DNA from: Mesorhizobium sp. L-2-11
Lineage (GTDB): Bacteria; Pseudomonadota; Alphaproteobacteria; Rhizobiales; Rhizobiaceae
Direction of reading: 5' to 3'
NCBI RefSeq assembly: GCF_016756595.1
Contig: NZ_AP023257.1
Coordinates: 1,178,001 to 1,242,000, forward strand
Length of the DNA stretch: 64,000 bases
The translations under genes and the position numbers were made by a program. The notes beneath the pieces were generated by a model. That model saw only the letters and a list, made by a program, of their open reading frames with translations, ran no database searches and had not been told where the DNA came from. Shown here piece after piece: positions 1 to 64,000 of the stretch. The stretch's first letter is position 1, and each line of letters opens with the position of its first letter.

Positions 1-767
1 AGCAGCTTCTGGTTCAGCGTCAGGCCGAACTCGATGCAGCATTGCGGCTGATGAAAACCGGCAATCTGCCCAAGCTGCAGCTCGACACCGCCCGCTCCAA
101 CCTGACGCTGGCCCAGTCGCACCTGGAAGCCGCGCAGGCCGAGCTTGACCGCAACGAGGTGAAGGCGCCGTTCGACGGCGTCATCGACCGGGTGCCGGTG
201 GAGCTTGGCAGTTCCGTGATGCAGGGCGGCGAAGTGGCGACCATTCTGAGCCTCGATCCGGTGATCGCCCGCGGCGAGGTCAGCGAACGTGATCTCGGCT
301 ATCTGAAGATCGGCGACAAGGCGAAGGTACGGTTGGTCAGCGGCCAGAATGTCGAGGGCACCGTGCGCTATATCAGCCGCGACGCCTCGTCCGCCACCCG
401 CACCTTCCGCGTCGAGATCGCAATCCCCAACCCCGACGCCACTATCCCCGCCGGAATGACCGCCGAGATCGCGCTGAGCGCCCAGCCGACCGACGCAGTC
501 ATGTTGCCGCGCTCCGTGGTGACGCTCGGCGACAAGGGCGATCTCGGCATTCGCGCCGTCGACAAGGACGACAAGGTCGTGTTCTTCCCGATCGACCTGG
601 TCGACGATACGCCAACCGGCCTGGTGCTCGGCGGCATCCCTGCCGATGCGCGCATCATCGTCGCCGGCCAGGAACTGGTGAAGGAAGGCGAAGTGGTCAA
701 GCCGGTCGAGGCCGACCAGGCGACCATCCAGAAGCTGCTGGGCGAAGCGACGGCCGGGACGCAGTAA
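1..767 (+). CDS. RND efflux periplasmic adaptor (membrane fusion protein), 5'-truncated by window edge
   Basis: The reading frame is open to the left edge (first full codon at base 3), so the true start lies outside; an internal TTG at 42 is not the start. About 255 residues remain. They run from the end of the alpha-hairpin coiled coil (LDTARSNLTLAQSHLEAAQ), through the lipoyl half-motif VKAPFDGVIDRVPVELGS, to the beta-barrel and membrane-proximal domains (RGEVSERDLGYLKIGDKAKV onward). This is the HlyD/AcrA layout. The protein would link the inner-membrane RND pump to an outer-membrane channel. The stop is 2 nt before the pump gene, so the two are co-transcribed. The substrate cannot be read from the sequence. 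Confidence 0.9.
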   Translation, partial: QLLVQRQAELDAALRLMKTGNLPKLQLDTARSNLTLAQSHLEAAQAELDRNEVKAPFDGVIDRVPVELGSSVMQGGEVATILSLDPVIARGEVSERDLGYLKIGDKAKVRLVSGQNVEGTVRYISRDASSATRTFRVEIAIPNPDATIPAGMTAEIALSAQPTDAVMLPRSVVTLGDKGDLGIRAVDKDDKVVFFPIDLVDDTPTGLVLGGIPADARIIVAGQELVKEGEVVKPVEADQATIQKLLGEATAGTQ

Positions 768-769
768 TC

Positions 770-3700
770 ATGGATATCGTCAAACTTGCAATCAGCAATG
801 CCAGGCTGACCATTTCGGTGCTGGTGTTCCTCATTCTTGCCGGTGCGGTCGCCTATCAGTCGACACCGAAGGAAGCGGAGCCCGACGTTCCGATTCCAAT
901 GATGTATGTCAGCCTGATCTATCAGGGCATCTCGCCCGAAGATTCGGAACGCCTGCTGCTGCGGCCGATGGAAGCCAAGCTGAAAAGCCTCAAAGGTCTC
1001 AAGGAGATGCGTTCGGCCGCCTTCCAGGGCGGCGGTTACGTGCTGGTCGAATTCCACCCGCAGACGGATCTGGCGACGGCGTTGCAGGACACGCGCAGCA
1101 AGGTCCAGGATGGCAAGGCCGACCTGCCGCAGGCAGCCGAGGAGCCGGTCGTCTCCGAAGTCAACGTCTCCGAATTTCCCGTCCTTGTCGTGACGCTGTC
1201 GGGCGAGGTGCCCGAGCGCCTTCTGACGACGGCGGCGCGCGAGTTGCGCGACCGCATCGAGGAAGTGCCTGGCGTGCTGGAGGGCTCGCTGCAGGGCGCC
1301 CGCGACGATCTCGTCGAAGTCGTCATCGATCCGATGAAACTATCTTCCTATGGGCTGCAGCTCGAGCAGCTGATCGGTGCGGTCGGCGATTCCAACAGTC
1401 TTGTCGCCGCCGGCAACATCGAAGGGTCCGAGGGCAAATACGCGGTCAAGGTGCCGTCGCTGATCGAAACGCCGCAGGACGTGGCGGCGCTTCCGATCGT
1501 CGCCGGCCCCAATGCCGTGGTTCAGGCCAAGGATATCGCCACCGTCCGCTCCACCTTCAAGGACGCCGAGACGGTGACCCGTCTCGACGGCAAGCCGGCG
1601 ATCGCCATCGAGGTGAAGAAGCGCATCGGCGCCAACCTGATCGACACGATCGCCCAGGTCACGGCGGTGTCCGATGCCTTCATAAAGACCATGCCGGAAG
1701 GCATGCACGTCACCTACACGCAGGACAAGTCGGTCTTCGTCAACCAGTTGCTCGGCGATCTGCAGAACCACGTCATGATCGCCGTGATCCTGGTGTTCAT
1801 CGTCATTCTCTACGCGCTGTCGGGCCGCGCTTCGCTGCTGATTGGCCTCGCCATTCCATCGTCCTTCCTGATCGGCATCCTGCTGCTGGCGATGATGGGC
1901 TACACGATCAACATGATCGTGCTGTTCAGCCTCATCCTGGCGGTCGGCATGCTGGTCGACGACGCCATCATCGTCACCGAATTCGCCGAGCGGCGGATGA
2001 GCGAAGGCATGCCGAAGGCAGAGGCCTTCGCGCTGGCCGCCAAGCGCATGGCCGGTCCGGTCATCGCCGCGACGATGACTCGCATCGCCGCTTTCTCGCC
2101 GCTGCTGTTCTGGCCGGGCATCATCGGCGACTTCATGAAATACATGCCGATCACGCTGATCGTCACGCTCTCGGCCTCGATGCTTTATGCACTGGTCTTT
2201 GCGCCGGCGCTGGGCGCCTTATTCGCCAAGGCGCCGCCGCACCACGAGGGCGATAACCGTGACGGCTGGTACATGGCGGTGGTCAAGCAGGCGGTTCGCT
2301 TTCCCATCACCGTGCTTTTGCTCACCGTCGGGCTTTTGTTCGGTGTCGGCTTTGCCTATTCGAAATACGGCGCCGGCGTCGAGTTCTTCCCGAATGTCGA
2401 GCCCGACTACGGCCTGCTCTATGTGCACGCCCGCGGCAATCTTTCGCTCGCCGAAATGGATGCCGCCACGAAGACCGCTGAAAACCGGCTTCTCGGCTGG
2501 CCAGGGGTGAAATCGGTCTATACCCGCGTCGGCAAGACGCAAGGCGGCGGCCAGGACATTCCGGAAGACGTGGTCGGCGTGATCCAGTACGAGTTCGTCG
2601 ACTGGCGCGAGCGCAAATCGGCGAACGCGATCCTGGACGAACTTCGCGGCGTCATGGCCGGCATTCCCGGCGTAGACGTCGAGGTTCGCGTGCCCGAGGC
2701 CGGCCCGCCCACCGGCAAGCCGATCCAGATCAGGCTTTCGGCCGTCGACCCCAAAGGCCTCGACGACAAGGCGCGCGCCGTCGCCGCCCGCATTGCCAAG
2801 GTGCCTGGCGTCATCGACATTTCCGACGGCCTGCCGCCGCCCGGCGTCGACTGGGCGCTCGACGTCGATCGCGCCAAGGCGGCGCAATACAGCATCAGCC
2901 CGACCTCGGTCGGAACGGTGGTGCAACTGGTGACGAACGGGCTGAAGCTCAGTGAATACCGGCCGGCCGGTGCTGACGACGCCGTCGACATCAGGCTGCG
3001 CCTGCCCGAGGACCGACGCACGCTGTCGACGCTCGACGACCTCAGGGTGCAGACGTCGCAAGGGTCGGTGCCGATCTCGAATTTCGTCGTGCGCAAGCCC
3101 GAGCCGACCGTCGGCATCCTCAACCGCATCGACGGCGCGCGCACGGTGGTCGTCCAGGCCAATGTCGCCGCCGGCGAGCAGGTCGCTTCTGTCCAGCAGC
3201 AGGTAACCCAGGCTGTCGCCGAGATGGATCTCGGCAGCGGCATACGCTGGAAGCTTGCTGGCTCGAACGAGGACAGCGCCGAGGCCAGCGCCTTCCTCAG
3301 CAAAGCCTTCGGGGCGGCGATCTTCCTGATCTTCCTCGTGCTTCTGATGCAGTTCAACAAGTTCACCAGCGTCTGGCTGGTGCTGTCCTGCGTGGTCATG
3401 GCGACGGTCGGCGTGTTCCTCGGATTGCTGTTGACCGGAGAGGCGTTCGGCATCGTCATGTCGGGCATCGGCGTCATCGCGCTGGCCGGCGTGGTGGTGA
3501 ACAACAACATCGTGCTGATCGACACCTATGACCGGCTGCGCGAAGAAGGCTGGGACAAGATGGACGCGGTGCTGCAGACCTGCCGCGAACGCGCCCGACC
3601 GGTCGTGCTGACGGCGGTGTCGGCGATCCTCGGCGTGCTGCCGATCGCCTTCGGCCTCGGTCTCGAAATCTTCCATCACGAGACGACGATCAACGCGCCG

Positions 3701-3946
3701 TCGACGCAATGGTGGATTTCACTGTCCTCGGCGATCGTCTTCGGCCTGTCCTTCGCTACCTTGCTGACGCTGGTGGTGACGCCGTCGATGCTGATGGTGT
3801 TCACGCGTAGCAAGAACAGCCGCTTCTATGCATTCTTCCGTCGGGTGTTCCGGCGCAGAACGCCAGCCGATGCGGCTATGGAGACTGCCGCAAGGCCGGG
3901 CTTGCTCGACAAGCCGGCGATCGACTTCCCGAAGGCCGCCGAATAG
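770..3946 (+). CDS. RND-family efflux pump, inner-membrane permease
   Basis: The 1058-residue length is typical of AcrB/MexB-type hydrophobic-amphiphilic exporters. There is an N-terminal membrane helix (about residues 12-30), a large periplasmic porter domain, a helix block with the proton-relay motif GMLVDDAIIVTEFAERR near residue 395, a second periplasmic domain, and a C-terminal helix block with AGVVVNNNIVLIDT. It would form a homotrimeric proton antiporter with the adaptor just upstream. No outer-membrane channel gene follows; the next features are a terminator and an unrelated small protein, so the channel is probably encoded elsewhere. The basic tail after the last helix is somewhat long. 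Substrate unknown. Confidence 0.95.
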   Translation: MDIVKLAISNARLTISVLVFLILAGAVAYQSTPKEAEPDVPIPMMYVSLIYQGISPEDSERLLLRPMEAKLKSLKGLKEMRSAAFQGGGYVLVEFHPQTDLATALQDTRSKVQDGKADLPQAAEEPVVSEVNVSEFPVLVVTLSGEVPERLLTTAARELRDRIEEVPGVLEGSLQGARDDLVEVVIDPMKLSSYGLQLEQLIGAVGDSNSLVAAGNIEGSEGKYAVKVPSLIETPQDVAALPIVAGPNAVVQAKDIATVRSTFKDAETVTRLDGKPAIAIEVKKRIGANLIDTIAQVTAVSDAFIKTMPEGMHVTYTQDKSVFVNQLLGDLQNHVMIAVILVFIVILYALSGRASLLIGLAIPSSFLIGILLLAMMGYTINMIVLFSLILAVGMLVDDAIIVTEFAERRMSEGMPKAEAFALAAKRMAGPVIAATMTRIAAFSPLLFWPGIIGDFMKYMPITLIVTLSASMLYALVFAPALGALFAKAPPHHEGDNRDGWYMAVVKQAVRFPITVLLLTVGLLFGVGFAYSKYGAGVEFFPNVEPDYGLLYVHARGNLSLAEMDAATKTAENRLLGWPGVKSVYTRVGKTQGGGQDIPEDVVGVIQYEFVDWRERKSANAILDELRGVMAGIPGVDVEVRVPEAGPPTGKPIQIRLSAVDPKGLDDKARAVAARIAKVPGVIDISDGLPPPGVDWALDVDRAKAAQYSISPTSVGTVVQLVTNGLKLSEYRPAGADDAVDIRLRLPEDRRTLSTLDDLRVQTSQGSVPISNFVVRKPEPTVGILNRIDGARTVVVQANVAAGEQVASVQQQVTQAVAEMDLGSGIRWKLAGSNEDSAEASAFLSKAFGAAIFLIFLVLLMQFNKFTSVWLVLSCVVMATVGVFLGLLLTGEAFGIVMSGIGVIALAGVVVNNNIVLIDTYDRLREEGWDKMDAVLQTCRERARPVVLTAVSAILGVLPIAFGLGLEIFHHETTINAPSTQWWISLSSAIVFGLSFATLLTLVVTPSMLMVFTRSKNSRFYAFFRRVFRRRTPADAAMETAARPGLLDKPAIDFPKAAE

Positions 3947-3982
3947 GTCGCTCCCTTCAGCCCCATTTCAGCCCCAGGGTAG

Positions 3983-4015
3983 AAAAGGCCGCCGGGAACA
4001 ACCCAGCGGCCTTTT
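3983..4015 (+). terminator. Rho-independent terminator after the RND pump
   Basis: A perfect 10-bp stem, AAAAGGCCGC at 3983-3992 and GCGGCCTTTT at 4006-4015, encloses a 13-nt loop. The T-run closes the stem. It lies 37 nt after the pump stop codon and would end the adaptor-pump operon. Confidence 0.8.
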
Positions 4016-4057
4016 GCATTGTCCTGTCGTGCAATGCCTCAAAGCGGGGAGTTTCTT

Positions 4058-4216
4058 ATGACGCTCAGCACCATTCTCATCATCATTCTGATCCTCATTC
4101 TGATCGGCGCGGTGCCGGCATGGCCTCATTCGCGTTCCTGGGGTTATGGTCCCTCCGGCATCGTCGGCGTCATCCTGATCGTGCTCTTGGTGTTGCTGCT
4201 GATGGGCAGGATTTGA
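4058..4216 (+). CDS. DUF3309 small membrane protein
   Basis: This 52-residue protein reads MTLSTILIIILILILIGAV, then PAWPHSRSWGYGPSG, then a second hydrophobic stretch ending LLLMGRI. The two helices around a P-W-P-S-R-x-W-G-Y-G-P-S-G turn are the hallmark of DUF3309, a family of unknown function common in proteobacteria. A longer frame opens at 4019, but the ATG at 4058 matches the family start and is preceded by GGGGAG. It stands alone after a terminator. Confidence 0.85.
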   Translation: MTLSTILIIILILILIGAVPAWPHSRSWGYGPSGIVGVILIVLLVLLLMGRI

Positions 4217-4243
4217 CCCAGAGATTGGTGCGGTCGACGAGGT

Positions 4244-4308
4244 GCAGCGCTGCGCGCTTTAAAGGCGAAGCGCTGCAGCTTTTGATTTTGGGGATGGTCC
4301 TTTCCAAA
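4244..4308 (+). repeat. Dispersed intergenic repeat, copy 1
   Basis: GCAGCGCTGCGCG, a short A/T-rich core, AGCGCTG, then TTTTGATTTTGGGGATGG and CCTTTCC. The same order of blocks recurs at 20889-20961 and 21145-21216. All copies are intergenic. Confidence 0.5.
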
Positions 4309-4329
4309 CGCGGCACTCTCGGCGTGGCG

Positions 4330-4470
4330 CTGCCGACACTGCCGGTATGGCTGGCCATGCACCGCGACGCGCGCACCAGCATGCGCATTCGCCGTGCCGC
4401 GGATTTCCTCTACGAGGCCTTGAAGCGCTATTCGGCCGGGGCCGCGTCGGGAGCGAATTCGGCGCGGTGA
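4330..4470 (+). pseudogene. C-terminal relic of a LysR-type regulator
   Basis: An open frame ending at 4468-4470 reads LPTLPVWLAMHRDARTSM, then RIRRAADFLYEALKRY. This matches the last segment of many LysR effector domains (pattern P-x-W-L-x-x-H-R-D-x-R-x-S-x-R-I-R-x-x-x-D-F-L). Nothing upstream in the frame is LysR-like; it runs into a dispersed repeat. The 3' end overlaps the tail of the converging MFS gene. It is read as a deletion remnant and cannot be functional alone. Confidence 0.5.
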
Positions 4471-5624
4471 GCGAGCCCGGCCATCAAGAAGACGACGACC
4501 AGCAGTCCCGACAAAGCGACGAAGATCGGACTGAAGCTCGAGTGCTCGGCGACGAAGCCGATCGCCGACGGCGCCACCAGAATGCCGGAATAGCCCATCG
4601 TGGTGACGACGCTCATGCCGGTGCCGGACGACATGCCTTCCTGGTTGCCGCCGGCCGAAAACAGGATCGGCACCATATTGGCGATGCCGAAACCGCAAAA
4701 GGCAAAAGCTGAGATGGCGAGCCAGGGTGAGGGCGCTAGCCCCGCCACCAGCATGCCGGCAGCGGCGACAAGCGCCGAAACTCGCAGTGTCGTCACGGCG
4801 CCGAAACGGTTGCGGACGCCGTCGCCAACGAAGCGCATGACGGCCATGACGCCGGAAAAAGCGGCGTAGGCCAAACCAGCTACGGCGAGGTCGGTGCCGA
4901 GTTCCTGTTGCAGGTAAAGCGCGGCCCAGTCGAGCACCGCACCCTCGGAGATCATCGTCATCAGCGCCATCAGCCCGACCAGATAGACCAGCGGATTTCC
5001 AGGCAGCGCGAATTTGCGATGCCTGGTGACCCCCGATGATGCTTGGGGTGGCGCGGCATCGGCGATCAGGTAGCGGACTGCCACTGCAATAATGGCGAAG
5101 GCGAGAGCCGTCACCACTGTCGCATGGGCGAGATGACCGTAATTCTGGATGGCGAGGCCACCGAGAGCGCCGCCGGCAAAACCGCCAAGGCTCCAGAAGC
5201 CGTGCGAGGACGACATGATGGCGCGGGACAAGCGCCGTTCCACGGTGACCGCATTGGCGTTCATGGCGACATCCATGCCGCCGATCGAACCGCCGAAGAT
5301 GAACATGGCGATGGCCGCCAGCGGCACGTTGGGAGCCAGCGCCACAACCAGCAGGCCGAAGCTGCCGAGGAGACCGAACCAGCGCAGCACGCTGCGCGAC
5401 CCATGCCTGGAGATCAGGTGGCCGCACCAGGTCATCGCTGTGACCGCGCCGGCGCCGAACAGCAGGATCAGCAGGCCAAGCGTGAACTTGCTGATATCCA
5501 GTCGGGTCAGCACCACCGGGATCTGCGGCGCCCAGGCGCCGGTCAGAAAGCCATTGGCCAGGAAGATGGCCGCCACGGCCCATCGTCCACGAATGGCGGC
5601 CTGCATGCGGTTTAGCGTGTCCAT
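4428..5624 (-). CDS. MFS transporter
   Basis: A 398-residue polytopic protein with about 12 hydrophobic helices. It starts MDTLNRMQAAIRGRWAVAA, with the helix 1 motif FLANGFLTGAWAPQIP and the loop 2-3 region HLISRHGSRSVLR where MFS proteins carry their basic signature. The N-terminal half resembles the FucP/YbjJ-like group (GAWAPQIPVVLTRLDIS). It would be a secondary carrier in the inner membrane; substrate unknown. The 3' end overlaps a LysR relic on the other strand, which may once have been its regulator. Confidence 0.85.
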   Translation of the reverse strand: MDTLNRMQAAIRGRWAVAAIFLANGFLTGAWAPQIPVVLTRLDISKFTLGLLILLFGAGAVTAMTWCGHLISRHGSRSVLRWFGLLGSFGLLVVALAPNVPLAAIAMFIFGGSIGGMDVAMNANAVTVERRLSRAIMSSSHGFWSLGGFAGGALGGLAIQNYGHLAHATVVTALAFAIIAVAVRYLIADAAPPQASSGVTRHRKFALPGNPLVYLVGLMALMTMISEGAVLDWAALYLQQELGTDLAVAGLAYAAFSGVMAVMRFVGDGVRNRFGAVTTLRVSALVAAAGMLVAGLAPSPWLAISAFAFCGFGIANMVPILFSAGGNQEGMSSGTGMSVVTTMGYSGILVAPSAIGFVAEHSSFSPIFVALSGLLVVVFLMAGLAHRAEFAPDAAPAE

Positions 5625-5756
5625 CGTGTGGAATCCGGTGCGAAAAAAGCTTGGCGCGGCAAATTAGATCGATTCAATCCTCAGTCAAGCGCTGGTTCTT
5701 GAAAGTGCTTGGGCCAAACAAGGACACAGGACCGTCCCGTTCGCGCATCTCCTGTT

Positions 5757-5966
5757 CGTCATCCTGGGGCGGAGCAAGGAGCGAAGCGACGCAGCGCAGA
5801 CCCCAGGATCCATGCCGCAACGTGCGAGCGCCGCTGCGGCGCAGAACTTCTGTCGGAAATCGCTGGCGCATTATTCTGAGCTGCCGCATTCCCCGGCGAC
5901 TGTCACGGAATGGATCCTAGGGTCTCTGCGACGTCGCTTCGCGACTGCTCCGCCCTAGGACGACGA
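5757..5966 (+). repeat. 210-bp imperfect inverted repeat (BIME-like)
   Basis: The left arm begins CGTCATCCTGGGGCGGAGCA and contains GCGAAGCGACG and CCCAGGATCCAT. The right arm, read on the other strand, begins CGTCGTCCTAGGGCGGAGCA and contains GCGAAGCGACG and CCCTAGGATCCAT. The two arms nearly fill the 351-bp gap between the MFS and DUF1244 genes, and I see no gene in the gap. Such paired-arm mosaics are common between genes in Mesorhizobium-type genomes. Confidence 0.6.
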
Positions 5967-5975
5967 CGGCGAGAC

Positions 5976-6284
5976 TCAATGATCCCTGGGGCGTCTTGCC
6001 TCGAATTCGGCCTTCTTGGCATCGGAGGCGTCGGTCTGGTTGAGCGCCTGCCATTCGGCATAGGGCATGCCGTAGATGATCTCGCGCGACTGGTCCTTGC
6101 TGAGATCGACGCCTTCGGCTTCCGCGGCGTCGCGATACCAGTTGGAGAGGCAGTTGCGGCAGAAGCCGGCGAGGTTCATCAGGTCGATGTTCTGCACGTC
6201 CGTGCGTTCGCGCAGATGCGCCACCAGCCGGCGGAAGGCGGCGGCTTCGAAATCGCGTTTTTGCTCGTCGCTGAGTTCGGTCAT
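5976..6284 (-). CDS. DUF1244 family protein
   Basis: A 102-residue soluble protein starting MTELSDEQKRDFEAAAFRRL. The block NIDLMNLAGFCRNCLSNWYR and the following GVDLSKDQSREIIYGMPYAEW are diagnostic of DUF1244, a small alpha-helical family of unknown function with a conserved F-C-R-N-C pair of cysteines. The frame extends upstream to 6380, but the ATG at 6284 fits the family. The C-terminal tail is Lys/Glu/Arg-rich. Confidence 0.85.
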   Translation of the reverse strand: MTELSDEQKRDFEAAAFRRLVAHLRERTDVQNIDLMNLAGFCRNCLSNWYRDAAEAEGVDLSKDQSREIIYGMPYAEWQALNQTDASDAKKAEFEARRPRDH

Positions 6285-6309
6285 GTGTTCTTGGCCTCCC
6301 TGGGCCTCC

Positions 6310-7107
6310 TTAGAGCGGCCCGGTGCGCGAGCCGAATCGTCTGACCTGATGTATATCGGGACGGCGGTTGATCGCGTCAACGATCGGCGTCAGCCGTTCG
6401 GCCCAGGCGACCGCATCCTGCCGATCGGCGATCAGGTCCTGACGGATCTCGATCAGCGCATGGGCAAAGCCGTTGACGATGGCATGTCTGAACATGGTGT
6501 CGCCGCGCAGCGCGCCGTCATAGGGCTCGTTGTCGCCGACGATAAGGCTTCTGTCCTCGGCGAGCATGTCGATCAAAGGGCGCGCCACCCGGTCGTCGCG
6601 ATCCCACAAGATGCCAACATGCCAAGGGCGCACGAATCCCTGCATGAACGGGGTGAAGGAATGCACCGACAAGATAAAGGGGGCGCTTGCGCAAGCCTGC
6701 GCCACCGAGGCGATCATGGCCCCGACCGCATCGTGATAGGGTCGATAGAAGCGGTCGAGCCGCCTTTCACGTTCTTTCAGAGCAAGTGGATAATTTCCCG
6801 AAATGACGGTGCCGTCATAGAGTTGGCGGATCAGCGTCGGATCGTCCTCGCCGCGATTGGGGTCGATCAGAAGCCGCGAAAAGTTGGCGAGTACTGCCGG
6901 CACGCCGAGCAACGCGGCCAGTTCGCGCGTCACCGTCTCGACACCGATGTCGTAGGCGATATGGCGGTCGAATTCCGCCGCCGGCAGGCCGAGGCTGCCA
7001 TACTCTTCCGGCAGGTCGCGACGGGCATGGTCGGCCAGGAGCACGATGCCTCGCTTGCGGTCGCCTTCGACGATGTCGAAAGGCGTGAAAACTGTGGATC
7101 GGGTCAT
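6310..7107 (-). CDS. N-formylglutamate amidohydrolase family protein
   Basis: The 265-residue protein contains VLLADHARRDLPEEYGSLGL, FDRHIAYDIGVETVTRELA, NFSRLLIDPNRGEDDPTLI and ILSVHSFTPF, the usual order of the HutG-like family (Pfam FGase). Its members hydrolyse N-formylglutamate to glutamate and formate in histidine breakdown. No other hut genes are nearby, so the substrate here may differ. The frame continues upstream to 7551 without similarity; the ATG at 7107 (MTRSTVFTPFDIVEGD) is chosen. It lies 25 nt upstream of, and probably with, the DUF1244 gene. Confidence 0.85.
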   Translation of the reverse strand: MTRSTVFTPFDIVEGDRKRGIVLLADHARRDLPEEYGSLGLPAAEFDRHIAYDIGVETVTRELAALLGVPAVLANFSRLLIDPNRGEDDPTLIRQLYDGTVISGNYPLALKERERRLDRFYRPYHDAVGAMIASVAQACASAPFILSVHSFTPFMQGFVRPWHVGILWDRDDRVARPLIDMLAEDRSLIVGDNEPYDGALRGDTMFRHAIVNGFAHALIEIRQDLIADRQDAVAWAERLTPIVDAINRRPDIHQVRRFGSRTGPL

Positions 7108-7323
7108 CGGCGGGAAATGGTCTGTTCGCTGGCTTTCGGGGAGGATGGTATCGTCATTCCACGAAGGGGATGATTTCGCAATGCCGTCGTTTGGCCACGG
7201 TTTCTGCGGAAATCTGGCAGAAGGCGACAGACGGTGCGCTAGAGGCCTTTCTAAATCGATTGGAATTGAGCAAAAGGGCGCGTTGACATGCGCCCGGACT
7301 TTTCCGAAAAGGGGCGTTGAGAG

Positions 7324-7842
7324 ATGCAAATGTGGTTCTTGAGAGGTTTCAGGATGGGTCCCGCCGGCAGGCCGCGTGTGCGCTATGCCTTCGCCATGCC
7401 GTTCCTGACCTTCGCCGTGGGGCTCGCCGCGATGGTAGCTGCCTCGCCGGCGCGCGCCGACTTCCGCGTCTGCAACGCCACGCAGAACCTGGTCGGCGTT
7501 GGCATCGGCTATCGCGCCAAGGCCGGCTGGATCACTGAAGGCTGGTGGCACATCGAGGGATCGAGCTGCAAGACGTTGATCGAGGGCCCGCTGTCATCAA
7601 GATTTTACTATCTTTATGCAGAAGACGCCGAGCGCGGCGGGCGCTGGGATGGTCCGATCAACATGTGCGTGGCCGAAAAAGAGTTCAAGATCGCCGGCGT
7701 TAGCGATTGCGTCGCCCGCGGCTTCCAGCGCGCCGGATTCCAGGAATATGACACGGGCGAGCAGGCAAGCTGGATGGTCCAGCTGACCGATGACCCCGCA
7801 ACGGGGGGCGTTCCAGCCGCCCCGGGAACAAACAGTCAATGA
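7324..7842 (+). CDS. DUF1036 secreted protein
   Basis: The 172-residue protein has an N-terminal hydrophobic signal (about residues 20-45, ending SPARA) and then the domain DFRVCNATQNLVGVGIGYR, GWITEGWWHIEGSSCKTLI and YYLYAEDAERGG, which is DUF1036. The domain has regularly spaced cysteines and is predicted to be periplasmic; its function is unknown. The start could also be one of the in-frame ATGs a few codons downstream. The stop overlaps the pyruvate kinase start by 4 bp (ATGA), a common pair in rhizobia, which implies translational coupling. Confidence 0.85.
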   Translation: MQMWFLRGFRMGPAGRPRVRYAFAMPFLTFAVGLAAMVAASPARADFRVCNATQNLVGVGIGYRAKAGWITEGWWHIEGSSCKTLIEGPLSSRFYYLYAEDAERGGRWDGPINMCVAEKEFKIAGVSDCVARGFQRAGFQEYDTGEQASWMVQLTDDPATGGVPAAPGTNSQ

Positions 7843-9275
7843 GACGCAGCCGCAAGGTAAAGATACTCGCCACCATCGGTCCGGCCTCCTCCTCCGAGGA
7901 CATGCTGAAGAAGCTTTTCGAAGCCGGCGCCGACGTGTTTCGCATCAATATGAGCCACACCGATCATGAATTGATGCGCACACTTGTCGGTCGCATCCGC
8001 ACCGTCGAGACAGCGGTCGGCCGGCCGATCGGCATTCTCGCCGACCTGCAGGGACCCAAGCTGCGGGTCGGCAAGTTTGCCAACGGCAAGGAGACGCTGA
8101 CACTCGGCCAGACCTTCACGCTCGACGACAATCCCGAGCCCGGCAACTCGACCAGGGTCTATCTGCCCCATCCGGAAATCCTGAGATCGGTCGAGGCCGG
8201 TCACCGTCTCTTGATCGACGACGGCAAGCTCGAGCTGAAGGCGGTGAAGAGTGACGGAGAGGCGATCGTCTGCACCGTCGTCGCCGGCACCAGCATCTCC
8301 GACAAGAAGGGCGTCAGCCTGCCCGACACCGAGCTGCCGGTCGGCGCGCTGACCGAAAAGGACCGCAGCGATCTCGATGCTGTGCTGGCGACCGGCGTCG
8401 ACTGGGTGGCGCTGTCGTTCGTGCAGCGGCCCGAGGATCTGGCGGAAGCGCGCAAGATCGCGCGCGGCCGGGCACTGATCATGGCCAAGATCGAAAAGCC
8501 GCAGGCAGTCGCCAGGCTGGCCGAGATCATCGAACTTTCGGACGCACTGATGGTTGCCCGCGGCGATCTCGGCGTCGAAATGCCGCTCGAAGCCGTGCCC
8601 GGCATCCAGAAGCAGATCACCCGCGCCGCGCGCCGCGCCGGCAAGCCGGTGGTGATCGCCACGCAGATGCTGGAATCGATGATCACCGCGCCGGTGCCGA
8701 CCCGCGCCGAGGTGTCGGACGTCTCGATCGCCGTGTTCGAAGGCGCCGACGCGGTCATGCTTTCGGCCGAATCCGCGGCTGGCGCCTACCCGGTCGAGGC
8801 GGTGGCGATGATGAACCGCATCGCCAGCAAGGTCGAAACCGACCCGACCTATGCCGGCATCATCAACGCGCAGCGCTCGGAGCCGGAAGCGACCGGCGCC
8901 GACGCCATTTCGCTCGCCGCCCGCGAAATCGCCGAGACGCTGAAACTGTCGGCGATCATCAGCTATACGGCGTCGGGCACGACCGGCCTGCGCGCCGCGC
9001 GCGAGCGGCCGCAGGTGCCGATCGTCGCGCTTTCGCCGATCGTCAACACGGCGCGGCGGCTGTCGCTTTTGTGGGGCACGCATTGCGTCGTCTCGCCCGA
9101 CGCCATCGACCTCGACGATATGGTCGACCGCGCCTGCCGCATCGCTTTGGATGAAGGGTTCGGCAAGCCCGGCGACCGGGTCATCATCACGGCCGGCGTG
9201 CCGTTGAGGACGCCCGGCTCCACCAACATGCTGCGCATCGCCTATGTCGGATCCGACGTGCAGGCCCGCCGCTAG
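7839..9275 (+). CDS. pyk: Pyruvate kinase
   Basis: This 478-residue enzyme converts phosphoenolpyruvate and ADP to pyruvate and ATP, the last step of glycolysis. It starts MRRSRKVKILATIGPAS, with the substrate/K+ site region FRINMSHTDHE, the B domain after ILADLQGPKLRVGKF, the catalytic lysine and metal ligand segment LIMAKIEKPQAV, and MVARGDLGVEMPLE. The C-terminal allosteric domain is present (ITAGVPLRTPGSTNMLRI). Length and order are canonical. It overlaps the DUF1036 gene by 4 bp and is the only lower-glycolysis gene of the window outside the 43-51 kb cluster. Confidence 0.97.
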   Translation: MRRSRKVKILATIGPASSSEDMLKKLFEAGADVFRINMSHTDHELMRTLVGRIRTVETAVGRPIGILADLQGPKLRVGKFANGKETLTLGQTFTLDDNPEPGNSTRVYLPHPEILRSVEAGHRLLIDDGKLELKAVKSDGEAIVCTVVAGTSISDKKGVSLPDTELPVGALTEKDRSDLDAVLATGVDWVALSFVQRPEDLAEARKIARGRALIMAKIEKPQAVARLAEIIELSDALMVARGDLGVEMPLEAVPGIQKQITRAARRAGKPVVIATQMLESMITAPVPTRAEVSDVSIAVFEGADAVMLSAESAAGAYPVEAVAMMNRIASKVETDPTYAGIINAQRSEPEATGADAISLAAREIAETLKLSAIISYTASGTTGLRAARERPQVPIVALSPIVNTARRLSLLWGTHCVVSPDAIDLDDMVDRACRIALDEGFGKPGDRVIITAGVPLRTPGSTNMLRIAYVGSDVQARR

Positions 9276-9301
9276 GCCGCTCAGCCTTCAGCGAGGTTGC
9301 T

Positions 9302-10369
9302 CTAAGTTGGCGCGAGTTCGGCTTCCGGCGCTGTGATGTCGGCGCATTTGCCGGCGCCGTAGGTGTCGCCGGCAATCCTGATTTCCACCGCCTTCGCCAT
9401 TGCCTGAATGTCCACGTCCCTGCCGGCGACCTTTTCGATCGCGCCGACAACGAGATCGGGTGCTATCCAGTCCGGCTTGTGGCCGAGATTGTGGACCCAG
9501 ACTAGCTCGGCCCCAGCGATATCGCGGACGAGGCCGACCGAATGGATCGTTGCATAGACCACCTTGTCGCGGTCGCCCGAGATGACCACAGTCGGAGCCT
9601 TGATATCGCGGTAGTGCGGTGCGGCATCGAGCGTGTAGCGATAAAGCCCTGCGACATCGCTGGCGTTGGAACGAAAGGCGTTCGGCCGAAGCACCAGTGG
9701 GATCGCGACCTCGGCGACATAGAAGTCCGGCACCTTGTTGGGGGCAAAGACGCAGGCGGTGGCGGCATTCATCTGCAGCGTTCCCGACGGATAGGTCAGT
9801 GTTTCGGAAAAAAGCCGGCCGACGATCGGAATGGTCGTCAAATTGTAGTACCAGGCGGTCGCGCCGCCCGGCCAGGGATGGGTGGCAGGCGCCATGAACA
9901 CCAGGCCGAGCGTCTTGTCGGGATGCTCGCGGCCGAAGGCCGTGGTCACCGAGCCGCCGAAGGAATGGCCGGCGATGATGGCTTTCCTGATGCCGAGATG
10001 GTCCATCAGTGCTGCGATGGTGCTGGCCTGTGCCGATGGGGTCTCGTTGTTGCCGGGGCCGCGCGCCGACCAGCCTGCACCCGGGCGGTCGAAGAATAGC
10101 ATCTCGGCACGGCCTTCCAGCAACGGCCTCAACGGCAGCATCTGATCCCTGAGATTGGCACTGGCGCCGTGGATAAAGACAATTGGCGGCAGGTCGGCGT
10201 TTTCCCGCGCCGGAACGTGAACGTAGTGGATGCGGGCACCGTTTACATCCGCGAAGTCGCCGATCGGCGGATTGCGGCGCTCGATCAGCCATGAACCGGC
10301 GCGGGTGACACCTGCAAGGGTGAACACAAGCGCGAGGAGGAAGGCGAGCGCGGCGTAGATCGGGTTCAT
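9302..10369 (-). CDS. Alpha/beta hydrolase, membrane-anchored
   Basis: The 355-residue protein has an N-terminal hydrophobic anchor (MNPIYAALAFLLALVFTLAG). The fold follows, with the oxyanion segment IVFIHGASANLRDQ, the nucleophile elbow AGHSFGGS (Ser), the acid-loop ISGDRDKVV (Asp) and the C-terminal HNLGHKPD (His). These form a complete catalytic triad of the epoxide hydrolase/lipase-like group. It probably faces the periplasm, held by one helix. It converges on pyk; the substrate cannot be assigned. Confidence 0.85.
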   Translation of the reverse strand: MNPIYAALAFLLALVFTLAGVTRAGSWLIERRNPPIGDFADVNGARIHYVHVPARENADLPPIVFIHGASANLRDQMLPLRPLLEGRAEMLFFDRPGAGWSARGPGNNETPSAQASTIAALMDHLGIRKAIIAGHSFGGSVTTAFGREHPDKTLGLVFMAPATHPWPGGATAWYYNLTTIPIVGRLFSETLTYPSGTLQMNAATACVFAPNKVPDFYVAEVAIPLVLRPNAFRSNASDVAGLYRYTLDAAPHYRDIKAPTVVISGDRDKVVYATIHSVGLVRDIAGAELVWVHNLGHKPDWIAPDLVVGAIEKVAGRDVDIQAMAKAVEIRIAGDTYGAGKCADITAPEAELAPT

Positions 10370-10437
10370 GCGGAGAGCTACGGACCGGAGGGAAATTAGT
10401 TCACTGTCCAGCTAAAAGATTTTTCGCTCAAGTGGAA

Positions 10438-10472
10438 TTGCCCGCCAACCATCACTGATGGTTGGCGGGCAA
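10438..10472. repeat. Perfect 17-bp palindrome with a 1-nt centre
   Basis: The left arm TTGCCCGCCAACCATCA (10438-10454) and its exact reverse complement (10456-10472) are separated by one C. No T-run follows on the plus strand. It lies in the 270-bp gap between divergently oriented genes (hydrolase start 10369, monooxygenase start 10640). The rest of this gap holds an open minus frame that I do not recognise, and otherwise nothing. Confidence 0.7.
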
Positions 10473-10626
10473 TCTCGGCGTCGAAATGCGCCTGGGCCGG
10501 CATTATCAGTTTCCAGGCCGGATGCACTCGGCGGATTATCTCCGGCGGCATCCGGATTTGAGGCGGGTCGTAGGTCCCATTGTACTTGAGCTTGAAGTCG
10601 GTTGAGGTAGTCTCTTCGAGGGAAAG

Positions 10627-10638
10627 AGGAGGTGATCC
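10627..10638 (+). promoter_or_regulatory. Unusually perfect Shine-Dalgarno fixing the start at 10640
   Basis: AGGAGGTGATCC is an uninterrupted 12-nt complement of the 16S rRNA 3' end. Its AGGAGG core lies 7 nt before the ATG at 10640. This decides against the longer frame opening at 10580. Confidence 0.85.
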
Positions 10639-10639
10639 A

Positions 10640-11701
10640 ATGTGGACTCGCACCGATCTTCTGAAGCTCCTCGGCATTGAGCACCCGATAATCCAGGCTC
10701 CGATGAGCAGTATCAGCATGCCGGAACTGGCGGCGGCAGTCAGCAATGCCGGAGCGCTTGGCTCGCTCGGATGTGGCATTCTGCCAGGGGCGGCCATTCG
10801 GGAGCAGCTCACGGCGACACAGCGCGCTACCAATGGCCCGATCAATGTAAACTTCTTTGCGCACCCGGTGCCAGTCCACGATGATGAGGCGGCCCAATAC
10901 ATGCGCGATCGCCTTCAAGGCTACTACGACGAGGTCGGCCTCGGGCCGGTACTCCAGCCGGGCGAGCCCTTTCCCAGCTTCGATCAAGAGCGCCTGGGCG
11001 TTGTGCTTGAACTGCGCCCAAAGGTGGTCAGCTTCCACTTTGGCCTGCCCGACATCAAAATTGTTCAGCTGCTGAAAGAGGCCGGCTGTGTTCTGTTGTG
11101 CTCGGCCACCACCGTTTCTGAAGCGCGGCAGCTTGAGGCGGCGGGGGTGGACGCTATCATCGCTCAGGGATACGAAGCCGGTGGCCATCGCGGCACATTC
11201 ACCGGCGACCCTGCTATCGGCACAGTCGGCACGATTGCGCTGGTGCCGCAGATCGTTGATGCCGTGCGCGTGCCTGTGATTGCAGCCGGCGGTATCTTCG
11301 ACGGTCGCGGCATTGCTGCCAGCTTTGCACTCGGTGCATCAGGTGTGCAGATCGGCACGGCCTTCCTGGCGTGCCCCGAGGCCAATGTGCAGCCGGCCTA
11401 TCGCGCGGCGTTGCGCTCGGCCACTGACGAGAGCACGTCGGTGACCCGCTGCTTCACTGGCCGGCCGGCGCGCGTGGTGCGCAACCGGTTTGTGATGGAG
11501 ATGGCCGGCGAGGAAGATGCCGCGCTGGCGTTTCCGTTGCAGGCGAGCCTGGTCTTGCCGCTGTCAATGGCAGCGGATGAAAGCAGGCGGGCTGATTTCC
11601 TGCCCATTTGGGCCGGGCAGGGTGTTGCGAGGTTGCGGGAGATGCCGGCAAAAGCCCTTGTGGAGAAACTCGTCGCGGAAGCTGGTTCATATCGGCACTG
11701 A
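10640..11701 (+). CDS. Nitronate monooxygenase-like FMN enzyme
   Basis: The 353-residue TIM-barrel protein starts MWTRTDLLKLLGIEHPIIQA. It has the NMO/2-nitropropane dioxygenase signatures PIIQAPMSSISMPELAAAVS, AGALGSLG, FHFGLPD, the conserved AQGYEAGGHRG loop and PVIAAGGIFDGRGIAA, then GASGVQIGTAF for phosphate binding. The family oxidises alkyl nitronates with FMN and O2 and protects against 3-nitropropionate; some members are enoyl reductases. The start is set by a 12-nt perfect Shine-Dalgarno. It has no operon partner. Confidence 0.85.
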   Translation: MWTRTDLLKLLGIEHPIIQAPMSSISMPELAAAVSNAGALGSLGCGILPGAAIREQLTATQRATNGPINVNFFAHPVPVHDDEAAQYMRDRLQGYYDEVGLGPVLQPGEPFPSFDQERLGVVLELRPKVVSFHFGLPDIKIVQLLKEAGCVLLCSATTVSEARQLEAAGVDAIIAQGYEAGGHRGTFTGDPAIGTVGTIALVPQIVDAVRVPVIAAGGIFDGRGIAASFALGASGVQIGTAFLACPEANVQPAYRAALRSATDESTSVTRCFTGRPARVVRNRFVMEMAGEEDAALAFPLQASLVLPLSMAADESRRADFLPIWAGQGVARLREMPAKALVEKLVAEAGSYRH

Positions 11702-11809
11702 CAATGCCACCTGCGGAAGAGACATCGGTAGCTGGAAACGTGGTATGCGCCCTTGAATTGGGGCCGACGCGACAGTCTCACCAGACTTTCGGTCTCGACG
11801 CTGCTGGCA

Positions 11810-12394
11810 TCATATCCCTTCGCCGGCAAGTTCTTCCGAAAGCGTACCGACCTGATCCTGGGCGCTGCGCATCATCGGGTAGATGGTGAGCACACGCTGC
11901 CAGGCTTCCAGCGCCGACTGCTTGTGGCCGGTTACCGCCATGATCTGCGCCAGGCCGGACAGCGCGCCAAAATGGCGCGGCTCGAGCTGCAGCGTGCGGT
12001 CGATGTCCGCCATCGATTTCCCAAAGTTATTCATCATGAAATGTACAGTGGCGCGCCGGTTCCAGCCTTCGGCATAGGCCGGTTGCAACGTCACCACCTG
12101 GTCGAGGAAGTCGAGCGCCACGTCGAACTTCTTGTCTTCGGCCGCTTTTTGCGACCATTGCATCATCAGGTCGATCGAGGCGCTGCCGGATTGCGACCAC
12201 TCGTGCGAGATGCGCGCCGCGATGCGCTCGGCGGCTTTTTCATTGCGCTCGCGCTTCAGGTCGACAAACAGCTGGTCGAGCCTTGCCTCCCTGGTGGTGG
12301 CAACCGGAGGGGTGACCGGGTCTTGCGCTCGAGCCGGAAGCGGGGCGAAACCGAGAAGAAAAAGCGCCGCCAAGAATGCAAAAAGAATCCGCAT
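11810..12394 (-). CDS. Tetratricopeptide-repeat protein, exported
   Basis: The 194-residue protein has a signal peptide (MRILFAFLAALFLLGFAPLP, then ARAQ). Helical repeats follow in the C-terminal two thirds: KKFDVALDFLDQVVTLQP, AYAEGWNRRATVHFMMNNFG, KSMADIDRTLQLEPRHFGAL and KQSALEAWQRVLTIYP. These match about three TPR units. It is probably a periplasmic adaptor with no catalytic motif. It converges on the monooxygenase gene and is followed on its own strand by nothing for 100 nt. Partners unknown. Confidence 0.85.
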   Translation of the reverse strand: MRILFAFLAALFLLGFAPLPARAQDPVTPPVATTREARLDQLFVDLKRERNEKAAERIAARISHEWSQSGSASIDLMMQWSQKAAEDKKFDVALDFLDQVVTLQPAYAEGWNRRATVHFMMNNFGKSMADIDRTLQLEPRHFGALSGLAQIMAVTGHKQSALEAWQRVLTIYPMMRSAQDQVGTLSEELAGEGI

Positions 12395-12509
12395 GACCGG
12401 AATCTAACCCCGGACAGCGGATCGTCAAACTGAATTTAGCGTGAGAGGCCGGCAGGCCGGCAAATTACATCATGCAGGCGCCGAGGCAGGCGCCTCCACG
12501 CGAAAAGAC

Positions 12510-12635
12510 TCAGCCCTGGCGCGCCTTGTAGCGCGGAGCGGTCTTGTTGATGATGTATACGCGGCCCTTGCGGCGAACCAGCTGGTTGTCGCGGTGACGC
12601 GCCTTGAGCGCCTTGAGCGAATTCTTGATCTTCAT
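12510..12635 (-). CDS. rpmJ: 50S ribosomal protein L36 (YkgO-type, zinc-free)
   Basis: A 41-residue basic protein: [20 protein letters not shown], then [20 protein letters not shown] and a final G. The family form with Cys residues normally binds zinc; this C-minus form has none, as in the alternative YkgO-type L36 that serves as the standard copy in many alphaproteobacteria. It would sit in the large ribosomal subunit near the peptidyl-transferase region. It lies downstream of purK on the same strand, past a hairpin at 12678-12700. Confidence 0.95.
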
Positions 12636-12677
12636 GGTCTTGCCCGTCGGTCTGGGCCCGCTTGGGCCGAATTATTA

Positions 12678-12700
12678 AGGCGCGCTCGGAAAGCGCGCCT
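12678..12700 (-). terminator. Hairpin between purK and rpmJ
   Basis: A 9-bp perfect stem, AGGCGCGCT (12678-12686) and AGCGCGCCT (12692-12700), has a 5-nt loop. On the minus strand it is followed by the A/T-rich TAATAATT. It could end purEK transcription or form part of the rpmJ leader; the U-run is weak. Confidence 0.45.
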
Positions 12701-12813
12701 CTCAACTTGTGCGTGGCTCATAAACGAGGAGCCTTGCCCGTGTCAACCAAGCATGTGGCGGAGTTTGAGTTTCTGCCCTACCGACGGCATTGGAGCGGCG
12801 CTGTCCAACAGCC

Positions 12814-13890
12814 TCAACGGTGGCGGCTCATTCGCGTAAAATGGCCCATCTTGCGGCCGGGGCGCGCCTCGGCCTTGCCGTAGAGATGCAGCATCAGATC
12901 GGGCTCGGCGAGCAGAGCCGGGACGCGCAGGACGTCGTCGCCGATCAGGTTTTCCATGACGCAGTCAAAATGGCGGCCGGGGTTTCCCAGCGGCAGTCCC
13001 GCGACGGCGCGAATGTGCTGCTCGAACTGCGAGACGATGCAGGCGGCTTCCGTCCAGTGGCCGGAATTGTGAACGCGCGGCGCGATCTCATTGGCCAGCA
13101 GCGCGCCGTCGGCAAGCACAAAGAACTCGATGCCGATGACGCCGACATAATCGAGCGCGGCAAGTATCTCTGCTGCCGCCGCCTGCGCTGCAGCGGCGGT
13201 TTCGGACTCTATCCCGGCCGGCAGGGTCGAGCTGTGCAGGATGCCGTCGCGGTGGACGTTTTCTGCCGGATCGTAGGCGGCGAGCGAACCGTCCATGCCG
13301 CGCGCCGCGATCACCGAGATCTCGCGTTCGAAGGCGACGAAGGATTCGAGGATCAGCGGCACGTTGCCCATCGCCTCGCAGGTGCCGGCAAAGCCGCCCG
13401 TTTCCATGTTGCGGAAGACGCGCTGGCCCTTGCCGTCATAGCCCATGCGTCGCGTCTTCAATATGCAGCTGCCGTCGAATTTTTTCAGCGCCGCCGTCAA
13501 TTCGTCGTCATTGTCGACGGGGCAGAAATCCGCGGTGGGAATGCCGATGCCGTTGAGGAATTTCTTCTCCGCCACCCGGTCCTGCGCCACTTCCAGCGCG
13601 CGCGCCGGCGGGTAGACGGGGACCGTGACGGCAAGCGCGCTGGCGGCCATGACCGGAACGTTCTCGAACTCGTAGGTGACGACGGCGCTGACTGCAGCCA
13701 GTTCGGCGAGCGCGGCCGTGTCGTCATAAGCGGCAGTGATCTGCCGGTTGGCGACCTGTGCCGCCGGACAATCCGGCTGCGGCTCCAGCACGACCGTGCG
13801 GTAGCCGAGGCGCGCCGCGGCCATCGCCAGCATGCGGCCGAGCTGGCCGCCGCCGATGATGCCGATGGTCGATCCGGCGGCCAGGCTCAT
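12814..13890 (-). CDS. purK: N5-carboxyaminoimidazole ribonucleotide synthase
   Basis: This 358-residue ATP-grasp enzyme carboxylates aminoimidazole ribonucleotide with ATP and bicarbonate in de novo purine synthesis. It starts [20 protein letters not shown] (dinucleotide-like loop). It continues with [15 protein letters not shown], the ATP-grasp lysine segment [15 protein letters not shown], and [19 protein letters not shown], which carries the metal-binding Glu and Asn. Length is normal for PurK. Its start overlaps the purE stop by 4 bp, giving a coupled purEK pair. Confidence 0.97.
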
Positions 13891-14384
13891 GGCGTGTCCG
13901 TGGGCTCGGCGGCGACCTTGGCGGTCTGGGCGGCGCGCCAGGCATCGAGCCGGGCGGCGAGCTTTTCGTCGGTCAGCGCCAGCACGGCCGCGGCCAGAAG
14001 GGCGGCATTGGTGGCGCCCGCCTTGCCGATGGCCAGCGTGCCGACCGGAATGCCGGCCGGCATCTGCACGATGGAGAGCAGCGAGTCCTGTCCGGAAAGC
14101 GCCTTCGACTCCACCGGCACGCCAAAAACCGGGAGCGGCGTCATCGCCGCCGTCATGCCGGGCAGGTGCGCCGCACCGCCGGCGCCGGCGATGATCACCC
14201 GAAAGCCGGCCGCCTTGGCGCCCTTGGCGAAGTCATAGAGCCGGTCGGGGGTGCGGTGGGCCGAGACGATCAGCCGCTTGTGCGCGATGCCCAGCGCCTC
14301 CAGCGTTTCGGCGGCGTGGCGCATCGTCGCCCAGTCGGACTGGCTGCCCATGATGATGGCGACGTCGGCGCGGTGATCGTCCAA
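13887..14384 (-). CDS. purE: N5-carboxyaminoimidazole ribonucleotide mutase
   Basis: This 165-residue class I PurE moves the carboxylate of N5-CAIR to C4, the step after PurK. Motifs: [19 protein letters not shown] (nucleotide-phosphate loop), [15 protein letters not shown] (catalytic His), [20 protein letters not shown] and [20 protein letters not shown]. It forms an octamer in known homologues. It is the first gene of purEK and overlaps purK by 4 bp. Confidence 0.97.
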
Positions 14385-14486
14385 GCTTCTGCTCCCGGCG
14401 GCAAAGGCGCGCCTTAGCGGAATTCGAGATCGACGGCAAGGAGACCATGCCCCGGCGCAGCATTCGGGCGCATGGCGCCATGTTAC

Positions 14487-15707
14487 CTAATCCGGCCAGC
14501 GCAAGGCGCCGGCGCTATCCTTGCGGGCCGACTTCATCGCATCAGCGGGACGATCGGCCGCGCTCAACACCGCCCGCAGGCGTTCGGCGACGATTTCCGC
14601 CTCGCCGGGATGAAGGTTGCACGGATCGAGGAAGAAGTGACCGCGCTCGACCTCGTGGTTGCGCACGATTATGGGCGGCGTGCCGGCCGCCAGCGCCGAG
14701 GCAAAACCGGCGGCGGTGAACCTGCTCTCAGCCGCAACTAACACCTGCAGGCGGTCGAGCGGATTGCCGGTCGGATCGGGAATGATATGCGCGGCGATAC
14801 CGGGCAGCCCCTGCAATGCGTCTTTCCACAAATCGAGCGCTGCTGCTTCCCGCTTGCGGATGCCAACATGGTCGCGTCGCTCCCAGGCCTCCAGCGCGGC
14901 CATGGTGCCGGCGATGCTTTCCTTGCCGACCTTCATCGCCCGCGCAACGCCACGGTTCTGCAGATAGGCGGCCCGCACCAGATCCTTGCGCCCGGTGACG
15001 ATGCCGCTTGTCGGTCCCGAGAGGAATTTGTGGCCGCTGTAGACGACGATGTCGGCGCCGCGTGCGAGAAAGCCGCGCAAATCGTACTCGGAGGCGGCGT
15101 CGACGATCACCGGGACGCCCTTGGCGTGGCAGATCTCGCAGAACTCCTCCAGCGAGAGCATGCCGTATTGCACCGTGTGATGGGCAACGACATAGAGACC
15201 TGCCGCGGTGCGGTCGCGGATCGCCTCGCGCACATGATAATCCTGCGTCACGCTGACCGTACCGGCGGGTACGGTCCTGGCCCCGGCCAGCCGGATCGAC
15301 TGGTCGATCGGCGCGCCGTAATTGACGATGTGGCCGAGTTGGACGATGACCTCGGTCTTGAGGCCCTCGGTGTCGTCCGGCAGCCGCTCGATCGCCAGAA
15401 GGTTGGTGCCGGTCATTGTGCCTGCAATGGCCATGGTGATGCCGCTGGCGCAGCAAGCGGTGATGAAGCCGGCCTCACCGCCGGTGAGGCGCGCGACGAC
15501 CGTGCTTGCGGCGCGCTGCAGATCGTCCATCTCCACCCACTGCGAGGCGATATCCGACATCGCGGCGATCGCTTCCGGGACGATGATCGAGGCGCCGAGC
15601 GCCGTCATCGTGCCGGAAACGTTGATGATCGGACGAAGGCCGAGCCGTTCGCGGATTGTCGTGTTGGAGCCGTTTGCGGAATAGGCTTTCATTTCTAGAG
15701 GTCCCAT
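14487..15707 (-). CDS. SelA-like / DgaE-like PLP-dependent enzyme
   Basis: The 406-residue fold-type I PLP protein belongs to the family containing selenocysteine synthase SelA and D-glucosaminate-6-phosphate ammonia-lyase DgaE. It has [39 protein letters not shown], the carboxylate-binding [14 protein letters not shown], and the PLP lysine in [18 protein letters not shown]. It ends the operon with amino-acid ABC genes and RidA. That context argues for an amino-compound lyase or dehydratase, not tRNA work; no selB or selenocysteine genes are near. An alternative start is the ATG five codons in (15692). Its gap from the RidA stop is 9 nt. Confidence 0.8.
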
Positions 15708-15716
15708 TGGTAGATT

Positions 15717-16178
15717 TCAGGCGGCGATCTCGACGACCGCCTCGATTTCCACGGTGATGTTGCCCGGCAGCGAACCGACACCGATCGCCGAACGGGCGTG
15801 CCCGCCGATACTATCAAAGACAGCGGCGAAAAGATCGGAACAGCCATTCACCACCTTCGGATGGTCGCCGAAGGTCGGGATGGCGTTGACGAAGCCAAGC
15901 AGCTTGACGATGCGCACGATCCGGCCGAGGTCGCCTGCCGCAGCGTGCATGACCGCGAGCAGGTTCAGGCCGGTGAGACGGGCATGCTTGTAAGCCTCTT
16001 CAACCGTGACGTCCTCGCCGACCTTGCCGGTGCAAAGAGTGCCGTCGGCGCGCAGCGGCCCTTGGCCGGAGAGGAAGATCAGCCGTCCGCTTTCGGCGTG
16101 GGTGACGAAGTTGGCGATCGGCGCCGGCGCTTCGGGCAGCGTCAGGCCCAATTCGGCGAGCCGGATGTAAGGCGTCAT
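15717..16178 (-). CDS. RidA/YjgF-type enamine/imine deaminase
   Basis: The 153-residue protein has the long-form RidA pattern: FLSGQGPLRADG, VTVEEAYKHARLTGLNLLAV, LGRIVRIVKLLGFVNAIPTF, then SAIGVGSLPGNITVEIEAVV. Family members hydrolyse reactive enamine or imine intermediates released by PLP enzymes. The placement directly before a SelA-like PLP enzyme fits that job, or a true catabolic step. In standard RidA an Arg sits near R105; here a Gly-Val-Gly-Ser segment occupies the usual site, as in the YjgF/Rid2-like subgroups, so activity should not be assumed. Confidence 0.85.
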   Translation of the reverse strand: MTPYIRLAELGLTLPEAPAPIANFVTHAESGRLIFLSGQGPLRADGTLCTGKVGEDVTVEEAYKHARLTGLNLLAVMHAAAGDLGRIVRIVKLLGFVNAIPTFGDHPKVVNGCSDLFAAVFDSIGGHARSAIGVGSLPGNITVEIEAVVEIAA

Positions 16179-16214
16179 GAAAGGGCTCCTTGCGACAGCT
16201 TTCGCCGTCCGATG

Positions 16215-17009
16215 TCAGAAATGCGAGGCGCGAAACCGCGCCAGGAAGCTGCGGAGACGCTCGTTGTCGATCTCCGCGCCCAGAATCTCGGCAGGCGGGC
16301 CTGCGGCGCTGACGCCGCCGTCTGCCATGAAGACGATGCGGCTCGAAGCGTCGCGGGCAAAGGCCATCTCGTGCGTGACCATCACCATCGTCATGCCGTC
16401 CTCGGCCAGGCTGCGCACGACCTCGAGCACCTCGCCGACGAGTTCCGGATCGAGCGCGGAGGTTATCTCGTCGAGAAGCAGGATTTTCGGCTCCATCGCC
16501 ACAGCGCGGGCGATGCCGACGCGCTGCTGCTGGCCGCCGGAAAGCTCGGCCGGCAGGCTGTCGGCCTTGTGGGCAAGGCCGACCCGGCCGAGCCAGTGCT
16601 CGGCGATGCCGCGGGCCTCGGTACTGCTCTTGCCGCGCACCTTGCGCAGGCCAAGCATGATGTTGCCGGCCGCCGTCAGATGCGGAAACAGATTGAAGCT
16701 CTGGAACACCATTCCGGTCTCGGCCCGCATCTTCGCCAGGTCGCGCTCGCTGCGGCGCTGGCGTGTTCCCGTCCCGCGGTAGCCGACCTCCCTGCCGTCG
16801 ATGCGGATGGAGCCGCTGTCGTAGCTCTCCAGGAAGTTGACGCAGCGCAGCAGCGTGGTCTTGCCGCTGCCGGAAGGCCCGATGACAGTCACCACCTCGC
16901 CGCGCGTCACCTGCAGGCTGACGGAGCGCAGGACCGCGACGGATCCGAACGATTTGGAAACCTCGCAGACATCGAGAAGCGCCGGACTGGCGGGCGTGGC
17001 GATGGGCAT
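16215..17009 (-). CDS. Polar amino-acid ABC transporter, ATP-binding protein
   Basis: A 264-residue ABC ATPase with Walker A GPSGSGKTTLL, Q-loop MVFQSFNLFPHLT, signature LSGGQQQRVGIARA, Walker B ILLLDEITSALDP and the switch His in VMVTHEMAFARD. These are typical of the GlnQ/HisP (PAAT) class. It would energise the two permeases encoded immediately upstream. A 4-nt gap separates it from the permease stop, so the operon is tightly packed. Confidence 0.95.
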   Translation of the reverse strand: MPIATPASPALLDVCEVSKSFGSVAVLRSVSLQVTRGEVVTVIGPSGSGKTTLLRCVNFLESYDSGSIRIDGREVGYRGTGTRQRRSERDLAKMRAETGMVFQSFNLFPHLTAAGNIMLGLRKVRGKSSTEARGIAEHWLGRVGLAHKADSLPAELSGGQQQRVGIARAVAMEPKILLLDEITSALDPELVGEVLEVVRSLAEDGMTMVMVTHEMAFARDASSRIVFMADGGVSAAGPPAEILGAEIDNERLRSFLARFRASHF

Positions 17010-17013
17010 CTTG

Positions 17014-17664
17014 CTATTCCCGGATGAAGGAGAAACGCCGCTCCAACCGTCGGCTGGCCAGGGAGAGCGCGTAATTGACGGCGAAATAGATGACCGCCCC
17101 GAGGATGTAGAGCGGCATCGCTTCGTAGGTGCGGCCGATGACCTGGTTGATGGCGTGCATCAGGTCGGTGATGCCGAGCAGCGAGACCAGCGCGCTGCCC
17201 TTCACCGCATCGGTGACGCCATTGATCCATGGCGGCAGGAAACGCCTGAACGCTTGCGGGAAGATGACGTAGGCCAGTCGCTGGCGAAAGGTCAGTCCGA
17301 TCGCCATCGCCGCTTCGGACTGCCCCTTCGGTATGGAACCGACCGCGCCGCGCAGATACTCGATGACCTGCGCCGTCTTGAACAGGGTGAGCGCCAGTAC
17401 GGCTGCCCAGAAGGATTCCAGATGGAGGCCGATGGCAGGCAGGCCGTAATAGACGAAGAAGATGAGCACCAGGATCGGAATGCCGCGTATGGTATCGCTG
17501 AAAATGCGCACCGGCCAGCGCAGCGGAGCCGGGCCATAGACAAGGCCGACGCCCATCATCACGCCGGCGACGAGCGACAACACCACGACCAGCAGCGACA
17601 CCCATAGCGTCACGGCAAAACCCTGGGCCAGGAAGGGCAAGGCATAGGCGATCTGGCCAAGCAT
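17014..17664 (-). CDS. Polar amino-acid ABC transporter permease 2
   Basis: The 216-residue HisMQ/GlnP-type permease starts MLGQIAYALPFLAQGFAVTL and has about five helices. The EAA-like loop is RGAVGSIPKGQSEAAMAIGL, followed by VIFPQAFRRFLPPW. The frame opens at 17709, but the ATG at 17664 begins 1 nt after the stop of the preceding permease and matches the usual N-terminus. It would pair with permease 1 as a heterodimer. Confidence 0.9.
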   Translation of the reverse strand: MLGQIAYALPFLAQGFAVTLWVSLLVVVLSLVAGVMMGVGLVYGPAPLRWPVRIFSDTIRGIPILVLIFFVYYGLPAIGLHLESFWAAVLALTLFKTAQVIEYLRGAVGSIPKGQSEAAMAIGLTFRQRLAYVIFPQAFRRFLPPWINGVTDAVKGSALVSLLGITDLMHAINQVIGRTYEAMPLYILGAVIYFAVNYALSLASRRLERRFSFIRE

Positions 17665-17665
17665 C

Positions 17666-18331
17666 CTAGTGCGCCGCCCTGAACCGGCGCTCGACAAGCC
17701 GAAGCGCAAAAAGAAGCGCGTAGCCCGTCAGGAGATACATCGCCGTCACCACAAGGTAGACCTCGACGATGCGGAAGGTGTTGAAGTTGATCCACTGGGC
17801 GCCGTAGGTGAGCTCGGGCACCGAAATGACCGAGGCAACGGACGTGTCCTTGAACAGCGACAGGAACGTGTTGGAAAGCGCGGGCAGCGTTATGCGCAGC
17901 ATCGTCGGCAGGCGCACATGAACCAGCCTTTGCCATGGCGTCAGGCCGATCGCCTTGCCGGCGTCGAGCTGCCCGCGCGGTACCGCTTCGAGCCCCGAGC
18001 GGAACACCTCGACCAGATAAGCGCCGCTATAGAGCGACAGCGTGGCAATGAACGATGTTTGCGCGCTGTAGGCGATGTCGACCACCGTCGGCAGGCCGTA
18101 GAAGACGAGATAGACGAGCAGGATCAGCGGCACGTTGCGGATGAACTCGACATAGGCGGCGATGACGGTCCGCACCGCACGCCCGGCCGACACGTACCAG
18201 ACCGCCAGAAGCAGTCCTATGAGGATGCCGATCGCGATGGAGATCACGGCCAGCTCGAGGCTGAGCAGCAGCCCGCCCCAAAGCTTGTCGAAATGCCGCC
18301 AGATCAGGTTGAAGTTCAGGGTATAGCCCAT
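17666..18331 (-). CDS. Polar amino-acid ABC transporter permease 1
   Basis: The 221-residue permease of the GlnP/HisM class starts MGYTLNFNLIWRHFDKLWGG. It has the inner motif YVEFIRNVPLILLVYLVFYG and the EAA loop EVFRSGLEAVPRGQLDAGKA, then VRLPTMLRITLPALSN. It lies between the binding-protein gene (across a strong hairpin) and permease 2. About five helices are visible. Confidence 0.93.
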   Translation of the reverse strand: MGYTLNFNLIWRHFDKLWGGLLLSLELAVISIAIGILIGLLLAVWYVSAGRAVRTVIAAYVEFIRNVPLILLVYLVFYGLPTVVDIAYSAQTSFIATLSLYSGAYLVEVFRSGLEAVPRGQLDAGKAIGLTPWQRLVHVRLPTMLRITLPALSNTFLSLFKDTSVASVISVPELTYGAQWINFNTFRIVEVYLVVTAMYLLTGYALLFALRLVERRFRAAH

Positions 18332-18366
18332 GTGTCCCTGTCATTATCAAGGGCTGTCGACGATAA

Positions 18367-18398
18367 GCCGGCGGAAGGGCGCAAGCCCTTCCGCCGGC
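18367..18398 (-). terminator. 14-bp hairpin between binding-protein and permease genes
   Basis: The perfect stem GCCGGCGGAAGGGC (18367-18380) / GCCCTTCCGCCGGC (18385-18398) has a GCAA-type tetraloop. It sits 5 nt after the binding-protein stop, with no U-run. In ABC operons such hairpins stabilise or partly terminate the message, giving more binding protein than permease. That role is inferred. Confidence 0.65.
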
Positions 18399-18403
18399 CT
18401 GCA

Positions 18404-19279
18404 TCAGATGACCGGGAAGCCGGGATGGCGCGCCGGCGGCTCCTGTCCAAAATAGTCCTTGAATGCAGCGTCGTAGAGCGCCGTCTCATGGCCGAACATG
18501 GCGGTGGTGAAGGTCGTGTTGACGAAAGTCAGCCAGTCGAGGTCGCCTTGCCGAAGTGCGGCGCCGTAAAGCATCGAGAACCAGCTCTTGCCGGCATCGA
18601 AATATTTGTCCGGATTGCGCGAGGCGAGCCAGCGAACCGTCGACAGATCGACGGCGGCGGCATCGACGCGCTTCGATTCCAATGCCTGCAGCACGTTGGC
18701 CTGCGTGTCTATCTGCATCACCTGCGCCTCCGGCAGGACGACGTGCACATTCGCCTCGGCATCGACATTCTGCAGGATGGAAACCCGCGTCGCCGAACCG
18801 CCGGCAAGCAGCTTGTCGAAGGTTTTGTTTTCGGCGTTCGGAAGGGTCAGCAAGGCGATGCCTTCGACGTAATAGGGCCGGGAGAAGTGGATCAGCTGCG
18901 AGCGCTGGGCGGTCATGGTCATGAACTGGATCGAAATGTCGACCTTGTTGGTGGTCACGTTCGGAATGCGCTGGGCCGGATCCTGCATGACGAACTCGAC
19001 CTTGGTCGTATCGTCGAAAAGTCCCTTGGCAAGAATGCGCCCCATGGTGATGTCCATGCCGACCAGTTCGCCGGCATCGTTTTCGAAGTGCCAGGGCGCG
19101 TTGGTGCTGCCGGTGCCGACGATCACCTTGCCGCGATCGAGAACGGTGCGCAGCAGGCTGTCCGGCGCCGCTTGCGCCGCCGCCTTCTGAACATCAACTG
19201 TTGCGGCTGCGCCCACCACTCCGGCCGTTGCAAGCCCGGCCAGTTTCAGAAAATCACGTCTTTTGGATGTGTCGTTCAC
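18404..19279 (-). CDS. Polar amino-acid ABC transporter substrate-binding protein (Tat-exported)
   Basis: The 291-residue protein has a twin-arginine signal (SKRRDFLKLAGLATAGVVGA). The SBP_bac_3 fold follows, with VLDRGKVIVGTGSTNAPWHF, GMDITMGRILAKGLF, SIQFMTMTAQRSQLIHFSRP and a C-terminal PYYVEGIALLTLP region. The frame opens at 19417, but a GTG at 19279 preceded by AAAAGGAGGTCGCC is clearly the start. It is the first gene of the six-gene operon. The residues MTMTAQRSQLIHFSRPYY fit an amino-acid ligand; identity unknown. Confidence 0.92.
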   Translation of the reverse strand: MNDTSKRRDFLKLAGLATAGVVGAAATVDVQKAAAQAAPDSLLRTVLDRGKVIVGTGSTNAPWHFENDAGELVGMDITMGRILAKGLFDDTTKVEFVMQDPAQRIPNVTTNKVDISIQFMTMTAQRSQLIHFSRPYYVEGIALLTLPNAENKTFDKLLAGGSATRVSILQNVDAEANVHVVLPEAQVMQIDTQANVLQALESKRVDAAAVDLSTVRWLASRNPDKYFDAGKSWFSMLYGAALRQGDLDWLTFVNTTFTTAMFGHETALYDAAFKDYFGQEPPARHPGFPVI

Positions 19280-19355
19280 GGCGACCTCCTTTTCGTGTTG
19301 TGTTCCCCTTTGCCGATACATGCATCCGTAAGCTGGCATCAGTAATCTGCCGGAT

Positions 19356-19398
19356 TGTATCTTACAAAAGACACATGTATCCTGTACAAGACAGATAC
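19356..19398. promoter_or_regulatory. Candidate IclR operator in the divergent gap
   Basis: Two 18-nt direct repeats of the form TGTATC-N6-AAGACA lie at 19356-19373 and 19376-19393, exactly 20 nt apart (two helical turns). GATAC follows at 19394-19398 and makes a loose palindrome with GTATC at 19377-19381. The site lies in the 137-bp gap between the binding-protein start (19279) and the iclR start (19417), where a regulator of both would bind. Confidence 0.5.
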
Positions 19399-19416
19399 TA
19401 ACATCAGGAATCAGCA

Positions 19417-20220
19417 ATGCAAGATGGCAATGCCTTGGCAGTTCGGGCGGACGACGGTCCGGACGAAGACAGGATTGCGGGCTCCCGCGAAAAGGGTCTC
19501 AACCGGGTGCTCCATATCCTGGAGTTTCTTCACGCGAACCAGCGAGCGATCGGGATTGGCGATCTCGCCAAGGGCGTGAATGCGCCGCGCTCGACGATCT
19601 ACACGCTGGTGCGCTCGCTCGTGGATGCGGGCCTGCTGGAAATGGCCGGCGACGGTAACCGGGTCTATTTCGGGAAGAAGCTTTATCTCTACGGAATGGA
19701 CTATGTGCGCGGCAACGACCTGCTCAGGCGAGGGCGTCAGGAAGTCGACACTCTTTCGCGCGAGACGGGCGAGACCTCCGAATTGTGCATGCTGCAAAAC
19801 GGCCGCTACACGATTGTCCATGCCAGTCCGGGCACCAGGCCGTTCCGGATCAGTTCGGCCACCGGTCTGCAGATTCCGCTTCCCTGGACCGCATCCGGGC
19901 GCCTGCTTCTCGCCGGTTTCGAACGGGCCGTGATCGAAGACATGGTGTCCGAAGACGATCTCGTCCTGCCGGACGGCCGCAGATTGTTGCTGGACGACTT
20001 CATAGAAGATATCGCTACAGCCGAGGCTGCCGGCTACTGTGTGACCGCCGGTCTTGTCGACGCCTATACGAAGTGCCTTGCCGCGCCGGTCTTTTCAGCT
20101 GCCGGCAAGGTCGGGGCGACGATATGCCTGGTGGTTCCCATCGACACTTCCGAGGAGAAGACCGGCGATCTCATCGCCCTGCTGCGCGAACGCGCCGCGA
20201 GGCTTTCGATCACGGGATGA
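19417..20220 (+). CDS. IclR-family transcriptional regulator
   Basis: The 267-residue protein has an N-terminal winged helix (GLNRVLHILEFLHANQRAIG, GDLAKGVNAPRSTIYTLVRS, LVDAGLLEMAGDGNRVYFG). The effector domain follows (ETSELCMLQNGRYTIVHASP, LPWTASGRLLLAG, AGYCVTAGLVDAYTKCLAAP, GATICLVVPID). It diverges from the ABC-RidA-PLP operon and is its probable regulator, sensing the transported compound or a metabolite. A repeat pair at 19356-19393 is the likely operator. Confidence 0.92.
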   Translation: MQDGNALAVRADDGPDEDRIAGSREKGLNRVLHILEFLHANQRAIGIGDLAKGVNAPRSTIYTLVRSLVDAGLLEMAGDGNRVYFGKKLYLYGMDYVRGNDLLRRGRQEVDTLSRETGETSELCMLQNGRYTIVHASPGTRPFRISSATGLQIPLPWTASGRLLLAGFERAVIEDMVSEDDLVLPDGRRLLLDDFIEDIATAEAAGYCVTAGLVDAYTKCLAAPVFSAAGKVGATICLVVPIDTSEEKTGDLIALLRERAARLSITG

Positions 20221-20247
20221 ACAGGATTTGCCGCGACTGGGTTTCGC

Positions 20248-20451
20248 TCACGCGATGATGTCGGGGATGATCCGGTCTTCCAGCGCCATCAGCCGGTCTT
20301 TCAGGAAAAGCTTTTTCTTCTTCATGCGCTGGATCTGCAGAGGGTCGCAGTTCATGGCGATCATCGCGTTGATGGCCGCGTCGAAATCGGCGTGCTCCTG
20401 CTTCAGCCGAGAATATTCTAGGCGGATATCAGCCTGTTCCTGTTCGGACAT
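20248..20451 (-). CDS. YdcH family protein (DUF465), copy 1
   Basis: A 67-residue helical protein: MSEQEQADIRLEYSRLKQEH, then AINAMIAMNCDPLQIQRMKK, KKLFLKDRLMALEDRIIPDI. The D-P-L-Q-I-x-R-x-K-K-K-K-L-x-L-K-D core is the DUF465 signature. The function is unknown; members are short coiled-coil proteins, often in pairs, as here with the gene at 20693. It converges on iclR with a 27-nt gap. Confidence 0.88.
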   Translation of the reverse strand: MSEQEQADIRLEYSRLKQEHADFDAAINAMIAMNCDPLQIQRMKKKKLFLKDRLMALEDRIIPDIIA

Positions 20452-20692
20452 TATCTACCGTCTGCACGTCTGCGGCGCCCAAAAATGGGCCTGATTGGGC
20501 GAGGCCGGAGGTATCTCGCACCGGCGCGCAGCCAATACCACATTTCGTATTGTCGTGGAATGCTACCACGCAGCATTCGACATCGATGCCCGATAGTGGC
20601 ACACTGTCATTATGCCGTCACAGAAGCGAAATTGCGGTGGGACGCGCCTTGACGGCTGCAATCGAGGAAAACCATGAAAGGGAGAACCAATC

Positions 20693-20878
20693 ATGTCTCT
20701 TGCATCCCATCTTGATGAGCTGCAGCGGAAACACGGCGACATCGAACGCGAAATCGATGATGCGATGAACCATCCATCGGTCGACGACCTCGAAATCGTG
20801 AATCTCAAGCGGCGCAAGCTGGCGCTCAAGGACGAGATTGAGAAACTGAAGGCGAAGCCGAAACCCACCACGCACTGA
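20693..20878 (+). CDS. YdcH family protein (DUF465), copy 2
   Basis: A 61-residue helical protein, MSLASHLDELQRKHGDIERE, with the core HPSVDDLEIVNLKRRKLALK and DEIEKLKAKPKP. It is similar in plan to the copy at 20248-20451 but divergent in orientation and sequence. The two starts are 240 bp apart. The ATG follows GGGAGAACC. Unknown function; likely cytoplasmic coiled coil. Confidence 0.88.
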   Translation: MSLASHLDELQRKHGDIEREIDDAMNHPSVDDLEIVNLKRRKLALKDEIEKLKAKPKPTTH

Positions 20879-20888
20879 CGCTCATCTG

Positions 20889-20961
20889 CGGCGCTGCGCG
20901 TCTTTTGGACGCGCAAAGGGCGCTGTCGTGCTTCTGATGTTGGCGCATGCCCTTTCCGAAA
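20889..20961 (+). repeat. Dispersed intergenic repeat, copy 2
   Basis: GGCGCTGCGCGTCTTTTGGA, CGCGCAAAGGGCGCTGT, TTCTGATGTTGGCGCATGCC, CTTTCCGAAA. It shares block order with 4244-4308 and 21145-21216. It lies in the 375-bp gap before ispG, which also holds GC-rich hairpins but no gene that I can support. Confidence 0.55.
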
Positions 20962-21144
20962 ATTCTTTCGGTTTCGGGGTTATGCGGGGACAGTGCGCGC
21001 TTTGCGCGACCATCTTCTCCGGCGGCAATCAATGCCGCCGGGGCGGTTCCTTATTTGTCCGGCGGTTCGATTTGACAGGTTTGCCTGCCCGTCGCCATTG
21101 ACAAGCCATGTTTGCTCCTCCACCTCATGCCGGGACCTTCTATA

Positions 21145-21216
21145 GCGCCGCGCCTCTTTTCGGACGCGCAATGGACGCTGTATTTTGATTTTTTGCGCAG
21201 ATTGTTTCCGGAAACC
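21145..21216 (+). repeat. Dispersed intergenic repeat, copy 3
   Basis: GCGCCGCGCCTCTTTTCGGA, CGCGCAATGGACGCTGT, TTTTGATTTTTTGCGCA, TTTCCGGAAA. It is the closest relative of copy 2, in the same orientation 256 nt downstream, and runs to 38 nt before the ispG start. It may carry that gene's promoter. Confidence 0.55.
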
Positions 21217-21253
21217 AATCCCGGAATTCGGCGCTAACAAAGGGCAGCCGGCC

Positions 21254-22507
21254 ATGACCGGATATTTTTCTTCACCCTTCCCGCGCCGCAAGTCTGTCGG
21301 TGTCGACGTCGGCGGCGTGATGGTCGGCGGCGGCGCCCCTGTCGTCGTTCAGTCGATGACCAACACCGACACCGCCGATGTCGACCAGACAGTCGCTCAA
21401 GTTGCGGCACTGCACCGCGCCGGCTCCGAGATCGTGCGCATCACCGTCGACCGCGACGAGAGTGCCGCCGCCGTGCCCGCCATCCGCGAGCGGCTCGAAC
21501 GGCTCGGTATCAATGTGCCGCTGGTCGGCGATTTCCACTATATCGGCCACAAGCTGCTCGCCGACCACCCGGCTTGCGCCGAGGCGCTGGCCAAATACCG
21601 CATCAATCCCGGCAATGTCGGCTTCAAGGACAAGAAGGACCGGCAGTTCGCGGCGATCGTCGAGATGGCGATCCGGTACGACAAGCCGGTGCGCATCGGC
21701 GTCAACTGGGGGTCGCTCGACCAGGAGCTTTTGACCAGGCTGATGGACGACAACCAGCGCCAGGGCTTTCCGCTAACCGCGCAGGAGGTAACGCGCGAGG
21801 CGATCGTGCAGTCGGCGATCCTTTCGGCCGAAATGGCCGAGGAGATCGGCCTTGGCCGCGAGAAGATCATCCTGTCGGCCAAGGTCAGCGGCGTGCAGGA
21901 TCTGATCGCGGTCTACACCGAGCTTGCCACCCGCTCCAACCACGCGCTGCATCTCGGCCTCACCGAGGCCGGCATGGGTTCGAAAGGCATCGTCGCCTCG
22001 TCGGCGGCGATGGGCATTCTGCTCCAGCAAGGCATCGGCGACACGATCCGCATCTCGCTGACGCCGGAGCCGAACGGTGACCGCACCCGCGAGGTGCAAG
22101 TGTCGCAGGAACTCCTGCAGACCATGGGGTTCCGGCAGTTCGTGCCGATCGTCGCCGCCTGCCCCGGCTGCGGCCGCACCACCTCTACCGTGTTCCAGGA
22201 ACTCGCGCAGAACATCCAGGCGGATCTGCGCAAGAACATGCCGGTGTGGCGTGAAAAATACCCCGGCGTCGAAAACCTCAAAGTCGCGGTGATGGGCTGC
22301 ATCGTCAACGGTCCGGGTGAATCCAAACATGCCGATATCGGCATTTCGCTGCCCGGCACCGGCGAGACGCCGACGGCGCCGGTATTCGTCGACGGCAGGA
22401 AGGCCGCGACGCTGCGCGGGCCTTCGATCGCCGCCGACTTCGAGAAAATGGTCGCCGACTATATCGAGCAGCGGTTTGGGCAACCTGGCAAGGCTGCGGC
22501 GGAGTAG
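21254..22507 (+). CDS. ispG: 4-hydroxy-3-methylbut-2-en-1-yl diphosphate synthase (flavodoxin)
   Basis: The 417-residue enzyme reduces methylerythritol cyclodiphosphate to HMBPP in the MEP isoprenoid pathway, using a 4Fe-4S cluster. It starts [20 protein letters not shown] and has [17 protein letters not shown], then the TIM-barrel segments [20 protein letters not shown] and GVNWGSLDQ. The C-terminal cluster cysteines are in [17 protein letters not shown] and [15 protein letters not shown]. The TTG-opening frame at 21185 is rejected; the ATG at 21254 fits the family. A polyprenyl synthase of the same pathway lies 3 kb downstream. Confidence 0.97.
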
Positions 22508-22511
22508 GTCG

Positions 22512-23384
22512 ATGCGGCGCTTCCCTTGGGCGACGCCGATTTTGCTTGCTGGATTGGTTTTGCTTGGTGGGCTGGGCTGGGCGACAGCCGTCCACGCCGA
22601 TCCGCCGCGCCCCGCCAAGCAGCGGCTGCTCGACCGTGTTTGCAATCTGATCGAGGCGCATGCCGATCAAAACGGACTGCCCAAGGATTTCTTTGCCCGG
22701 CTCATCTGGAAGGAAAGCCGCTTCGATCCCAATGCGGTCAGTCCGGTCGGCGCCGAAGGCATAGCCCAGTTCATGCCGGGCACCGCCAAGCTACGCGGTC
22801 TCGCCAATTCCTTCGACATCGAGCAGGCGATTCCGGCCTCGGCAAAATATCTCGCCGAGATGAGAACCGGCTTTGGCAATCTGGGCCTGGCCGCCGCCGC
22901 CTACAATGCCGGCGAAAGCCGGGTATCGCGCTGGCTGAGTTCCGGCGGCTTCCTGCCGATGGAGACCGAAAACTACGTTCTGGACATCATGGGCGAGCCG
23001 GCCGACAGGTTCACCGACACTGCCTATGCCGGCAGCATCCAGCCGCTCGACAAGAAAGCGAGCTTCGCGGTCTCCTGCCGCAGGCTGCCGGTCATCAAGT
23101 CCCAAACCGTGGCCATGGCGTCGATCAACGTCAAGCCGTGGGGCGTGCAGGTGGCCGGCAATTTTCGCCGCGCCGCCGCACTCAATCAATGGAATGGTGT
23201 GAAGCGCCGGTTTCCGGCCTTGCTTGGGGGACATGATCCGGTCGTCAGCCGGGTGCGCACGCCGATCGGCAGGCGCGGCATTTATGCAGTCCGGATCGGC
23301 GCCGACTCCAAAGCCAAGGCCGACACCATCTGCCGGAAACTGCAAAGCGTCGGCGGTGCATGCATTGTGGTGCGGAACCGGTGA
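22512..23384 (+). CDS. Lytic transglycosylase (SLT family) with SPOR-like C-terminus
   Basis: The 290-residue protein has a signal peptide (MRRFPWATPILLAGLVLLGG to VHA). The goose-lysozyme-like domain follows: DFFARLIWKESRFDPNAVSP with catalytic Glu, GAEGIAQFMPGTAKLRGL, LGLAAAAYNAGESRVSRWL and METENYVLDIMG. The end (RGIYAVRIGADSKAKADTIC, RKLQSVGGACIVV) resembles a SPOR peptidoglycan-binding domain. It would cleave murein to 1,6-anhydro products in the periplasm. The start is 4 nt after the ispG stop, so the two are likely co-transcribed. Confidence 0.88.
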   Translation: MRRFPWATPILLAGLVLLGGLGWATAVHADPPRPAKQRLLDRVCNLIEAHADQNGLPKDFFARLIWKESRFDPNAVSPVGAEGIAQFMPGTAKLRGLANSFDIEQAIPASAKYLAEMRTGFGNLGLAAAAYNAGESRVSRWLSSGGFLPMETENYVLDIMGEPADRFTDTAYAGSIQPLDKKASFAVSCRRLPVIKSQTVAMASINVKPWGVQVAGNFRRAAALNQWNGVKRRFPALLGGHDPVVSRVRTPIGRRGIYAVRIGADSKAKADTICRKLQSVGGACIVVRNR

Positions 23385-23474
23385 TGGGTGCCGACTGATT
23401 TTTCCGACAAACCATCAAAGTTGCGCTTTTATTCCACGAATTCTGCTGGTCCACCGCTTCAGCTACGGCTTACC

Positions 23475-24215
23475 ATGACCGACCGTCTCTACAGCGATCC
23501 CGATCTCGTCCAGTTCTACGATATCGAGAATGAAGGCGGCGTGGATTTCGATTATTGCGTCGGCTTCGCCAGGGACGCCGGCTCGGTTCTCGATCTTGGC
23601 TGCGGCACCGGACAGTTGGCCGCCGCGCTCGCCGATCGGCGCAGCGTGACCGGCGTCGATCCCGCGCCGGCGATGCTCGATATCGCGCGCCGCAGAGCCG
23701 GCGGGCAGAGGGTCGACTGGGTCGGGGCCGATGCGCGCAACGTCCGGCTTGGACGACGCTTCGATCTGGTGATGTTGACCGGGCACGCCTTCCAGGTGTT
23801 TCTGACGCCGGAAGATCGAGAGGCGGTGCTTGCCACGATCGCGGCTCATCTGGCGCCCGATGGGCGCTTCATCTTCGACACGCGAAATCCAGCGACCGAG
23901 GAATGGCTAGCTAGAGTGGACGCCGGAAAAATCCGAACGGGACCTGAGTCATCCCGGATTGGGTGGGGTAAGAGCGTGGAACGATTTCCGCCGCGATCCG
24001 CTACCGGTGTCGTCACCTACTCCACCCACTATGAAATCTCCGTAAGCGGGCGGGTGCTCAGCGCCGAATCGAAAATCGCCTTCCCGGCAAAGGAAAGCCT
24101 TGCGCAGATGCTGGACCAGACCGGGCTGGCCGTCGAAGAATGGCTCGGCAACTGGCGTGGCGAGCCACACGCTCCAACATCGCCAGAAATCATTCCGATC
24201 GGCCGGCTGCGCTAG
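23475..24215 (+). CDS. Class I SAM-dependent methyltransferase
   Basis: The 246-residue Rossmann-like methyltransferase has motif I VLDLGCGTGQLAAALADR, motif II VTGVDPAPAMLDIAR, a VDWVGADARNVRLGRRFDLV strand, and the motif III region APDGRFIFDTRNP. The substrate is unknown. An upstream in-frame ATG (23388) is possible, but MTDRLYSDPDLVQFYDIENE is the common N-terminus. It stands 90 nt after the transglycosylase gene. Confidence 0.88.
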   Translation: MTDRLYSDPDLVQFYDIENEGGVDFDYCVGFARDAGSVLDLGCGTGQLAAALADRRSVTGVDPAPAMLDIARRRAGGQRVDWVGADARNVRLGRRFDLVMLTGHAFQVFLTPEDREAVLATIAAHLAPDGRFIFDTRNPATEEWLARVDAGKIRTGPESSRIGWGKSVERFPPRSATGVVTYSTHYEISVSGRVLSAESKIAFPAKESLAQMLDQTGLAVEEWLGNWRGEPHAPTSPEIIPIGRLR

Positions 24216-24379
24216 CCCGGACAATTGCTTCGCCTTGCGCGTTTTCCCATTCCTTGACGTGACCGATCGAGCGCACGGATAAGCCAAAGACACCACCGCC
24301 CAATTGCGGCGCTGCGCTCACGACGTGCCCACCGATGCAGCTCGTGAGCATCTCGCAGGTTTACGTGTTCCGATCCCAT
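24212..24379 (-). CDS. Possible small helical protein
   Basis: A 55-codon frame starts MGSEHVNLRDAHELHRWARR, then ERSAAIGRWCLWLIRALDR. The ATG is preceded by GAGAGGAGGTGCC, a strong Shine-Dalgarno with short spacing. The plan of a charged helix followed by an amphipathic A-I-G-x-x-L-x-x-L-I-R-A-L helix recalls short DUF1127-like and RSP_7527-like alphaproteobacterial proteins, but I cannot assign a family. It diverges from the LysR gene and overlaps the methyltransferase stop by 4 bp. Confidence 0.45.
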   Translation of the reverse strand: MGSEHVNLRDAHELHRWARRERSAAIGRWCLWLIRALDRSRQGMGKRARRSNCPG

Positions 24380-24509
24380 GGCACCTCCTCTCCAGCATTT
24401 TGCATGCTGAAGAGGAAAACATATTATGGTTCGCATCTGCCGATAATCGGTGATAGTTTCCGTTCATCTGTGACGAATTGGAATAGATATCATCGACCGG
24501 CAAGAGACG

Positions 24510-25400
24510 ATGGCTGTGTTCCTGGCGGTTGTCGAGGAAGGCGACTTCTCGGCAGCGGCACGCCGGCTGCGGATGACACCTTCGGCGGTCAGCAAAATCA
24601 TCGGTCGGCTTGAGTCCCGCCTTGGCGTACGCTTGCTGCAGCGCTCGACGCGACGCATCAGCCTGACGGCGGAAGGCAGCACCTATGCCGATAGTGCACG
24701 CCGCATCCTGAACGACATCAAAGAGGCTGAAATCGCGGTTCAACCCGGAGCAGAACCGCGTGGCCGGCTGCGCGTCAGTCTTCCAAGCGCCTTCGGACAT
24801 CGCTTGATCGTGCCAATGTTGCCGGCCTTCATCGATCGCCACCCGGCTATCGAGCTCGAGCTGATGTTCACAGATGCGATTGTCGACCTGCTTGCTGAGG
24901 CAACCGACGTCGCCGTGCGCGTTGCCGCACACAGCGATTCCAGGCTGGTGGTGCGGCGGCTGGCGCCCAATCGCCGTGTCATTTGCGCATCACCTCGATA
25001 TCTCGAAAGACATGGCATGCCGACAACGCCAGACGACCTTCAAGCTCATATCTGTCTTGGCGTCACAGCACGCGGCGGTCTCAATATCTGGGAGTTCGAT
25101 GGCCCGGACGGTCTGCAGAGCATGCGTATCCGCAGCCCGATAGAGGCCAACAGCACCGAAGCGCTACGCCGGCTTGCGCTCGCCGGTATAGGCATCATCC
25201 GCATGTCGGAAATATTGGTCGGGCCGGATATCAAGGCAGGCAGACTGACCGCGCTGCTCACCGGATACAATCATCCTGACGGAGCGCCAATCTGCGCTGT
25301 CTATCCGCCCGGCCGAATTCTGTCGCCGCGCGTGCGCGTGTTCGTGGATTTCCTGGCCGAACAGTTCGCCAACCCTCCTTGGCTACACGGCGCGCCATAG
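24510..25400 (+). CDS. LysR-family transcriptional regulator
   Basis: A 296-residue LTTR. The HTH is MAVFLAVVEEGDFSAAARRL, RMTPSAVSKIIGRLESRLGV, RLLQRSTRRISLTAEG. The effector domain begins RGRLRVSLPSAFGHRLIVPM and ends FVDFLAEQFANPPWL. Three residues upstream of the ATG the frame still reads like the family (DRQET), but no ATG, GTG or TTG precedes it. The only neighbour it could control from a shared gap is the small minus-strand frame at 24212-24379. Confidence 0.9.
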   Translation: MAVFLAVVEEGDFSAAARRLRMTPSAVSKIIGRLESRLGVRLLQRSTRRISLTAEGSTYADSARRILNDIKEAEIAVQPGAEPRGRLRVSLPSAFGHRLIVPMLPAFIDRHPAIELELMFTDAIVDLLAEATDVAVRVAAHSDSRLVVRRLAPNRRVICASPRYLERHGMPTTPDDLQAHICLGVTARGGLNIWEFDGPDGLQSMRIRSPIEANSTEALRRLALAGIGIIRMSEILVGPDIKAGRLTALLTGYNHPDGAPICAVYPPGRILSPRVRVFVDFLAEQFANPPWLHGAP

Positions 25401-25425
25401 GACGGGAGTACAGCTTGGAACAGCG

Positions 25426-26343
25426 TCAGCTGTTGCGGGCCGCCACGAATTCCGCTGCCTGCTTCAGAAGCACGGCGTCTTCGCCATAGGGACAAAGCAA
25501 GGCGTGGGCCTGGTCGACGAGGCCTTGAAGCTGATCCCGCGCCCAGTTGGCGCCGTGCAGCGCCACCAGCGTCGCCTTGCCGGCGGCTGCATCCTTGCCG
25601 GTCGCCTTGCCCATCTGGCGCGCATCCGCGGTCAGATCGAGCAGGTCGTCGGCAAGTTGAAAGGCAAGCCCGATCGCCGAGCCGAATTCCGCCAGTCTTT
25701 CACGGTCGGCCGCCGGCGCGCCGGCAAGAATTGCGCCGGCCTCGCAGGCGAAGCGGATCAACGCGCCGGTCTTCATCGCCTGAAGCCGGATGATGCCGGC
25801 TTCCTCCGGCCGGATACGCTCGGCTTCGAGATCGAGCATCTGGCCGCCGACCATGCCGCCGGCTCCGGCGGCGCGGGCCAGTGCCAGCACCAGCGCCGCC
25901 CGCCGTTCGGCCGGCAGCATTGTCGCTTCGTCGGCAATGATGTCGAAGGCGAGCGCCAGCAGGGCGTCGCCGGCGAGGATGGCGGTCGCCTCGTCGAAGG
26001 CCTTGTGCACAGTCGGCTGGCCACGGCGCAGATCGTCGTCGTCCATGGCCGGCAGATCGTCATGGATCAGCGAATAGCAATGCACGCATTCGAGCGCCGC
26101 CGCCACGCGCAGCGCCGCCTCGCCGTCGGCGGAAAACAGCGCGGCGCTTTCCATGACCAGGAAGGGGCGCAGGCGCTTGCCGCCGTTCAGCACGCCGTGG
26201 CGCATCGCCTCCATCAGGCGCTGCGGCCGCGCGATCTCGCTTGAAAGCGGGCGGTCGTCGAGCAGCCGCCTGAGCAGCGCCTCGATCGGCCCTGTGCGTG
26301 CGAGAAGCGCTGCCTCGAACGGAATTTGATCGTCTTTCGCCAT
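25426..26343 (-). CDS. Polyprenyl synthase (farnesyl diphosphate synthase type)
   Basis: The 305-residue trans-isoprenyl diphosphate synthase has the first aspartate-rich motif [20 protein letters not shown] and the second [31 protein letters not shown] and [10 protein letters not shown] are also present. The [10 protein letters not shown] form and length fit IspA, which makes C15 from IPP and DMAPP/GPP. In many rhizobia ispA sits beside a dxs gene; none is here. The start ATG (26343) follows an in-frame ATG at 26388 that is less likely. Confidence 0.9.
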
Positions 26344-26473
26344 GCCGGAGACGGGTAGCCGACACTCAGACGTTGCGCAAGAAGCCATGCGCCATTATGC
26401 CGGGGGCAGGGAGCAGCATGGATTGAGGGGCTTGGCGGAACCGATCGTCGATCACGAAACCGAAGGGCTTGAT

Positions 26474-27193
26474 ATGGCGAGGCCGAAACGCGGCAACCGC
26501 ATCGGTCTCAAACGTTGGCCCCGGCACTGGGTTCGGCGCGGCGTCAGCTTCGCCGTGGTGCTGGCGCTGATGCCGCTGGTGTTGACCTTTCTGTACCTGC
26601 CGCCGTTCGTGCATCCGGTATCGACACTGATGCTGAAGGATCTGGCGACGTTTTCCGGCTATGACCGGCGCTGGGTCTCGATCGACGATGTGGCGCCGGC
26701 GCTGGCGCATTCGGTCATCATGTCGGAGGACGGGCAGTTCTGTTTCCATCGCGGCATCGACCTCGGCGAGTTGAGGGGCGTCGTCGACGATGCGCTGGCC
26801 GGCGAGATGACGCGTGGCGCCTCGACCATCACCATGCAGAGCGTCAAGAACCTCTATCTGTGGTCGCGGCCGCTGGGCTCGGTCCGGAAAGTCGTCGAGC
26901 TGCCGCTCGCCGTCTATGTCGACATGGTGATGTCGAAACGGCGCATCATGGAAATCTATCTCAATATCGCCGAATGGGGGCCGGGCATCTATGGCATCGA
27001 GGCCGCCGCCCAGCACCATTTCGGGGTTTCGGCAAAACGATTGTCGCGTCGCCAGGCGGCGCTGCTTGCCGTCACCTTGCCGAACCCATTCACGCGCAAC
27101 CCGGCCAAACCCGGGCCGGGGCTGAGACGGCTGGCCTCGCTGATCGAGCGGCGCGCGGGTCGGTCCGGCGCCTATGTCGGCTGTCTGCGATAG
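26474..27193 (+). CDS. mtgA: Monofunctional biosynthetic peptidoglycan transglycosylase
   Basis: The 239-residue GT51 enzyme has one N-terminal membrane anchor ([20 protein letters not shown]). It has the catalytic motif [57 protein letters not shown] and [14 protein letters not shown]. It polymerises lipid II glycan without a transpeptidase domain. The frame opens at 26342, overlapping the divergent ispA start; the ATG at 26474 gives the normal N-terminus and leaves a 130-bp promoter gap. Confidence 0.95.
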
Positions 27194-27330
27194 CTTAAAA
27201 AAATTCGCGGCGGCGCTGGCCAAAACGGCGCAGGGCGTGTATAGGCACCCGACTTTCTCAGATTCCGGCCCCGACGCGGCCCTTTCACGAGGGCAGCCGG
27301 GGCATTTTGACCATGTAGTGGAGCATATCC

Positions 27331-27513
27331 ATGGCCGTACCGAAACGAAAAACTTCCCCGTCGAAGCGCGGCATGCGCCGCTCGGCCGATGCGCTGAAGG
27401 CCCCGACCTATGTCGAGGACAAGAATTCCGGCGAGATGCGCCGTCCGCACCATATCGACCTGAAGACCGGCATGTATCGCGGTCGCCAGGTTCTGGAGCC
27501 AAAGGAAAGCTGA
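27331..27513 (+). CDS. rpmF: 50S ribosomal protein L32
   Basis: 60 residues: [20 protein letters not shown], then a short linker and [20 protein letters not shown]. This is the zinc-free L32 form of alphaproteobacteria (the CxxC pairs of other L32s are absent). It belongs to the large subunit. A separate promoter is likely in the 137 bp after mtgA. Confidence 0.97.
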
Positions 27514-27756
27514 GAACGCTTTCGACGGTTTGTGACTATCGAAGGACCGGCCATCGCGCCGGTCTTTCTGCGTTTTGCGCAGATGATCGCCCACCGAATT
27601 GTTTTGAAACATGCCAGCAGCCGTACCGGATGCAGCCGTACCGGCTGGTGCTGTTATTTCGCACGGTCTTAGTCCGTGTTCGCGGTCGCGTACGAAAATT
27701 CTTGACGGCGAACGCCGAGCGCATACTAGAGAAGGCTGTCCAACCGGAGCCTTCTG

Positions 27757-28158
27757 ATGTTCGGTGCAATCCCGCTGCTGATCGTGCCCTTCGTCCTCTA
27801 TAATCTTGGGCTTCTGGGAATATTCGGCGGCGGCGACGATCCCTGGGCAAGCCAAATGTTCTCGATCCGCATGATGTCGGGCGGAGTGTTCTCGATGACG
27901 CTCGGCGATCTGATCGTGCTGATCGGGCTGCTCCTCTTCTTCGTCGAAATCGTGAAATCGACACGCACGTCGAGCGCCTCGATAATGGACCACCTATTGT
28001 CGACCTTCGTCTTCGTGGCGTTCCTGGTCGAGTTCCTGCTGGTGAAGGGCGCGGCGCACTCGGTCTTCTTCACGCTGATGGTTATCGCACTGGTCGACGT
28101 CCTGGCCGGCTTCTCGGTTTCGATGCGAGCGGCCACCCGCGACATAAACATGGGCTGA
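27757..28158 (+). CDS. Hypothetical integral membrane protein
   Basis: A 133-residue protein with about four hydrophobic helices: MFGAIPLLIVPFVLYNLGLL, LGDLIVLIGLLLFFVEIV, LSTFVFVAFLVEFLLVKG and FFTLMVIALVDVLAGF. Between them is a conserved-looking SMTLGD turn. I do not recognise a named family. It stands 244 nt after rpmF with no obvious gene in between and is probably independent. Confidence 0.75.
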   Translation: MFGAIPLLIVPFVLYNLGLLGIFGGGDDPWASQMFSIRMMSGGVFSMTLGDLIVLIGLLLFFVEIVKSTRTSSASIMDHLLSTFVFVAFLVEFLLVKGAAHSVFFTLMVIALVDVLAGFSVSMRAATRDINMG

Positions 28159-28296
28159 TGCAGCCGCCCTCAGGCTTGAACCGAGGGTGCGCAGCGTTTT
28201 GCGATAATGACATGCACAATAGGCGGTGAAGCAGCCGCCTCGTTGTCAGCACCTGCCGACGACAGGCAGGACAGGCCCTCCCGACACGCCGGACCG

Positions 28297-28542
28297 CTAT
28301 TTTTTCTTGGCGCGCGCCGGCTTCTTCACCGGAGCAGCAGGCGCATTGGCGAGGTCTTCCGCTTCCTTGGCAAGGCGAAGCGCCCTCAGTTTGTTGGTCT
28401 TTATCTGTCGGGCATCGCTCTCGGCGACATATTCCGCCATCGCCTTCTGACGAACCGTGGCGGCCTCTTCCTGCTTCTTGAAACGCAAATCGGCCCGCGC
28501 GCGGGCAGTATCCTTAGAGTTCTCAACCAAGGGCTTTTCCAA
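28297..28542 (-). CDS. Hypothetical charged helical protein
   Basis: An 81-residue protein rich in Lys, Arg, Ala and Glu: RARADLRFKKQEEAATVRQK, AMAEYVAESDARQIKTNKLR, ALRLAKEAEDLANAP and a Pro/Lys/Ala tail. It probably forms one long helix with a basic, nucleic-acid-binding tail. I know similar short proteins from rhizobia but no function. It lies downstream of the HxlR gene on the same strand with a 67-nt gap. Confidence 0.7.
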   Translation of the reverse strand: MEKPLVENSKDTARARADLRFKKQEEAATVRQKAMAEYVAESDARQIKTNKLRALRLAKEAEDLANAPAAPVKKPARAKKK

Positions 28543-28609
28543 TCCCGAAATTTATAGTTTTCAATAGCTTTAATAGCAGAGCCGACCTGCGATGGGGGAA
28601 ATAAGTTGG

Positions 28610-29137
28610 TCAGGCGCCGGCATCGCACCCGGCGCCCAGCGCCTTTCGGGCGACAACCGCCTCGTATCCGGCCTGCAACGTCGCACGTACGGTGGCATCC
28701 GGCGGCGTGTCGGAAGGCGTGCCCAGATGTTCGTGGCGCAGTTCGTCCATGAACTTTTCCCACATCGGCGGGCCGCCCTTTTCCAGAAGTTCGGCGCGGA
28801 TCGAGAGCTCCTCGCTGACCGGCAGCCAGACGCGACCCCAGGCGCCGAGATGCGCCAGGATCGGCACCAGCGTTATCGCCATTTCGGTCAGGCTGTAGAT
28901 CGCCTTCTGCTTGTGGGTAGGATCGTCGGCCCTGGTCAGCATGCCGAGTTCCATCAGCCGCTTCAGCCGATCGGCAAGGATGTTGGAAGCGATGCGTTCC
29001 AATGACCCATTGAGCAGGTCGCGAAAGTGGCGTTTGCCGCCGAAAATCATGTCGCGGAGGATGATCAGGCTCCACCGGTCGCCGAACACTTCAAGCGACA
29101 GGTTGATCGGGCACCCAGACCGATGATCGATGCTCAT
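28610..29137 (-). CDS. HxlR-family transcriptional regulator
   Basis: The 175-residue winged-helix protein has GCPINLSLEVFGDRWSLIIL, RDMIFGGKRHFRDLLNGSLE, RIASNILADRLKRLMELGML and a wing ADDPTHKQKAIYSLTEMA. This is the HxlR signature with the N-terminal Cys that in several relatives senses thiol-reactive compounds. The C-terminal 60 residues extend beyond the standard domain. Start ATG 29137 follows GGAG; an ATG nine codons upstream is possible. It diverges from an alpha/beta hydrolase and a nested dyad fills the gap. Confidence 0.9.
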   Translation of the reverse strand: MSIDHRSGCPINLSLEVFGDRWSLIILRDMIFGGKRHFRDLLNGSLERIASNILADRLKRLMELGMLTRADDPTHKQKAIYSLTEMAITLVPILAHLGAWGRVWLPVSEELSIRAELLEKGGPPMWEKFMDELRHEHLGTPSDTPPDATVRATLQAGYEAVVARKALGAGCDAGA

Positions 29138-29152
29138 GCGATTCTCCGCAGA

Positions 29153-29214
29153 AACCGGTTGCATTACTATATCAGTTTTATTATCGTACAACTGATTGCG
29201 AAATGCAATCGGTT
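29153..29214. promoter_or_regulatory. Nested dyad operator between hxlR-type gene and hydrolase
   Basis: Outer arms AACCGGTTGCATT (29153-29165) and AATGCAATCGGTT (29202-29214) match at 12 of 13 pairs. Inner arms ATCAGTT (29171-29177) and AACTGAT (29190-29196) are perfect. Both pairs share the same centre (29183.5). This 62-bp dyad in a 99-bp divergent gap is a strong operator candidate for the HxlR protein controlling itself and the hydrolase. Confidence 0.65.
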
Positions 29215-29236
29215 TTGCAGAGAGGAGACAGCGACC

Positions 29237-30088
29237 ATGACCAAGGCAGCGGAACCGGAAATCGTGTCGCAGACGTTTGGCGATCCCGCGCATCCGCCGA
29301 TGCTGCTGATCATGGGCGCGATGGCTTCGATGCTTTGGTGGCCCGAGGCGTTCTGCCGGAAACTGGCCGGCAACGGCCTGTTCGTGATCCGCTATGACAA
29401 TCGCGATACCGGCCGTTCGACCAAATATGCGCCGGGCGAACCGCCTTACACTTTCGACGACATGGTGGACGACGCCATCCGCGTTCTCGACGGTCATGGC
29501 GTCGCGAAAGCGCATGTCGTCGGCATGTCGATGGGCGGCATGATCGCGCAGCATGTGGCGTTGAAATATCCATCGCGGGTCGTCTCGCTTACGGCGATCA
29601 GCACTTCTTCTGTAGGGATCGACACGTCGCATCTTCCAGGGACGAGCGAAGCCTATATGAAGCATTCGGCCGAAGGCGCTGATGTCGACTGGTCGGACCA
29701 AGCCCAGGTGGTCGACTACATCGTCAAGGACGCGCACGCGATCGCCGGCAGCGCGCATCCATTCGACGAGAAGCGAACGAGGGCGTTCGTCGAACAGGAC
29801 TACGACCGGTCCGGCGGTTTTCTAAGCGCGACCAATCATTTCATGCTCAAGACCGGTGAAGATCGGGGCAGCGAGGATCGGAAGGGTCGCCTGCAGGACT
29901 TGAGGATTCCGCTCCTCGTCATCCACGGCACCGCGGATCCGATCTTTCCCCTCGAGCATGGCGCCGCCTTGGCCGAAGCGGTTGCCGGCGCGAGGCTTGT
30001 CCGCATTGAAGGCGGCGGCCACGAACTGCATCCCGACGATTGGGCAGCGATCGTTGATGCCATCGTCGCCCATAGCCAAACCAGGTAA
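29237..30088 (+). CDS. Alpha/beta hydrolase
   Basis: The 283-residue cytoplasmic hydrolase has PMLLIMGAMASMLWWPEAFC (oxyanion region), IRYDNRDTGRSTKY, the nucleophile elbow VVGMSMGGMIAQH (Ser), VIHGTADPIFP (Asp) and GGGHELHPDD (His). It resembles the pyrimidine-type or aclacinomycin methylesterase-like group. The frame continues far upstream, but the ATG at 29237 (GAGGAGA upstream) fits. It diverges from the HxlR gene and is its likely target. Confidence 0.88.
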   Translation: MTKAAEPEIVSQTFGDPAHPPMLLIMGAMASMLWWPEAFCRKLAGNGLFVIRYDNRDTGRSTKYAPGEPPYTFDDMVDDAIRVLDGHGVAKAHVVGMSMGGMIAQHVALKYPSRVVSLTAISTSSVGIDTSHLPGTSEAYMKHSAEGADVDWSDQAQVVDYIVKDAHAIAGSAHPFDEKRTRAFVEQDYDRSGGFLSATNHFMLKTGEDRGSEDRKGRLQDLRIPLLVIHGTADPIFPLEHGAALAEAVAGARLVRIEGGGHELHPDDWAAIVDAIVAHSQTR

Positions 30089-30195
30089 GCGCGGAGCCGG
30101 ACCTTGACACACCATCGGCAATAGTTAAGTAACCGCTTCAGTGTTTAGCTCCGTAAACCATGCAGCGGCGAACCACCAAGGGAACGAGCAAAACA

Positions 30196-30398
30196 ATGTC
30201 CTTGACGATGCATCTCCATCCGCTGGCCTCCTTCTGCTGGAAGCCGCTGATCGCGCTCTATGAAAATGGAGCGCCGTTCACATCTGTCGGCAATGAACAA
30301 TCGCGCGCTACCACGACCGGCTGCTGCTGCGGCCGTCTCTCGCCCGTGTGATCAAGGAAGCGCGGCTCGATTCAAAACTTTTCCCCTACAACGGTTAA
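30196..30398 (+). pseudogene. Glutathione S-transferase relic with internal deletion
   Basis: From 30196 the frame reads MSLTMHLHPLASFCWKPLIA, LYENGAPF, the first strand and helix of a GST. Near 30275-30300 it breaks. From 30300, in another frame, it reads IARYHDRLLLRPSLARVIKE, ARLDSKLFPYNG and stop (30396-30398), the usual GST C-terminus. About 140 codons between the two ends are gone. It lies just before an ArsR gene and was probably part of that set; an intact GST lies at 31259. Confidence 0.75.
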
Positions 30399-30403
30399 GC
30401 CCG

Positions 30404-30748
30404 ATGCTGCATGACACCGCCCAGCTCGACCTGATGTTCCAGGCGCTCGCCGACCCGGCGCGGCGGCGCATGGTGGAGCGGCTGTCGCGCGGTCCCGCCT
30501 CGGTCAGCCAGTTGGCCGAGCCGCTGGCCATGTCGCTGTCGGCGGTCGTCCAGCACCTGAACGTGCTCGAGGCGAGCGGTCTCGTCCGCACCGAAAAGCT
30601 CGGCCGGGTGCGCACCTGCCAGATCGAGCCGAAGGCGTTGAGGACCGCCGAATACTGGATCAACGAACGGCGCCTGAGTTGGGAACAGCGGCTCGACCGG
30701 CTCGGCGGTTTTCTTGCGGAAACCAAGGACGAAACCGAAGCAAACTGA
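30404..30748 (+). CDS. ArsR-family transcriptional regulator
   Basis: The 114-residue winged helix starts MLHDTAQLDLMFQALADPAR, then RRMVERLSRGPASVSQLAEP, LAMSLSAVVQHLNVLEASGL and VRTEKLGRVRTCQIEPKALR. No metal-binding Cys motif is visible. This subgroup (SdpR-like) is typically paired with an AHSA1/SRPBCC gene, as here, 10 nt downstream. The start ATG (30404) lies 5 nt after the GST relic stop. Confidence 0.9.
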   Translation: MLHDTAQLDLMFQALADPARRRMVERLSRGPASVSQLAEPLAMSLSAVVQHLNVLEASGLVRTEKLGRVRTCQIEPKALRTAEYWINERRLSWEQRLDRLGGFLAETKDETEAN

Positions 30749-30758
30749 GGAGGCCAAA

Positions 30759-31214
30759 ATGAGCGAACGTTCCGTCGTCCATTCGACCATAGTGCTCGAA
30801 CGCAGCTACGACGCTTCGCCGGCGCGGGTGTTCGCCGCCTGGTCCGATCCCGCCGCATTGCGGCGCTGGGGCTCGCCCGGCGAGGGGTGGGAAAGCAGCA
30901 TTGACTGCTTCGAGTTCCAGGTGGGCGGCATTGCGCTCAGCCGTTTCGGACCCAAGGGTGGTGAGAGTTATGTGAACGAGACGCGCTATCTCGACATCGT
31001 GCGCGACCAGCGCATCGTCTCGGCTGGTGGCATGACCAGCGGCGGCCAGCGATTGTTTGTCGGCCTGCTGACAGTTGAATTCAGTCCAGAAGGCACCGGC
31101 TGCCGGCTGGTGATGACCGAGCAAGGCGCGTTTCTTGACGGCCATGATCAGCCCGAAAACCACCAGGCTGGCTGGAGCCAGATGCTCGACAACCTGCGGC
31201 TGGAATGCGCGTGA
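30759..31214 (+). CDS. SRPBCC (AHSA1-like) domain protein
   Basis: A 151-residue helix-grip protein: STIVLERSYDASPARVFAAW, SDPAALRRWGSPGEGW, then strands and the C-terminal helix DQPENHQAGWSQMLDNLRLE. It belongs to the group named for activator of Hsp90 ATPase homologue 1, whose bacterial members likely bind small hydrophobic ligands. The start follows GAGGAGG. It is coupled to the ArsR gene, a recurrent regulator-effector pair. Confidence 0.9.
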   Translation: MSERSVVHSTIVLERSYDASPARVFAAWSDPAALRRWGSPGEGWESSIDCFEFQVGGIALSRFGPKGGESYVNETRYLDIVRDQRIVSAGGMTSGGQRLFVGLLTVEFSPEGTGCRLVMTEQGAFLDGHDQPENHQAGWSQMLDNLRLECA

Positions 31215-31258
31215 GCAGCGCAGCCTGAGCCAAAGACCAGCAGAATCGGGAGGATAGT

Positions 31259-31867
31259 ATGAAACTCTACTGCGGCATTGGTCCGAATTCTTATCGCGTC
31301 CGCATCTTCATGGCTGAGAAAGGCATCGACGTTCCGCAGGTTGAAGTCGACCTGACGAAAGGCGAGCACAAGGCGCCGCAATTCCTTGAGCTCAACTCAC
31401 TCGGCCAGATTCCCGTGCTCGTGCTCGATGACGGCACGGTGATCACCGAAAGCATCGCCATCTGCCGCTATCTGGAGGCGGTTCATCCGACACCGGCATT
31501 GTTCGGCTCGGACGCAGTCAGCCAAGGCAAGGTCGAGATGTGGAACCGCCGCGCCGAGATCGAGATCTTCGGAACCATCGGCAGCATTGCCCTGCATTCC
31601 GATCCCATGTTTGCGGAGCGGCTTGTGCAGTTCCCGGCTTTCGCCGAAACCCAGCGCGAAGCCGTTCCGGCAAAGTGGGCGTGGCTTGACCGCGAGATCG
31701 CCGATGGCCGCCCGTTTATCGCCGGCGACCAGTACTCCGTCGCCGACATCACCGCCGCCGTCGCAGCGTGGCTTGGCGCCTTCTTCGGAGCCGACATTCC
31801 GGACGCGCTCGTCAATGTCCATCATTGGCTCGACTGCGTTCAGAAACGTCCTAGCTGGAACGCTTAG
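31259..31867 (+). CDS. Glutathione S-transferase family protein
   Basis: The 202-residue protein has the thioredoxin-like half MKLYCGIGPNSYRVRIFMAE, EVDLTKGEHKAPQFLELNSL, GQIPVLVLDDGTVITESIAI (cis-Pro and glutathione-contact Glu-Ser). The helical half contains PFIAGDQYSVADITAAVAAW. The start residue context CGIGPNSY suggests a Ser or Cys-type active site. It lies 44 nt after the SRPBCC gene and probably ends that operon. It overlaps a converging ArsR gene by 4 bp. Confidence 0.92.
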   Translation: MKLYCGIGPNSYRVRIFMAEKGIDVPQVEVDLTKGEHKAPQFLELNSLGQIPVLVLDDGTVITESIAICRYLEAVHPTPALFGSDAVSQGKVEMWNRRAEIEIFGTIGSIALHSDPMFAERLVQFPAFAETQREAVPAKWAWLDREIADGRPFIAGDQYSVADITAAVAAWLGAFFGADIPDALVNVHHWLDCVQKRPSWNA

Positions 31868-32151
31868 CTTCCGGGCGAGCCAAGCTGCTCGGCCTCCCAG
31901 AACTGGTCGAGCCAGATATTGAGCTTCAGGAAGCCGGCACTGCTGACCGTATAGACGCGCCTTGTCCCTTCCGGCTTGGCGTTGACCAGCCCGGCGTCGA
32001 GCAGCACTTTCAGATGCTGCGAAACCGCCGGTCGCGAGACCGGCAACCCGGCGGCCAGTTCGTTGACGGTCTTCGGGCCGCGCCGAAGCTCTTCCAAGAG
32101 ATGGCGCCGGTTGGGATCGGCAATCGCCATGAAGGCGTCGGAAAACATCAT
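31864..32151 (-). CDS. ArsR-family transcriptional regulator
   Basis: The 95-residue winged helix reads MMFSDAFMAIADPNRRHLLE, ELRRGPKTVNELAAGLPVSR, PAVSQHLKVLLDAGLVNAKP, EGTRRVYTVSSAG. No metal ligands are visible. It is the second ArsR regulator within 1.5 kb, on the opposite strand. It follows the MFS gene by 31 nt on the same strand and may report on that transporter; targets unknown. Confidence 0.9.
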   Translation of the reverse strand: MMFSDAFMAIADPNRRHLLEELRRGPKTVNELAAGLPVSRPAVSQHLKVLLDAGLVNAKPEGTRRVYTVSSAGFLKLNIWLDQFWEAEQLGSPGS

Positions 32152-32182
32152 GCCTTATTTGTGAGGCAAAGCTTTCCAAATC

Positions 32183-33433
32183 TCAACCGTTGGTTTCAGG
32201 CTTTCTGCGCGGATCGAGCCGCAAGGCTTCCGGGGTGATCGAGCGCTCGGCCGGTTGCGTCTTGAAGGCGTCGCGATCTTCGATTGGCACCGGTGCGCGC
32301 CGGCTGATGCGCAGCAGCGTATAGCCTGCCAGGCAAAGATGCGCGAGCGCCGTTGCAAGGAACAGGCTTTCCGGACGCATCCAGCCCATCAGGCCGGCGG
32401 CCAGCAGCGGCCCGATCATCGTGCCGAAACCATAGAGCAGTAACAGGCCGCCGGACACTTTGACGAAATCCTCCGCCCGGGCGTGGTCGTTGGCATGGGC
32501 CACGGCGATCGAATAAAGCGTGTAGGCAAAGGCGCCGTAGGCGGCGGTGCAGACGATGACGAAGACGCCGGAGCGCGGCTCGAACAGGAACAGCGCGAGG
32601 GCGAACAGCGCCGCGCCGAAGGCCAGGCCCGCCAGCACAAAGCGGCGGTCGGTCTTGTCGGAGAGACGCCCGGCCGGAAGCTGCATGGCCGCGCCGGCGA
32701 CGACCACCAGGCTCATCATCAGCGCGATCTCGGCCGTGGAAATGCCGATGCGGGCGCCATAGACGGCGCCAAGCGTGCCCCAGGCGCCGTTGGCGACACC
32801 GATCAAAACGCAAGCGATCGCCGACACCGGCGAATTGACATAAAGCCCCTTGACGTCGAGCGAAACGTCCTGCAGCGGCTTGGGATGCGAAGCCGTCGAC
32901 ACTGCGGTCGGAATAAGTGACAGGCAGAACAGGATACCGGTGATCATGAACAGCGAGGCCGACTTCACGTCACCGCCGGCAACGATCATCTGGCCGCCCA
33001 TGATCGAGGCATAGGTGACCATCATATAAAGCCCGAAGACGGCGCCGCGGTTCTCGTTGGTGGACTTCTCGTTCAGCCAGCTTTCGATGACCATGAAGGC
33101 GCCGGCCATGGTGAAACCGGTGAAGGCGCGCAGCAGGATCCAGACATATTCGTCGATGATGAGCCCGGTGAGCAGTGCGACGATGGCTCCCGATGCTGCA
33201 AAGGCGCCGAAAGCGCGTACGTGACCGGCGCGGCGCACGAGGCGCGGCGCAAAGAAGCAGCCGGTGACGAAGCCGCCGGCCCAGGCGGTGCCCATCAGGC
33301 CGAGCGACGCGGTCGAGAAACCTTCCAACTGGCCGCGCAGCGGCAACAGCAGCCCGTGCAGCCCGGTCGCCGCCAGCAGGAAAGCGGTGCCGCGAAGCAG
33401 CGAGAGGATCGGTCGGTAGCTTGCAAACATCAT
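32183..33433 (-). CDS. MFS transporter, YcaD-like
   Basis: A 416-residue carrier with 12 predicted helices. Visible motifs are LLPLRGQLEGFSTASLGLMG, APRLVRRAGHVRAFG, RAFTGFTMAGAFMVIESWLN and NEKSTNENRGAVFGLYMMVT. The ESWLN...NRG segment is typical of the YcaD/YfkF group of MFS exporters. The C-terminus is a charged tail of about 40 residues. It is followed on the same strand by the ArsR gene. Substrate unknown. Confidence 0.88.
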   Translation of the reverse strand: MMFASYRPILSLLRGTAFLLAATGLHGLLLPLRGQLEGFSTASLGLMGTAWAGGFVTGCFFAPRLVRRAGHVRAFGAFAASGAIVALLTGLIIDEYVWILLRAFTGFTMAGAFMVIESWLNEKSTNENRGAVFGLYMMVTYASIMGGQMIVAGGDVKSASLFMITGILFCLSLIPTAVSTASHPKPLQDVSLDVKGLYVNSPVSAIACVLIGVANGAWGTLGAVYGARIGISTAEIALMMSLVVVAGAAMQLPAGRLSDKTDRRFVLAGLAFGAALFALALFLFEPRSGVFVIVCTAAYGAFAYTLYSIAVAHANDHARAEDFVKVSGGLLLLYGFGTMIGPLLAAGLMGWMRPESLFLATALAHLCLAGYTLLRISRRAPVPIEDRDAFKTQPAERSITPEALRLDPRRKPETNG

Positions 33434-33517
33434 TTAGCTGATCCGGCTGGAATCTAGGGAGGATCTGAAGACAGCCGCATTCGAGCTTTTTGGCGGCGGG
33501 CGATTCGGCTCTGGAAA

Positions 33518-33712
33518 CTATTCGCGGCGAAACAGCGCCTCGGCCGCTGATTTGGTGGTGCTCTTGGTCTTGAGCTCGGCTTCGAGCCGGGCGATCTCGT
33601 CGCGCAAGATGCCGATCCGCTCGGACAGTTCATCGACCGAAAGCAGCGACAGATCCTGCCCGATCTCATGCGGGCGCGCTTTCTTTTTGGGTTCGTCGTC
33701 GAAGATCGCCAT
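33518..33712 (-). CDS. DUF1192 family protein
   Basis: A 64-residue protein: MAIFDDEPKKKARPHEIGQD, LSLLSVDELSERIGILRDEI, ARLEAELKTKSTTKSAAEAL. The D-L-S-x-L-S-V-D-E-L-x-x-R-I-x-x-L-x-x-E-I-x-R-L-E core is DUF1192, a small coiled-coil family of alphaproteobacteria. The frame opens at 33868, but this ATG and N-terminus match the family. It diverges from the quinone oxidoreductase. Confidence 0.9.
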   Translation of the reverse strand: MAIFDDEPKKKARPHEIGQDLSLLSVDELSERIGILRDEIARLEAELKTKSTTKSAAEALFRRE

Positions 33713-33897
33713 CGTCGCTCCTCGCTCATGCGCAAAAATTAAATTGCTGCCTTGCGCGTCCAATCGAACGCCCGGCGCTGCAGTGGCCATTTGCCTGATT
33801 TGGCAATCAGCATACATAGGGCAGGGGCATGGATGCAAACAGTCGGCAAGAAAACCGGCAGCTGGCAAGAAACTGGCGAAGCGAGACGGGAAAAATC

Positions 33898-34911
33898 ATG
33901 GCGAGCGGACAGGACAAGATTCCGGCGAAGATGACGGCCATCGCGATCTCGGAACCCGGCGGACCGCGGGTGCTGAAACCGGAAACGCGCGACGTGCCCG
34001 TGCCCGGTCCCGGCGAAATCCTGATCCGGGTGCGCGCCGCCGGCATCAACCGGCCGGATGTGCAGCAACGCAAGGGCGTCTACCCGCCGCCGCCTGGTGC
34101 GTCGGACCTGCCGGGCCTCGAAGCGTCGGGCGAAGTTGCAGCTCTTGGCGACGAGATATCGCGCTGGCGCGTCGGCGACCGGGTCTGCGCGCTGACGCCC
34201 GGCGGCGGCTATGCCGAGTACGTCAAGGTCCATGCCGGCAGCGTGCTGCCGCTGCCCGCCGGGTTTACCCATACCGAAGCGGCGGCGGTACCGGAAAACT
34301 ACTTCACCGTCTGGCATAATGTCTTCGAGCGCGGCGCCCTAAAGAGCGGCGAGACGCTGCTCGTGCATGGCGGCTCGTCCGGGATCGGCACCACGGCGAT
34401 CCAGCTCGCCTCGGCCTTCGGCGCCTATGTCATTACCACCGCCGGCAGCCGGGAGAAGTGCGACGCCTGTCTGAACCTCGGCGCCGACCGGGCGATCAAC
34501 TACCGCGAGGAGGATTTCGTCGCGGCGGTCAAGGAGGCGACCGCTGGCCGCGGCGCAAACGTCATCCTCGACATGGTCGGCGGCGACTATGTGGCGCGAA
34601 ACTACGAGGCCGCGGCGGTGGAGGGCCGCATCGTCCAGATCGCCACGCAGGGCGGGGCGGTGGCTAGCGCCGATTTCAGGAAGATGATGGCCAAGCGGCT
34701 CACCCACACCGGCTCGATGCTGCGGCCGCGCAGCGTCGAATTCAAGGCGGCGATCGCCGCAGCACTGGAGGCGCAGGTGTGGCCGCTGCTCGGCACCCGC
34801 AAGGTAGCACCGGTCATGGACATGATCTTTCCGCTCAAGGAAGCGTGGCGGGCGCATGAGCGGATGGAGGACGGCGACCACATCGGCAAGATCGTGCTCG
34901 ATGTCGGCTGA
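33898..34911 (+). CDS. NAD(P)H quinone oxidoreductase (PIG3-like, zinc-free MDR)
   Basis: A 337-residue medium-chain reductase. The start MASGQDKIPAKMTAIAISEP is followed by INRPDVQQRKGVYPPPPGAS, the NADPH-binding Rossmann motif LVHGGSSGIGTTAIQLASAF, and the C-terminal HTGSMLRPRSVEFKAAIAAA. The catalytic zinc ligands are absent, as in PIG3/TP53I3 relatives that reduce quinones. A frame from 33829 adds 23 residues and is less likely. Confidence 0.9.
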   Translation: MASGQDKIPAKMTAIAISEPGGPRVLKPETRDVPVPGPGEILIRVRAAGINRPDVQQRKGVYPPPPGASDLPGLEASGEVAALGDEISRWRVGDRVCALTPGGGYAEYVKVHAGSVLPLPAGFTHTEAAAVPENYFTVWHNVFERGALKSGETLLVHGGSSGIGTTAIQLASAFGAYVITTAGSREKCDACLNLGADRAINYREEDFVAAVKEATAGRGANVILDMVGGDYVARNYEAAAVEGRIVQIATQGGAVASADFRKMMAKRLTHTGSMLRPRSVEFKAAIAAALEAQVWPLLGTRKVAPVMDMIFPLKEAWRAHERMEDGDHIGKIVLDVG

Positions 34912-35043
34912 CGGTCGGCAAGCAAGCTGAACGAAAGCTTAATTGTGCAATGCAACAAACGCATTGCCGCCATGCAAAAGCGTCTGTTCAACTTTTCATC
35001 AACGGTGCCTATTTGAGCGGCATCGAAACGATGGAGGACTACC

Positions 35044-35184
35044 ATGAACCCGATCCGTGCTTTCCGTAACTGGCGCATGTACAATGAAACCGTGCGCGAA
35101 CTGAACCGCCTGAACGCCCGCGAGCTCAACGACCTCGGCATCAACCGTGCTGACATCGAGAGGATCGCCCGCAAGACGCTTTGA
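35044..35184 (+). CDS. DUF1127 small protein
   Basis: 46 residues: MNPIRAFRNWRMYNETVREL, NRLNARELNDLGINRADIER, IARKTL. The L-x-x-L-x-x-R-E-L-x-D-L-G-I-x-R-x-x-I core is the DUF1127 (YjiS) signature. Small DUF1127 proteins bind RNA and affect phosphate and carbon metabolism in other rhizobia and agrobacteria. It is preceded by GGAGGACTACC and followed by a terminator. A second DUF1127 protein lies at 40409. Confidence 0.92.
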   Translation: MNPIRAFRNWRMYNETVRELNRLNARELNDLGINRADIERIARKTL

Positions 35185-35305
35185 TCTCGAGCGTGATATC
35201 GCCCAAAAGCATCAAGCCGCTTTTTCGCGACGTGGTGCTTGCGTCCGAGATCACGTTTTGGAAGCCAGAGCCGCAGCAGACGGGTTTCCCGTCGCCGGTT
35301 CCGAG

Positions 35306-35332
35306 CCCGCTGGACCCTGTCCGGCGGGTTTT
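35306..35332 (+). terminator. Rho-independent terminator after DUF1127
   Basis: CCCGCTGGA (35306-35314) pairs with TCCGGCGGG (35320-35328) with one G-U pair and a 5-nt loop, followed by TTTT. It lies 121 nt after the stop. The rest of the 273-bp gap holds no gene that I can see. Confidence 0.6.
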
Positions 35333-35457
35333 GTCCTTTGGCGTCTGAGGCTACAGCGGCGCTGCTATGATCGGCTGCCGCGAAATGGCGCCCGCAGGAT
35401 GCTGACTGCGAAAGGCTCCACGCCCTCGAAGTGGAGCGCCGCGCCGGTGTATCTTTC

Positions 35458-36075
35458 TCAATAGCCAAGTGCGGCAAAGCCGAGCGCCACCAGGGCTCCT
35501 CCCAGCACGATGTCCGCAGGCTTTCGGAAACGACTGTAGAATCGTCGTGTGGCCGGTTGGGAAATGGAAAGACCGAGAAGACCAAACCAGGCGATCGCAA
35601 TGGCAAACACCAGTGCGACCACGGAGAGGTGAGTCCCCCCGCGAGCATTTAAATTCAGCGTCGAGGTTGCGAAAAACAGCGCGGTGGCCGGATTTGCCGC
35701 CGCCGTGACAAACCCCAGCCGGAAGTACCGGACGATTGGAAGCGGCTTCGGCTCGTCAGCGCCGATCGAGATGGACAGCGCCCGCCGCATCGAATTCCAG
35801 CCGATGAAGACCAGCATTGCGCCATAAAGGCTGGCGGCAGTCTGGTGCGCAATGCCCTCCGGCGGCAGCGCTGCGGCGCCCGTCGCGGCGACCATCGCCA
35901 GCGAACTCGCACCCAGGGCACTGCCGGCGGCAGCCGAAAGTGCTGTGGCACGCGAAGCGGTTAGCCCGGCCTGCGCGACGACAGCAAAATTGGCGCCCGG
36001 GAGCATTGCCACAAGCGCATAGGAAATGGCGAACGGAAACAACCCCACCGCGACAGCGTGCCCGGTTTCCAACAT
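35458..36075 (-). CDS. LysE/RhtB-family exporter
   Basis: A 205-residue protein with six hydrophobic helices. It has ISYALVAMLPGANFAVVAQA, the family P-G-P/A-N loop; TASRATALSAAAGSALGAS; a mid-helix AMLVFIGWNSMRRAL; and GFVTAAANPATALFFATS (N-P motif). LysE-family members export amino acids or homoserine lactones. It lies 129 nt downstream of the LuxR gene on the same strand and may be its target. Confidence 0.88.
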   Translation of the reverse strand: MLETGHAVAVGLFPFAISYALVAMLPGANFAVVAQAGLTASRATALSAAAGSALGASSLAMVAATGAAALPPEGIAHQTAASLYGAMLVFIGWNSMRRALSISIGADEPKPLPIVRYFRLGFVTAAANPATALFFATSTLNLNARGGTHLSVVALVFAIAIAWFGLLGLSISQPATRRFYSRFRKPADIVLGGALVALGFAALGY

Positions 36076-36204
36076 CGATCAGCCCACATCGGCGCGGCTT
36101 GCTCTCCCAAAGCAGGTCGTCGCCGCTACCGAAGCGAAATGTGGATGAAACGCGTCCTCTCCAACAGTCGGCAAATGCCGGCATCAGGGCGTTTTGTTGC
36201 CGGA

Positions 36205-37344
36205 CTAGCGGCCGCGGCCGCTCAGCGGTTCCGTGCTCTTGAGCAGCGCGACCAATTCGCTCTGCTGACGGGTGCTGGTCTTGGAAAAAATCCGTTCCAG
36301 ATAAGTGCGGCAGGTCTTCACGGTTATGTTCGAGCTCGCCGCGGCTTCTTTCAGAGTCCTCCCGGATGCCAAACCGGTTGCGAGCCGGGCTTCGGCCGAC
36401 GTCAAGTCGAACAGGCTGCGCACATGCTGTTCGAAGCCATCGGGAATGCGTCGGGCGACCTCGGTGACCATGATCACCGCGTAACGTTCCGACGCCAGTC
36501 CATAGGCGCGGGCATCGACGAATGGAGCGACCGACAGCACTAGTCGGGTCAGGTCAGAGCGCTTGTGATCCGACGGCACCATCAACGTTCCTCCGGCTCC
36601 GGGCATCGTGCCGTCCCGCAAACAACAGGCGTCCTCGACCAGCCGCTGAAGCGCCTGTGTGTCCTTGGGATTGGAGGCGACGATTGCGCCGCCATTCAGC
36701 TTCATCGGGCTGTCGGATCGCGCCAGCATTGCCTCGGCGGCTTCGTTCATCTGCGCGATATGCTGATGTCCGTTTACCAGAAACACACCGAACGGCAGGT
36801 GCGAGAAGGCCGATGCCAGCGCCGAGGTGCTCTCCATCTGTCGACCGATCTGCCCGGCGCGCAGCATATGCGGCACGATCTTCTGCAAAAGGTCGATATC
36901 GGCGTTATCGAATGCCCCCTGCTTTGAACCGCGATCTATACTAAGCAGCCAGTTTGCGCTGCTGGAAGAGAGCAGGTTGCAGGCGAGTCCGTGGTACATG
37001 TCGCGCGGCCTCAGCCAGTCCTGCCAGAGTTCGCGGCGGCGGAACGCCGCCACGTCGAGGCCCATTGGCCAGTGAGTGACCGCGCCGACAGGTATGGCGG
37101 CTGCCGCCGCAGCCAGGGGATCGCGCAGAAGAGCCTCGATGCCCTTTTGCGAAGTGAATTCCGGGTCCAGGTCGGATGCAACCGCATCGAACGTTTCCGG
37201 ACTGAGGCGCACAATGCAGGAGCGCGAGCCGCCGAACAGGTCGCGCAGACCGGTCACCGCGTCGGGCCATCGTTCCTGATCATAGGCAGCTTCGTAGATC
37301 TGGCCGACAACAGCGGATACCGCTTCGATGGTGACGTCAGCCAT
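36205..37344 (-). CDS. LuxR-type transcriptional regulator
   Basis: The 379-residue protein has a C-terminal GerE/LuxR HTH: LFDLTSAEARLATGLASGRT, LKEAAASSNITVKTCRTYLE, RIFSKTSTRQQSELVALLKS. The N-terminal 300 residues start MADVTIEAVSAVVGQIYEAA. They contain a PAS-like region (LPFGVFLVNGHQHIAQMNEA, AEAMLA) and no autoinducer-binding tryptophan/aspartate pattern. It thus resembles the large PAS-LuxR group of rhizobia. The signal is unknown. It precedes a LysE-type exporter. Confidence 0.88.
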   Translation of the reverse strand: MADVTIEAVSAVVGQIYEAAYDQERWPDAVTGLRDLFGGSRSCIVRLSPETFDAVASDLDPEFTSQKGIEALLRDPLAAAAAAIPVGAVTHWPMGLDVAAFRRRELWQDWLRPRDMYHGLACNLLSSSSANWLLSIDRGSKQGAFDNADIDLLQKIVPHMLRAGQIGRQMESTSALASAFSHLPFGVFLVNGHQHIAQMNEAAEAMLARSDSPMKLNGGAIVASNPKDTQALQRLVEDACCLRDGTMPGAGGTLMVPSDHKRSDLTRLVLSVAPFVDARAYGLASERYAVIMVTEVARRIPDGFEQHVRSLFDLTSAEARLATGLASGRTLKEAAASSNITVKTCRTYLERIFSKTSTRQQSELVALLKSTEPLSGRGR

Positions 37345-37553
37345 TGGCCGCCCTTGATCCTGCTGATGTCACGAGGCTAAACGCACCAAGGCTCTCGCGC
37401 AAGTTGCATGGTTGACGAGTGTCGGCGACGGAACCTTCCAAAAACGTTGCGGAACGGCAGCGGAGCGGTTATATAAACCGCGATTTTCCCATTTTGGTGG
37501 CTCTAAACCACCGCCCGCGCGGGAACGCGGGCGAACGAGAAGGATTTTTCGCA

Positions 37554-38246
37554 ATGGCCAATACGCTGCTGATGCCCAAGGCGACCGCCGTCTGGCTGGT
37601 CGACAACACCGCGCTGTCCTTCGAGCAGATCGCGCAGTTCTGCGGGCTGCATCCGCTCGAGGTCAAGGCGATCGCCGACGGCGAATCGGCGCAAGGCATC
37701 AAGGGTATGGACCCGATCATGACCGGCCAGCTGAGCCGCGACGAGATCGCACGCGCCGAGAAGGATCCGAACCATCGGCTAAAACTGTCCGACCCCAAGG
37801 TGCGGGTGCCGGAATCCAAGCGCAAGGGTCCGCGCTACACGCCGCTGTCGAAGCGCCAGGACCGACCCAACGCCATCCTGTGGCTGGTGCGCAACCATCC
37901 CGAGTTGAAGGACGCGCAGATCGCGCGCCTCGTCGGCACCACCAAGTCGACGATCGACCAGATCCGTGACAGGAAGCACTGGAACTCCGCCAATCTGCAG
38001 CCGATGGATCCGGTGACGCTGGGCCTCACCTCGCAGATCGACCTCGACATGGAAGTCAATCGCGCCTCGCGTGGCCGCGAGCAGGCACAGCCGGCCGGCG
38101 ACACGCTGCTGCCGGCGGCTTTGACCGAGCGCCTCGTGCCGGCGCCGGAGAAGCCAAAGGACGAGGATGCCGAACTCGACGCCAACGCCGTCTTCGCCAA
38201 GCTCTCGGCGCTGAAGTCGAAGGACGAGGACAAGGACGAGGAGTAG
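37554..38246 (+). CDS. trcR: Cell-cycle regulator TrcR (DUF1013)
   Basis: The 230-residue protein starts MANTLLMPKATAVWLVDNTA, LSFEQIAQFCGLHPLEVKAI. It has KGPRYTPLSKRQDRPNAILW, LVRNHPELKDAQIARLVGTT, KSTIDQIRDRKHW, then an acidic tail ending KSKDEDKDEE. The conserved domain, formerly DUF1013, is a CtrA/GcrA-era alphaproteobacterial regulator called TrcR in recent annotation. Two HTH-like segments are visible. It is probably an essential DNA-binding protein. It stands alone. Confidence 0.9.
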   Translation: MANTLLMPKATAVWLVDNTALSFEQIAQFCGLHPLEVKAIADGESAQGIKGMDPIMTGQLSRDEIARAEKDPNHRLKLSDPKVRVPESKRKGPRYTPLSKRQDRPNAILWLVRNHPELKDAQIARLVGTTKSTIDQIRDRKHWNSANLQPMDPVTLGLTSQIDLDMEVNRASRGREQAQPAGDTLLPAALTERLVPAPEKPKDEDAELDANAVFAKLSALKSKDEDKDEE

Positions 38247-38260
38247 GTGAGGCGCCTCTT

Positions 38261-38403
38261 CCTTCTCCTCTTGTGGGAGAAGGTGGATCGGCGCGCAGCG
38301 CCGAGACGGAAGAGGGGTGTTGGAAGAAATGAAGCGTCGGCGTTCCCTGGAACACCCCTCATCCGGCCGCTTCGCGGCCACCTTCTCCCACAAGGGGAGA
38401 AGG
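38261..38403 (+). repeat. 143-bp inverted repeat (BIME-like)
   Basis: The outer arms CCTTCTCCTCTTGTGGGAGA (from 38261) and, at the right end on the other strand, CCTTCTCCCCTTGTGGGAGA have one mismatch. Inner blocks GAGGGGTGTT and AACACCCCTC also pair. It fills the space between trcR and the WYL gene, which converge, and may serve as a bidirectional terminator. Confidence 0.7.
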
Positions 38404-38416
38404 AAAAGCGCCATGC

Positions 38417-39136
38417 CTAGGTTCGCGCGGCGCGGTCCGGCGCCATGCCGTAGTCCTCGCTGCGCTCCACCGCGCGGTAAAAATCGGCGAGTTGCTTGCC
38501 GCGCTCCGGCTTGAAGATGCGGCCTGCTATGACCACTGAAGCGATGCGGTCGATGCGGAAAGCGCGAAAGTCGTCGCGCATCTCGCACCAGGCGACCAGC
38601 GTCCACACCTTGCCCCAGAACCACAGACCCAATGGTCTGATGTCGCGCGCGGTGCTGCGGCCTGCTTCGTCTGAGTAGTCGATGGTCAGCACCTGGCGTT
38701 TTTCCACCGCGCGCTCGATCAGGTCGATTGCTTCGCGGGCGGCGTCGCTCACCACCCACATCGGCGTGTGGATCTCGGTGCGGGCGATGCGGTCCTTTTC
38801 GGCATCGGGCAGCACGGCGCCGATCTTTATCAGCGCCTCGTCGGCGGCCCGCGCCATCGCAGCGCCGCCAAACGCACGCACCATGCGGGCGCCGGCGACC
38901 AGCGCGACGATCTCGTCACGCGTGAACATCAGCGGCGGAAGGTCGAAACCCTCCCTCATCATGTAGCCGACGCCGGCCTCGCCGTCGATCGGCACGCCCG
39001 TCGACTGCAGGTCGGCGATGTCGCGGTAGATGGTTCGCTCGGAAACCTCGAGCCACGTGCCCAGCTTCTGGGCGGTGACCAGACGGCCACCGCGCAGATG
39101 CTGCACGATCTGGAAGAGCCTGTCGGCGCGGCGCAT
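38417..39136 (-). CDS. YafY-type WYL-domain transcriptional regulator
   Basis: The 239-residue protein has a DeoR-like HTH (MRRADRLFQIVQHLRGGRLV, TAQKLGTWLEVSERTIYRDI, ADLQSTGVPIDGEAGVGY) and a WYL domain. In the WYL domain, LGLWFWGKVWTLVAWCEMRD replaces the W-Y-L core, then FRAFRIDRIASVVIAGRIF. Such proteins bind ligands or nucleic acids via WYL and repress nearby genes. It is the last gene of a minus-strand set with an MGMT/Atl1-like gene (73-nt gap). Twin palindromes upstream of this set are its likely operators. Confidence 0.9.
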   Translation of the reverse strand: MRRADRLFQIVQHLRGGRLVTAQKLGTWLEVSERTIYRDIADLQSTGVPIDGEAGVGYMMREGFDLPPLMFTRDEIVALVAGARMVRAFGGAAMARAADEALIKIGAVLPDAEKDRIARTEIHTPMWVVSDAAREAIDLIERAVEKRQVLTIDYSDEAGRSTARDIRPLGLWFWGKVWTLVAWCEMRDDFRAFRIDRIASVVIAGRIFKPERGKQLADFYRAVERSEDYGMAPDRAART

Positions 39137-39209
39137 CGTATGGTCCCTCGATGTTGTTTTTAGCCTGTCGTTGGCCCAAAACCGATTCCAACTTTCGGGG
39201 CGACATGCA

Positions 39210-39620
39210 TCATGGCTCAAGCCCTTCGCGCTTGCGCTGCGCGGCGACGAATGCCGCGCCGAAGGACAACTTCCGTGTTGTCGGCGTCTTTGCATCCAGC
39301 ACCCGCCAGAACGGCGCGATGTCGCTCAGCGTCATGCCGCGTTCCAGATCCTCGTTGGCGGCCTCGGCGACAGTGCGCAGATGATAGCCGATGGTGACCG
39401 GACATGTCACTTCGGCGCCGTGCTCAATGGCGAGCGCGATGCGCAATGCGCGGACATCCATGGCCACGCCCTCTGGAATGCAGCGAATGAAATCATCAAC
39501 CTGCCGAGCCGTCGGCACCAGCATCGGCTGGCCCTCGACGACGTCGCCAACAGTCCGCGGCGTCGGCTTGATGCCGTTGATGCCCGGCGTGTTCAGCCTG
39601 TCGTTCCAGCTCTTTACCAT
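39210..39620 (-). CDS. MGMT/Atl1-like conserved hypothetical protein
   Basis: A 136-residue protein: MVKSWNDRLNTPGINGIKPT, DDFIRCIPEGVAMDVRALRI, ALAIEHGAEVTCPVTIGYHL and LSDIAPFWRVLDAKTPTTRK. The I-P-x-G-x-x-x-x-x-x-x-x-R-x-A-L...A-x-x-x-C-P-x-T-x-G order, ending in a P-F-W-R segment, resembles a rhizobial group annotated as MGMT-family (methyltransferase DNA-binding or alkyltransferase-like) proteins. The catalytic PCHR of true MGMT is absent; P-F-W-R stands near that place. It follows a palindromic operator and a 14-codon leader frame. Confidence 0.6.
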   Translation of the reverse strand: MVKSWNDRLNTPGINGIKPTPRTVGDVVEGQPMLVPTARQVDDFIRCIPEGVAMDVRALRIALAIEHGAEVTCPVTIGYHLRTVAEAANEDLERGMTLSDIAPFWRVLDAKTPTTRKLSFGAAFVAAQRKREGLEP

Positions 39621-39623
39621 GCG

Positions 39624-39668
39624 TCACCTAGACGAAGAGCCCGAACGTTTTGCAGGGATGAAGGCCAT
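39624..39668 (-). other. Candidate 14-codon leader peptide
   Basis: ATG at 39668 encodes MAFIPAKRSGSSSR and stops 3 nt before the downstream ATG (39620). It has a strong AGGAG (39675-39679) at 6-nt spacing, better than that of the gene it precedes. It may couple translation or be chance. Confidence 0.35.
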
Positions 39669-39690
39669 GTCTGTCTCCTGATACTTTCGA

Positions 39691-39728
39691 ATTATTGCAC
39701 GCCGCTCCTGACACCATACTGTCAGGAG
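39691..39728 (-). promoter_or_regulatory. Palindromic operator plus extended -10, site 1
   Basis: Perfect 9-bp arms CTCCTGACA (39705-39713) and TGTCAGGAG (39720-39728) have a 6-nt centre. On the minus strand an extended -10, TGC-AATAAT (hexamer 39691-39696), follows the palindrome by 8 nt. The palindrome therefore covers the -35 region of the promoter for the 39620 gene. The DJ-1 stop codon (39722-39724) lies inside the palindrome. Confidence 0.65.
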
Positions 39729-40324
39729 GTTTCAGCAAACTCTCCTTCGGTATACTCCTTGGCGAACAGTGTGCGCATCTCAGCGAGGTCGCTGCTTCTC
39801 TGGGGATAGAGCGTCTTCAAATAGGCAAGAGCGAAGGTGCCGGGAGCCGAACCCGGCGCGGACACGATGCGACCGTCGGCGACGGCATAGGGCACGTCCT
39901 GATAGTTCTGGGCGCCCGGATAGCCCGGTTCCTTTTCGTTGATCCAGTCACGACCATTGCTGGTGTGTTTGGCGTTGCCGAACAGGCCGGCACGCGCCAG
40001 TGCCAGCGTGCCCGCGCAGATGCCGCCGACCACGCCGCCGCGCGTCGCAATCGCTGTCAGCAGTGCGGAGACGTCAGGTGGGGCATCGACCCACTGGTCG
40101 GAGCCGATGACCGCGACGGCGTCAAGATCGGTGTTTTCATCAACCGCGGTGGAGTGGTCGGGCGTCAGCATAAATCCGCTGGCCGAAGTCACCGGCTTGC
40201 CGTTCGGCGCCAGCGACACCGCGCGTGCGCCGAACCATTCGACCGCCGAAGCCGCCAGCAGCCCGTATTCCCAGTCGGCGAAGCGATCGATGAAAAGAAA
40301 GCCGATGGTTTTCTGTTCGGACAT
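39722..40324 (-). CDS. DJ-1/PfpI family protein
   Basis: The 200-residue class I glutaminase-like fold starts MSEQKTIGFLFIDRFADWEY. It has the nucleophile elbow GGVVGGICAGTLALARAGLF (Cys) and ALAYLKTLYPQ. The glutamate expected near strand 1 is in FADWEYGLL. Relatives act as deglycases, glyoxalase III or isonitrile hydratase-like enzymes; which is undecided. The stop codon is embedded in operator site 1. It follows a DUF1127 gene by 84 nt, probably in one transcript from site 2. Confidence 0.88.
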   Translation of the reverse strand: MSEQKTIGFLFIDRFADWEYGLLAASAVEWFGARAVSLAPNGKPVTSASGFMLTPDHSTAVDENTDLDAVAVIGSDQWVDAPPDVSALLTAIATRGGVVGGICAGTLALARAGLFGNAKHTSNGRDWINEKEPGYPGAQNYQDVPYAVADGRIVSAPGSAPGTFALAYLKTLYPQRSSDLAEMRTLFAKEYTEGEFAETS

Positions 40325-40408
40325 TTCCTGCTCCGTCTTTCGGTCCGCCGGACCTGTTTATCTGGGCGCCGTAGCGTCCGCATCCAACCGCTGCCGCGAA
40401 AAATCGCC

Positions 40409-40576
40409 TCAATGGCCGCGGCCGTGGCGGCCTTCGTAATTGTCCGGCCAACCGATGTCCTTGCGGATGCTCTGCGGCAACTCGTTCAAGAAACGCCGGG
40501 TGCGGATCTCGTTGCGCATCGTCCGGATCTTGCCGACATAGTGCTGCACGCTACGCAGAATGGTAAAACTGTTCAT
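40409..40576 (-). CDS. DUF1127 small protein, second copy
   Basis: 55 residues: MNSFTILRSVQHYVGKIRTM, RNEIRTRRFLNELPQSIRKD, IGWPDNYEGRHGRGH. The R-x-x-x-x-L-x-x-L-P-x-x-x-R-K-D-I-G-W-P core is DUF1127, here with the D-I-G-W-P ending seen in many rhizobial members. The start (40576) is preceded by GAGAGGAGACC. It is the first gene after operator site 2, so it is probably co-regulated with DJ-1. Confidence 0.88.
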   Translation of the reverse strand: MNSFTILRSVQHYVGKIRTMRNEIRTRRFLNELPQSIRKDIGWPDNYEGRHGRGH

Positions 40577-40604
40577 AGCTGGTCTCCTCTCTTTCGATGC
40601 AGAC

Positions 40605-40642
40605 ACTATCGCACACCCCTCCTGACAGCAGTCTGTCAGGAG
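40605..40642 (-). promoter_or_regulatory. Palindromic operator plus extended -10, site 2
   Basis: Perfect 10-bp arms CTCCTGACAG (40619-40628) and CTGTCAGGAG (40633-40642) surround CAGT. On the minus strand TGC-GATAGT (hexamer 40605-40610) lies at exactly the same distance as in site 1. The two 24-bp palindromes match at 21 positions. The site lies in the gap between the DUF1127/DJ-1 genes and the divergent VOC gene. Confidence 0.7.
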
Positions 40643-40834
40643 GCTGAGCGGTCTTTAGCGAGCGTGCCAGGTTTTGCCGGTTCCGATCCGTCTGCCCGAG
40701 AGAAGCAGGGTTTTTCGTCGCCGGGGTCAAGTCTTTCATCTGCCCAACGACGGAGCGTCGGAATACGCAGCAGCGATAGGGCCGGGGTTCTGATATTGAA
40801 GGAGAAGAATTTTCCAGAGATCAGGGAGATGACA

Positions 40835-41788
40835 ATGAGCCTGCAACTGACAGGAATTCACCATCTGACCGCAATCACCGCGAATGCGCCGGGAAACCTT
40901 CATTTCTACACCGGCATTTTGGGGATGCGGCTGGTCAAGAAGACGGTCAATCAGGACGACACGTCGGCCTATCACCTTTTCTATGCCGACGCCGAGGCGA
41001 CGCCTGGCACCGATCTTACCTTCTTCGATTGGCCGGTCGGACGCGAACGGCGCGGCACCAACAGCATTGTGCGGACCAGCCTGAGGGTCGCCAGCCCTGA
41101 AAGCCTTGCCTGGTGGAAGCAGCACCTGTCCGGCGAGACCGTCGCGACGGGAGAGATCGGCGATATCGGCGGCTACCCGTCGCTGGACTTCGAAGACCCG
41201 GAAGGCCAGCGCCTGCGTCTCGTCAGCGATGGCGGCAAGGGCGACAGTCATCCCTGGGCTCAAAGCCCGATCCCCATCGAGCACCAGATACGCGGGCTCG
41301 GGCCTATCGTCATCAGCGTTCCCGACATCACCAACACTGAAATCGTGCTGACCAGGGTGATGAACATGCGCAAGGCGCGGGACTATGCCTCGCCGGATGG
41401 TCAGGGCCAGGTTCACGTCTTCGAGATGGGAGAAGGCGGCCCGGCGGCGGAGCTCCATGTCGCTGTGCAGCCGGGCCTTGCGCCGGCACGGCAGGGCGCC
41501 GGTGCGGTCCACCACGTCGCATTCAGGGCGCCGGACCAGAAGATTTTACATCAATGGACGGCGCGGCTGGCCGAGTTCCGCCTGCCGTCAAGCGGTGAGG
41601 TCGAACGATACTACTTCCGCTCGCTCTATTTCCGGGAGCCGAACGGCATATTGTTCGAGATTGCCACCGACGGCCCAGGGTTCACGGCCGACGAGCCGCT
41701 GGAAACGCTGGGCGAAAGCCTGGCCTTGCCACCGTTCCTCGAACCGAAACGGGCCGCGATCGAGGCCGGCCTCAAGCCGCTGGCATAA
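40835..41788 (+). CDS. VOC-superfamily ring-cleaving dioxygenase (MhqO-like)
   Basis: The 317-residue protein has two glyoxalase/dioxygenase modules. Module one: GIHHLTAITANAPGNLHFYT, DTSAYHLFYADAEATPGTDL. Module two: GAVHHVAFRAPDQKILHQWT, YFRSLYFREPNGILFEIATD. The His, His and Glu metal ligands of the type I extradiol fold are visible (IHH, HHVAF, FEIATD). MhqO-type members degrade hydroquinones in electrophile stress. ATG 40835 is preferred over 40829 because AGGGAG lies 6 nt upstream. It diverges from the DUF1127/DJ-1 unit across operator site 2. Confidence 0.9.
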   Translation: MSLQLTGIHHLTAITANAPGNLHFYTGILGMRLVKKTVNQDDTSAYHLFYADAEATPGTDLTFFDWPVGRERRGTNSIVRTSLRVASPESLAWWKQHLSGETVATGEIGDIGGYPSLDFEDPEGQRLRLVSDGGKGDSHPWAQSPIPIEHQIRGLGPIVISVPDITNTEIVLTRVMNMRKARDYASPDGQGQVHVFEMGEGGPAAELHVAVQPGLAPARQGAGAVHHVAFRAPDQKILHQWTARLAEFRLPSSGEVERYYFRSLYFREPNGILFEIATDGPGFTADEPLETLGESLALPPFLEPKRAAIEAGLKPLA

Positions 41789-41863
41789 TATCTCTCAGCG
41801 TTATGGCGATCTGGTGCCAGCGGAGCGCTTTGACAGCCGACCGCAACGCTGATCAAAAGCGGC

Positions 41864-42025
41864 ATGTCGAAACTTCTTGCGCTCGTTATCGTCGCCATGA
41901 TGGTCATTCAGCTGATCAAGCCGCTCGGCTGGCCGGGGCTGAAGCGGCGCAGCGATTTCTGGAAGCTGGCGGTGCTGGCGATGGCGGCAATTTCGATAAC
42001 AGCGGCGCTGGGCCACTGGACTTAG
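41864..42025 (+). CDS. Small two-helix membrane protein
   Basis: 53 residues: MSKLLALVIVAMMVIQLIKP, a loop LGWPGLKRRSDFWKLA, then VLAMAAISITAALGHWT. Both helices are long enough to span the membrane; the basic LKRRSD loop would be cytoplasmic. Coding bias (GC-rich third positions) supports a real gene. No family recognised. It converges on the SGNH hydrolase with 27 nt between stops. Confidence 0.65.
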   Translation: MSKLLALVIVAMMVIQLIKPLGWPGLKRRSDFWKLAVLAMAAISITAALGHWT

Positions 42026-42052
42026 GGCTGGGGACGTAGCGCTGGCGGCCCG

Positions 42053-42784
42053 CTACGCGAGGCGTGGTTCGTTGGCCAGCACCAAATCGACCAGATGTTC
42101 CGCCCAGGCCCGGTAGCCGGCTTCCGAGGCATGAAATCCGTCGGAGGCAAAACCGGCTTCGGCATCGGTGATCGGCAGGCGCGGCGCCGGCACAGCGCCG
42201 CGTTCGAGGCAAAGGCGCTCGCCCATCCGGTTCATCTCGGCGGCGCGGATCTCCAGGATCTTTCCGAGCAGCGGCGGCATTGCCGGTGCGCGGGTGAATT
42301 CCAGCACCGGCGACCACACCACGCGCGCCTGCGGCCATTTGGCGCGCAGCGCGTAGAGCAGGCCACCAAAATCGCTCTTGAAGCGTGGCACCGAGTGAAA
42401 GTTCTTGGTGTCGTTGGTGCCGATGGCGAGCACGATATGCGTCCACGGATCGGCCGACAGATTGGGCAGCACATGATCGCGGATCTGGCCTGAGGTCGCC
42501 GAGTTGAAGCCGGCTGCCCGCCAGCGCACCGCGCGGCCGGTGCGTTTTGAGATCAGCTCGGCCAGTTGCGCGGCCAGCCCGTATTCGGAATTGCCGATGC
42601 CGACCGAGGCGGCGGAAGAATCGCCAAGCATCAGCAGCGAGATCGCCGGCACCTGACCCGAAATCTCGTGCATGACCGGACCTTGCGCCGGCAGCATGCG
42701 GCTGGTGCGGCGGCGCACGCCCAGCCCCTGCCAGACATAGACCGGAAAGGCGAGCCAGGTGAGGAGGGCAAGAATACGCTGCAT
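42053..42784 (-). CDS. SGNH/GDSL-family hydrolase
   Basis: A 243-residue esterase-fold protein with an N-terminal hydrophobic segment (MQRILALLTWLAFPVYVWQG). Block I LLMLGDSSAASVGIG has the nucleophile Ser, block III VLAIGTNDTKNF has the oxyanion Asn, and block V FASDGFHASEAGYRAWAEHL has the Asp and His. It is probably membrane-anchored or exported and acts on an ester or acylated glycan. Alone between the small membrane protein and fba. Confidence 0.88.
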   Translation of the reverse strand: MQRILALLTWLAFPVYVWQGLGVRRRTSRMLPAQGPVMHEISGQVPAISLLMLGDSSAASVGIGNSEYGLAAQLAELISKRTGRAVRWRAAGFNSATSGQIRDHVLPNLSADPWTHIVLAIGTNDTKNFHSVPRFKSDFGGLLYALRAKWPQARVVWSPVLEFTRAPAMPPLLGKILEIRAAEMNRMGERLCLERGAVPAPRLPITDAEAGFASDGFHASEAGYRAWAEHLVDLVLANEPRLA

Positions 42785-42872
42785 CGCAAACCGTTAATGG
42801 GGGCAAACGACGTTCGGGCTCAACGCAAGCCGACACCGGCGCTGCTTTTTTGGAGCATTTTGGAGCGGATGG

Positions 42873-42895
42873 AACCCGGGCACATGGCCCGGGTT
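42873..42895 (-). terminator. Hairpin after fba
   Basis: The 9-bp perfect stem AACCCGGGC / GCCCGGGTT has a 5-nt loop. It lies 25 nt after the fba stop on the minus strand. No U-run follows, so intrinsic termination is uncertain. Confidence 0.4.
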
Positions 42896-42920
42896 TCGGA
42901 GGAAGCTAGAAAAAAACCGG

Positions 42921-43946
42921 TCAGGCGGCCTGTTCCAGTTCCGGCTGCCATTTGCCGAGCGCTGCCAGATGGTTCATGTGGGCGCGGTGGGCGAAAGCGG
43001 CCTGGGCAGCGGCGACGTTGGCCACCTTGCCGCCCCAGGCCTTCTGTGGCGCCGCCTGCAAGGCGCGGCCATAGGAGAAGGTCAGCTTCCATGGATGCGG
43101 GCCGATGGCGTTGATGGCGTTGAGGTTGGCGGTCGCCTCCTCGTCCGATTGCCCACCCGAGAGAAAGGCGATGCCGCCAATCGCTGCCGGCACCGTCTCG
43201 CGGAACAGTTTTATGGTCTTTTCGGCGACCTCTTCGGGGCTGCTGGTCTTGCCCGACTTCTTGCCGGCGAGAACCATGTTCGGCTTCAGAATGGTGCCTT
43301 CAAGGACGACGCGGGCGGCGTAGAGCTCGGTGTAGAGTTTCGTCAGCGTTGCCTTGCTGATCTCGTAGCAGGTGCCGATGTCGTGGGCGCCGTCCATCAG
43401 CACCTCCGGCTCGACGATCGGCACGATGCCGGCCTCCTGGCAGAGCGCCGCATAGCGGGCGAGCGCATGGGCGTTCGAGCCGATCGACGTGGCGGAGGGC
43501 ACGCCCCTGGCGACGTCGATGTCGATCACCGCGCGCCATTTGGCGAAACGGGCGCCGAGCTTGTAATAGTCGGCGAGCCGTTCGCGCAGGCCGTCGAGGC
43601 CTTCGGTGATGGTGTCGCCGGGGTACCCGGCCAGAGGCTTGGCGCCGGCATCGACCTTGATGCCTGGAATGGCGCCGGTCGCCTTGATGATGTCGACCAG
43701 CGGCGTGCCGTCGGCGGCCTTCTGGCGGATGGTCTCATCGTAGAGGATGACGCCGGAGATGTATCTGGTCATCGCCTCCTTGGCGCGGAACATCATCTCG
43801 CGATAGTCGCGGCGGCTGTCGGCGGTCGATTCGACGCCGATGACGTCGAAGCGCTTCTTGATGGTGCCGGAACTCTCGTCGGCGGCCAAAAGACCCTTGC
43901 CGTCGGCCACCATAGCAGCGGCAATGTCCTCGAGACGTTCGCTCAT
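42921..43946 (-). CDS. fba: Class I fructose-bisphosphate aldolase
   Basis: The 341-residue enzyme starts MSERLEDIAAAMVADGKGLL, AADESSGTIKKRFDVIGVES. It contains GIKVDAGAKPLAGYPGDTIT, ARFAKWRAVIDIDVARGVPS, VPIVEPEVLMDGAHDIGTCY, EGTILKPNMVLAGKK (Schiff-base Lys) and GGIAFLSGGQSDEEATANLN. This is the eukaryote-like class I type. It cleaves fructose 1,6-bisphosphate to two trioses. The ATG follows AGGAGGATGCACA. It is the last gene of the tkt-gap-pgk-fba group. Confidence 0.96.
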   Translation of the reverse strand: MSERLEDIAAAMVADGKGLLAADESSGTIKKRFDVIGVESTADSRRDYREMMFRAKEAMTRYISGVILYDETIRQKAADGTPLVDIIKATGAIPGIKVDAGAKPLAGYPGDTITEGLDGLRERLADYYKLGARFAKWRAVIDIDVARGVPSATSIGSNAHALARYAALCQEAGIVPIVEPEVLMDGAHDIGTCYEISKATLTKLYTELYAARVVLEGTILKPNMVLAGKKSGKTSSPEEVAEKTIKLFRETVPAAIGGIAFLSGGQSDEEATANLNAINAIGPHPWKLTFSYGRALQAAPQKAWGGKVANVAAAQAAFAHRAHMNHLAALGKWQPELEQAA

Positions 43947-44107
43947 TGTGCATCCTCCTGAACCGGTTGTTCCAACAGTGTGAAATATCCGGGCTAGCAG
44001 ACCACTAGAGCAAAGCAGGTTCAAGTCGAACCATTCCAAGCGGAAAGCTCGAATCGATTGAAACGCGCAAACGCCGTCGTTCGCCTGTTGCCCAGGGCTT
44101 CGGGGCC

Positions 44108-45304
44108 TCAGCGTTTCAGCACGTCGACACCGGGCAGCGGCTTGCCCTCCATCCATTCCAGGAAGGCGCCGCCGGCAGTCGAGACATAGGTGAAGTCGTC
44201 GGCGACGCCGGCATGGTTGAGGGCGGCCACGGTGTCGCCGCCACCTGCCACCGAGATCAATTTGCCGGCCTCGGTGCGGGCCGCGGCGTGCCTGGCCGCC
44301 GCCACCGTCGCCCGGTCGAACGGCTCGATCTCGAACGCGCCGAGCGGGCCGTTCCAGACCAGCGTCGCGGCGCGGTCGATCCAGTCGGCAACGGTCTTGA
44401 CGGTGTTTTCGCCGACATCGAGGATCATGGCGTCGGCCGGCACCTCCGCTATGGCGACGGTTTCGCTGGCGGCACCCGCCTTGAACTCCCTGGCGACGAC
44501 ACCGTCGACCGGCAGGATGACGGCGCAGCCGGCTTCGGCCGCCTCGATCATGATCTGTTTGGCGGTGTTAGCGAGATCATGCTCGCACAGCGATTTTCCG
44601 ACGGCGGTGCCGCGTGCGGCGAGGAAGGTGTTGGCCATGCCGCCGCCGATGACCAGCGCGTCGACCTTCTTCACCAGATTCATCAGCAGGTCGATCTTGC
44701 TCGAGACCTTGGCGCCGCCGACGATGGCGACGACAGGGCGGACGGGATTGCCGAGGCCCTTTTCCAGCGCGTCGAGCTCGGCTTGCATGGTACGGCCGGC
44801 GAAGGCCGGCAGCAGGTGCGCAAGCCCTTCCGTCGACGAATGGGCGCGGTGGGCGGCAGAAAAGGCGTCGTTGACGAAGATGTCGCCATTGGCGGCCAGC
44901 TTTTCGGTGAAGACCGGGTCGTTCTTCTCCTCGGCCTTGTAGAAGCGGGTGTTTTCGAGCAGCAGCACGTCGCCGTTGTTCATGGCGGCGACGGCGCTCG
45001 CGGCCTTGTCGCCGATGCAATCCGCCGCGAAGCCGACAGGGCGGCCAAGCACTTCCGCGGCCGCCTTGGCGATCGGCTCAAGCGAGAATTCGGGCGAAGG
45101 TCCATCCTTGGGCCGGCCGAAATGGGCGAGCAGGATGACCCTGGCGCCCTTGCCGGAAAGCTCGGCGATGGTCGGCGCGATGCGCTCGATGCGGGTGGCG
45201 TCGGTGACCTTCCCGTCGGCGACGGGAACGTTGAGGTCGACGCGCACCAGCACGCGCTTGCCGTCGATATTGCCGATGTCGTCCAGTGTCTTAAAGCCGG
45301 CCAT
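44108..45304 (-). CDS. pgk: Phosphoglycerate kinase
   Basis: The 398-residue two-domain enzyme starts [40 protein letters not shown] (3-PG site). It has [40 protein letters not shown] and, near the end, [20 protein letters not shown] with the nucleotide-binding G-G-G-D-T. It makes ATP and 3-phosphoglycerate from 1,3-bisphosphoglycerate. It lies 161 nt upstream of fba and downstream of the antiporter gene on the same strand. Confidence 0.97.
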
Positions 45305-45414
45305 GCTGTTCCCTTTCGCTAAAAATCGCCGGGACCTTACCCCGCATCAACGACGATGCAAGACCTGCATGGGAGTTCACGGAAAATATGATCCACGCCT
45401 CGGGCCGCAAGCAG

Positions 45415-47304
45415 TCAGCCCTCGCCGGTCGCTTTTTCAATCACTGGCTGTGGAGCCGGTTCCGCGTCGTCTGGCGCCTCGACACCCGGCTTTTTGGCCC
45501 GCTTGCGCCAATTGCGCACAAAGGCAACGATGCGATCGGCGATTTCGCCGGCACTCAGGAACACCGGCACCCGCGCCACCGGCGCGGTCGGCTCCAGGGA
45601 AAGACCGAGACCGGTGATCTTGCCCTTGTCGTCGACGTCGCGGACGATCAGCTCGATCGGACCAATCAGCACGCGGTCGGCATATTCGGCATGGCCGCCG
45701 AGCCGCGCCGTCACCAGGTCGCCGACGGTCAGCTTGCGTTCCTCCTCGCTCAGGCCCGGCGCGTAAGCGGCTTCCAGTTCCGCAGCGGAGCGCGCCGGAT
45801 CGACGGCGAAGGCGCCGAAGAAGTCCGCATCCTCGGGATCGACCACGGCGCGGCTGGCGAACAGCTTGTCGAGCAGGGCCGGATAGCGATCCGGCACGAA
45901 GATGTAGACATGGTCGCCGGCGGCGAGCCTGCCCATGTCCTGAAAGCGCATCGAGCGCCCGTCGCGCAGCACCAGCGACGGCCGCGCCCAGCGCGGAATG
46001 CGCTCGCCGCGCGCCACGGGACTGCCAGGTGCCACGCGGTAGGCGAGCAGCTCGTGATGGGCGGAGCCAGGCAATTCGAGCTCCACCTTGTCCAACGGAC
46101 CCAGGCGGGCCGGCACGATCAGGCCGAGGCGGCGCGCCAGCGGTCCGACGGTCCATCCCTGGATGACCAGCGATACCAACACCACGATGAAGGCGGTGTT
46201 GAAGATGAGACGGCCATTTTCAAGACCGCCAAGCAGCGGCGTAATGGCGAGCAGGATCGACACGGCGCCACGCAGACCCACCCATGAGACGAAGGCGACT
46301 TCCGGGCGCGGCAGACGAAACGGCATCAGGCAAAGCCAGACGGCGATCGGCCGCGCCACGAATATCAGGAACAGGCCCAGCAGCACCGCCGGCAGCAGGA
46401 TCGCCGGAAATTGCGAGGGCGTCGCGAACAGGCCGAGGATCAGGAACATGATGATCTGCGCCAGCCACGACATGCCGTCCTGGAAGCGTTTCAGGATGGT
46501 GACGGCGCGGATGTCGGAATTGCCGGCAACGAGGCCGGCGAGATAAACCGCCAGAAAGCCGGAGCCGCCAATGGCGCCGGCGGCGGCGAACACCATCAGC
46601 GACAGCGTCAGCACGAAGATCGGCAGCAGCCCGTGGTCGAGATTGAGCCGGTCGACAAGCCGCACGATGGCGAGGCCGCCGAAAATGCCGACGATGGCGC
46701 CAAGCCCCATATGACTAAGGAAGCCGAGGACGAGGTCGGTAGCCAGCACCCTGGCCTCGGGATTGGCGTTGACGGCGATGATCTCGACCAGGCTGATGGT
46801 CAGGAAGATGGCGATCGGGTCATTGGTGCCGGATTCCACCTCGAGCGTGGAACGCACGCGTTCGCGCAAATTGATTTCGCCGGCGCGCAACAGGAAGAAC
46901 ACCGCTGCCGCGTCGGTCGAGGCGACAGCGGCCCCGAGCAGGAAGGATTCCAGCCAGCTGAGATCGAGCAGATAGTGGGCGACGGCGCCGAACAGGCCGG
47001 TGGTCAGAAGGACGCCGACGGTCGCCAGCGACAGCGCCGGTCCGGCCGCCTGGCGCAGGGCGTTGAGCGGCGTGCCGAAACCGGAATCGAACAGGATCAC
47101 CGCCAGCGCCAGTGAGCCGGCAAAATAAGCCAGCCGCGCATTGTCAAACTGGATGCCGAGGCCGTCGGTTCCCGTGGCCAGGCCAATGCAGAGAAACAGC
47201 AGCAAGAGAGGGGCGCCGAAGCGGAAGGCGATCAGGCTCGAAAACGCGGCGGCGACGACGAGCGCAGCGCCGACCAGCGTCATGAGATAGATCGCATGCT
47301 CCAT
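45415..47304 (-). CDS. cvrA: K+/H+ antiporter, NhaP2/CvrA type
   Basis: The 629-residue CPA1 antiporter has about 13 helices. It starts MEHAIYLMTLVGAALVVAAA and has the ion-site region AVASTDAAAVFFLLRAGEIN, VESGTNDPIAIFLTISLVEI and SWVGLRGAVSILLAITPLLG. After about residue 400 a cytoplasmic TrkA-C-like and CorC/HlyC-like tail follows (ELELPGSAHHELLAYRVAPG). It exchanges K+ for H+ to control volume and pH. Its place between gap and pgk is unusual for a glycolysis cluster; it has its own 250-bp upstream gap. Confidence 0.93.
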   Translation of the reverse strand: MEHAIYLMTLVGAALVVAAAFSSLIAFRFGAPLLLLFLCIGLATGTDGLGIQFDNARLAYFAGSLALAVILFDSGFGTPLNALRQAAGPALSLATVGVLLTTGLFGAVAHYLLDLSWLESFLLGAAVASTDAAAVFFLLRAGEINLRERVRSTLEVESGTNDPIAIFLTISLVEIIAVNANPEARVLATDLVLGFLSHMGLGAIVGIFGGLAIVRLVDRLNLDHGLLPIFVLTLSLMVFAAAGAIGGSGFLAVYLAGLVAGNSDIRAVTILKRFQDGMSWLAQIIMFLILGLFATPSQFPAILLPAVLLGLFLIFVARPIAVWLCLMPFRLPRPEVAFVSWVGLRGAVSILLAITPLLGGLENGRLIFNTAFIVVLVSLVIQGWTVGPLARRLGLIVPARLGPLDKVELELPGSAHHELLAYRVAPGSPVARGERIPRWARPSLVLRDGRSMRFQDMGRLAAGDHVYIFVPDRYPALLDKLFASRAVVDPEDADFFGAFAVDPARSAAELEAAYAPGLSEEERKLTVGDLVTARLGGHAEYADRVLIGPIELIVRDVDDKGKITGLGLSLEPTAPVARVPVFLSAGEIADRIVAFVRNWRKRAKKPGVEAPDDAEPAPQPVIEKATGEG

Positions 47305-47504
47305 CCGCCAATTGCCCCTCGAATTCGTGTTCCTCTCGCTTTACGGGAGAGTGAGGCGAAGACATGACCGGTGCAAGGCGTGAGGGTGGTTTTTTGCCCT
47401 ATGTCGCTGGTTTATGAGTGTTTTGGCGCTCAAGGCGCGGGTCTTGCCAAACAAACCTTTAGAGCGTCGTTGCGCATCCAAAAGGGCGCTGGGCACTCTT
47501 ACGA

Positions 47505-47529
47505 AAACGCCCGGACAGGCCGGGCGTTT
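47505..47529 (-). terminator. Rho-independent terminator after gap
   Basis: The perfect 10-bp stem AAACGCCCGG (47505-47514) / CCGGGCGTTT (47520-47529) has a 5-nt loop. On the minus strand the stem ends in TTTTCG. It lies 26 nt after the gap stop. The remaining gap to 47304 contains a block at 47462-47495 resembling the dispersed repeat and no gene. Confidence 0.75.
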
Positions 47530-47555
47530 CAAGTCGCAAAAAGATGGTTCTGCGG

Positions 47556-48566
47556 TCAGGCGATGGTCTTGCCGAAGGCGACTGCGGTGTCGGCCATGCG
47601 GTTGGAAAAACCCCATTCATTGTCGTACCAGGACAGCACCGAAACGAAGTTGCCGTCCATGACCTTGGTCTGGTCGAGCGCCATGATCGAGGAATGTGGA
47701 TCGTGGTTGAAGTCGATCGACACGTTCGGATGACGGGTGACCGCGAGAACGCCCTTCAGCTTGCCGTTGGAGGCGGCGATCACCGCCTCGTTGATTTCCT
47801 GCACCGTGGTCGAACGCTTGGCGATGAACTTGAAATCGACGACCGAGACGTTCGGGGTCGGCACGCGGATGGAAATGCCGTCGAGCTTGCCCTTGAGGTC
47901 GGGCAGCACCAGGCCGATCGCCTTGGCCGCGCCGGTCGAGGTCGGGATCTGCGATAGCGCCGCGGCGCGGGCGCGGTAGAGATCCTTGTGCATGGTGTCC
48001 AATGTCGGCTGGTCGCCGGTGTAGGAGTGGATTGTCGTCATCATGCCCTTCTCGATGCCGACGGCCTCATGCAGCACGGCTGCCAGCGGCGCCAGGCAGT
48101 TGGTGGTGCAGGAGGCGTTCGAGATGACGATGTGGTCCTTGGTCAGCTTGTCATGGTTGATGCCATAGACGACGGTGAGATCGGCGCCCTCCGCAGGCGC
48201 CGAGACGAGGACGCGCTTGGCGCCGGCGGTCAGATGCGCGGCGGCCTTGTCGCGGGCGGTGAAGATGCCGGTGCATTCGAGCGCGATGTCGATGCCGAGA
48301 TCCTTCCACGGCAGCTGCGTCGGGTCCTTGATCGCGGTGACCTTGAATTTTTCGCTGCCGACGGTGATCTGGTCGCCGTCGACCGTCACTTCATGCGGGA
48401 AGCGGCCATGCACGCTGTCGTAGCGCAGCAGATGCGCATTGGTCTCGACCGGGCCGAGGTCGTTGACGGCGACGACATCGATGTCCTTGCGACCGGATTC
48501 GTGGATGGCGCGCAGGATGTTGCGGCCGATGCGGCCGAATCCGTTGATGGCAACTCTGACGGTCAT
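47556..48566 (-). CDS. gap: Glyceraldehyde-3-phosphate dehydrogenase, type I
   Basis: The 336-residue enzyme starts MTVRVAINGFGRIGRNILRA (NAD-binding). It has the catalytic Cys in VISNASCTTNCLAPLAAVLH, IHSYTGDQPTLDTMHKDLYR, LDGISIRVPTPNVSVVDFKF and SWYDNEWGFSNRM. The Asp after the Rossmann turn (AVNDLG) suggests NAD preference. It oxidises G3P to 1,3-bisphosphoglycerate. It lies 154 nt after tkt and is followed by a good terminator. Confidence 0.97.
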   Translation of the reverse strand: MTVRVAINGFGRIGRNILRAIHESGRKDIDVVAVNDLGPVETNAHLLRYDSVHGRFPHEVTVDGDQITVGSEKFKVTAIKDPTQLPWKDLGIDIALECTGIFTARDKAAAHLTAGAKRVLVSAPAEGADLTVVYGINHDKLTKDHIVISNASCTTNCLAPLAAVLHEAVGIEKGMMTTIHSYTGDQPTLDTMHKDLYRARAAALSQIPTSTGAAKAIGLVLPDLKGKLDGISIRVPTPNVSVVDFKFIAKRSTTVQEINEAVIAASNGKLKGVLAVTRHPNVSIDFNHDPHSSIMALDQTKVMDGNFVSVLSWYDNEWGFSNRMADTAVAFGKTIA

Positions 48567-48720
48567 TTTTCTCTCCCTGGGAGTTGGAGGCCGAAGATCA
48601 AGTCCGCAGCTTCATAACGGCCGGCTGTCAAAGAATCCAGCCGTCGATGGGTTGGAGTCCATTAGGTCGCGGCTGCCGGCGAAACCGCATGGGTGCAGCT
48701 TCGCCGGAGACCAGCACATT

Positions 48721-50712
48721 TTACTCGCCGTGCAGGCGGGCTTCCGCCGCCTTCACCGTCGCTTCGGCGGTGATGCCGAAATGCGGATAGAGCTGTTCGA
48801 TCGTGCCAGAGGCGCCGAAGCCGGTCATGCCGATGAAGATGCCGTCGGTACCGATGAAATGATCCCAGCCCTGGCGGATGCCGGCTTCGATGGCGATCTT
48901 GACCGGCGCGTTGCCGATCGTCTTCCTGCGATAATCGGGGCTCTGCTTGTCGAACAATTCGAAGCAGGGCACAGAGACGACGCGGGTCGGATGGCCGTGC
49001 TTCTCCAATGCCTCGCGCGCCGCCAGCGCAATCTCGACCTCGGAGCCCGAAGCGAAGATCGTCACCGCCGCATCGCCACTGGCGGCGGCCAGCTCGTAGG
49101 CGCCCTGGCGACAAAGGTTTTCCGCAACGAAGTCGTTGCGCACCGCCGCCAGGTTCTGCCGGGTCAGCGCCAGCGTCGAAGGCGTCTTCTCCTGCTCGAG
49201 GGCCAACTGCCAGCATTCGGCGGTCTCGACCGCGTCGGCCGGGCGGAAGACATTGTGGTTCGGAATGGCGCGCAGTGCGGCCAGATGCTCGACCGGTTGA
49301 TGGGTCGGGCCGTCTTCGCCGAGACCGATGGAATCGTGGGTCATGACGAAGATCGAGCGGATGCCCATCAGCGAGGCGAGCCGCATCGACGGACGGGCAT
49401 AATCGGAAAAGCACATGAACGTGCCGCCATAGGCTATGAGGCCGCCATGCAGCGTCAGTCCGTTGAGCGCGGCGGCCATGCCGTGCTCGCGGATGCCGTA
49501 GTGAACGTAGCGCTGGCCGTAATCGTCTGCCGTGATGTTCTTGGTCTGGCTGGTCTTGGTGTTGTTGGAGCCGGTCAGGTCGGCCGAGCCGCCAATGGTT
49601 TCCGGCACGGCGCCGTTGATGATTTCGAGCGCCATTTCCGACGATTTGCGGGTGGCAACCTTCGGTTTGTCCGTGCTGAGCTTCTTCTTGTAGTCGGTGA
49701 TGACGGCGTCGAAATTCGCCGGCAGCGTGCCGCTGATGCGGCGCTCGAATTCGCTGCGCAATTGGACGTCAGCCCTGGCAAGGCGGCCTTCCCAGTCGGT
49801 GCGTGCCTTGATGCCGGTCTTGCCGGCGTCGCGCCAGGCATCGAGGATGTCGGCCGGAAGCTCGAATGGCGGATAATCCCAACCGAAGAATTTTCTGGCG
49901 CCGGCGATTTCCTCGGCGCCGAGCGGCGAACCGTGCGCCTTGTTGGTGCCGGCCTTGGTCGGCGCGCCGAAGCCAATCGTCGTCTTGCAGGCGATCATCG
50001 TCGGCTTGTCGGAATGGCGCGCCGCCTCGATGGCATAGGCGATCGCTTCCGGGTCCTGGCCGTCGATGTGGCTGGCGTTCCAGCCGGACGCCTGGAAGCG
50101 GGCGACCTGATCGGTGTTGTCGGCCAGTGACACCGGGCCGTCAATCGAGATGTTGTTGTTGTCCCAAAAGACGATCAGCTTGTTCAGCTTGAGATGTCCG
50201 GCAAGCGCGATGGCTTCCTGGGAAACGCCCTCCATCAGGCAGCCGTCACCGGCCAGCACATAGGTGTAGTGGTCGACGAGGTCGTTGCCGAAGGCGGCAT
50301 TCATGATGCGCTCGCCAAGCGCGAAGCCGACCGAATTGGCAAGGCCCTGGCCGAGCGGGCCGGTGGTCGTCTCGATGCCGGCGGCATGGCCATATTCGGG
50401 ATGGCCCGCCGTCCTCGATCCGACCTGGCGGAAATGCTTGATCTGGTCGAGGGTGACATCCTCGTAGCCGGTCAGATAGAGCAGCGAATAGAGCAGCATC
50501 GAACCGTGGCCGGCCGACAGGATGAAGCGGTCGCGATCGGGCCAATGCGGGTTCTTCGCATCGTATTTCAGGAAACGCGTGAACAGCACGGTTGCGATAT
50601 CGGCGCAGCCCATGGGCAGGCCGGGGTGGCCGGACTGGGCCTTCTCGACGGCGTCCATGGAAAGAAAACGGATCGCATTGGCCATCCGGTCATGTTGTTC
50701 ACGCGAGGTCAT
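48721..50712 (-). CDS. tkt: Transketolase
   Basis: The 663-residue ThDP enzyme starts [40 protein letters not shown]. It has the thiamine motif [20 protein letters not shown] ending in [31 protein letters not shown], and the pyrimidine half [20 protein letters not shown]. It transfers two-carbon units between sugar phosphates in the pentose pathway. ATG 50712 is chosen (GGAGGAAGC upstream) over a frame opening at 50772. It diverges from DUF4164-zapA across a 304-bp gap. Confidence 0.97.
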
Positions 50713-50798
50713 GCTTCCTCCAGTGTCGGGGTTCGGGGCCTTGGGAGAGCCCTGGAAAGGGGTGCGCGACACATAGCAGGCGCGGCTTTTTAGTCAAC

Positions 50799-50852
50799 AA
50801 ACCGGCGCGCTTTTGCCGGTCCTGTTGGTCATTAAACCGGCGCTTTTGCCGG
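50799..50852. repeat. Tandem short hairpins in the tkt-DUF4164 gap
   Basis: AAACCGGCGCGCTTTTGCCGG (split: AAACCGGCGC, then GCTTTTGCCGG) at 50799-50819, and AAACCGGCGCTTTTGCCGG at 50834-50852, are two near-copies. Each has CCGGC/GCCGG arms. The 304-bp gap otherwise holds only the promoters of the divergent genes. Confidence 0.5.
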
Positions 50853-51016
50853 ACTTGCGATGGCGCCGGAAGGGCTTTGGTGGCCTAAATTAGCGTTAGC
50901 AGGGGACAGTCGCGAGAGCTTTATTGACGTTGGCTTCACACGGCGCGTAATGTTTCAGACATAACGCGTTCTGAACGTGGATGATTCGGTGATGGGCAGG
51001 GCGCAGGACGAAAGCC

Positions 51017-51289
51017 ATGACCGGGGAAACGACACTCAAGGAAGTCATCGCCAGGCTGGGTAAGGCCATCGAGGGGCTGGAAAACGCCGTCGCGGCCAAA
51101 CTCGAGCACGAGCGCGACTATACGGAAGCCGAGGCGGAGGTGCAGCGCATGAACGCCGACCGCTCGCGGCTGGCGCAGGAACTCGACAATTCCGAAGCGC
51201 GCGCCGAACGGCTGGAAGACGCCAACAAGGAAGTGTCGCGTCGGCTGGTGACCGCCATGGAAACCATCCGCGCCGTGTTGGACAGATAG
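51017..51289 (+). CDS. DUF4164 coiled-coil protein
   Basis: A 90-residue helical protein: MTGETTLKEVIARLGKAIEG, LENAVAAKLEHERDYTEAEA, EVQRMNADRSRLAQELDNSE, ARAERLEDANKEVSRRLVTA, METIRAVLDR. This is DUF4164, found beside zapA across Rhizobiales and built like a ZapB-type coiled coil. The pairing suggests a role with the division ring, which is inference. It is 11 nt upstream of zapA. Confidence 0.9.
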   Translation: MTGETTLKEVIARLGKAIEGLENAVAAKLEHERDYTEAEAEVQRMNADRSRLAQELDNSEARAERLEDANKEVSRRLVTAMETIRAVLDR

Positions 51290-51300
51290 GGGCTGGCCCA

Positions 51301-51666
51301 ATGGCACAAGTCACGGTTTCCATCGATGGCAAGCAGTATCGCATGGCTTGCGACGAGGGCCAGGAAGAGCATCTGATCGACCTTGCCGAGCGCTTCGACC
51401 GCTATGTCTCGCATCTGAAAGACTCATTCGGCGAAATCGGCGACCAGCGGCTGACCGTAATGGCCGGCATCATGGTCATGGACGAGCTTTCGGAACTGCA
51501 AAAACGCGTCAAGGGCATGGAAAGCGAAGTGCTGACACTGCGTAAGACGCGTGACGATGCGCTGACCAAGGCCGACAAGAACGATTCCGTGCTGACCCAG
51601 GCGCTTGGCGCGCTCGCCCAGCGCATGGAAGACCTGGCGACGACGCTGGCGGTGAACAAGGGCTGA
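51301..51666 (+). CDS. zapA: Cell division protein ZapA
   Basis: 121 residues: MAQVTVSIDGKQYRMACDEG, QEEHLIDLAERFDRYVSHLK, then QRLTVMAGIMVMDELSELQK and a C-terminal coiled coil. It matches ZapA, which cross-links and stabilises FtsZ filaments as a tetramer. It is co-transcribed with DUF4164. The gap after it is the usual place of the 6S RNA gene in alpha- and gammaproteobacteria. Confidence 0.94.
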   Translation: MAQVTVSIDGKQYRMACDEGQEEHLIDLAERFDRYVSHLKDSFGEIGDQRLTVMAGIMVMDELSELQKRVKGMESEVLTLRKTRDDALTKADKNDSVLTQALGALAQRMEDLATTLAVNKG

Positions 51667-51684
51667 GCCAGCGCAGCGGAAATT

Positions 51685-51793
51685 CCTGCTGCCTTTCCCG
51701 AGAAGCAATGAAAATATTTTCGCAGTCGGCCTTGATGCCGGTGCAACAGGCGTTTGAAGGATGACGCAGCAGTGGTAAAAAGGCAGAAGCAGG
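51685..51793 (+). ncRNA. Candidate structured RNA downstream of zapA (6S-like position)
   Basis: CCTGCT-GCCTTT (51685-51696) can pair with AAAGGC-AGA-AGCAGG (51779-51793), leaving a 3-nt bulge and closing an 82-nt interior that is mostly unpaired. A long closing stem, a large bubble and a position after zapA are the features of 6S RNA. The sequence core was not recognised, and the usual downstream fau gene is missing. The ends are approximate. Confidence 0.35.
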
Positions 51794-51841
51794 GCCGGTG
51801 GATGGTCAATGCCGGCTGCAATCACAGGGTAGGGACGCATC

Positions 51842-52501
51842 ATGAGCCTTCGTATCAATGACACCGCGCCGGATTTCACGGCCGAGACCACGCAAGGGAC
51901 GATCAACTTCCACGAATGGATCGGTGACGGCTGGGCGGTGCTTTTCAGCCATCCGAAGAATTTCACGCCGGTCTGCACGACCGAGCTCGGCACGATGGCC
52001 GGGCTGGAAGGCGAGTTCAAGAAGCGCAACGTCAAGATCATCGGCATTTCCGTCGATCCGGTCGAAAGCCATGGCAAATGGCAGGATGATATCAAGAAAG
52101 CGACCGGCCAATCGGTGAACTATCCGCTGATCGGCGACAAGGACCTCAAGGTCGCCAAGCTTTACGAGATGCTGCCGGCGGGCGCCGGCGAAACCTCGGA
52201 AGGGCGCACGCCCGCCGACAACGCGACGGTGCGTTCAGTTTATGTCATCGGCCCCGACAAGAAGATCAAGCTGGTTCTCACCTATCCAATGACGACCGGC
52301 CGTAACTTCGATGAGATCCTGCGTGCGATCGATTCCATACAGTTGACCGCCAAGCACCAGGTGGCGACGCCGGCGAACTGGAAGCAGGGCGAGGACGTCA
52401 TCATCACCGCCGCCGTTTCCAACGAGGATGCGGTCAAGCGCTTCGGCGCCTTCGAGACGATCCTGCCGTATCTCCGGAAGACCAAGCAGCCCTCCGCCTG
52501 A
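51842..52501 (+). CDS. 1-Cys (Prx6-type) peroxiredoxin
   Basis: The 219-residue protein starts MSLRINDTAPDFTAETTQGT. The active site is FSHPKNFTPVCTTELGTMAG (P-x-x-x-T-x-x-C), followed by IIGISVDPVESHGKWQDDIK, YPLIGDKDLKVAKLYEMLPA and the long Prx6-type C-terminus. It reduces hydroperoxides in the cytoplasm, with the resolving thiol from outside. It is preceded by AGGGACGCATC and lies 340 nt from the MBL gene of sulfur chemistry. Confidence 0.94.
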   Translation: MSLRINDTAPDFTAETTQGTINFHEWIGDGWAVLFSHPKNFTPVCTTELGTMAGLEGEFKKRNVKIIGISVDPVESHGKWQDDIKKATGQSVNYPLIGDKDLKVAKLYEMLPAGAGETSEGRTPADNATVRSVYVIGPDKKIKLVLTYPMTTGRNFDEILRAIDSIQLTAKHQVATPANWKQGEDVIITAAVSNEDAVKRFGAFETILPYLRKTKQPSA

Positions 52502-52651
52502 GCGGCCACGGCGGCACGGAAGGATTTTCGGCTTTTTTGCCTCGGCAAAGCATGCGGTGCTTGACGGCGTGGCGTTGGCGAATGACCATGCTCTTCTTTT
52601 ACCCCGGCAGGGAAAACCATTCCTGCCGGGTGGGAGTTGAGGGAGCCGGGA

Positions 52652-53524
52652 TTGGACGCATCATCGGCCAAGCTGCAGGTGGCAGGCTTTTACGACAAGC
52701 CGAGCGGGTCCATCCAGTATGTCGTTGCCGACCCGCAGACGCGACGATGCGCAATCATCGATCCGGTCCTGGATTTCGACGAGAAGTCCGGCAGCACTGC
52801 CACGAAAAATGCCGACACCCTGCTCGACTTCATCAGGGAGAACGGGCTGGAGGTCGAGTGGATCCTCGACACCCACCCGCACGCCGACCATTTCTCCGCG
52901 GCACACTATCTCAGCACGAAGACAGGAGCGCCCACGGCGATCGGCGAGAAGGTCGTCGACGTCCAGAAACTGTGGAAGGCAATCTACAACTGGCCTGGGT
53001 TTCCTGCCGACGGATCCCAGTGGAACAGGCTGTTTGCCGACGGCGAGACCTTTACGGTCGGCGGCATTCCGGCAAAGGTGCTTTTTTCGCCCGGCCACAC
53101 GCTGGCCTCGATCACCTATGTGATCGGCGACGCCGCTTTCATCCATGATACGCTGTTCATGCCGGACAGCGGCACGGCGAGAGCGGACTTTCCCGGCGGC
53201 AGTGCCGCGCAACTTTGGCGCTCGATCCAAAATATCCTCGCGCTGCCGGACGAGACACGTCTGTTCGTCGGTCATGACTACCAGACGGAGGGGCGCGAGC
53301 CCTTGTGGGAGAGCACGGTCGCGGAACAAAAATCCAGGAACACCCATGTTGCCGCCTGCAGGACGGAGGCCGATTTCGTAGCCTTGCGCGAGGCGCGCGA
53401 CAGGACGCTGCCGATGCCGAGACTGATCCTGCACGCGCTGCAGGTCAACATGAACGGCGGGCGCTTGCCGGAACCGGAATCCAATGGGCGCCGGTATTTG
53501 AAATTTCCGCTGGATTGCCTTTGA
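52652..53524 (+). CDS. MBL-fold hydrolase, persulfide-dioxygenase (ETHE1/Blh)-like
   Basis: A 290-residue metallo-beta-lactamase-fold protein: KLQVAGFYDKPSGSIQYVVA, the metal motif ILDTHPHADHFSAAHYLS, LFSPGHTLASITYVIGD, HDTLFMPDSGTARADFPGGS and LFVGHDYQTEGREPLWESTV. The TARADFPGG and GHDY blocks are typical of glutathione-persulfide dioxygenase/Blh proteins, which remove sulfide as persulfide. The start is probably a TTG at 52652 (AGGGAG upstream, MDASSAKLQVAGF); a TTG at 52637 is possible. Confidence 0.85.
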   Translation: MDASSAKLQVAGFYDKPSGSIQYVVADPQTRRCAIIDPVLDFDEKSGSTATKNADTLLDFIRENGLEVEWILDTHPHADHFSAAHYLSTKTGAPTAIGEKVVDVQKLWKAIYNWPGFPADGSQWNRLFADGETFTVGGIPAKVLFSPGHTLASITYVIGDAAFIHDTLFMPDSGTARADFPGGSAAQLWRSIQNILALPDETRLFVGHDYQTEGREPLWESTVAEQKSRNTHVAACRTEADFVALREARDRTLPMPRLILHALQVNMNGGRLPEPESNGRRYLKFPLDCL

Positions 53525-53563
53525 GGGGTCGTTGGCAGACGGAACTTCGCATACCGGAAGTCA

Positions 53564-53775
53564 GCGCCGCCCCTCATTGTCCTGCCCGTCCTCCGCAGCA
53601 GCTGCGCTGCAGCTGCGGAGGGTGGACCGGGCATTTCTCCCCGTATTGGGACAGTATAGTGACGGGGAGAAAGACGCTTTCGCCGAAGATTTCGCTAATT
53701 TTCGACGCGGCGCGATCTGCCTCTTCCCGTCACTATACGGGGAGAAGGTGGCGGCAGCCGGATGAGGGGCAGCGC
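53564..53775. repeat. 212-bp inverted repeat (BIME-like)
   Basis: Outer arms GCGCCGCCCCTCAT (53564-53577) and ATGAGGGGCAGCGC (53762-53775) pair with one mismatch. Inner perfect arms are GTATAGTGACGGG (53654-53666) and CCCGTCACTATAC (53726-53738). It fills the 266-bp gap between the MBL gene and the IS-split gene. Build and size recall 38261-38403. Confidence 0.65.
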
Positions 53776-53790
53776 AGACGCCAGCTAGCT

Positions 53791-54186
53791 TCAGGGATTT
53801 GTTCGACGGACTAAATGTTCATACGTGATTCGCCAAGGGTCGCTCTCGGAAGATCTTTCCTCGCCGATCCAATGGAAGCTGTTGGCAGTGATCTCAGTGA
53901 AACGCCATCGAGTTTTCAGACCGCGCGAGTCAGTGCCGAGTTGGACAATGTCCTTACCCTCGGCCCGCCCGATCTGGCGCGAGTGATCTCGGTTGAGCGG
54001 GTCGTTCCATATGATGTGCCAGCCATCGATCCCAGGATCGAAGATGCGCAAAGTCGTGCCATACATCGTGGACGGCGCAGGGCGCTTGGGCCTGATCCAA
54101 ACGTCCTGAATCGCGCGGCCTTCGAGCACCCAGCCAAAATGGCATTCTCCATCCCATTTCTGGATTGTGCCGTCGTCGAGGTAGTG
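53791..54186 (-). pseudogene. 3' part of a conserved hypothetical gene split by the IS30 element
   Basis: Reading on from the insertion point: YLDDGTIQKWDGECHFGWVL, EGRAIQDVWIRPKRPAPSTM, YGTTLRIFDPGIDGWHIIWN, then TRWRFTEITANSFHWIGEER and a stop. With the 39 codons at 55647-55763 it makes a 169-residue protein in one frame. The G-W-V-L-E-G-R-A-I-Q-D-V-W and Y-G-T-T-L-R-x-x-D-P blocks belong to a small beta-barrel-like family of unknown function. The bases 54184-54186 are the left copy of the target duplication. Confidence 0.8.
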
Positions 54187-55646
54187 GGCGGATTCAAGCG
54201 GTCGTCGCAACACCTAAACGAAGGAGGTTGCGATGGGCATCCAAAAGCGACGATCACACCGTTCTGGACGAGCGCCGTTGCCGTCACCGGGACGTCCGCC
54301 AGTGGCGGAGAGATCTGAACTCCAGCGATTCTGGTTGGGGATCGCGCAAGGAATGACAAGCGAAGATGCTGCGCTGGCTGCTGGTATGTCGCAGCCTGTT
54401 GGAACCAGATTGTTCCGACAGGCGGGTGGCATGGCACCAGCGATGTTCAGATCTTCGAGCAAGCCGCCGTCCGGGCGGTACCTCTCGTTTGTGGAACGTG
54501 AGGAGATCGCACTACTTCGCGTTCAAGGCCTTTCGAGACGCGAGATCGGTCGCCAACTTGGCCGATCCGCCTCAACCATCTCCCGCGAGCTACGACGCAA
54601 TGCCGCGACGCGCAGCGGTGGCCTGGAGTATCGTGCATCGACAGCCCAATGGCATGCCGAGCGATCGGCCCGTCGACCCAAACCGACCAAGCTTGCGCTC
54701 AACACGACCTTGCGCACTTATGTTGAGCAGAGACTGGCCGGCGTCGTCATGACTCCGAGCGGCGCTCCCGTTCCGGGTCCCGCCGTTTCGTGGAAGGGCC
54801 GCCGGCATGGCCCGCGAAAGAATCGGCGGTGGGCCACGGCCTGGAGCCCGGAACAGATTGCCCGACGCTTGCCGATCGACTTCCCGGACGACGAGACGAT
54901 GCGCATCAGCCACGAAGCCATCTATCAGGCCCTTTTTGTTCAGGGCCGGGGAGCGCTACGCCGCGAACTGTCGGCCTGCTTGAGAACGGGGCGCGTGTTG
55001 CGGGTCCCCAGGGCGCGCGTACGCGGGCGAGGCAAGAGCTTTGTCTCGCCGGAGATCATGATCAGTCAACGCCCCGCCGAAGCGGTCGATCGCGCGGTGC
55101 CGGGTCACTGGGAGGGAGACCTCATCCTTGGTCTTGGCAGCTCGGCGATCGGCACGCTGGTTGAGCGTACGACGCGCTTCACGATGTTGCTGCATCTTCC
55201 CCGACTTGCGGGGCATGGCGAAGCTCCGCGCATGAAGAATGGCCCTGCTCTCGCGGGACACGGAGCTGAAGCCGTGCGTGACGCGATTACGCGCACCATC
55301 ATCACCTTGCCCGAAGAGTTGCGGCGTTCGCTGACCTGGGATCAGGGAGCCGAAATGGCTCAGCATGATCGTCTCAAGATCGACGCGGGTGTCCAAGTCT
55401 ACTTCTGCGATCCGCAAAGCCCATGGCAGCGTGGCACCAACGAGAACACCAATGGACTGCTGCGTCAGTACTTCCCGAAAGGCACCGACCTGAGCGTCCA
55501 CAGCGCCGACGAGATCGCCGCCGTGGCCGTGGCCCTCAATGCCCGACCGAGAAAAACTCTGGGATGGAAAACACCCGCAGAAGCGCTTGACGAGTTGCTG
55601 TCGCGAGTGAACACAATCGGTGTTGCGACGACCGCTTGAATCCGCC
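54187..55646 (+). mobile_element. IS30-family insertion sequence, complete
   Basis: The 1460-bp element has perfect 28-bp terminal inverted repeats at 54187-54214 and 55619-55646, both beginning GGCGGATTCAAGCGGTCGTC from the outside. It is flanked by a 3-bp direct duplication GTG (54184-54186 and 55647-55649). Removing the element and one GTG restores a single open frame, so the boundaries are exact. One transposase gene fills it, with no passenger. Intact ends suggest a recent insertion. Confidence 0.93.
54233..55639 (+). CDS. IS30-family transposase
   Basis: The 468-residue DDE transposase has an N-terminal HTH (SFVERE then EIALLRVQGLSRREIGRQLG, RSASTISRELRRNA). The catalytic core has the first Asp in GHWEGDLILG, the second in SLTWDQGAEM and the Glu in QRGTNENTNGLLRQYFPKGT. 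ATG 54233 follows AAGGAGG just inside the left terminal repeat, and the stop (55637-55639) lies within the right repeat. All three acidic residues are present, so the enzyme looks active. Confidence 0.95.
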   Translation: MGIQKRRSHRSGRAPLPSPGRPPVAERSELQRFWLGIAQGMTSEDAALAAGMSQPVGTRLFRQAGGMAPAMFRSSSKPPSGRYLSFVEREEIALLRVQGLSRREIGRQLGRSASTISRELRRNAATRSGGLEYRASTAQWHAERSARRPKPTKLALNTTLRTYVEQRLAGVVMTPSGAPVPGPAVSWKGRRHGPRKNRRWATAWSPEQIARRLPIDFPDDETMRISHEAIYQALFVQGRGALRRELSACLRTGRVLRVPRARVRGRGKSFVSPEIMISQRPAEAVDRAVPGHWEGDLILGLGSSAIGTLVERTTRFTMLLHLPRLAGHGEAPRMKNGPALAGHGAEAVRDAITRTIITLPEELRRSLTWDQGAEMAQHDRLKIDAGVQVYFCDPQSPWQRGTNENTNGLLRQYFPKGTDLSVHSADEIAAVAVALNARPRKTLGWKTPAEALDELLSRVNTIGVATTA

Positions 55647-55763
55647 GTGGATCGTGTCCATTTCCCAACTTCCAACTAGCCATCCATACAGGTTCATGTC
55701 TTCCGCTCGGTCGGCTGGGGGACCTGCGGACCCGAGAGCGGTGAGAAACGGAGAAATTGTCAT
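55647..55763 (-). pseudogene. 5' part of the IS-split conserved hypothetical gene
   Basis: 39 codons from ATG 55763: MTISPFLTALGSAGPPADRA, then EDMNLYGWLVGSWEMDTIH. They stop at the IS30 right end. The frame continues exactly in the 3' part after 54183, so this is an insertion break only. A purine-rich GAAAGGGG precedes the ATG. The last three bases (55647-55649) are the target duplication. Confidence 0.75.
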
Positions 55764-55881
55764 ACTGCCCCTTTCGTCTCCAAATAGACAAACTCAACTG
55801 CCCAGCGTAGCAGCGGCGGCTCATTGTCGCGCCCGCCTGCCAGTTGCCTGACGCCGCCTCGATTTGTTTCCGCCGGAGGTT

Positions 55882-56793
55882 TTACGCCGCCGGCTGCGCC
55901 TCGATGGTGCGCAACGCCTGCATCTGGCGCTTGGCTGCGGCCTTGACCGCGTCCTGCACCTTCTCGAAGGCGCGCACCTCGATCTGGCGCACGCGCTCCC
56001 GGCTGATGTCGAACTCGGCCGACAGCTCTTCCAGCGTCAGCGGCTCCTCGGCCAGGCGGCGCGCCTCGAAGATGCGCCGCTCGCGCTCGTTGAGCACGGC
56101 AAGAGCGCCGGACAGCATGCCGCGCCGGTTTTCCAGTTCGTCCTGCTCGATCAGCGCCTCTTCCTGGCTTTCGTGGTCGTCGACCAGCCAGTCCTGCCAC
56201 TCACCGGACTCGCCTTCGCTCGCCCGGATCGGCGCGTTGAGCGAGGCGTCGCCCGACAGGCGGCGGTTCATCGACACCACCTCCGCTTCCGACACGTTGA
56301 GGCGGGTGGCGATCTCGGCGATCTGCTCGGGCTTCAAGTCGCCGTCGTCGAGCGCCTGGATCTTGCCCTTCACCTTGCGCAGGTTGAAGAACAGGCGCTT
56401 CTGGTTGGCGGTGGTGCCCATCTTGACCAGGCTCCACGAGCGCAGGATGTATTCCTGGATCGAGGCCTTGATCCACCACATGGCGTAGGTGGCGAGCCGG
56501 AAGCCGCGCTCCGGTTCGAATTTCTTGACGGCCTGCATCAGGCCGACATTGCCTTCCGAGATCACTTCGCCGATTGGCAGGCCGTAACCGCGATAGCCCA
56601 TGGCGATCTTGGCGACGAGCCGAAGGTGGCTGGTGACGAGCTTGTGCGCAGCCGTGGTGTCCTCGTGCTCGGCGTAACGCTTGGCGAGCATGTACTCTTC
56701 CTGCGGCTGAAGCATCGGAAAGCGACGGATTTCTTCCAGGTAGCGGCTGAGGCCGCCTTCGCCGGAAACGATACTGGGTAGTGACTGGGCCAT
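55882..56793 (-). CDS. rpoH: RNA polymerase sigma-32 factor
   Basis: The 303-residue heat-shock sigma factor starts MAQSLPSIVSGEGGLSRYLE. Region 2 is GYGLPIGEVISEGNVGLMQA, VKKFEPERGFRLATYAMWWI, KASIQEYILRSW. The RpoH-specific box is NQKRLFFNLRKVKGKI. Region 4 ends LTLEELSAEFDISRERVRQI, EVRAFEKVQDAV. The frame continues to 56847, but ATG 56793 fits the family. It lies downstream of the pseudouridine synthase on the same strand with its own 206-bp promoter gap. Several rhizobia carry more than one rpoH. Confidence 0.96.
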   Translation of the reverse strand: MAQSLPSIVSGEGGLSRYLEEIRRFPMLQPQEEYMLAKRYAEHEDTTAAHKLVTSHLRLVAKIAMGYRGYGLPIGEVISEGNVGLMQAVKKFEPERGFRLATYAMWWIKASIQEYILRSWSLVKMGTTANQKRLFFNLRKVKGKIQALDDGDLKPEQIAEIATRLNVSEAEVVSMNRRLSGDASLNAPIRASEGESGEWQDWLVDDHESQEEALIEQDELENRRGMLSGALAVLNERERRIFEARRLAEEPLTLEELSAEFDISRERVRQIEVRAFEKVQDAVKAAAKRQMQALRTIEAQPAA

Positions 56794-56999
56794 GATAGCG
56801 CCCCTCTCTCTTGGAGTGTGCCCCCTAAAGCGGCGGGCATATGTCACGAACGCCGAAAGGCTCGTTCGCGACAGCGGATGTATACAGGAACAAAACCAGA
56901 AAGGACAGCATTTGGTTCAACACGAAACAGTGTGTCACGCCAAAGTGAACAAAGCGGGTCAGGTTTTTGCCGATCTGGTTTTGAATGGATGAAGCCGGT

Positions 57000-58085
57000 T
57001 CAGAGTCTGCGGAAGCCGTCCACGAGTTCCTCCATATCGCTCGGTAGCGGCGCCTCGAACCTCATCGGTAAATGGGTAGTCGGATGCCGAAATTCAAGGA
57101 GGCGGGCATGCAATGCCTGTCGCGGAAAGGCCTTCACCTGGCCTTTCAGCGGCTCGGGCAGCCGGTTCGCCTTGGTGCGAAAGGCCTGGCCGTAATCGGG
57201 GTCGCCGACGACGGGATGGCCGATATGAGCCATATGGACGCGGATCTGATGGGTGCGGCCAGTCTCGAGCCGGCATTCGACCAGGCTCGCCATGGCAAAC
57301 TCCTTTTGCTGCTCGCCAAAGCGCTCGACGACCGTGAAATGGGTGACGGCGTGGCGGGCATCGTCGCGGCCCTCCGGCACCACGGCACGGCGCACGCGGT
57401 CGGCGGCGCGGCCAAGCGGCTCGTCGACCGTGCCTGTCGGTCTCATCGGTATGCCCCAGACCAGCGCCAGATAGGCGCGTTTGAGATCGCCGGTAAGGCC
57501 ATGGTCGGCAAAGGCTTCCGACAATGATTTGTGGGCGCGGTCGGTCTTGGCCACGACCATGACGCCGCTGGTCTCCTTGTCCAGGCGGTGGACGATGCCC
57601 GGCCGCCGCACACCGCCGATGCCGGAAAGACTGTCGCCGCAATGGTGGATCAGCGCATTGACCAGCGTGCCGGTCCAGTTGCCGGCGCCGGGATGGACGA
57701 CCAGCCCCGGCGGCTTGTCGATGACGATCAATTCATTGTCTTCATAGAGGACGTCGAGCGGGATATTCTCGCCCTGCGGCTGCGCCGGCTCCGGCTCCGG
57801 CATGTCGACCGATACGCGGTCACCGGCCGCCATCTTGCGTTTGGTCTCGTTGACCGGCTGGCCGCCGACCTTGACGGCGCCCTGCCGGATCAGCATCTGC
57901 ACCCGGCTGCGCGACATGTCCGGGCCGAGCTTGCCCGCCAGCCATTGGTCGAGCCGCTGGCCGGCCGCATCGGGGCCTGCTTCCAGCACGACTGATCCCA
58001 CGTCTGGCGATCCAATGTCTGGCGATCCGCCCGTACTCAATCCATCCCCTATCAATGTCGGGGTCTCTTCGTTATGAGCGCTCAT
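57000..58085 (-). CDS. rluD: RluA-family pseudouridine synthase (RluD-like)
   Basis: The 361-residue protein has an N-terminal S4 RNA-binding domain (GQRLDQWLAGKLGPDMSRSR, VQMLIRQGAVKVGGQPV). The catalytic domain has Asp in GIVHRLDKETSGVMVVAKTD, RVHMAHIGHPVVGDPDYGQA and an R-L-E-T-G-R-T-H-Q-I block. Proteins of this layout make pseudouridines in helix 69 of 23S rRNA (RluD) or relatives. The first 30 residues carry a GSPD-IGSPDV duplication and are poorly conserved. The gene diverges from the small membrane protein with only a 26-bp gap. Confidence 0.9.
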   Translation of the reverse strand: MSAHNEETPTLIGDGLSTGGSPDIGSPDVGSVVLEAGPDAAGQRLDQWLAGKLGPDMSRSRVQMLIRQGAVKVGGQPVNETKRKMAAGDRVSVDMPEPEPAQPQGENIPLDVLYEDNELIVIDKPPGLVVHPGAGNWTGTLVNALIHHCGDSLSGIGGVRRPGIVHRLDKETSGVMVVAKTDRAHKSLSEAFADHGLTGDLKRAYLALVWGIPMRPTGTVDEPLGRAADRVRRAVVPEGRDDARHAVTHFTVVERFGEQQKEFAMASLVECRLETGRTHQIRVHMAHIGHPVVGDPDYGQAFRTKANRLPEPLKGQVKAFPRQALHARLLEFRHPTTHLPMRFEAPLPSDMEELVDGFRRL

Positions 58086-58111
58086 CGAAAATCGTTCCGG
58101 AATGTTTTGCC

Positions 58112-58489
58112 ATGGCTGCTGCCGATGAAGACGAGGAAAAGCCGCTCGACCCCGAAGTCGAAAAGGTGCGCAAGAAGCTCGTCCGCTTCGTCGCCATCAA
58201 TCTCGGCCTGCTGTTCCTCGCCCTTATGGTGGTGATTGCAGCGCTTGTCTACAAAACGCGCAGCGCGCCACCGGAAGCCCCATCCCTTGCCGGCGATATC
58301 CAGGTGCCATCAGGCGAGCCGCTGACCGGCGACATCGTGCTGCCGGTCGGCGCCAAGGTCATCAGCCAGTCGCTTTCCGGCAACCGCGTCTCCATCGATG
58401 CGGAGCTTGCCGACGGCAGCCGCGCCATTTTTGTCTACGACATCACTGAGCGCCGCATCATCGGTCGCTTTTCGATCCGCAACAAATGA
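58112..58489 (+). CDS. Small membrane-anchored protein (DUF6476-like)
   Basis: The 125-residue protein has an acidic/basic N-terminus (MAAADEDEEKPLDPEVEKVR), one membrane helix (RFVAINLGLLFLALMVVIAA, LVYK) and an extracytoplasmic beta-rich domain ending SRAIFVYDITERRIIGRFSI. It matches my memory of DUF6476, placed next to rluD in rhizobia; the family name is uncertain. The upstream in-frame ATG at 58055 overlaps rluD and is rejected. It overlaps the VOC pseudogene by 4 bp. Confidence 0.75.
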   Translation: MAAADEDEEKPLDPEVEKVRKKLVRFVAINLGLLFLALMVVIAALVYKTRSAPPEAPSLAGDIQVPSGEPLTGDIVLPVGAKVISQSLSGNRVSIDAELADGSRAIFVYDITERRIIGRFSIRNK

Positions 58490-58894
58490 CTGCGTTTGCG
58501 AAAAATCGCCGCGTCGCCACCGTCGCGCTTGTCGTTGCCAATTACGACAAGGCGATTGCCTGGTATGTCGACAGGCTGGGCTTTTTGCTCACCGAGGACG
58601 TCGATCTCGGCGGCGGCAAAGCGCTGGGTCACGGTGGCGCCGGCGAACGGACAAGGCGCGCGGCTGCTGCTGGCCGAAGCGTCGGACGATATGCAAGCGA
58701 GCCGCATCGGCAACCAAGCCGGCGGCCGCGTCTTTTTGTTTCTCGAAACCGACGATTTTGTCCGCGACCATGCGGCAATGCTCGAAAAAGGCGTTCAATT
58801 CCGCGAGGCACCTCGCGTTGAGCCCTATGGCACTGTGGCAGTTTTCGCCGATCTCCATGGAAATCTCTGGGATCTGATCGAGCCAAAACGCTAG
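58486..58894 (+). pseudogene. VOC/glyoxalase-like gene with a frameshift
   Basis: Frame 1 reads MTAFAKNRRVATVALVVANY, DKAIAWYVDRLGFLLTEDVD, LGGGK. At AAA 58618-58620 the homology moves by one base. It continues RWVTVAPANGQGARLLLAEA, then GGRVFLFLETDDFVRDHAAM and YGTVAVFADLHGNLWDLIEP, to the stop. Dropping one A restores a 135-residue VOC protein with all strands. So the break is recent, or a sequencing error. It starts with ATGA over the preceding stop. Confidence 0.8.
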
Positions 58895-58985
58895 CCTCGC
58901 AACGGATATTTTCCCGGCACGACAGACCTGCCCGAAGCCCAGTTGCTTTTTCCCAGCCGTCAGCCTATATCGCCGGTTCTTGAAC

Positions 58986-59060
58986 GCGCCCATCGTCTAG
59001 CGGTCAGGACACCGCCCTCTCACGGCGGGAACAGGGGTTCGATTCCCCTTGGGCGTACCA
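58986..59060 (+). tRNA. tRNA-Glu (anticodon CTC)
   Basis: The 75-nt cloverleaf includes the CCA end. The acceptor is GCGCCCA with TGGGCGT (one G-U), the D arm TCTAGCGGTCAGGA, the anticodon stem CCGCC/GGCGG with CTC at 59019-59021, and the T arm AGGGG/CCCCT around TTCGATT. It reads GAG codons. A piece of the other isoacceptor, tRNA-Glu(TTC), lies 1.2 kb downstream. Confidence 0.95.
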
Positions 59061-59577
59061 GCAATTTCAATAACTTAATGATAATTCGAGATCTGCGGTC
59101 CCGATAAGTGACCCGAAATGCACCGCTGCCGCAGGCTATTTCTGTGCCTAGTCCGGCCCAGACGAGCCCAATGTTTGGTGCAGGAGTCGAAGGCGGATCC
59201 TCGCCCCATTGCCGTCGCGGGGGGTGCAAAATCCTCTCACATCAATCCGGCTGTGGATGGGGAGGCGGAGGCGTGCGAACCGCTAAGGCCTCCATGCAGC
59301 TCTCCATCAATGCAGCGTCGAAAACTCAGTGCGTCTGCATGAGCGTCGAACTCGACCTCGCAGCCCAACGGCTTTCGTACCCGCTGCGTATTGATGACCT
59401 ATGGTGAACGAAACTCGCTGCAAGCGGCACCAGCATTCGCCCGACAAGCTGCCGGCAAAGTCGCAATACGACCACGCGACGACCAGTTCTCGTCCAGGTT
59501 TTCACGATCCGCTCAAGGCTCAGGGCTCTGCAGGTCCCGTCCTCGACAACAGCACCAATCCTGGTGCTAAATGTCTG
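59061..59577. other. 517-bp stretch without a recognisable gene
   Basis: Between tRNA-Glu and the secreted protein gene. Base composition is lower in G+C and less codon-biased than in flanking genes. Several frames are open, but none has a good start or family pattern. It marks the left part of a decayed accessory region. Confidence 0.5.
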
Positions 59578-60093
59578 CTAATGGTCCGTCCCGCCAATAA
59601 CCGGAAATGGCGCGACCAAGACCGGTTCTGGCAACTGGGCCAAACGGGTGAAAGCCACGTGCGCCGCGAGTAGGACATCAATTAGTGCCAGTCGTTTTGC
59701 GGTCATTGTCCTATTCTCAACACCACTTTGCGCCCGTCGGAAAGGGGTTCCCGTTCCTGTGCCAACCGGGGGTTGTCTGCTGGTCAGCGAGAACACGAAT
59801 CGGGTTGAGAGTTGCCCGCAAACCATCGTTCCTTCTCCACGCGAGAAGGTAAGATTGGCAGTGGTCGTGCCTCGGCATTCGACCCCAGTGTTGGTCTGTC
59901 CGCGAATAGTACCGCGCCGTGTAATACTGTTGACGAAAGCCGTCCCGGAAAAGGAGAGCGTCCCATCAACAGTCTGACCGGAGACTGGTGCGGTGATGGT
60001 GAGCAGATTTTGCGCCTGCGCGTAGCCGGCAGCGTCTGCGACACCATAGGCAATCAACATTGTCGCCAAGATTCCCCGGAAAGTACGGTGCAT
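59578..60093 (-). CDS. Hypothetical secreted protein
   Basis: A 171-residue frame with a signal peptide (MHRTFRGILATMLIAYGVAD to YAQA). A Thr/Gly/Ser-rich beta domain follows (NLLTITAPVSGQTVDGTLSF, RGQTNTGVECRGTTTANLTF, GTMVCGQLSTRFVFSLTSRQ) with two cysteines that could pair. From about residue 125 the composition changes (MTAKRLALIDVLLAAHVAFT), which could be a frameshifted or fused tail. No family recognised. It lies in the decayed region after tRNA-Glu. Confidence 0.5.
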   Translation of the reverse strand: MHRTFRGILATMLIAYGVADAAGYAQAQNLLTITAPVSGQTVDGTLSFSGTAFVNSITRRGTIRGQTNTGVECRGTTTANLTFSRGEGTMVCGQLSTRFVFSLTSRQPPVGTGTGTPFRRAQSGVENRTMTAKRLALIDVLLAAHVAFTRLAQLPEPVLVAPFPVIGGTDH

Positions 60094-60233
60094 ATGGACG
60101 GTTCCTTTGAGACCGCTCCTGCGAGGCTAAAGCAAATCCGCCTTCAAATCCGCAAATGCCGTTCAAAGAAATTGCAGACTGCTGCAGCGCCTTGCGAGGG
60201 TTCGGCATTAGGCATGAACGGTAGTGGTTTTCT

Positions 60234-60260
60234 GCCCTTTCACGGCGGTAACAGGGGTTC
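60234..60260 (+). other. Fragment of tRNA-Glu(TTC); possible att-site relic
   Basis: 27 nt match 59014-59040 of the tRNA-Glu(CTC) gene with two differences. Both give the other isoacceptor: CTTTCAC in place of CTCTCAC (anticodon TTC), and GGCGGTAAC. The match stops in the T loop. Integrating elements often carry such 3' tRNA pieces as att sites. The surrounding 60094-60690 has no intact gene. Confidence 0.6.
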
Positions 60261-60534
60261 CAGCAAAATCAAGCACCTTAAGCCGAATAAACCCCCACGA
60301 ATTTTAGCGAACAGAAGCAATGAAGCCTGCCGCAGTGAGGCCAGCGGGCACTCCCAGGCAGTCTTCTTGCATTTCTGCCCCTTCCTGCGACTATCGGCAG
60401 GTCCTACGTGGACATGGATAATTAACGTTGAGGAAGCGCGAGCGCGCCGATGACAACCCGACCCGTCAACAGAAGATGGCAGGATATCGGTTTTTCTTTT
60501 CGATAGCCTGCTTTTCGGCCGGCGAGCGAGGCCT

Positions 60535-60615
60535 GCCCCTGACAGGTTAAGCAGGCGGCGGCGGTTGACATCGGGGCATACCTTCGGCGGCTGCCCGAAC
60601 AAGGGTGTTCGGCAT
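60535..60615 (-). pseudogene. 5' relic of a MPNT-type small rhizobial protein
   Basis: ATG 60615, with GGAGAAG upstream, reads MPNTLVRAAAEGMP and then shifts frame at CCCC, where the other frame gives DVNRRRLLNLSGAGLA. The order M-P-N-T...R-A-A-x-E-G-M-P-x-x-N-R-R-R-L-L is the N-terminus of a Mesorhizobium family of short proteins that I recall from memory. The rest is lost. Confidence 0.45.
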
Positions 60616-60690
60616 CGGATCTTCTCCAATTCGGTTGTGTGTGAGGCTGTAGCGCTTCCGCAAGAACGGGAATTCTGATATCAGAGTTTT

Positions 60691-60897
60691 ATGCCAAAGC
60701 AAGAAACCGTGGTATCAAAGAAACGGCGCGGCCCGGCCCCAACTGGAAAGGGTGTGCCGATCATGGTCCGCCTTCAACCGGACATGCTGGCGGGCGTCGA
60801 TCAATTTGTTGCCGAGCATGATGTTTCGCGACCTGAAGCCGTCCGATTGATCATCCGTGACTGGTTGATCAGACACCAGGTACTGAAAGCCGAGTGA
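60691..60897 (+). CDS. Ribbon-helix-helix (CopG-like) protein
   Basis: The 68-residue protein has a basic N-terminus (PKQETVVSKKRRGPAPTGKG). The RHH fold follows: strand VPIMVRLQPDMLAGVDQFVA, then helices EHDVSRPEAVRLIIRDWLIR. It is a probable DNA-binding antitoxin or small repressor. No toxin gene follows; the next frame overlaps by GTGA and is an XRE-type scrap. It lies in the decayed accessory region. Confidence 0.8.
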   Translation: MPKQETVVSKKRRGPAPTGKGVPIMVRLQPDMLAGVDQFVAEHDVSRPEAVRLIIRDWLIRHQVLKAE

Positions 60898-60995
60898 AAC
60901 CCTGGGCGACTTTCCGCGCAGCGCTCGAATCTGCCGGCGTCGAGTTCATCCCCGAGAATGGCGGCGGCGCCGGCGTGAGGTTGAGGAAGAAATGA
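60894..60995 (+). pseudogene. C-terminal relic of an XRE-type regulator
   Basis: GTG at 60894 overlaps the RHH stop and leads VKPWATFRAALESAGVEFIP, ENGGGAGVRLRKK and stop. The R-A-A-L-E-x-A-G-V-E-F-I-x-E-N-G-G-G-x-G-V-R-L-R-K ending is that of many short rhizobial XRE repressors. The helix-turn-helix part is missing. Confidence 0.65.
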
Positions 60996-61437
60996 CACTG
61001 CGCGTCGAGGATGCTGGCGGTCACTGAGCGTCGGGTCCGCTGTCGACGGCTCCAAAAGCGCGAACGTTGCGCAGCTGGACACTTCCGGGAGACAGCGGAC
61101 TCAAACTCGGGCCAAGAGGGGACAAGGCCCTTTATGATCCCTATGCGGGGATCAGGATGATAACACTGGGCGGGTACAAAACGTTCCGTCGGCTGAAAAA
61201 ATATTATCCGGCCGCTGATGATCTGCTTAAGCAGGGTGATTTTATCCGCATCCGCCCCACCGCAGCGGACACAGCTTCGACCTGCTCTGACTGGGAGAGG
61301 CTCGGTTTGCCGCTCCCCGTCCGATTTGACTCGCTAATACGCTAACAAAGCGTACAGAAGGCATGTCGCTGACCAACTGAACGGGCGTTGGCGCTTGGAA
61401 GAGTCGATCACGCTTTCGCCCCACAAGGGATAAAGCG
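60996..61437. other. 442-bp stretch without a supported gene
   Basis: A frame at 61067-61345 (PRGDKALYDPYAGIRMITLG) opens without an ATG, has atypical composition, and I do not recognise it. It may be another gene scrap. No hairpins or sites stand out. Confidence 0.4.
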
Positions 61438-61794
61438 ATGTCATTCGACGATCATCTAGACTCCGAGCAACTCGCAACGCTGGCAAGGGTTCTCAACGAC
61501 TATTGCACAGAGGCAGGAATTCCCAAAGGCCATCCAGCCAGAGATCACTTTGGGCGGCGCCTCATAAGCCTGTTTCGATCCGGGATAGATCAGCCAGATG
61601 ATCTGAAATCCAAAATGAACGCAGGCTATGAGGATTGGCTGGGTGAGATCGGCGCTACCGGTCCTTTCATACCGCCCAAACTATCGTCCGAAGACCGTCT
61701 CGTAGGTGACAGTATCTTGCCAGGATCGGATCGCAGAGGCAGGCCAGCGGTCGCGAAAACACAACGAGCTGTGAGTCCGCCTACGGCTGGGTAG
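61438..61794 (+). CDS. Hypothetical rhizobial protein
   Basis: A 118-residue protein: MSFDDHLDSEQLATLARVLN, DYCTEAGIPKGHPARDHFGR, RLISLFRSGIDQPDDLKSKM, NAGYEDWLGEIGATGPFIPP and a basic tail. The first 80 residues look like one helical domain that I know from short hypothetical proteins of rhizobia; function unknown. ATG 61438 follows GGGATAAAGCG. Confidence 0.65.
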   Translation: MSFDDHLDSEQLATLARVLNDYCTEAGIPKGHPARDHFGRRLISLFRSGIDQPDDLKSKMNAGYEDWLGEIGATGPFIPPKLSSEDRLVGDSILPGSDRRGRPAVAKTQRAVSPPTAG

Positions 61795-61799
61795 CGCCT

Positions 61800-61879
61800 A
61801 AGCCGGCGTCGATGATGATCTGGGAGCGGTAGCCGTGGAATTTGGCTTCATGCATCCAGTCATCGCCTTGGAGCGGCAC
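61800..61879 (-). pseudogene. Fragment of an ATP-dependent DNA ligase (LigD-like)
   Basis: On the minus strand the frame reads VPLQGDDWMHEAKFHGYRSQ, IIIDAG. This aligns with the adenylation motif region of LigD-type ligases (G-D-x-W-x-H-E-x-K-x-D-G-Y-R-x-Q), with Asp of the K-x-D-G motif replaced by His. About 26 residues remain. No ligase sequence flanks it. Confidence 0.55.
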
Positions 61880-61958
61880 GGTTCCACACCCCAAAAGGGA
61901 TATTCCTTTGGGAACCTTGCGGAGCATTGAACGTCAATCCGGTCTGAAGCTGAGGTAG
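61875..61958 (+). pseudogene. C-terminal relic of a HicA toxin
   Basis: In frame to the stop at 61956-61958: GTVPHPKRDIPLGTLRSIER, QSGLKLR. The H-P-x-x-D-I-P-x-G-T-L-R-S-I-x-x-Q-x-G-L block is the HicA C-terminus. The N-terminal half with the catalytic His is gone; a ligase scrap overlaps the same bases. It ends 5 nt before hicB, the normal hicAB spacing. Confidence 0.75.
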
Positions 61959-61963
61959 ATACA

Positions 61964-62383
61964 ATGAAGCAGTATATCGGATTGATCCATAAGGATACCG
62001 ACCGCGACTTCGGTGTGTCCTTTCCTGATTTTCCCGGCGTTATCACCGCCGGCACCGATCTGGACGACGCTCGTGCCATGGCTGAGGAGGCCCTTGCCTT
62101 TCACATCGAAGGGCTTGTGGAAGATGGCGAAGCCATTCCAGAACCCTCCAGCTTGGAAGATGTCATGGCCGACGCCGATAATCGAGACGGCGTTGCAATT
62201 TTGGTTGCGGCGAAGACCGAGGCCAAGAAAGCTGTCCGCGTGAACATCACGCTCGCTGAAGATGTTCTAAGCCAAATTGACGCCTTTGCTGAGGCGCACG
62301 GTTTTACCCGGTCCGGCTTTATCGCGAAGGCGGCTCAAAGAATCATCGAGCTTGAGGGCGGTCTAAAGGCTCGCAGCGCTTAG
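61964..62383 (+). CDS. hicB: HicB-family antitoxin, orphan
   Basis: The 139-residue protein has the HicB RNase-H-like fold (MKQYIGLIHKDTDRDFGVSF, PDFPGVITAGTDLDDARAMA, EEALAFHIEGLVEDGEAIPE) and a C-terminal ribbon-helix-helix DNA-binding part (VRVNITLAEDVLSQIDAFAE, AHGFTRSGFIAKAAQRIIEL). It would neutralise HicA and repress its operon. Here hicA is only a relic, so the antitoxin is left without its partner. Confidence 0.92.
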   Translation: MKQYIGLIHKDTDRDFGVSFPDFPGVITAGTDLDDARAMAEEALAFHIEGLVEDGEAIPEPSSLEDVMADADNRDGVAILVAAKTEAKKAVRVNITLAEDVLSQIDAFAEAHGFTRSGFIAKAAQRIIELEGGLKARSA

Positions 62384-62568
62384 CTACCGTTGCCTTACCA
62401 AGGCCCTCCACTGCAAGCGTCCCTATGTGCCTGGCTTCTGGCGCATCGTCGCCGGTTGATTTAGCATCGCCTGATAATCCTTGTGCCAGGCACAAGGCAG
62501 CACAATCGCGAGCGGCACCGGGGCGAGGTGAATACGACGACGACGTCCGGCTGCCAGGGAGACGGCCA

Positions 62569-63150
62569 ATGCAGAAGTTGCAATCGCAAGGCGTCCATCA
62601 CATCACGCTGGTCGGCGCCGGGCGCCAGACCTCGATCGATTTCTGGGAAGGCGTGCTTGGCATGCCTTTCATCTTCGAGCAGCCCAATCTCGACAAGGCC
62701 AGCGAAAGCCACCTCTATTTCGATCCGGGTGACGGCCGGCTGATCACCATCTTCACCGACGAGAGCCGCACGCCAGTCAAGCGGCGCACGCCGACCGATA
62801 CGGGCTGCGTCCATCACATCGCCTTTGCGGTGTCCCGCGTCACCTTCCTGCAGGCGGTCGCCCGGCTCGACGAGCGCGCCATCAAGCACAGCGGCGTCAA
62901 GGATCGCGGTTTTATGGATTCGATCTATTTCGAGGATCCGCTCGGCCTGCTGATCGAGCTCGCTTCCTACCGTTTCGAGCCGCCGGCGGGCTTCACCCAT
63001 GCCGACGTGCTGATGCAGGCGCACAAGCTTCGCGTCGCGCGCGGCGACTATGCAATCGCCGAAGTGCATCTTGCCGACGCGATCCAGGCGCTGGTCGAGC
63101 GCTCGCGCGCGACTTTGTCGGAGGACCGCACGCCGAAAAATCCATACTGA
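62569..63150 (+). CDS. VOC-superfamily protein (single glyoxalase domain)
   Basis: The 193-residue protein contains GVHHITLVGAGRQTSIDFWE, GVLGMPFIFEQPNLDKASES, CVHHIAFAVSRVTFLQAVAR and DSIYFEDPLGLLIELASYRF. Metal-ligand His and Glu are visible (HHIT, HHIAF, IELAS). A C-terminal helix with HLADAIQALVERSRATLSED is extra. Dioxygenase, isomerase or lyase cannot be told apart. ATG 62569 (GGGAGACGGCCA upstream) is preferred to a frame from 62425. It is followed 28 nt on by the GST gene. Confidence 0.85.
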   Translation: MQKLQSQGVHHITLVGAGRQTSIDFWEGVLGMPFIFEQPNLDKASESHLYFDPGDGRLITIFTDESRTPVKRRTPTDTGCVHHIAFAVSRVTFLQAVARLDERAIKHSGVKDRGFMDSIYFEDPLGLLIELASYRFEPPAGFTHADVLMQAHKLRVARGDYAIAEVHLADAIQALVERSRATLSEDRTPKNPY

Positions 63151-63178
63151 CGACAGGCCAAACAGAGGGAGGAACACA

Positions 63179-64000
63179 ATGGCAAAGACAACAACGAAAA
63201 GTGCGAAGAAGCCGGCTGCCAAGGCAGCCACGAAACCAGCTGCCAAGGCCGCGACAAAGCCTGCCGCCAAGGCATCGAAAGCTTCCGCCAAGTCGGCAAC
63301 GAAAGCCGCCGCAAAACCTGCAGCCAAGGCATCCGCGAAATCCGCGCGGAAGACCAAATCAGGAAAGAAGCCCGCGCTGACGCTCAGCATGCTGAAGCCG
63401 AGCGTCAACAATATGAGCGTTCGGGTGTTTGCACGCGCGGCGGGGCTCGACCATTCCGAGACCGACGTATGGGGCCACACGCGCTCGCCCGAGTATATGG
63501 CACGAAACCCAGCCCATCTGACGCCGATGATCGAGGACAAGGGCCTGCCCAGGGGCGTGTTGTGGGAAAGCTGCGCCATCATGCAGTATCTCGCCAACAA
63601 GCACGGGCTGGAGAAATTGTATCCCAAGGCGCCGGCCAAGCGGGCGATGATCGACAGCGCCATGTTCTACCTGATCGGCACGCTCTACCCCTATGTCGCG
63701 CGCGCCACCTATCCCACGCTGAATTTCCCGCAATATGCCGGCGAGGTCGGCCACAGCGATGCTCATCCCGACAAAAAGGCGGAAGCCCAGAAGGCGGCTA
63801 TTGAAGCGATAGCCGAGCCGCTGGAGGTCTTTCACAGCTTCTTCAGGAACGGCAAGCCGTTCATCGGCGGCAAGAACCCGTCGATCGCCGACATCCGCCT
63901 GGCGGCGACGCTCGAATTCCTGGCAGCCATCGACTACGCGCTGCCGCAATGGGCGAAGGAGTACATGGCGGCGATCGAGAAGAAGCTCGGCAAGGCCTAT
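63179..64000 (+). CDS. Glutathione S-transferase with H1-like Lys/Ala tail, cut by window edge
   Basis: Open to the right edge, 274 codons in the window. Residues 1-66 are almost only Lys, Ala, Ser, Thr and Pro (KKPAAKAATKPAAKAATKPA and similar), as in AlgP and bacterial histone-H1-like proteins. From about 67 a GST domain starts: LTLSMLKPSVNNMSVRVFAR, NPAHLTPMIEDKGLPRGVLW, ESCAIMQYLANK (glutathione-contact E-S). The helical half holds KPFIGGKNPSIADIRLAATL. The fusion suggests a GST tethered to DNA or RNA. The ATG follows GGGAGGAACACA. Confidence 0.88.
   Translation, partial: MAKTTTKSAKKPAAKAATKPAAKAATKPAAKASKASAKSATKAAAKPAAKASAKSARKTKSGKKPALTLSMLKPSVNNMSVRVFARAAGLDHSETDVWGHTRSPEYMARNPAHLTPMIEDKGLPRGVLWESCAIMQYLANKHGLEKLYPKAPAKRAMIDSAMFYLIGTLYPYVARATYPTLNFPQYAGEVGHSDAHPDKKAEAQKAAIEAIAEPLEVFHSFFRNGKPFIGGKNPSIADIRLAATLEFLAAIDYALPQWAKEYMAAIEKKLGKAY

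Follow-up and report, generated by a model that had tools for sequence, protein, structure and literature searches.

A short WYL-domain regulator and its conserved palindromic operator point to a candidate DNA-damage and detoxification regulon in Mesorhizobium and related bacteria

Conservation indicates that the unit kept at this locus of Mesorhizobium sp. L-2-11 is a WYL-domain protein together with a 24-base putative operator, CTCCTGACA-N6-TGTCAGGAG, and not a set of five genes. We consider it probable (about 0.74) that this short WYL protein, which lacks a WCX domain, activates an SOS-independent regulon joining excision repair with electrophile detoxification, in the manner of PafBC, SiwR and DriD. 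Since the operator is kept across many related bacteria and also precedes uvrB and a detoxification gene, it points to an unrecognised response to DNA damage and toxic chemicals beside the classical SOS. A literature search, sparse in subscription journals, found no published description of the operator or the regulon. The operator, its linkage to the WYL gene, its targets and its spacing are described below as they appear in the sequences.

Layout of the locus and identity of its genes

The locus lies in a 64-kb stretch of DNA (hereafter the window) and comprises four minus-strand genes and a divergent gene for a VOC protein (Table 1), an orientation given correctly by the initial annotation. 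The two palindromes, which it had called near-identical and placed before the two halves, are both exact, with zero mismatches over 18 arm positions, and the window holds 2 of them against 0.01 expected (none of 100 shuffles had two). Of the exact 20-bp cores in the genome, three in all, two are at the locus; single-mismatch sites are also present in its regions L005 and L006. Operator 1, which contains the stop codon of the DJ-1 gene, lies upstream of the Atl-like and WYL genes. A search for sigma-70 −35/−10 pairs in 39550–40900 found 0 against 0.4 expected, which is weak evidence for their absence, and an RNA family scan of the window at the gathering threshold returned a single tRNA alone.

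Table 1 Features of the locus, in positions of the window
Feature	Coordinates	Strand	Basis or remark
WYL regulator, 239 aa	38417..39136	-	HTH_11 + WYL; too short to hold a WCX domain
MGMT/Atl-like protein, 136 aa	39210..39620	-	label from predicted fold only
-10-like AATAAT	39691..39696	-	8 nt after operator 1; assigned to the Atl-like/WYL operon; read from sequence
Operator 1 (putative), CTCCTGACA-N6-TGTCAGGAG	39705..39728	.	motif search and conservation
DJ-1/PfpI protein, 200 aa	39722..40324	-	Pfam PF01965, 1.7e-15; PDB 2fex, E 1e-29
Basic protein, 55 aa, "DUF1127-like"	40409..40576	-	label from a motif, KDIGWPD
-10-like GATAGT	40605..40610	-	8 nt after operator 2; read from sequence
Operator 2 (putative), CTCCTGACA-N6-TGTCAGGAG	40619..40642	.	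before the DUF1127-like/DJ-1 genes; 193 bp before the VOC start
VOC ring-cleaving-dioxygenase-like protein, 317 aa	40835..41788	+	Pfam Glyoxalase; 1zsw/MhqO relatives; divergent from the other four

Among the family labels first proposed, Pfam confirmed WYL with HTH_11, DJ-1_PfpI and Glyoxalase, whereas DUF1127 and MGMT/Atl were not borne out by sequence. Against the PDB, the VOC protein scored 261 bits with 1zsw (a glyoxalase family protein), and its full-length relation to the MhqO/PcpA ring-cleaving dioxygenases (3oaj/4huz) is expressed in 174 bits for MhqO and 124 bits for 2,6-dichloro-p-hydroquinone dioxygenase. The 55-aa protein, presumed to be DUF1127 from its motif, has no match in Pfam or NCBIfam, and 0 of 5 members match the Pfam DUF1127 model (PF06568) at E ≤ 10. 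For the Atl-like protein, an MGMT identity found no match by HMM, PDB sequence or hhalign: Pfam and PDB sequence searches returned nothing, PF01035 (DNA_binding_1) missed it at E ≤ 10 in its own genome, and alignment with two MGMT proteins of that genome was not significant. The predicted structure gives weak support for an MGMT/Atl-like fold, and an invariant PFWR lies at the presumed place of the MGMT PCHR.

The WYL protein matches HTH_11 (4e-16) and WYL (3e-18) in Pfam, and its nearest solved structure by sequence is PafBC (E 3e-10). The list of open reading frames holds a 292-aa version with an upstream start, but its relatives begin at MRRADRLFQ and are about 221–248 aa long, one cut or read-through case aside. 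Only about 37 residues remain after the WYL domain, and the WCX domain is missing. The arginines of FRxFRxDR (191, 194 and 197) are invariant in 81 of 81 WYL proteins; they include the ligand-groove arginines (FRxxR) of WYL DNA-damage activators, equivalence to PafBC being taken from the sequence alignment. Published accounts describe the equivalent Arg pair as required for ssDNA binding by PafBC (PMC11804915) and for activation by SiwR (PMC10693628). Since WCX, absent here, is part of the dimer and the ligand site of PafBC, ssDNA sensing may not carry over.

Conservation of the operator and variability of its neighbours

In 199 genomes of the family, site and WYL orthologue occur together in 89, the WYL gene alone in 6, the site alone in 7 and neither in 97 (Fisher p = 5e-40); the corresponding counts in 284 genomes of the order outside the family are 30, 18, 5 and 231 (p = 5e-23), both p values being uncorrected for relatedness. 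The operator was upstream of the WYL gene in 80 of 80 family neighbourhoods (60 exact, 11 with one mismatch and 9 with two), covering 80 of the 94 orthologue genomes besides our own. The family co-occurrence and this upstream position uphold the initial proposal of a single response, marked by the palindromes and linked to the WYL protein. At class level, WYL matches of 44–70% identity have the operator upstream in 25 of 29 cases (21 exact, two with 2 and two with 3 mismatches). All six site-bearing genomes from other classes have a WYL gene of 39–49% identity in the 3-kb locus, downstream of the site in five, and a search for an E. coli copy of the operator–VOC–WYL locus known from another class gave no match.

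The gene lying between the operator and the WYL gene is not constant. Clustering of the 80 family loci placed a small VOC glyoxalase there in 29, DJ-1 in 17, an Atl-like gene in 7 and a DUF1127-like gene in 42, and tblastn on the same loci gave 19, 13 and 56 for the last three. The 317-aa VOC protein is near the WYL gene in 1 of these 80 loci. Among the 80 closest loci, of which 78 are titled Mesorhizobium, it is nearby in 37, and VOC, DUF1127-like, DJ-1 and Atl-like genes stand together in 36. The initial annotation had read the five genes as one unit; since the neighbour set varies over the family loci, we rejected them as a conserved entity. It had also proposed looking for the gene set and the 24-bp site in other genomes, where the site and the WYL gene do recur; the four-gene set stands together in the 36 of the 80 closest loci just given. 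The 317-aa VOC protein, rarely nearby outside the closest loci, is not supported as a core member, and inspection by eye showed that xAxxxT is absent at 8 nt from operator 2 on the VOC side. This dioxygenase looks like a local addition and is a candidate regulon member at most.

Promoter geometry and targets outside the locus

A −10-like element follows the site at a distance of 8 nt in 67 of 80 WYL-operon promoters, in all 36 second-operator promoters (as xAxxxT) and in 8 of 16 promoters of glutathione S-transferase (GST) genes. Outside the family, 30 of 54 WYL-linked sites share this spacing, one genome (G752) being counted twice. As controls, offsets of 2–9 on the other side gave at most 7 of 80.

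Off-locus operators were surveyed in 80 regions among the sites listed, mostly exact or with an end mismatch and often one of a near-identical pair, chosen blind to genes except in our own genome. The genes recurring behind them are uvrB, GST and fatty-acid desaturase; those called beside the sites include 19 uvrB, 16 GST, 16 desaturase and 17 XRE genes, all downstream of the site. uvrA adjoins the operator in three regions (L165, L193 and L447), AlkZ-like, DNA_alkylation and EgtB/D genes do so in one or two genomes each, and some sites adjoin genes of no evident theme. The survey supports detoxification and DNA-repair genes as the recurrent putative targets.

A site with up to three mismatches precedes uvrB in 26 of 30 genomes with the WYL gene and in 1 of 30 without it (p = 2e-11), the former selected for having the WYL gene, generally a single genome for each genus. 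Excluding our own genome, G033 and G040, whose uvrB sites were known beforehand, leaves 23 of 27 (p = 7e-11). The four WYL-bearing genomes without a uvrB site and the one WYL-less genome with it run counter to the proposed regulon. LexA/SOS likewise raises excision repair, and the alphaproteobacterial LexA box is GTTCN7GTTC; the present system differs in that this box was seen before uvrB in 2 of 60 genomes, while two uvrA promoters carry both LexA box and operator (by eye).

The uvrB sites follow another geometry. Only 1 of 20 uvrB promoters has the 8-nt spacing, and the site is centred at roughly −82, or in some genomes close to −64, −72 or −94, and precedes a conserved pair of elements resembling a promoter, CTTTCCATTT / CCATATT. 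Helical phasing of these spacings is suggestive only (Rayleigh p = 0.012 for 12 non-modal promoters, 0.18 for 7 distinct spacings). Since both uvrB and desaturase sites lack the 8-nt spacing, the WYL protein may have two modes of action, or be a repressor at these promoters.

Proposed mechanism, alternatives and meaning

We infer DNA binding, activation, a dimer and ssDNA as the signal. A homodimeric HTH–WYL activator would bind CTCCTGACA-N6-TGTCAGGAG, centred near −32 at the WYL operon, the DUF1127-like/DJ-1 operon and the GST gene of relatives, where the downstream half-site TGTCAGGAG, with 8 nt between it and the −10 element, would substitute for the missing −35, as PafBC and SiwR do from the −26 element and DriD from around −35. 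From the upstream site at uvrB, the activator would reach RNA polymerase. DNA damage, most likely as ssDNA in the Arg-rich WYL groove, would turn the protein on, and the regulon would raise nucleotide excision repair (uvrB, sometimes uvrA), the handling of lesions and adducts (the Atl-like protein and the rarer repair genes and EgtB/D named above) and the detoxification of lesion-causing electrophiles (VOC glyoxalases, DJ-1 and GST).

The system has a winged HTH with WYL, a fixed distance between operator and −10 and putative DNA-repair targets, which are traits of WYL DNA-damage activators. The mycobacterial PafBC promoter P1, tTGTCRgtg-8nt-TannnT, resembles TTGTCAGGAG-8nt-xAnnnT here, the latter being one nucleotide longer, and uvrB is among the genes affected by PafBC independently of LexA, according to published reports (PMC5656591, PMC11804915). 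PafBC differs as a heterodimer with WCX, described as touching promoter DNA through PafB alone (PMC12340889), whereas our system has a full palindrome and a second, upstream site position at uvrB. SiwR of Mycobacterium smegmatis is described as a homodimeric HTH–WYL activator with a palindrome upstream of −10 and a conserved GGA at −26, controlling adjacent genes, responding to genotoxic stress and having a glyoxalase-like neighbour in some actinobacteria; it differs in its WCX domain, 19-bp imperfect palindrome and DinB-like targets, its orthologues are reported particularly in Actinobacteria, and a uvrB site is not among the features in the available part of that account (PMC10693628). DriD of Caulobacter, a proteobacterial WYL activator of a non-canonical DNA-damage response, likewise has a pseudo-palindrome overlapping −35 at a fixed distance from −10, but is described with a WCX domain, the operator ATACGAC-N7-GTCGTAT and the targets didA, bapE, recJ and dnaG (PMC12340889). 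BrxR and CapW are also described as WYL transcription factors linked to loci under their own control, which serve phage defence, whereas none of the five genes here is a defence gene and the putative targets are repair and detoxification. With PADLOC, the WYL protein alone of the five matches a model (PDLC01457, 239 bits), and the other four have no match. A paper on a methylation-damage regulator, considered as a WYL parallel, was set aside, as it concerns Cada2 rather than WYL (PMC10957082).

The chief competing view of the signal, that the WYL domain responds to a small electrophile or its adduct and that uvrB was recruited because the same chemicals damage DNA, is the ligand model of the initial annotation. 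It is possible, though the less likely trigger: the WYL neighbour is often a detoxification enzyme, as the small VOC and DJ-1 counts above show, and GST is a frequent target, but PafBC and DriD are described as binding ssDNA (PMC11804915, PMC12340889) and the groove arginines are invariant here. The initial annotation did not include uvrB, GST, the desaturase, the phasing to −10 or the relation to WYL regulators of DNA damage; these shift the balance away from a small electrophile and towards DNA damage as the likely trigger, though an electrophile may yet be the signal. Its interpretation as a whole is partly supported.

It is unlikely that the WYL protein instead represses the same regulon and is released by an electrophile or nucleotide ligand, as in BrxR or CapW. 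The operators do overlap the −35 region of the WYL and DUF1127-like operons, a usual place of a repressor, and BrxR is described as one (PMC10693628), but the fixed 8-nt distance to −10 fits activation, and at uvrB a dimer upstream of the promoter-like pair would hardly block RNA polymerase. That another regulator binds the palindrome, the WYL gene being merely one target, seems very improbable. Seven family genomes and five others of the order have the site and no WYL orthologue at the cut-off used, yet two of the seven (G115 and G184) carry a WYL protein of 46–49% identity and in three of the five the site adjoins a WYL gene of 37–42%; among the genes followed, WYL stays with the site from 100% to about 40% identity and in several classes, and 29 of 30 WYL-less genomes have no such site at uvrB. 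It is scarcely credible that stress genes cluster here by chance, with repeats forming no regulatory unit: the occurrence of the four-gene set in only 36 of the 80 closest loci would fit this, but the palindrome excess, co-occurrence, upstream conservation, uvrB contrast and −10 phasing all oppose it.

More tentatively, the logic of TGTCAG(G)-N-minus-10 might be common by descent, a WCX-less homodimer in Pseudomonadota and PafBC in Actinobacteria running the same ancient SOS-independent damage response, whose proteobacterial branch would join excision repair (uvrB, with Atl-like proteins feeding lesions to UvrABC) with electrophile removal. If the activator reading is true, a second damage regulon would exist in many alphaproteobacteria, placing uvrB under the control of a WYL protein instead of LexA. 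The operator would be predictable from sequence, and short WYL proteins of this kind would gain a function and targets. Detoxification of toxic metabolites would be linked to excision repair, and the system would test the need of the WCX domain for ssDNA sensing.

Operators and neighbourhood of the cluster

The gene layout described in the initial annotation matches the sequence and ORFs of the window, and its two near-identical palindromes are borne out as two exact copies of CTCCTGACA-N6-TGTCAGGAG, against 0.01 expected. Each predicted operator is followed by a promoter-like stretch, and the two stretches are near-identical and oriented with the minus-strand genes. A scan of 39550-40900 for sigma-70 -35/-10 pairs came up empty, though just 0.4 was expected there. 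The TGA stop of DJ-1 falls within operator 1, so that a coding end is fused with an operator.

Features of the cluster and of own-genome contig C1
Feature	Position	Orientation	Remarks
trcR	37554-38246	convergent to WYL	PF06242
Inverted pair	38256-38408		31-nt arms, 94% complementary; between convergent trcR and WYL genes
WYL gene	38417-39136	minus	matched by a PADLOC model, 239 bits
Operator 1	39705-39728		exact copy
GGAG-CGGCGTGC-AATAAT		minus	promoter-like sequence after operator 1, before Atl-like gene
Operator 2	40619-40642		exact copy
GGAG-GGGTGTGC-GATAGT		minus	promoter-like sequence after operator 2, before DUF1127-like gene
Operator before uvrB	C1:2117668		1 mismatch
Operator before desaturase gene	C1:3216785		1 mismatch

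The inverted pair may be a repetitive intergenic palindrome that serves as a terminator. trcR is a stable neighbour, lying inside the WYL locus in 60/80 family neighbourhoods.

Co-occurrence of the WYL regulator and the operator

The WYL regulator and the operator travel together. Among 199 genomes of the family (orthologue at ≥250 bits, operator with ≤1 mismatch), WYL occurs in 95 and the operator in 96; counted without regard to kinship, 89 have both, 6 WYL alone, 7 the operator alone and 97 neither. Elsewhere in the order (284 genomes, WYL at E ≤ 1e-50, kinship again ignored), the corresponding counts are 30, 18, 5 and 231, and in 3 of the 5 operator-alone genomes the operator adjoins a WYL gene of 37-42% identity.

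Neighbourhoods were fetched for 80 of the 94 orthologue genomes besides our own, and all 80 carry the operator upstream of WYL with ≤2 mismatches (exact in 60). It is also present at 25/29 class-level WYL hits (exact at 21) and in 22/299 genomes of a phylum sample. Six of these belong to other classes, and all six have a WYL gene (39-49% identity) in the locus, four in the order operator, small VOC, WYL, with secF alongside in the one read. At loci L460-L463 of another class, the order operator, VOC, WYL comes with TGTCAGGAG-N8-TAGACT, and secF adjoins in L461.

The proposed gene set is conserved only in part. In the 80 closest WYL loci of named genomes (97-99% identity, 78 titled Mesorhizobium), VOC, DUF1127-like, DJ-1 and Atl-like genes with two operators occur together in 36, and the remainder carry a subset. 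Across the 80 family loci, the gene between operator and WYL varies by clustering (small VOC glyoxalase 29, DJ-1 17, Atl-like 7), with a DUF1127-like gene in 42; tblastn found DJ-1 in 19, Atl-like in 13, DUF1127-like in 56 and the 317-aa VOC in 1. A second operator (≤2 mismatches) lies further upstream in 36.

Operators at uvrB and other off-locus genes

The off-locus survey covered 80 regions with 82 sites. The recurrent neighbours uvrB (19, or 20 including our own genome), uvrA (2), GST (16), a fatty-acid desaturase (16) opposite an XRE regulator (17), a 156-aa family lacking any Pfam hit (4), MFS (3) and EgtB/EgtD (2) all lie downstream of the operator. Among the neighbours seen just once are AlkZ-like, DNA_alkylation, GFA and a further VOC gene; other clusters and singletons share no evident theme. 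The interval between the desaturase gene and the divergent XRE gene holds, beside the operator, another conserved block of roughly ATTTTGTGCGCATTGTCGCGTTG at L147 and in 16 loci related to it; this block may be a site for the XRE regulator itself. In the uvrA promoters of L165 and L193, a GTTCN7GTTC LexA-type box was seen by eye just past the operator near position 2501, which suggests putative double control.

Genomes were selected for presence or absence of WYL, in most cases a single one from each genus; among these, the uvrB operator (≤3 mismatches) is present in 26/30 WYL+ vs 1/30 WYL- genomes, or 23/27 WYL+ once three genomes known beforehand to have it are removed. In the remaining 29 WYL- genomes, even the closest match upstream of uvrB differs from the operator at 6-8 positions. 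A LexA box (GTTCN7GTTC) occurs at uvrB in 2/60 genomes, and uvrB carries the operator in two further families of the order (L399-L401). The operator centre lies 70 nt ahead of the -10 in 25 of 43 distinct uvrB promoters, the remaining distances being 52, 57, 59-61, 69, 71-73, 82 and 84; this is suggestive of helical spacing, not proof. Since uvrB looks leaderless, the centre falls at about -82.

Promoter geometry and proposed mode of action of the WYL protein

We counted xAxxxT at every offset after GGAG. Offset 8 is occupied in 67/80 WYL-operon promoters (9/80 at the runner-up offsets), 36/36 second operators (runner-up 12/36), 8/16 GST promoters (runner-up 4/16) and 30/54 WYL-linked sites outside the family (runner-up 7/54), and in 1/20 uvrB promoters; on the opposite side of the site, offsets 2-9 gave ≤7/80. 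The mycobacterial P1 promoter, later linked to PafBC, is described as tTGTCRgtg - 8 nt - TannnT (PMC5656591). SiwR is reported to depend on a -26 region including a conserved GGA (PMC10693628), and DriD sites to overlap the -35 at a fixed distance to the -10 (PMC12340889).

PafBC is the nearest PDB sequence to the WYL protein (E 3e-10). The FRxFRxDR arginines are invariant in 81/81 WYL proteins, and the matching Arg pair of PafBC is reported to be needed for ssDNA binding (PMC11804915). PafBC, SiwR and DriD share a WCX domain, whereas it is missing throughout the WYL relatives, since these are about 221-248 aa long, bar one cut case; the WYL protein is therefore a variant rather than a member of this type. 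The matching PADLOC model, PDLC01457 ('WYL, CAS associated signaling'), may collect this type of repair regulator, not defence genes.

A repressor of the same regulon seems improbable to us, and a small electrophile as ligand of the WYL domain is conceivable but doubtful. We favour, at a probability of roughly three in four, an SOS-independent activator that would sense DNA damage, probably as ssDNA, in a manner resembling PafBC, SiwR and DriD, and would raise excision repair together with detoxification.
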